From Candidatus Eiseniibacteriota bacterium (GTDB taxonomy: Bacteria; JAFGKV01): a DNA stretch of 15,629 bases. The stretch is from the NCBI GenBank assembly GCA_025453925.1, contig JALOPK010000036.1, positions 1 through 15,629 of the forward strand, in the 5' to 3' direction. The notes under the pieces were generated by a model that saw only the letters and a program-made list of their open reading frames with translations, was not told where the DNA came from and ran no database searches. Numbering within the stretch: the stretch's first letter is position 1; every line of letters starts with the position of its first letter. Of the stretch, positions 1 to 15,629 are shown in pieces. A program made the position numbers and the translations under genes.

Positions 1-15
1 TGGGCAATTTGCCCA
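1..15. repeat. Perfect short palindrome at window edge
   Basis: Arms tgggcaa (1-7) and ttgccca (9-15) flank a single central t. The site lies 55 nt upstream of the preferred methyltransferase start. It could be an operator or the end of a terminator for a gene to the left, but the window edge hides its context. Seven-base arms can arise by chance. Confidence 0.3.
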
Positions 16-56
16 CGTGCCCTACGCCATGCGCCCTTGGATTGCCCTGCGATGAG

Positions 57-63
57 AGGGGAG
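57..63 (+). promoter_or_regulatory. Ribosome binding site that decides the methyltransferase start
   Basis: The sequence aggggag is followed by a 6-nt spacer and GTG at 70. The in-frame upstream candidates TTG 37 and ATG 52 have no purine-rich stretch at the right distance, so GTG 70 is preferred. Confidence 0.55.
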
Positions 64-69
64 AACACG

Positions 70-1107
70 GTGTGGTCGAGACTCGGCGTCATGATGGCTG
101 AAACGGGGCGCATGCCGGACGCGGTGCTCCGCAAGGGCATGCGGAGGATGCTCAGTGCGTCGCTGCGGGAGCGGCGGCCCGAGGATTCCAGGGCCCGGGA
201 AGCGATGGTCAGTAGGCTGGTGGAGCAGTTGAAGCAAAGCCCGATTGCCCTGACTCCTGATGCCGCCAATCGACAGCACTACGAGTTGCCTCCCGAGTTC
301 TTCACCCTCGTTCTTGGGCCCTACGTCAAGTACAGCTGCTGTCTCTGGGAACCGGGGACGGAATCGCTGCAAGCGGCCGAGCGTTCCATGCTGGAGCTCG
401 CCTGCCGACGGGCCCAGATCGGTGACGGCATGCGCATCCTCGACCTGGGCTGCGGGTGGGGCGCCCTGTCGGTCTGGATGGCAACGCAGTACTCCCGCTC
501 GCTTGTCACGGCAGTGACGAACTCGAGGCTCCAAAAGGAGTTCATCGAGTCACGGGCAGCCGCTGTAGGCCTCGGAAACCTCTGCGTTGTCCATGCGGAT
601 GTGCAGGACTATCAACCCGGTGAACGATTCAATCGGGTGGTGTCCATTGAGATGTTCGAGCACGTGCGGAACTATGCCGCTTTGCTGGGGCGGATCAGAG
701 TGTGGTTGGAGGACGAAGGCTTGCTCTTTGTGCACCACTTCTGCCACCGCGACACGCCCTACACCATCGAGGTCGAAGACCCGCGCGACTGGATGGCCCG
801 CCATTTCTTCACCGGAGGACTCATGCCATCCGAAGACCTCCTGAGTCACTTCCAGGCTGACCTCACCATCGCGAACAAGTGGTCGGTCTCCGGGATGCAC
901 TACGCCCGCACCCTGCGGACATGGCTTGACAATCTGGATTCCCGCCGAGATGAGGTGATGAGGGTGCTGCAGGGGCACTACGGCAGTGCTGAGGCGCCGG
1001 TATGGCTGGCGCGCTGGCGGATGTTCTTCATGGCGTGCGAGGAGTTGTTCGCATACCGTGACGGCGCGGAGTGGTACGTGGTGCATCACCTGTTTCGTCG
1101 ACGTTGA
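70..1107 (+). CDS. SAM-dependent methyltransferase, CFA synthase / coclaurine N-methyltransferase-like
   Basis: This is a 345-aa cytosolic class I methyltransferase. The SAM-binding motif I LDLGCGWG is at residues 124-131, preceded by the family block YELPPEFF (71-78) and the cysteine pair in KYSCCLW (87-93). SIEMFEH (192-198) holds Glu194, Glu197 and His198, the spacing I recall for the catalytic residues of plant coclaurine N-methyltransferase. VHHFCH (221-226) and HYARTL (277-282) match the bicarbonate/tyrosine region of cyclopropane synthases. The protein lacks the extra N-terminal domain of E. coli Cfa, whose length is about 380 aa. The substrate cannot be read from the sequence: a fatty-acyl phospholipid or a small amine are both possible. 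GTG 70 is chosen because of its Shine-Dalgarno sequence; TTG 37 or ATG 52 would add 11 or 6 residues. The gene stands alone, with the next gene 347 nt downstream. Confidence 0.88.
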
Positions 1108-1454
1108 GGTACTCGACGGAGAAATCCGCGTTTCGCCGAAGCAACGAGCCTGGGAGCTGGGTGATAAGCTGGGGGACAGGGAGGTTCTCGCTTCCTCAGT
1201 ACTCGGATTCACAAACCCGACCGCATTCGACCGCCGTTGCATCCCAAGTCCGCCAGCCGGCGGATGCCTCGACCGGTGAGATATCATCTCGGATATCTGC
1301 ACTCCTCGCTCGCCCGCTGCCCGGACGCCCTCGGTGCGTGACCATACGTATGACCGCGAGTGCCAAGCCAGTCTGGCGGCGACTGGACCGCGGCGCTTCC
1401 GGGCCGCACATTGGGGCCTCCATCTCACGGTCTCCCTTGTAAGATTGAGGTCTC
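1108..1454. other. Intergenic region before the metalloprotease gene
   Basis: These 347 nt show no convincing gene. A small GC hairpin, tccgcc (1249-1254) with ggcgga (1259-1264) and loop agcc, could help end the methyltransferase transcript but has no T tract. An AT-rich interrupted palindrome follows at 1279-1298. A modest gagg Shine-Dalgarno lies 4 nt before ATG 1455. No clear -35/-10 pair was found. Confidence 0.5.
1279..1298. promoter_or_regulatory. Operator-like interrupted palindrome
   Basis: The arms agatatc (1279-1285) and gatatct (1292-1298) are perfect inverted repeats with a 6-nt spacer. Five of the seven bases in each arm are A or T, which is unusual in this GC-rich stretch. The site is 157 nt upstream of the metalloprotease ATG. 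The shape suits a dimeric repressor, but no regulator gene is nearby. Confidence 0.3.
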
Positions 1455-3125
1455 ATGCGCCGACTGATGCTCCTTTTCCTGACCGCGCTTTTGGCTGTCA
1501 ATGCCGATGCGGCACCGCCTCCCGCACGGCTTCTCGCCTCACCGGCATTCGATGATGCCGGCTATCGCTCCGCGTATCGGGATGCCAAATCCCGGGGTGT
1601 TGATGCACCCAATCCGCGCTTCGGCCCCAATCGGAGGCCATTCGGTCCCGAAGGCGTGATCAGCAGCGCGCATCGAGACGGCAGCATGAACGTGCCCATC
1701 TTCCTGGTCGATTTCCCCGACAACGTGCAGGCGTCGGCGGCCTCCTTCTTCGATTCCCTCGGGTATGCCCACACGACGTTTTCCCTGGCCCGGTACTACG
1801 GCGAGGTCTCCTACGGCCAACTCGAGATCGGGACCGTTGATTGGCCCTCGGACGTAGGATGGACCAGGGCACCCCACACGTATGCGTACTATGTCGACGG
1901 GTATTATGGCTGGGGCACGTATCCCCAGAACAGCCAGGGCCTCTGCGCCGATGTCTGCAGCGCCGTGGACGGCGTCGTGAACTTCGCGGACTATGACAAT
2001 GACGGCGACGGCATCGTTGACGGCGTCAACATCATCTTCGCCGGTCCGTTCGACGGAACGCCCAACTCGATCTGGCCCCATGCCTGGTCACTGCCGGGCA
2101 ACGGCGCGCTTCACGACGGCGTGTGGGTGCAGGCATACTCGGTACAGGATGAGTACAACAACACGCCGGGCGATCAATCGGCCGACGTGCTGTGCCACGA
2201 GTTCGGCCACGTGCTGGGACTGCCCGACCTCTACGACTACGGCTATGACTCCTGGGGTGTCGGCGAGTGGTGCCTCATGGGGTGGGGCGTATACAACGGC
2301 AATGGCTGGAGCCCCGCGCACCTGAGCGCGTGGTGCCGGGCGGCGCTGGGGTTCGTGGAGCCCCTGGTGGTCACGACCGACGACTGGTACACGATCCCCG
2401 CAGTGGAACAGGACGGAACCATCTATCGTCTCTGGACCCAGGGCCAGCCCTCATCCCAGTACTTCTTGGCGGAGAACCGACGACCCATAGGGTACGACGC
2501 CGCCCTACCGGGGCACGGCATCCTGATCTGGCACGTCGACGACTCGGTTGGCAGCAACGACAACCAATGGTATCCCGGGTATACCCAGTACGGCCACTTC
2601 CACGTTGCCCTGGAGCAGGCGGATGGGTTATGGCAACTCGAGAAATACATGAGCGCGGGCGATGGCGGTGACCCGTACCCAGGCACCGCGGTGAACAGGT
2701 CGTTCACTGCAGCGACAACGCCAAGCAGCCGCGACTATGCCAACAACGACACGCAATGCGCCGTGGAGTCGGTCCCGAATTCGGCGAACAGCATTGAGGC
2801 CTACCTGCGCGTGGGCGTGCCCGGAGGCCTCGACCCCATGGCCCTCACCCTCCAGCTCATCAGTCAGGGCACTGCGCGGCTCTCCTGGGCACCGGTAGAG
2901 AATGCTGCGGTCTATGACATCTGGCGGAGCGCGTCCCCGCGATTCCCGGCGCACCAGACACCATGGCAGACAGTCGGCGCGCCCGGGGTCGCCCTTGATC
3001 TCACCGCCGGCATCGGCGATGCCTCCCTCGACTTTTTCTACGTTGGCCGGGCGCGGAGCGGTGTGTCGTTGTCGCCGCTCTCCAACATCGTCGGCGAGAC
3101 GGACTTCGAGCTCACGGTGCCGTAA
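1455..3125 (+). CDS. Secreted M6-family (immune inhibitor A-like) zinc metalloprotease with FN3-like tail
   Basis: The product is 556 aa. Residues 1-19 form a signal peptide (MRR, hydrophobic core, ADA-A cleavage region), so the protein is exported. The zinc site HEFGHVLGLPD (248-258) gives His248, Glu249, His252 and the third ligand Asp258, the HExxHxxGxxD form of M6 peptidases. CLMGWG (273-278) supplies the Met-turn. DYDNDGDGIVDG (179-190) is a DxDxDG calcium-binding loop, often seen in this family. HGILIWHVDD (354-363) is the conserved strand after the catalytic domain. Residues about 465-556 look like a fibronectin type III fold, with LSWAPVENAAVYDIWR and a terminal SNIVGETDFEL. No T9SS sorting domain or C-terminal anchor is evident, so the protein is probably released outside the cell. 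The last 14 nt overlap the convergent GNAT gene. Confidence 0.92.
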   Translation: MRRLMLLFLTALLAVNADAAPPPARLLASPAFDDAGYRSAYRDAKSRGVDAPNPRFGPNRRPFGPEGVISSAHRDGSMNVPIFLVDFPDNVQASAASFFDSLGYAHTTFSLARYYGEVSYGQLEIGTVDWPSDVGWTRAPHTYAYYVDGYYGWGTYPQNSQGLCADVCSAVDGVVNFADYDNDGDGIVDGVNIIFAGPFDGTPNSIWPHAWSLPGNGALHDGVWVQAYSVQDEYNNTPGDQSADVLCHEFGHVLGLPDLYDYGYDSWGVGEWCLMGWGVYNGNGWSPAHLSAWCRAALGFVEPLVVTTDDWYTIPAVEQDGTIYRLWTQGQPSSQYFLAENRRPIGYDAALPGHGILIWHVDDSVGSNDNQWYPGYTQYGHFHVALEQADGLWQLEKYMSAGDGGDPYPGTAVNRSFTAATTPSSRDYANNDTQCAVESVPNSANSIEAYLRVGVPGGLDPMALTLQLISQGTARLSWAPVENAAVYDIWRSASPRFPAHQTPWQTVGAPGVALDLTAGIGDASLDFFYVGRARSGVSLSPLSNIVGETDFELTVP

Positions 3126-3699
3126 CGCCCGCAAAGCAAGGCGTTCCCCCGCCTTCGTGGCGCCCTCGCCATTCCCGTTGGAGCATCGCGTACACGTACT
3201 CGCTGGTCCACTCGCCCTTCAGCCAGTGGCTCTCCACGTGATGCGCTTCCCTGCGCATGCCGACCCGTTCCAGTAGCCTCGCCGAGGGGGCATTCTCCGC
3301 GTCGCAGATCCCGATCACCCGGTGGAGGTCAAACTCGTCGAACAGGTAGCCCAGCAGCCGCGCCACCGCCTCGGTGGCATACCCGTGGCCCTGATGTCGG
3401 CGCGCAAGAGTGAACGCCACCTCCGCCTGGCGCGGATCCTCCGCCAGAATGTGAAAGGCGCAATCACCCACCATCCGCCGGCTCGAACGCACGACAATGG
3501 CGAGCTGATACCATTGGCCGGGCTCTCCGGGTTCCTTGGCGCGCATGTCTCGCATGAAGGCAGCCGCCTTGTCGCGGGGATAGGGAGCAACCCATGACTG
3601 ATACCGGGCGACCTCAGAATCGGACCGGTAGGCGCAGAATGGCGCAAGGTCCGACTCGCAAAAGGTGCGGAGGATCAGGCGGCGTGAGTCAAGTTCCAT
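3112..3699 (-). CDS. GNAT-family N-acetyltransferase (RimJ/RimL type)
   Basis: The product is 195 aa. It opens with LDSRRLILRTFCESDLAPF (3-21), the usual RimJ/RimL-like start. The acetyl-CoA pyrophosphate loop is RRHQGHGYA (100-108), in the R/QxxGxG/A form. ENAPSARLLERVGMRRE (135-151) is the conserved motif B region. It transfers an acetyl group from acetyl-CoA to an amine, but the acceptor is unknown. ATG 3699 is chosen because it has a gaggg Shine-Dalgarno and begins the conserved domain; in-frame codons further upstream lie inside the phosphatase gene. It starts 7 nt after the phosphatase stop, so the two are probably co-transcribed. The last 15 or so residues (after QREWRGR) lie beyond the usual domain and run into the convergent protease gene. 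Confidence 0.88.
   Translation of the reverse strand: MELDSRRLILRTFCESDLAPFCAYRSDSEVARYQSWVAPYPRDKAAAFMRDMRAKEPGEPGQWYQLAIVVRSSRRMVGDCAFHILAEDPRQAEVAFTLARRHQGHGYATEAVARLLGYLFDEFDLHRVIGICDAENAPSARLLERVGMRREAHHVESHWLKGEWTSEYVYAMLQREWRGRHEGGGTPCFAGVTAP
3124..3145. terminator. Weak hairpin overlapping the metalloprotease stop codon
   Basis: The arms aacgcc (3124-3129) and ggcgtt (3140-3145) enclose a 10-nt loop, followed by ccccc rather than T. It begins inside the TAA stop of the protease and lies within the 3' coding end of the opposing GNAT gene. It is the only candidate terminator between these convergent genes, and it is weak. Confidence 0.2.
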
Positions 3700-3706
3700 G
3701 GCGCCC

Positions 3707-4513
3707 TCAGCCGCAGGCGAAATCAGCAGGCGCCGGCTCGAGCAGCAACTCGCGCAGCCGCTTCTTCTCGACGTCCGTGACCTTGAGACCCTCCTCGACG
3801 TATGCATCGAAGCTGCCGTGCCGGCGGGTCATCTCATCGAACGCGGCCTCGACATACTCACGGCGAGCTTCGAAGAGCGGAAGCACTCTCTCGGTAGAGA
3901 CCCCCAAGACGGAGAAACGCCGGAGCCGCCGCGTGATGTCGCGCCGGAAGGCCGTGAAGTGGTCATTCGAGCACAGGTAGTCGCCCATGATCGCCTCGGG
4001 CGACGCCCCGAGGACCCTGTGGATCAAAACGCAGGCGAGCCCCGTGCGGTCCTTGCCCGCGGTGCAGTGAATGAGGATGGGGAGATGCTCTGGATCGGCC
4101 GTCAGTCGGAGCACCGCCGCCAGCTCGGCGCCGAAGTCGGCAACGTACTCTCGGTAGACCTCCTCCATGACCTCGTCGAACCGCATGCGTCGCGCCTTCC
4201 CGAATACCAGCGAACACAGTTGCGCGAAGACACCCGAATCGTCGTGGTGGCGCGATTTCATCGGAATGTGGCGGTACGTGATGCCGAAGGAAGAAGGCAA
4301 CCGGTCGGGGTGCCGGCGGCGCTCGCTCTTCGTGCGCAGATCACAGATCAGCCTGATCCCCAACGCACCGAGTCCAGCAACGTCGTCGTCCGAGGCCGTT
4401 GCCAGACTGCCGCTTCGAAAGAGCAGGCCTCGTCTGACGCGAGATCCGTCTGAGGTCTGATATCCCCCGAAGTCTCGGAAATTGTGGATTGACTCCACCG
4501 TACTCCTCACCAT
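3707..4513 (-). CDS. PtpB-like tyrosine / phosphoinositide phosphatase (Y_phosphatase3 family)
   Basis: The product is 268 aa. HNFRDFGGYQT (10-20) and RSGSLATASDDDVAGL (33-48) are family hallmarks. The CX5R P-loop HCTAGKDRTG (149-158) gives nucleophile Cys150 and Arg156. Its lysine, in HCxxGKDR, is typical of Mycobacterium PtpB-like enzymes that also act on phosphoinositides. CDLRTKSE (57-64) probably holds the general acid Asp58. There is no signal peptide, so it is predicted cytosolic, although PtpB relatives can be secreted by other routes. ATG 4513 begins just before the conserved domain but has a poor Shine-Dalgarno. GTG 4498 has aggag 4 nt upstream and is a real alternative. The reading frame stays open further upstream, to 4732, but that extension is low-complexity Arg/Ser/Pro-rich sequence. 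It is first in a probable two-gene operon with the GNAT gene. Confidence 0.88.
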   Translation of the reverse strand: MVRSTVESIHNFRDFGGYQTSDGSRVRRGLLFRSGSLATASDDDVAGLGALGIRLICDLRTKSERRRHPDRLPSSFGITYRHIPMKSRHHDDSGVFAQLCSLVFGKARRMRFDEVMEEVYREYVADFGAELAAVLRLTADPEHLPILIHCTAGKDRTGLACVLIHRVLGASPEAIMGDYLCSNDHFTAFRRDITRRLRRFSVLGVSTERVLPLFEARREYVEAAFDEMTRRHGSFDAYVEEGLKVTDVEKKRLRELLLEPAPADFACG

Positions 4514-4585
4514 GTTCACAGCATGTAGGGCTGCCCGAGAGGCAGCCGGCGAGACACGCGCGCCTGCCGATATGCGGATGGATGC

Positions 4586-4614
4586 GGAATGCAGACCGGC
4601 GCGGCTCTTGTCAA
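4586..4614 (-). promoter_or_regulatory. Weak promoter candidate for phosphatase-GNAT operon
   Basis: On the minus strand a perfect TTGACA (4614-4609) is followed after 17 nt by cattcc (4591-4586), a poor -10 box. The expected leader to ATG 4513 would be about 65 nt. The exact -35 is the only strong element. Confidence 0.22.
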
Positions 4615-4723
4615 GGGTGGCTGGACGAGGAGATCCGGAGGGAGATCGGCCCGGCGGCCCGGGACGCCCGCCGGAGACGCGGCTCCTCGCCTTCTTGACG
4701 AGGCACGACATGGCCCGATGCCC

Positions 4724-4773
4724 GGTCGTCACGGGACCCGGCCACTGGACCGCACACCATGGTCGTCACGACC
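4724..4773. promoter_or_regulatory. Repeated operator-like element upstream of the desulfurase promoter
   Basis: The 10-mer ggtcgtcacg occurs at 4724-4733 and again at 4761-4770, 37 bp apart. The second copy continues into a 13-bp palindrome, ggtcgt-c-acgacc (4761-4773), which ends 14 nt before the -35 box at 4788. This arrangement would suit a transcription factor binding a full site and a half site. Confidence 0.35.
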
Positions 4774-4787
4774 GCACTCAATCCGGT

Positions 4788-4815
4788 TTCACCCGATCAG
4801 TTGAGAATATATATT
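4788..4815 (+). promoter_or_regulatory. Promoter candidate for the desulfurase-dsrC operon
   Basis: ttcacc (-35, 4 of 6 matches) and tatatt (-10, 5 of 6 matches) are separated by 16 nt. The -10 lies in the only AT-rich patch of the region. Transcription would begin near 4822, giving a leader of about 54 nt. Confidence 0.38.
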
Positions 4816-4864
4816 GGCAGGTTCCATTGATACTTCTGTCCCACTCGCCTCGACGCAGAACGTC

Positions 4865-4870
4865 GGAGGG
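4865..4870 (+). promoter_or_regulatory. Ribosome binding site supporting a TTG start
   Basis: ggaggg is followed by 5 nt and TTG at 4876. The protein then begins KNLIYLDSGAT, exactly at the family's conserved N-terminus, so the non-ATG start is well supported. Confidence 0.7.
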
Positions 4871-4875
4871 ATCCG

Positions 4876-6042
4876 TTGAAGAATCTCATCTATCTGGACA
4901 GCGGCGCGACATCGTTTCCGAAACCCGAAGAAGTCTATGTCTTCATGGACCATTTCTATCGCAACTTCGGCGTCAATCCCGGCAGGTCCGGCTATGACCT
5001 CTGCATGGAGACGGGATCACTCGTTGAGAAGACGCGGAAAATGCTCACGGAGTTCTTCAACGGCACCGATCCGAACCGGCTCTGCTTCTCCTACAACTCC
5101 ACCGATGCCCTCAACCTGATCATCTTCGGCACTCTGAAAGCCGGCGATCACGCGATCACCACCAATCTCGAGCACAACTCCGTGATCAGGCCGCTCTACC
5201 ACCTCTGGCAGGACGCCGGCGTAGAAGTGGATCACGTGCCGTTCGACAGGAAGGGATTCGTTCATCCCGACGACTTCCGGGCGCGATTCAAGCCGAACAC
5301 CAAACTGGTGGTCATGAATCATGCCTCCAACGTCATCGGCACGGTGCAGCCGATCCGAGAGATCGGCCGGCTGTGCCGGGAGCACGGCGTGCTGTTCGCC
5401 ATTGACGCATCGCAGTCGGCCGGTGTCGTGCCCATCGACATGGAGAAGGACTTCATCGACCTGATCGCCTTCACGGGCCACAAGTCGTTCATGGGGCCCA
5501 CGGGTATCGGCGGCCTCTATGTCCGCGAGGGAGTTGAGGTGCGTCATACCCGGGCCGGAGGCACCGGCGTGCGGTCCGCGGTCAAGACCCATCTGTTCGA
5601 GTACCCGTACCGTCTGGAATATGGCACGCCGAATGTCCACGGCATCGCCGGGCTGAATGCCGGGCTCAAATGGGTTCTGGCTCAGGGTATGGAATCGATC
5701 CACGAGAGGGAGATGCACCTTTGGACCATGCTCCGCGACGGGTTGCGGGCCATCGACCGCGTCGTCCTCTATTGTCAGGATGAGGCGACTGACCATATCA
5801 GCGTCTTGGCCTTCAATGTCGAAGGCATGGAAGCCGGCAACGTGGGCACGATCCTGGATGTCGACCACAATATTGCCTGCAGGACCGGGCTCCATTGCGC
5901 CCCATTGGTGCACGAACAGCTCGGCACTGTTCCCTTGCACGGCGCCGTGCGGTTCGGCATCGGTCCGTTCAATACCGAGGAACACATACAGGCGGCCATT
6001 GAGGGCGTGCGGGAGATCGCCGGCATGCAGCGGAAGAAGTAG
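4876..6042 (+). CDS. Cysteine desulfurase family protein (class V aminotransferase fold)
   Basis: The product is 388 aa, full length for the family. This PLP enzyme releases sulfur from cysteine as an enzyme-bound persulfide, giving alanine. IYLDSGATSFPKP (5-17) is the N-terminal signature. His100 in NLEHNS stacks on PLP, DASQSAG (177-183) holds the PLP-nitrogen aspartate, and Lys203 in TGHKSF forms the Schiff base. Cys341 in RTGLHCAP is the sulfur-accepting cysteine. TRAGGTGVRS (225-234) and GAVRFGIGPFNTEEHI (356-371) point to the branch annotated simply as cysteine desulfurase family protein (TIGR01977-like) rather than IscS or SufS. No scaffold gene (iscU, sufU or sufE) is adjacent. The next gene, 57 nt downstream, is dsrC, which suggests that sulfur is handed to DsrC. 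Selenocysteine lyase activity is an alternative. Confidence 0.92.
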   Translation: MKNLIYLDSGATSFPKPEEVYVFMDHFYRNFGVNPGRSGYDLCMETGSLVEKTRKMLTEFFNGTDPNRLCFSYNSTDALNLIIFGTLKAGDHAITTNLEHNSVIRPLYHLWQDAGVEVDHVPFDRKGFVHPDDFRARFKPNTKLVVMNHASNVIGTVQPIREIGRLCREHGVLFAIDASQSAGVVPIDMEKDFIDLIAFTGHKSFMGPTGIGGLYVREGVEVRHTRAGGTGVRSAVKTHLFEYPYRLEYGTPNVHGIAGLNAGLKWVLAQGMESIHEREMHLWTMLRDGLRAIDRVVLYCQDEATDHISVLAFNVEGMEAGNVGTILDVDHNIACRTGLHCAPLVHEQLGTVPLHGAVRFGIGPFNTEEHIQAAIEGVREIAGMQRKK

Positions 6043-6099
6043 AGCGTCGCCAGCCCCATCCTCACCACGCGACACCATCAGGCACTGAAGGGAGTACTC

Positions 6100-6420
6100 A
6101 TGGGCAGCATCGAGATCAGCGGCCATAGCGTCCAGCTCAACGAAGAGGGCTTTCTGCAGAATCCCGGTGAGTGGAACCGGGACGTCGCCGCCGAGCTGGC
6201 GCGCACCCAGGAGGGCCTTGATGCCATGACCGATGAGCACTGGTCGGTCGTCAACTACATCCGCGACTACTACCTCGAGCACAACCTGGCGCCCATGGTC
6301 CGCAAGATCTGCATGACCACCGGTCTAAAGCTGACCCGCATCTTCGAGTTGTTCCCCTCGGGTCCCGCCAAGGGCGCCTGCAAGGTCGCAGGGCTCCCAA
6401 AGCCCGACGGCTGCGTCTAG
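6100..6420 (+). CDS. dsrC: DsrC-type sulfur carrier protein
   Basis: The product is 106 aa, the normal DsrC/TusE size. IEISGHSVQLNEEGFLQNPGEW (4-25, read in parts) is the N-terminal domain start. The C-terminal arm GPAKGACKVAGLPKPDGCV has Cys94 and the penultimate Cys105, separated by 10 residues. Having both cysteines is the mark of true DsrC, which can form an intramolecular disulfide or a trisulfide; TusE keeps only the penultimate one. In dissimilatory sulfur metabolism DsrC is the physiological partner of DsrAB and of the membrane complex DsrMKJOP. Here it sits between a desulfurase and DsrM/DsrK-like genes, so it probably carries sulfur from the first and is a redox partner of the second. 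The start at 6100 is supported by aaggag-like purines (aagggag) 5 nt upstream. Cys71 is an additional, less conserved cysteine. Confidence 0.93.
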   Translation: MGSIEISGHSVQLNEEGFLQNPGEWNRDVAAELARTQEGLDAMTDEHWSVVNYIRDYYLEHNLAPMVRKICMTTGLKLTRIFELFPSGPAKGACKVAGLPKPDGCV

Positions 6421-6442
6421 ACCCGCCCGTGGCCCGGCTCCC

Positions 6443-7069
6443 ATGACCCTGCTGACCTGGGGCGTCGTCGCCTCGGCGGGCATCTGCCTGGCGGCACTCA
6501 CGTCGCTGGTCGTGCGCACGTTCTCGTTCCGGCATGCGCCCCTGCTGGCCGCACCACAGGGCAGCGCGCGCCGGGGCATCATCTACGCGTTCGGCGCGGG
6601 CATGCTTCCGTCGGCCAAGGAAAGCGCCCGCGATCACCTCCCCGTGTACGTGACGGGTATGCTGTACCACGCGGGCATCTTTTCGGGGCTGCTGTACCTC
6701 CTCCTCGCCGTGCTGGGCATCCTGCCGGCGACGCTCGCCGCATTGCTCCGCATCCCCGTGGCGCTGGGCGCGATGGCAGGGCTTGCCTTGATGGGGCGAC
6801 GGATGATGGTGACGCACCTCCGGCAGCTCAGTTGTCCCGATGACTTCGCGGCGAACCTCATTGTGGACGTGTTCCTTGTGGCCGCGGTGGTTGATTCTCT
6901 TCTTCCGGCAGCGCGGGCACCTTTCTACCTGGTCGCCATCCTCATGTTCCTCTACATCCCCGCCGGCAAGATCCGCCACTGCTTCTTCTTTTTCTACATG
7001 CGCGTCCTGTATGGTCTGTTCTTCGGCCGCAGGGGCGTGCTCCCCCATCGAGGCGTCCATGAAACCTGA
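6443..7069 (+). CDS. DsrM-like membrane cytochrome b subunit (NarI-type)
   Basis: The 208-aa protein is largely hydrophobic, with about five membrane helices at roughly 5-25, 67-95, 97-120, 135-155 and 157-195, where the last stretch may be two. DHLPVYVTGMLYHAGIF (64-80) resembles the NarI/DsrM/TmcC cytochrome b region. Candidate heme-ligand histidines are His65, His76, His125 and His179. Such subunits bind heme b and exchange electrons with menaquinone, passing them to or from an HdrD/DsrK partner. That partner is the next gene, whose start overlaps this one by 11 nt, which suggests translational coupling. DsrM proteins are usually longer, so this is a short version, but it has a clear start and stop. 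ATG 6443 lacks a strong Shine-Dalgarno; 22 nt separate it from the dsrC stop. Identification rests partly on context. Confidence 0.75.
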   Translation: MTLLTWGVVASAGICLAALTSLVVRTFSFRHAPLLAAPQGSARRGIIYAFGAGMLPSAKESARDHLPVYVTGMLYHAGIFSGLLYLLLAVLGILPATLAALLRIPVALGAMAGLALMGRRMMVTHLRQLSCPDDFAANLIVDVFLVAAVVDSLLPAARAPFYLVAILMFLYIPAGKIRHCFFFFYMRVLYGLFFGRRGVLPHRGVHET

Positions 7070-8423
7070 GTCGATTACCGCAGGCCCGCTGGAGGGCCGC
7101 GTGGATGCTTTGGGTAGCGATGATCTTGCTCGTGCCCTGGAGGAATTCCGGGCGGTGATGACGCGGGATCATGCCGCGGCGCTGGCCTCGTGCGTTCACT
7201 GCGGCCTCTGCGCGGAAACCTGCCACTACTACCTCGCAACGAGACGGCTTGACGCCATCCCCGCCTACAAGCTGGGGCTTGTCGCCAGCGTGTTTCGCCG
7301 GCATGAAGGCCTCCTGGGCAGGCTAGCACCGGGATGGGCCGGCGCCCGATCGCTGAACCGCGAGACGATCAAGGCATGGATCGATGCCTTGTTCGGGCGC
7401 TGTTCACTCTGCGGGCGATGCGCCCTCAACTGCACGATGGGAATCAACATCACTGCGGCGATTCGTGCCGCGCGGGGGGTGCTGGCGGCTTTGGATCTGG
7501 TGCCTCCCGGCCTGAAGTCAACGGTGGACACCGCCCTGACCAAGGGCAACAACATGGGGATTGCGGAACAGGACTTTGTCGAGACCCTGGCCTGGTTGGA
7601 GAGCGAGATGCAGAGCGAACCGGGGTTCGAGACGGCGGCGATGCCCGTCGAACAGACGGGTCGTTCCCTGCTGTACACCCTGAATCCCCGGGAGGTGATG
7701 TTCTTCCCGCTCTCCATCGTCGCGGCGGCGAAGATCTTCCACGCCGCGGGCGAGAGCTGGACGTTCTCGAAAGACGGGTTCGACGTCACCAACTACGGGC
7801 TCTACGATGGCTCCGACGAACACGCGGGGACCATGTCGAATAGGCTGGTGCAATCGCTGGAACGGCTGAGAGCGAAGACTTTGGTCTTGGCAGAATGCGG
7901 CCACGGCTACAACTCCAACCGCTGGGAAGCCCCGCAGTGGCTTGACCGGCGCTACCCCTTCGAGGTGAAGAGCATCCTCCAGGTGGTCGCCGGCTATCTC
8001 CGGGAGGGGAAGATCAGAGTTGACCCCTCGCGAAACACCCAGCCGGTCACGCTCCACGACCCGTGCAATCTGGTGCGTCTGGGAGGCATCGTGGAGGAGC
8101 AGCGCTATTTGCTGCGCCATGCGGTGAGCGACTTCCGGGAGATGACGCCCAACCGCGAGCACAACTACTGCTGCGGAGGAGGAGGCGGGCAGCTCGCCAT
8201 GACCAACTATGCCGACCGCCGGCTCGAGGCGGGCAAGATCAAGGCAGACCAGATCCGACGAACCGGGGCCAAGATCGTGGCGGTTCCATGCCACAACTGC
8301 ATCGATCAGCTCATGGAACTCAACAAGCACTACCAGCTCGGCGTTGAATTGAAGACGGTCTGCGAACTGGTGGCCAATGCCCTGGTCGTGGAGACTCCCG
8401 CCGTTCTTTCGAAGCCTGCATAG
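7059..8423 (+). CDS. DsrK-like / HdrD-like iron-sulfur oxidoreductase
   Basis: The product is 454 aa. Two [4Fe-4S] ferredoxin motifs, CVHCGLCAETC (45-55) and CSLCGRCALNC (115-125), are followed by CCG-domain sequence. The C-terminal CCG domain is complete: Cys336 in HDPCN, Cys371-Cys372-Gly373, and CHNC (411-414), the catalytic cluster site of HdrB/HdrD/DsrK. The earlier CCG repeat is reduced to LAECGHGYNSN (278-288), the degenerate form I associate with DsrK. The enzyme would reduce or oxidise a disulfide or trisulfide, most likely on the neighbouring DsrC, using electrons from the DsrM-like subunit. ATG 7059 is chosen because gagg lies 5 nt upstream and it overlaps the previous stop in a coupling arrangement. 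The open frame runs further upstream to 6840, but only as an out-of-frame reading of the DsrM-like gene. It is predicted to sit on the cytoplasmic face of the membrane. Confidence 0.88.
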   Translation: MKPESITAGPLEGRVDALGSDDLARALEEFRAVMTRDHAAALASCVHCGLCAETCHYYLATRRLDAIPAYKLGLVASVFRRHEGLLGRLAPGWAGARSLNRETIKAWIDALFGRCSLCGRCALNCTMGINITAAIRAARGVLAALDLVPPGLKSTVDTALTKGNNMGIAEQDFVETLAWLESEMQSEPGFETAAMPVEQTGRSLLYTLNPREVMFFPLSIVAAAKIFHAAGESWTFSKDGFDVTNYGLYDGSDEHAGTMSNRLVQSLERLRAKTLVLAECGHGYNSNRWEAPQWLDRRYPFEVKSILQVVAGYLREGKIRVDPSRNTQPVTLHDPCNLVRLGGIVEEQRYLLRHAVSDFREMTPNREHNYCCGGGGGQLAMTNYADRRLEAGKIKADQIRRTGAKIVAVPCHNCIDQLMELNKHYQLGVELKTVCELVANALVVETPAVLSKPA

Positions 8424-8462
8424 CACGCACACCTGCGTACTCCTCAAGCGGAGAAGCATTCC

Positions 8463-11174
8463 ATGACATCCATGACATCCCGCGATCGTCCGCCGTGGGC
8501 CCTGTCGGCCGAGGATCTCGCCTCGATCCTCGGCACGAATCTGGAGACAGGGCTCCCGCCCGCGGACGCCGCCGTCCGCCTCAGGGAACACGGCCGCAAC
8601 GAGCTGACGGAGCAGAAGGGGCGGGGCCTCTTCATCCAGTTCCTCGGTCAATTCAACAACTTCATGGTGTGGGTGCTCATCGGGGCCGCCCTCGTTGCGG
8701 GCATTCTCCAAGAGTGGGTCGACACCGCGGCCATCATGGTCATTGTCATCCTGAATGCCATCATGGGTTTTGTCCAGGAGCACCGGGCCGAGAAGGCCCT
8801 CGCCGCCCTCCGGCGGCTCTCCAGCCCCGTGGCCAAGGTACGGCGCGGGGGTGCCGCCGTGCAGATTCCGGCCGGAGAAATCGTTCCGGGCGATCTGGTG
8901 GAGTTGGAGGCGGGTGATGCCATACCTGCCGACGCACGAATCACGTCGGCCACCAGCGGGTTTACGGTGCAGGAGGCAAGCCTGTCCGGCGAGTCTCAGC
9001 CCGTTGCCAAGACGGCCGGGGCGCTGGCGCGGGAGGATACTCCCCTGGCGGACCGGCGGAACATGGTGTTCACAGGGACTTCGGCACTGGCGGGCAAGGC
9101 CCGGGCACTCGTCGTCGCCACCGGGATGCAGACGGAACTGGGTCGCATCGCGGGGATGCTCCACGAGGTGGGCCACGAACAGACGCCATTGCAGCGCCGG
9201 CTCGCACGTTTCGGCCGCGTCCTGGTCTACGTGTGCCTGGCACTCGTTTCGGTCATCTTCCTCGTTGGCTGGCTCCACGGAAGACCATTGCTCGACTCAT
9301 TTCTCTCGGCAGTAAGCCTCGCAGTGGCGGTCATCCCTGAAGGTCTGCCGGCCGTGGTGACCATCGCGCTGGCGTTGGGTGTGCATCGCATGGTCCGGCG
9401 CAACGCCCTGGTCCGCAAACTCCCTTCGGTGGAGACCTTGGGCTGCGCGACGGTGATCTGTTCCGACAAGACCGGCACCCTGACCCGCAACGAGATGACG
9501 GTTCAGGCAGTATACACGGGCCATCGGATGATGGAAGTCTCTGGGGTCGGGTATGAACCCGTCGGGGTGTTCTCCACTGACGGCGACCCAGTGGACCCTT
9601 CAGACGACCCTGACCTTCTGCACACCCTTGTGTGCGGCACGCTCTGCAATGGAGCCGGCCTCGCCGAGAAGGACGGCACGTGGCACATCGTCGGTGATCC
9701 CACCGAAGGCGCACTTCTCACGGTCGCAGGCAAGGCCGGTTTTCCCAAGGCCCAGCTTGAGGCGACGCATCCTCTGGTCGAAGAGATTCCGTTTGATTCC
9801 GAGCGCAAGCGAATGACGATGATCCGGCGTTCGGAAGACACCCTGGTAGCCTATGTGAAGGGTGCCCCCGATCTCCTGCTCGAGCACTGTTCCAGGATCC
9901 TGGAGCACGGAGTCATCCGCTCCCTCGATGCCGGCGACCGCGCACGCATCACCGAGGCCAACGCAGTCCTTACGCGTCGAGCCCTCCGGGTGCTATGCGC
10001 CGCATATCGTACCCTGGAAGCTCCGGGGCCTTTCACTGCAGAGGTCGAACATGACCTGGTCTTCGCCGGCCTCCTGGCGATGATCGATCCTCCCCGCGAG
10101 GAGGTGAAGGCCGCCGTCACGCTCTGCAAGGGCGCCGGCATTCGCACCGTAATGATCACGGGTGATCATCAGAACACTGCCGAGGCGGTGGCGAAAGAAC
10201 TGGGGTTCTTTGACGCCGCGTCGTATGCCGTGAGCGGCGAAACCCTTGAACAGATCGACGATGAGGAACTGTCTCGGTCGGTTGACCGTATCACCGTCTA
10301 CGCACGGGTCTCGCCTGAGCACAAACTCCGCATCGTGAGGGCATGGAAGAGTCGAGGGGATATCGTGGCCATGACCGGCGACGGGGTGAACGACGCGCCT
10401 GCGGTGAAGGAGGCGGACATCGGCATCGCCATGGGGATCACCGGCACCGACGTGACCAAGGAAGTTTCCGACATGGTGATCACCGACGACAACTTCGCCT
10501 CTATCGTGTCGGCGGTGGAAGAAGGTCGCGGCATCTACGACAATATCCGCAAGTTCGTGCACTACCTCCTCTCCTGTAACTGCGGCGAAATGCTGGTGAT
10601 GCTGATTTCGTCGCTGGCGGGAACCGCGGTGCCGCTGCTCCCGATCCAGATCCTCTGGGTCAATCTGGTCACCGACGGACTCCCGGCGCTGGCTCTGGGC
10701 GTGGATCCCATCGACCCCCTCGTCATGCGTCGCCCGCCCCGTCCGCCGCAGGAGCCTCTCATCAACCGGCCGACGCTGTGGCTCATCCTCTACCAGGGAC
10801 TGGTCATCGCGCTCTGCACACTGGGTGCGTTCTTCGTTGTGCAGCGCAACGGAGGATCACTCCGTGAGGCGCGCACCGTGGCCCTGGCGGTGCTCGCGGG
10901 TACTCAGCTCTTCCACGCCTTCAATTGCCGGAGCCAGACCGCATCGCTGTTCAAGGTGGGCATCCTCACCAACCGCACGCTGGTGTTCGCCTTCCTGGGT
11001 TCCTTCGTCCTCCAGGTAGCCGTGATCTCATTGCCTGGTGTACGGGACGTGTTCAAGACGCAACCGCTGACGTTTGCGCAGTGGGGGATTGTGATCGTTA
11101 TCTCCTCGATCCCCTTCTGGGCCGGCGAACTCCGCAAGCTCATCGGCCGACGACTGGCCGTAGTGGCCTCGTGA
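8463..11174 (+). CDS. Ca2+-transporting P2A-type ATPase
   Basis: The product is 903 aa, full length. SGES (175-178) is the actuator loop and DKTGTLT (335-341) holds phosphorylated Asp335. KGAPD (466-470) binds nucleotide, and TGD (567-569) and GDGVND (639-644) complete the P domain. Membrane ion ligands match SERCA: Glu293 in PEGLP (M4), Asn706 and Glu709 in SCNCGE (M5), and Asn734, Thr737 and Asp738 in VNLVTDG (M6). The M8 position, glutamate in SERCA, is Gln815 in TQLFHAFN, as in plasma-membrane Ca2+ pumps and several bacterial ones. That argues for one Ca2+ per ATP. Its likely role is Ca2+ export across the cytoplasmic membrane; Mn2+ is possible. ATG 8463 has ggagaa 7 nt upstream; a second in-frame ATG in a tandem atgacatcc repeat lies at 8472. 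The 39-nt gap suggests it belongs to the upstream operon. Confidence 0.93.
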   Translation: MTSMTSRDRPPWALSAEDLASILGTNLETGLPPADAAVRLREHGRNELTEQKGRGLFIQFLGQFNNFMVWVLIGAALVAGILQEWVDTAAIMVIVILNAIMGFVQEHRAEKALAALRRLSSPVAKVRRGGAAVQIPAGEIVPGDLVELEAGDAIPADARITSATSGFTVQEASLSGESQPVAKTAGALAREDTPLADRRNMVFTGTSALAGKARALVVATGMQTELGRIAGMLHEVGHEQTPLQRRLARFGRVLVYVCLALVSVIFLVGWLHGRPLLDSFLSAVSLAVAVIPEGLPAVVTIALALGVHRMVRRNALVRKLPSVETLGCATVICSDKTGTLTRNEMTVQAVYTGHRMMEVSGVGYEPVGVFSTDGDPVDPSDDPDLLHTLVCGTLCNGAGLAEKDGTWHIVGDPTEGALLTVAGKAGFPKAQLEATHPLVEEIPFDSERKRMTMIRRSEDTLVAYVKGAPDLLLEHCSRILEHGVIRSLDAGDRARITEANAVLTRRALRVLCAAYRTLEAPGPFTAEVEHDLVFAGLLAMIDPPREEVKAAVTLCKGAGIRTVMITGDHQNTAEAVAKELGFFDAASYAVSGETLEQIDDEELSRSVDRITVYARVSPEHKLRIVRAWKSRGDIVAMTGDGVNDAPAVKEADIGIAMGITGTDVTKEVSDMVITDDNFASIVSAVEEGRGIYDNIRKFVHYLLSCNCGEMLVMLISSLAGTAVPLLPIQILWVNLVTDGLPALALGVDPIDPLVMRRPPRPPQEPLINRPTLWLILYQGLVIALCTLGAFFVVQRNGGSLREARTVALAVLAGTQLFHAFNCRSQTASLFKVGILTNRTLVFAFLGSFVLQVAVISLPGVRDVFKTQPLTFAQWGIVIVISSIPFWAGELRKLIGRRLAVVAS

Positions 11175-11191
11175 CATCTGGGGGAGAGGAC

Positions 11192-11226
11192 CACCGCCGG
11201 AACGAGTCTTCGTGGCGCCGGCGGTG
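11192..11226. terminator. Strong GC hairpin between convergent genes, no T tract
   Basis: The arms caccgccgg (11192-11200) and ccggcggtg (11218-11226) are a perfect 9-bp inverted repeat. The loop contains a further acga/tcgt stem (11202-11205 with 11210-11213). It begins 17 nt after the ATPase stop and 75 nt past the end of the opposing lipoprotein gene, so it could serve both. Neither strand has a T run after it, so termination by structure alone is uncertain. Confidence 0.45.
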
Positions 11227-11301
11227 CCGGGCGGGGTCCGGCGCACCGTGGCAGTGTGCGGGAGGACGACGCCATTCAGGCCTGATCCTCCCTGACGTCT
11301 C

Positions 11302-11856
11302 TCATGGCTGGATGGTGCCACCCCCGCAGGTGAGATCGTAGGCGTCCCATTCGGCGTTGGCTTCGCCGATGAAGAACCCGTACAATGCTCCGGTGAGGAG
11401 TCCCGGAATGGCGAAGCGGATGTCGTAGCCGACATCGCCTTCCTCACTCAGGGCATTGCAGAGGGCATGGAAGGCCAGGAGGCTGGCCAGTGCTCCGCCC
11501 GCGGCGAGGCCCAGCGTGGTGACCAGCGTGGTCTCCTGGCGCATGAACACCCTGATCTCCCTGACCGAATCGGTGGGTGCGATTCGGAAGTGACCGCTCC
11601 CGAATGACTCCCGGCCTGGCCGCCATATCCCCGGTATCAGGAATGAGGTCGAATCGGGGCGAACGGCCAGCTCCCTGGCGCTCACCTGACACCCCCCAGT
11701 GAACTCCACCCGGAGGTCGCGGCCTTTCGCTCCGTCGTGGAGCTTCTGCAGGTCCTCCGGCCACGACGGGTCGATCGCGTACCGATGAGCCACGGGATGA
11801 GTACAGCCCCCGAGAAGCAGCGCGCTGAGAAGGAGACGAAACGACCCTCGAATCAT
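11302..11856 (-). CDS. Predicted lipoprotein of unknown function
   Basis: The product is 184 aa. The N-terminus MIRGSFRLLLSALLLGGCT is a lipoprotein signal with lipobox LGGC, lipidated at Cys18. Residue +2 is Thr, so outer-membrane sorting is expected. Residues about 35-105 are a polar domain with DLRVEFTGGCQVSARELAVRPDS and predicted strands. Two hydrophobic Gly/Ala-rich stretches follow, about 110-133 and 147-164 (GLLTGALYGFFIGEA), resembling glycine-zipper-type segments. I do not recognise a family. Codons upstream of ATG 11856 stay open to 12105 but give no plausible protein, while ggaggat lies just before this ATG and supports it. It is divergent from another exported protein across 410 nt. 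Confidence 0.72.
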   Translation of the reverse strand: MIRGSFRLLLSALLLGGCTHPVAHRYAIDPSWPEDLQKLHDGAKGRDLRVEFTGGCQVSARELAVRPDSTSFLIPGIWRPGRESFGSGHFRIAPTDSVREIRVFMRQETTLVTTLGLAAGGALASLLAFHALCNALSEEGDVGYDIRFAIPGLLTGALYGFFIGEANAEWDAYDLTCGGGTIQP

Positions 11857-12122
11857 GGGATCCTCCCTTTCGTCAGGGCCTCGCAACCCGTCCCACGCCA
11901 TTCGGCCGCTGCCTGCGGCTCTTCGCACGAGGTCCACCTCACCACAAGGAATGCCACGATCCCTGGGGCTCAAGATCGGCGGGCGTCCGGGCGGACCGGG
12001 CCACCTTCTTGAGCGCGATCGTTTCGACCGATGCTGCTGCCATCCAGCAACGTGCAAGATCGACGGAAGAACGGAAGGGCTGGAGACTCCCGATCCGACT
12101 CCCACCTCTCGACGACTGGTTG

Positions 12123-12151
12123 TTGACAGGGAGCGCCGCGGTTTTGATCTT
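12123..12151 (+). promoter_or_regulatory. Promoter candidate with consensus -35
   Basis: A perfect ttgaca (12123-12128) is followed after 17 nt by gatctt (12146-12151), a 3 of 6 match that keeps the A2 and T6 positions. Transcription near 12158 would give a leader of about 109 nt containing both hairpins at 12185-12251. Confidence 0.35.
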
Positions 12152-12184
12152 GCGCATCGGTCCGGGGCTCTTGCGGCCTGTTCA

Positions 12185-12251
12185 CTGCCAGCCGGAGCTC
12201 ACCCGGGGAGTCCGATGGCAGGCTTCGCACTGAAAGCCGTCACCTGCCATC
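12185..12251 (+). promoter_or_regulatory. Two mutually exclusive hairpins in the 5' leader, abutting the ribosome binding site
   Basis: Hairpin 1 pairs ctgcca (12185-12190) with tggcag (12216-12221), plus cgga (12193-12196) with tccg (12211-12214). Hairpin 2 pairs gatggcagg (12214-12222) with cctgccatc (12243-12251), a perfect 9 bp. Both need bases 12214-12221, so they cannot coexist. The right arm of hairpin 2 ends directly before the agggagga ribosome binding site (12252-12259). A role in controlling translation of the next gene is inferred only. Confidence 0.35.
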
Positions 12252-12266
12252 AGGGAGGAACCACAG

Positions 12267-13628
12267 ATGCGGGGTTCGGTGGTAGTGATACTGCAGCTTT
12301 GTCTAACCCTTACGGCGGCGACTGCCCAGCCCGGGGCTGTCGCGCTGACGGACTCCCTCGGGGTTGAGATCGATGCCTCCGAGCAGGCTCGGTACCACCT
12401 CCTTCCCGATATCGAGGGGTTCGTGTCGGCGCGCCTCGTGGAAACTCCGGAAGGCGGCTATCGCCTGTACTACGTGACCCGCGAACCCCGGGGCGAGCGG
12501 GAACGCGGGATCACCGTCTCACCGCTCGCGTTCGAACATACGCGACGGCACGCGGAACTCGTCGAGCGCTACCTGGCGCTCCGGGAAGCGCCGCCTAGGG
12601 AGCACGGCGAAACGCAGTCATGCGCGCGACACGCCTGTCTGATGCTGGCGGCGCGGGGAGAGTATGCGGCTGCTTCCTGCCTGGCCGATGCGGCGCTGTC
12701 GGAGGGAGACGGCGACAACGAACTCGCCGCCCTCAGAAGCACGACGGAAGAACTCGCCCGGTCCCGGGGCCTCTTCCTGCCGGGGTCGCTCTACGACCGA
12801 AGCGGCCGCACTGAGTTACTGGTGTTCAGCGGCTACTACGGCCTATGGCTTGGCATCGCGACTCCCATCGCCCTGCAGGCGGACAACGGCTCGCAAGTGG
12901 GAGTATCCCTTCTGGTGATCCCGACGGCGTCCGTGCTGCTTGCGAGCCGCGCCACTCGCCGCGCAGACATCGGCGACGGCCGCGTGGGAATGATCATGCT
13001 GGGAGGGCATCTGTGCACCTGGCAAGGTATCGGTTGGGCTGCGTATGCCGATCGGGAAGGACACGAAGTGACGGGCATGGGCGCGCTGGCGGGCCTGGCG
13101 GGAATCGGTGCGGCGACTCTGTTGAGCAAAGGAGTCGACCTGACTCCCGGCCACGCGGAAATCGCCAACTCAGGGCTCCCTTGGGGTGCCTGGCTGGGGG
13201 CAGTGGTCGGAGTGCTGGCCGATCACGAGGACGATGACATGCTTCGCGACATGCTCATCGGCAGCGATGCTGGGGTGCTGGCCTGTTGCCTGGCGGGACG
13301 TGATTCCCCCGTGAGCCGCGCCCGGGTGCGCGTCTGCAATATGGCAGGGGTGCTTGGCGGCGTATGCGGCCTCGGCCTTGATCTCATTCTCGACGTAGAC
13401 GACGAGGACCTGGCGATGAGTCTGGCCGCGGCGGGGAGCCTGGTGGGGCTGTACGTCGGCACGCACGCCACCCGGCACATGGACAGAGCGGAGAGAGTCG
13501 TGGCGGCGGGCCTCCCGGGTCCCGGTAATGCGCGGGCCGGCGCCTCTCTGTCACCACGTCTGTCGGTCTATACGTCGCCGACCCACCCCCACCCCACACC
13601 TTCGCTGGAGGTGTCGCTGCGGTTCTGA
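12267..13628 (+). CDS. Exported protein of unknown function, possibly membrane-associated
   Basis: The product is 453 aa. Residues 1-20 form a signal peptide (cleavage near TATA-Q). Residues 38-105 form a small domain beginning ARYHLLPDIEGFVSARL, with YRLYYV and a charged helix. Residues 118-165 are helical and alanine-rich, with three cysteines. From about 185 to 405 there are repeated Gly/Ala-rich hydrophobic segments with short charged loops such as DHEDDDMLRDM and DVDDEDLAM, suggesting several membrane-spanning pieces. The end is proline/histidine-rich, PTHPHPTP, followed by SLEVSLRF. A terminal phenylalanine is typical of outer-membrane proteins, but the body does not read as a clear beta-barrel. 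I recognise no family. The start is well supported by agggagga 7 nt upstream. It is the divergent partner of the lipoprotein gene. Confidence 0.7.
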   Translation: MRGSVVVILQLCLTLTAATAQPGAVALTDSLGVEIDASEQARYHLLPDIEGFVSARLVETPEGGYRLYYVTREPRGERERGITVSPLAFEHTRRHAELVERYLALREAPPREHGETQSCARHACLMLAARGEYAAASCLADAALSEGDGDNELAALRSTTEELARSRGLFLPGSLYDRSGRTELLVFSGYYGLWLGIATPIALQADNGSQVGVSLLVIPTASVLLASRATRRADIGDGRVGMIMLGGHLCTWQGIGWAAYADREGHEVTGMGALAGLAGIGAATLLSKGVDLTPGHAEIANSGLPWGAWLGAVVGVLADHEDDDMLRDMLIGSDAGVLACCLAGRDSPVSRARVRVCNMAGVLGGVCGLGLDLILDVDDEDLAMSLAAAGSLVGLYVGTHATRHMDRAERVVAAGLPGPGNARAGASLSPRLSVYTSPTHPHPTPSLEVSLRF

Positions 13629-13942
13629 CACGGCGTAGACGCCCGTCCCCTGGCTTCGGATCCCGCGGTGGGCGCGCATCATCACGAATGCATCCGAAGG
13701 CGTAGCGCTCCCGGCCGCACGTGAAATCGCCACGGTTCCAGGCATTCGCACCGTCAGCTTGACTCTGGCCCGAGGCCGCGGGTCCTCGCGATGACCGGAA
13801 TGTCAGTCGCATGGGAGACTTCACGCATACCATCGAAGTCGTATGCGCGGGTTGCTTGTCTTTCCGATCCGTCGAGGCGCGTGCCTGCGTTCGCGACCGC
13901 CGGCAGAAGCCGGCCGTCTCTGGCCGACTCCCGCACCCTTTC
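13629..13942. other. Convergent intergenic region with several inverted repeats
   Basis: These 314 nt hold no supported gene. Inverted repeats include cttcggat (13654-13661) with atccgaag (13692-13699), a 30-nt loop apart, and the overlapping pair at 13817-13847. A short ggcgt/acgcc repeat follows the stop at 13628. None has a T tract. Rho-dependent ends are possible. Confidence 0.45.
13817..13847. terminator. Overlapping hairpins, possible terminator region for convergent genes
   Basis: cgcatac (13824-13830) pairs perfectly with gtatgcg (13841-13847) over a 10-nt loop. gacttc (13817-13822) also pairs with gaagtc (13835-13840), and the two stems interlock. No T run follows on either strand. 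Six- and seven-base stems can occur by chance, so this is a weak call. Confidence 0.25.
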
Positions 13943-15604
13943 TCAGGAAACAGCGCCTGACTCCCCCGCACTCAACCGCCGTATGGCGACCAGGGTCATG
14001 TCGTCGTGGAGGGGCCTCCCGCCGTGAAACGCCTTGACGCCATCCTCGATGGCCGTGAGCAGGGCGGCGACGGGAGCACTCCGGTTGTCCGCGACCATTC
14101 TGGCGAGCCGATCATCTCCGAGCTCTTCCTCCTCATCGTTCATGGCCTCGGTGGCGCCGTCGGTATAGAAGAGGACGAGGTCGCCCGGGTTCAGGTGCAG
14201 AACGCGTTGGTCGTACATCGCGCCCGGAAAGACGCCGACCAGTAATCCCGTGGCAGGAAGGCGCGTGACATTGCCGTCGTAGGCACACACCAGCGGCGGG
14301 TCATGCCCTGCATTCACGTAGCTCAGGGTCGCTGTTGCCGGATCGTACAGCGCAACGAAGAGGGTGATGAACAGGTCATCGGGCGTGTTGTCATGGATGA
14401 GCGTGTTGATCCGGGCCACCACCTCGGCCAATGACAGCCCAACCCCGTTCATGGCCCGAAGGGCGGCCTGGAGGTTAGACATGATCAGCGCCGCGCCCAA
14501 CCCCTTTCCCGTGACATCGCCCACGGCCAGGAGCGTCCTCCCATCGGCAAGGGCGATGACATCGTAGTAATCCCCGGCAACATCGCCGCAAAACCGGATC
14601 CGGGCCGCGCTCTCCAGCCCTGGCGTCGGGGGGAGCTCGCGGGGCATCAATCCCTCCTGTATGCCCCTGGCCATGCGGATCTCGTCATCCAGCCGCTGTC
14701 TTTCGGTTCTCTCCTCGAGCAGCTCGATGGTTTCGGCCACCAGTGCGATTTGCGGCGAGAGTGCGCGCAGTATCTCCAACTCCTCGGGAGTGTAGTCATC
14801 GCCCGAGAGCCGTTCACCCACCACCAGGAAGCCCCGGAGCCCCGACACGGTCTCCAGAGGGACGATGAGCGCCGCGGCCCGCTCGGCGAGCCATGCCTTC
14901 TGCGGGTCGGTGAGAGGAATGCGTCCGCTGGCAACCATCTCGTCTACCAGCAGAGGGTGTCTCGCGTTCAGGAGCGCCTGGCCGAACTGATCACCCGCCT
15001 TGAAGGGAGCCAGCTCACAGCATTCCACGGCGTAGACAAGCGCATCCCGGCGCCGGAGCAGCGGGAAGACCGCGCTGGCCCCGATGCTGTCGCGCAGCCG
15101 TCGCGCCAGCTCCGTCCAGAACGCCCGGCTCACATGCGACTGCAGGAGGAACTCGTGCAGCGTCGCCTGCAATCGAAGTCGCTCCGGGTAGATGCGATTC
15201 TCCAGCGAGCGTCGAAGTGAGCGCTGCGCGGGAAGGAAACCGAACGCCAGAACCATGGCGATGGCAATGGGAGGAACGTCGCCGCCAATGCCCAACAGCG
15301 GCAACAGGCGGGAGGATCCGAGGTAGATCAGAGCGCAAACAAGAAGCAGCACAAGAACTGCCCCCCCGGTCACCAAGACGAGCCGTGTGCCCCGCTTCAA
15401 CCGGGATTCCACCTCCAGCAACCGGTACTTGCCGAAGGCGTACGCGACGGAAACCGGGATCAGCAGAAGGAGGAGTGAAGTACCATTCAGGATGTAGAGT
15501 TTGGTGACATAGGGGAGTGCTTGATACCAGGGCCCGCCCGCGGCGGCCGCCCAGCCGGTCACGAGCTGGGCGAGCAGGGCGGGCGCTGATCCCCACAACA
15601 CCAA
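13943..15604 (-). CDS. Membrane-anchored GAF and SpoIIE/RsbU-type PP2C serine/threonine phosphatase, 5' end doubtful
   Basis: As read from TTG 15604 the product is 553 aa. Residues 38-58, 74-96 and 109-125 are hydrophobic, including LLLLLIPVSVAYAFGKYRLLEVE (44-66, read in parts), a membrane-exit motif I associate with multi-helix signalling proteins. A GAF-like domain follows at about 150-295. A helical linker with MARGIQEGLMPRELP (311-325) leads to the PP2C domain, as in RsbU. Metal-binding aspartates appear in GDYYD (344-348), VGDVTGKG (361-368), YTDGATE (480-486) and HDDMT (533-537). Such phosphatases dephosphorylate anti-sigma-factor antagonists in partner-switching stress or regulatory pathways; no such partner gene is in the window. 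The start is uncertain: the homologous region seems to continue upstream as RRQTR, but an in-frame TAG lies at 15622-15620. The gene is either truncated, broken or affected by a sequence error. Confidence 0.85.
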   Translation of the reverse strand: MVLWGSAPALLAQLVTGWAAAAGGPWYQALPYVTKLYILNGTSLLLLLIPVSVAYAFGKYRLLEVESRLKRGTRLVLVTGGAVLVLLLVCALIYLGSSRLLPLLGIGGDVPPIAIAMVLAFGFLPAQRSLRRSLENRIYPERLRLQATLHEFLLQSHVSRAFWTELARRLRDSIGASAVFPLLRRRDALVYAVECCELAPFKAGDQFGQALLNARHPLLVDEMVASGRIPLTDPQKAWLAERAAALIVPLETVSGLRGFLVVGERLSGDDYTPEELEILRALSPQIALVAETIELLEERTERQRLDDEIRMARGIQEGLMPRELPPTPGLESAARIRFCGDVAGDYYDVIALADGRTLLAVGDVTGKGLGAALIMSNLQAALRAMNGVGLSLAEVVARINTLIHDNTPDDLFITLFVALYDPATATLSYVNAGHDPPLVCAYDGNVTRLPATGLLVGVFPGAMYDQRVLHLNPGDLVLFYTDGATEAMNDEEEELGDDRLARMVADNRSAPVAALLTAIEDGVKAFHGGRPLHDDMTLVAIRRLSAGESGAVS

Positions 15605-15629
15605 TCTGGTCTGCCGACGCTACAGAAGA

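Follow-up and report, generated by a model that had tools for sequence, protein, structure and literature searches.

Cysteine desulfurase, DsrC and a CCG-type membrane pair form a conserved gene set apart from sulfite reductase

Described DsrC systems and the locus in the window

Sulfite reductase is the usual loader of DsrC, and in the IscS-TusA-TusBCD-TusE thiolation relay it is a desulfurase that feeds a DsrC-family protein; TusE has CysB without CysA. DsrMK without JOP is known from some microbes (PMC10504309), and Isp-type [NiFe] hydrogenases carry a further pair, in the order hynS-isp1-isp2-hynL (PMC8551704).

The locus studied here comes from a Candidatus Fermentibacteria-like MAG, one contig of which is the window (the whole stretch of 15,629 nucleotides that was analysed). 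An initial annotation had described four consecutive genes, for a cysteine desulfurase, a two-cysteine DsrC and a DsrM/DsrK-like pair. All four ORFs were found in the window, back to back on one strand (Table 1), with the start of the CCG-protein gene overlapping the end of the membrane-protein gene by 11 nt. Both C-terminal cysteines of DsrC are present as described, which makes it a redox-type DsrC. As in the DsrC-DsrMK(JOP) systems of sulfite and sulfate reducers, a two-cysteine DsrC is combined with a cytochrome-b-like/CCG membrane pair. In contrast to those systems, the module genomes searched showed no DsrAB domain, the CCG protein is under the DsrK cut-off and a desulfurase takes the loader's place. 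Unlike the IscS-TusA-TusBCD-TusE relay, the module has a desulfurase that adjoins DsrC without Tus intermediates, two redox cysteines and a putative membrane reductase. We found no published description of such a set in a partial literature search.

Table 1. Positions of the four module genes and the adjoining ATPase gene in the window
Feature	Position	Strand	Remarks
Cysteine desulfurase family protein (class-V aminotransferase, TIGR01977)	4876..6042	+	TTG start; RTGLHCAP loop with Cys341; PLP lysine K203
DsrC-family sulfur carrier	6100..6420	+	CysA = C94, CysB = C105
208-aa membrane protein, DsrM/HmcE/Isp1/NarI-like	6443..7069	+	His76 and His179
CCG-domain iron-sulfur protein, DsrK/HmcF/TmcB/Isp2 superfamily, assigned to its own clade	7059..8423	+	PF13183 and PF02754
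P-type Ca2+-type ATPase	8463..11174	+	Directly downstream of the CCG-protein gene; module membership uncertain

The desulfurase passes TIGR01977 with an NCBIfam score of 429.1 bits (cut-off 377), placing it in the family of the EF2568-like enzymes, and is below the cut-off for the selenocysteine lyase SclA (NF040779; 303.2 bits versus 525). Unlike both, it is paired with DsrC. The GHK motif with the PLP lysine and the loop cysteine were invariant in 10 sequences. The whole-genome search for tusA that had been proposed at the outset did return a TusA in this genome (G000), located away from the module beside a second desulfurase (G000:C254, 44% identical), which follows the TusA-like gene.

DsrC itself is well supported by PF04358 (119 bits) and TIGR03342 (106.3 bits, cut-off 53.5), and solved DsrC chains match it over the full length; against TusE (NF008562) it scored 70.4 bits, under the cut-off of 191. 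CysB was invariant in the 54 DsrC copies read, and 49 kept both cysteines. The remaining five, all from Aminicenantes with large genomes and forming one DsrC subclade, have Ala at CysA, which means that not every DsrC of this kind can pass through a CysA-CysB disulfide. Aminicenantia also hold a second DsrC type, which we considered as a classical dsr locus and rejected: the seven DsrC-holding loci read had no dsr operon, and the gene following DsrC was DsrE2.

Conservation and the search for sulfite reductase

A second Fermentibacteria MAG also has the set of desulfurase, DsrC, membrane subunit and CCG protein, as do Bacteroidetes, with a gene order identical to that of Fermentibacteria, and Aminicenantes/Acidobacteria, where the desulfurase gene is convergent. 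Among 142 genomes of the class Aminicenantia, 81 have a DsrC and 85 a desulfurase of the module type, and 78 have both (Fisher 1.6e-27, uncorrected for shared ancestry). Much of this neighbourhood is shared synteny, so the genomes are not independent counts. The two genes lie within 4 kb of each other in 68 of the 142 genomes and their linkage recurs in three phyla, and it is therefore almost certainly beyond chance. Loss of the desulfurase next to dsrC in relatives had been named beforehand as counter-evidence; the adjacency is instead kept across phyla.

Module-type DsrC was present in 60 of the 61 Aminicenantia genomes with a CCG protein above 400 bits. In 24 genomes the desulfurase and DsrC genes stay together while no CCG protein of this kind lies within 4 kb, suggesting that the membrane part may be dispensable to the pair. 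Where the module genes lie apart in Aminicenantia, mostly all of them are still in the genome. Other genes, a FolK-like gene among them, are also kept around the desulfurase-DsrC pair in this class, a cysteine synthase lies inside the DsrC gene run in five genomes, and in Chloroflexi a related membrane pair follows TusA (L018) or DsrE2-TusA (L016).

We considered whether the module is a displaced part of a dsrAB operon. No NIR_SIR domain (PF01077) exceeded the cut-off in 13 module genomes, the window's own genome and a same-genus genome among them. The domain was absent from G000 (the window's own genome, 82% complete), G001 (94%), G002 and 10 of 11 other module genomes, and the sole sub-threshold match was in G067. 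None of these genomes had a second strong DsrK-family protein either. On both grounds we rejected a displaced operon, and the proposal of a module without dsrAB holds across the 13 genomes. The Dsr sulfite-reduction pathway, which takes at least DsrABCMK, is incomplete in the window's own genome, where PF01077 is absent. The four genes are a conserved unit and not a displaced dsr fragment.

In L002 and several Aminicenantia, counterparts of the downstream ATPase gene lie close to desulfurase-DsrC. In L014 the CCG protein is followed by a 908-aa gene that resembled the window's ATPase in size, but its sequence is unlike an ATPase and it was discarded.

The membrane pair and its cofactors

The 208-aa membrane protein matched no Pfam family, and its only NCBIfam match was HmcE at 21 bits. 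Its AlphaFold model is mostly helical (pLDDT 84), and in Foldseek each of its best eight matches was the NarI subunit of NarGHI (TM about 0.5 and probability about 1.0, with weak E values of 0.03-0.08). H76 and H179 are kept in all 12 relatives compared and are probably haem b ligands. The CCG protein has a ferredoxin-type dicluster domain (PF13183) and one CCG domain (PF02754), both over cut-off, the hallmarks of the CCG disulfide-reductase superfamily; CCGGGGG and the flanking Cys were invariant in 15 sequences, and Foldseek matched EtfD, LUTA and HdrB.

The likeness of the CCG protein to DsrK stands at the level of the superfamily. The CCG protein fell below the cut-offs of HmcF (NF045711; 298.1 bits, cut-off 750), TmcB (NF045724; 267 bits, cut-off 735) and DsrK (NF045796; 233.6 bits, cut-off 400), scores that place it closer to HmcF and TmcB than to DsrK. 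The subunit pair is like HmcEF/TmcCB of sulfate reducers, which give the nearest NCBIfam scores of the CCG protein (298 and 267 bits), but no further Hmc or Tmc subunit was seen alongside. By sequence comparison, the membrane and CCG proteins form a separate clade and are not DsrK proper. The Fermentibacteria CCG protein nests in the tree within the Aminicenantes/Acidobacteria group, a placement that transfer of the unit between phyla would produce. The free tree split off another clade of DsrC-adjacent CCG proteins, which are about 45% identical; we rejected its reading as an independent recruitment, since one joint clade was not rejected (p-AU 0.29) and stays possible. Unusually long ORFs for the CCG protein or for DsrC in some Aminicenantia (L129, L141) were likewise rejected as fusions; they owe their length to spurious extension upstream in GC-rich DNA.

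One of the roles suggested initially, energy conservation at the membrane, is doubtful because Fermentibacteria and most of the tested Aminicenantia that bear the module lack MqnC, MenD and HemB. MqnC and MenD stayed below cut-off and HemB was absent in G000, G001 and most of these Aminicenantia, which include two assemblies with a near-genome-sized contig; weak sub-cut-off MqnC and MenD matches were treated as paralogues. Host menaquinone synthesis, as expected of a quinone-linked respiratory module, was not found in G000 or G001, and quinone uptake is possible. The donor and cofactors of the membrane pair are therefore unexplained unless scavenged.

Isp1/Isp2 is a two-subunit type like the module pair but, unlike it, is tied to hydrogenase subunits and lies apart from DsrC. 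Isp1/Isp2 and hydrogenase were found beside DsrE/TusA in 14 of the 21 desulfurase-DsrC genomes lacking a CCG protein above 400 bits, versus 2 of the 57 that have one. In some Aminicenantia, Isp1/Isp2 may take the place of the module pair.

Routes of sulfur through DsrC

It is quite possible, if somewhat short of probable, that DsrC receives cysteine sulfur from the desulfurase and is then reduced by the membrane pair, freeing sulfide. The desulfurase would take the sulfur of L-cysteine as a persulfide on Cys341 and pass it to CysB (C105), replacing DsrAB or DsrEFH as loader. The cytochrome-b-like subunit and the CCG disulfide reductase, or an Isp-type hydrogenase pair in some lineages, would then reduce the DsrC persulfide, or the disulfide left after CysA attack, releasing sulfide and regenerating DsrC. 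The net reaction would be cysteine + 2 e- + 2 H+ -> alanine + H2S, and it would give fermenting anaerobes that lack sulfite reductase a supply of sulfide or a means of disposing of electrons. We infer the persulfide transfer, the reductive direction, the sulfide product and the electron donor. The cysteine synthase in the DsrC gene run is expected if sulfide is made; beside a cysteine desulfurase it could indicate a cycle or a different substrate.

A biosynthetic relay, in which DsrC hands the desulfurase sulfur to an acceptor (for example in tRNA thiolation) and the membrane pair is optional or keeps the cysteines reduced, is rather unlikely. Persistence of the desulfurase-DsrC linkage where no membrane pair is nearby would fit such a relay, as would the five TusE-like DsrC copies with CysB only. 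However, the window DsrC scores too low for the TusE equivalog (70 versus 191 bits), most copies keep both redox cysteines (49/54), no TusBCD set was seen beside DsrC, the one DsrE-family match in G000 is weak, and DsrC accompanies the CCG protein in 60/61 genomes. The pair could also run the other way, drawing electrons from the DsrC thiol or persulfide to give a disulfide or trisulfide and passing them to a membrane acceptor, as DsrMK-type pairs are held to do in sulfur oxidisers (PMC10504309). We regard this as improbable: the module genomes searched have no NIR_SIR domain over cut-off that could make sulfite from the oxidised carrier, menaquinone genes are absent from most genomes tested, and the cysteine synthase (five genomes) suits sulfide production better.

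A TusA-like gene ahead of a desulfurase is an arrangement of selenium clusters. This arrangement at the second desulfurase of G000, and the relatedness of the window enzyme to SclA (303 bits), might suggest a selenocysteine lyase with DsrC carrying selenium. Such a role is very improbable, since the window enzyme is under the SclA cut-off of 525 and it is the other desulfurase copy, not the module, that has the selenium-like neighbourhood. Scarcely credible is that shared synteny or transfer accounts for the adjacency of the genes, with no joint function: conserved bystanders such as the FolK-like gene fit this, but the set recurs in three phyla in varied orders and orientations, and genomes with the genes apart mostly retain them all.

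Returning to cysteine-fed sulfide release, a broader form of it is a serious if tentative possibility: that DsrC has a second loader, a dedicated cysteine desulfurase, with a membrane- or hydrogenase-linked CCG reductase freeing sulfide independently of sulfite in at least three phyla of uncultured anaerobes that import haem and quinone or use neither. Linkage of desulfurase, DsrC and membrane pair without sulfite reductase in several fermentative groups points to what may be a second way of using DsrC. DsrC/DsrMK-like genes are often taken as a mark of dissimilatory sulfur metabolism. That reading can mislead, since the present genomes link them to a desulfurase and have no sulfite reductase. 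The locus raises the testable question of DsrC loaders and unloaders other than DsrAB and DsrEFH, and sediments and digesters could be producing sulfide from cysteine by a route not yet recognised.

Linkage of a cysteine desulfurase to DsrC

The window, contig C341 of 15,629 bases, comes from a 3.9-Mb assembly of 502 contigs that is 82% complete, and its nearest named relative is the Candidatus Fermentibacteria MAG JAFGKV010000224 (L002), with 90% identity in the CCG protein. The four module genes are arranged head to tail, those for the membrane protein and the CCG protein sharing 11 nt. A Ca2+-type P-type ATPase gene is also found close to desulfurase-DsrC in L002, L125-L127, L169, L178 and L179.

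Features of the window
Feature	Position	Remark
CMAS-family methyltransferase	37-1107	no visible module link
M6 peptidase	1455-3125	no visible module link
GNAT acetyltransferase	3112-3807	no visible module link
Y_phosphatase3	3707-4732	no visible module link
Desulfurase	4876-6042	module gene 1
DsrC	6100-6420	module gene 2
Membrane protein, 208 aa	6443-7069	module gene 3
CCG iron-sulfur protein	7059-8423	module gene 4
Ca2+-type P-type ATPase	8463-11174	adjoins module
SpoIIE/GAF phosphatase	13943-15604	no visible module link

The pairing of desulfurase and dsrC described in the initial annotation is conserved on Fermentibacteria, Bacteroidetes and Aminicenantes/Acidobacteria contigs. All four genes occur in identical order in the window, L002 and the Bacteroidetes contig L013. 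At the Aminicenantes/Acidobacteria loci L004, L007, L008, L009, L011 and L012, DsrC, the membrane subunit and the CCG protein form one run with a convergent desulfurase just behind it; L019 has a similar layout without a readable DsrC. Two loci with enough flank (L005 and L006) have no desulfurase nearby, and one is present elsewhere in both genomes. On L013, the opposite strand (1-2345) carries DsrE2, TusA, a FlpD-like protein and a FAD/ferredoxin protein.

Using profiles built from module-protein alignments, we surveyed all 142 offered genomes of the class Aminicenantia. DsrC of the module type was found in 81, the desulfurase in 85 and both in 78, and the two lay within 4 kb in 68 of the 142 genomes. 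The CCG protein scored above 400 bits in 61 genomes, 60 of which had module-type DsrC. Fisher values for this co-occurrence take no account of shared ancestry, and shared synteny accounts for much of the module neighbourhood in the class, so the stronger case for linkage comes from the way gene order and orientation differ from phylum to phylum. Overall the desulfurase-DsrC linkage is firm, and was unexpected. DsrC is absent from one same-family genome (98% complete). In a tree of 32 relatives, the two Fermentibacteria CCG proteins nest within the Aminicenantes/Acidobacteria group, suggesting that the module moved between phyla.

Sulfite reductase and the membrane pair

We searched 17 genomes for PF01077, the sulfite-reductase domain common to DsrA, DsrB and assimilatory enzymes; control genomes were positive in 11 of 14 cases. 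The domain was not found in the window's own genome, a same-genus genome or the module-bearing Aminicenantes, Acidobacteria and Bacteroidetes genomes, except for one sub-threshold match in G067, consistent with the absence of sulfite reductase first noted from the window. Clear matches were confined to the Chloroflexi genome G072, whose related pair accompanies TusA, not DsrC. Each module genome had one strong DsrK-family match, the module CCG protein itself, with all others at or below 97 bits. Together, these PF01077 and DsrK-family searches argue against the module being a displaced part of a dsr system. The window's genome also has a weak DsrE-family match, and TusA matches on contig C254. 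At two Chloroflexi loci, TusA occupies DsrC's position before an HmcE/HmcF-like pair, preceded by an ArsR-like regulator (by eye) and DsrE2 in L016 (6961-10257) and by the regulator in L018 (4951-8237).

The name DsrM/DsrK-like required one correction: the CCG protein (HmcF 298, TmcB 267 and DsrK 234 bits) falls far under each curated cut-off, and the sole family match of the membrane protein is HmcE (21 bits). Module CCG proteins form a single branch (support 100/99) apart from HmcF, TmcB, Chloroflexi TusA-linked proteins and Isp2 in the 32-relative tree, which holds no verified DsrK. The membrane protein was modelled as long helices (pLDDT 84), and NarI accounted for all eight best Foldseek matches (TM about 0.5, E 0.03-0.08), so the protein likely shares the NarI kind of fold. 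His76 and His179 are common to module, HmcE, TmcC, Isp1 and Chloroflexi sequences, a pattern that fits a bis-histidine haem. The CCG protein model (pLDDT 87) matched EtfD along its entire length, with partial matches to HdrB and LUTA.

If the pair were an ordinary respiratory unit, its hosts would be expected to synthesise both quinone and haem. Neither MqnC nor MenD was found above cut-off in the window's genome, the same-genus genome or most of the tested Aminicenantia that bear the module, G076 and G077 among them, each of which has one contig of about genome length; the exceptions were MqnC in G061, G067 and G070 and MenD in G062 and G182. HemB was absent from the 28 genomes tested, save G061, G067, G068, G072 and G084. 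Genomes lacking both HemB and MqnC/MenD over cut-off include G000 (the window's own), G001, G002, G076 and G077, and those of them that bear the module still encode a cytochrome-b-like protein whose histidines are conserved. The cells may import haem and quinone, or the pair may be quinone-independent. Moreover, in 24 Aminicenantia genomes the desulfurase and DsrC genes lie together and no CCG protein is encoded within 4 kb of them, suggesting that these two do not always need the module's membrane part.

An Isp-type hydrogenase locus is present in 14 of the 21 desulfurase and DsrC genomes without a CCG protein above 400 bits, versus 2 of 57 others, suggesting that the hydrogenase-linked Isp pair could stand in for the module pair, although the 14 genomes are probably one lineage. 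Complete loci encode the hydrogenase small subunit, Isp1, Isp2 and large subunit with DsrE2, DsrE, a GcvH-like protein, lipoate ligase and TusA. This [NiFe] hydrogenase (L138, L139, L185-L199; also with a SpoIIAA-like protein) is tied to sulfur carriers and possibly to a lipoate-binding carrier. A second Aminicenantia DsrC type is followed by DsrE2 (L200, L201, L205-L209), and several of these loci have, upstream of DsrC, an FAD protein similar by eye to sulfide:quinone oxidoreductases.

A possible route for cysteine sulfur

Desulfurases form a protein persulfide, and DsrC bears sulfur on its C-terminal cysteine CysB (C105 in the window), where a DsrMK-like pair can reduce or oxidise it. The desulfurase retains both GHK and the RTGLHCAP loop. 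CysB is kept in 54 of 54 DsrC copies read and CysA (C94) in 49; the remaining five are all from Aminicenantes with large genomes. One of these, L008, lacks any second cysteine, yet has a desulfurase nearby. Such a carrier would either work via CysB alone or belong to a branch whose function has changed. Another desulfurase of this kind, sharing 44% identity with that of the window, lies downstream of a TusA-like gene on contig C254, indicating that the window's desulfurase is a separate copy kept with DsrC. This cluster (L144, 5937-8238; TIGR01977-type desulfurase), with a DUF3343-like piece and a further TusA-like start seen by eye, looks like a selenium-type cluster.

The simplest joint reading of the parts is that cysteine sulfur would pass to a desulfurase persulfide, then to a DsrC persulfide, and be released as sulfide with electrons supplied by the membrane pair. 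Three findings have a bearing on direction. One is the distribution of the Isp-type hydrogenase locus described above. Another is that an oxidised carrier has no known outlet without sulfite reductase. Finally, in L131, L153, L160, L161 and L162, a cysteine synthase-like gene (PF00291) lies inside the DsrC gene run, adjoining the convergent desulfurase. Its presence fits a sulfide product; a cycle is a possible alternative. The L131 protein has a cysteine-rich C-terminus.

In PMC10504309, PMC13188885 and PMC3397948, the loaders of DsrC are DsrAB or DsrEFH. DsrMK-bearing assemblies without DsrAB are mentioned in PMC10504309, so this feature alone is not novel, and the earlier suggestion of an undescribed system may hold for the desulfurase-DsrC set, for which we found no published description in a search that covered subscription literature thinly. 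The module belongs to the DsrC/CCG-reductase kind, with the combination of desulfurase and DsrC as its apparently new element.
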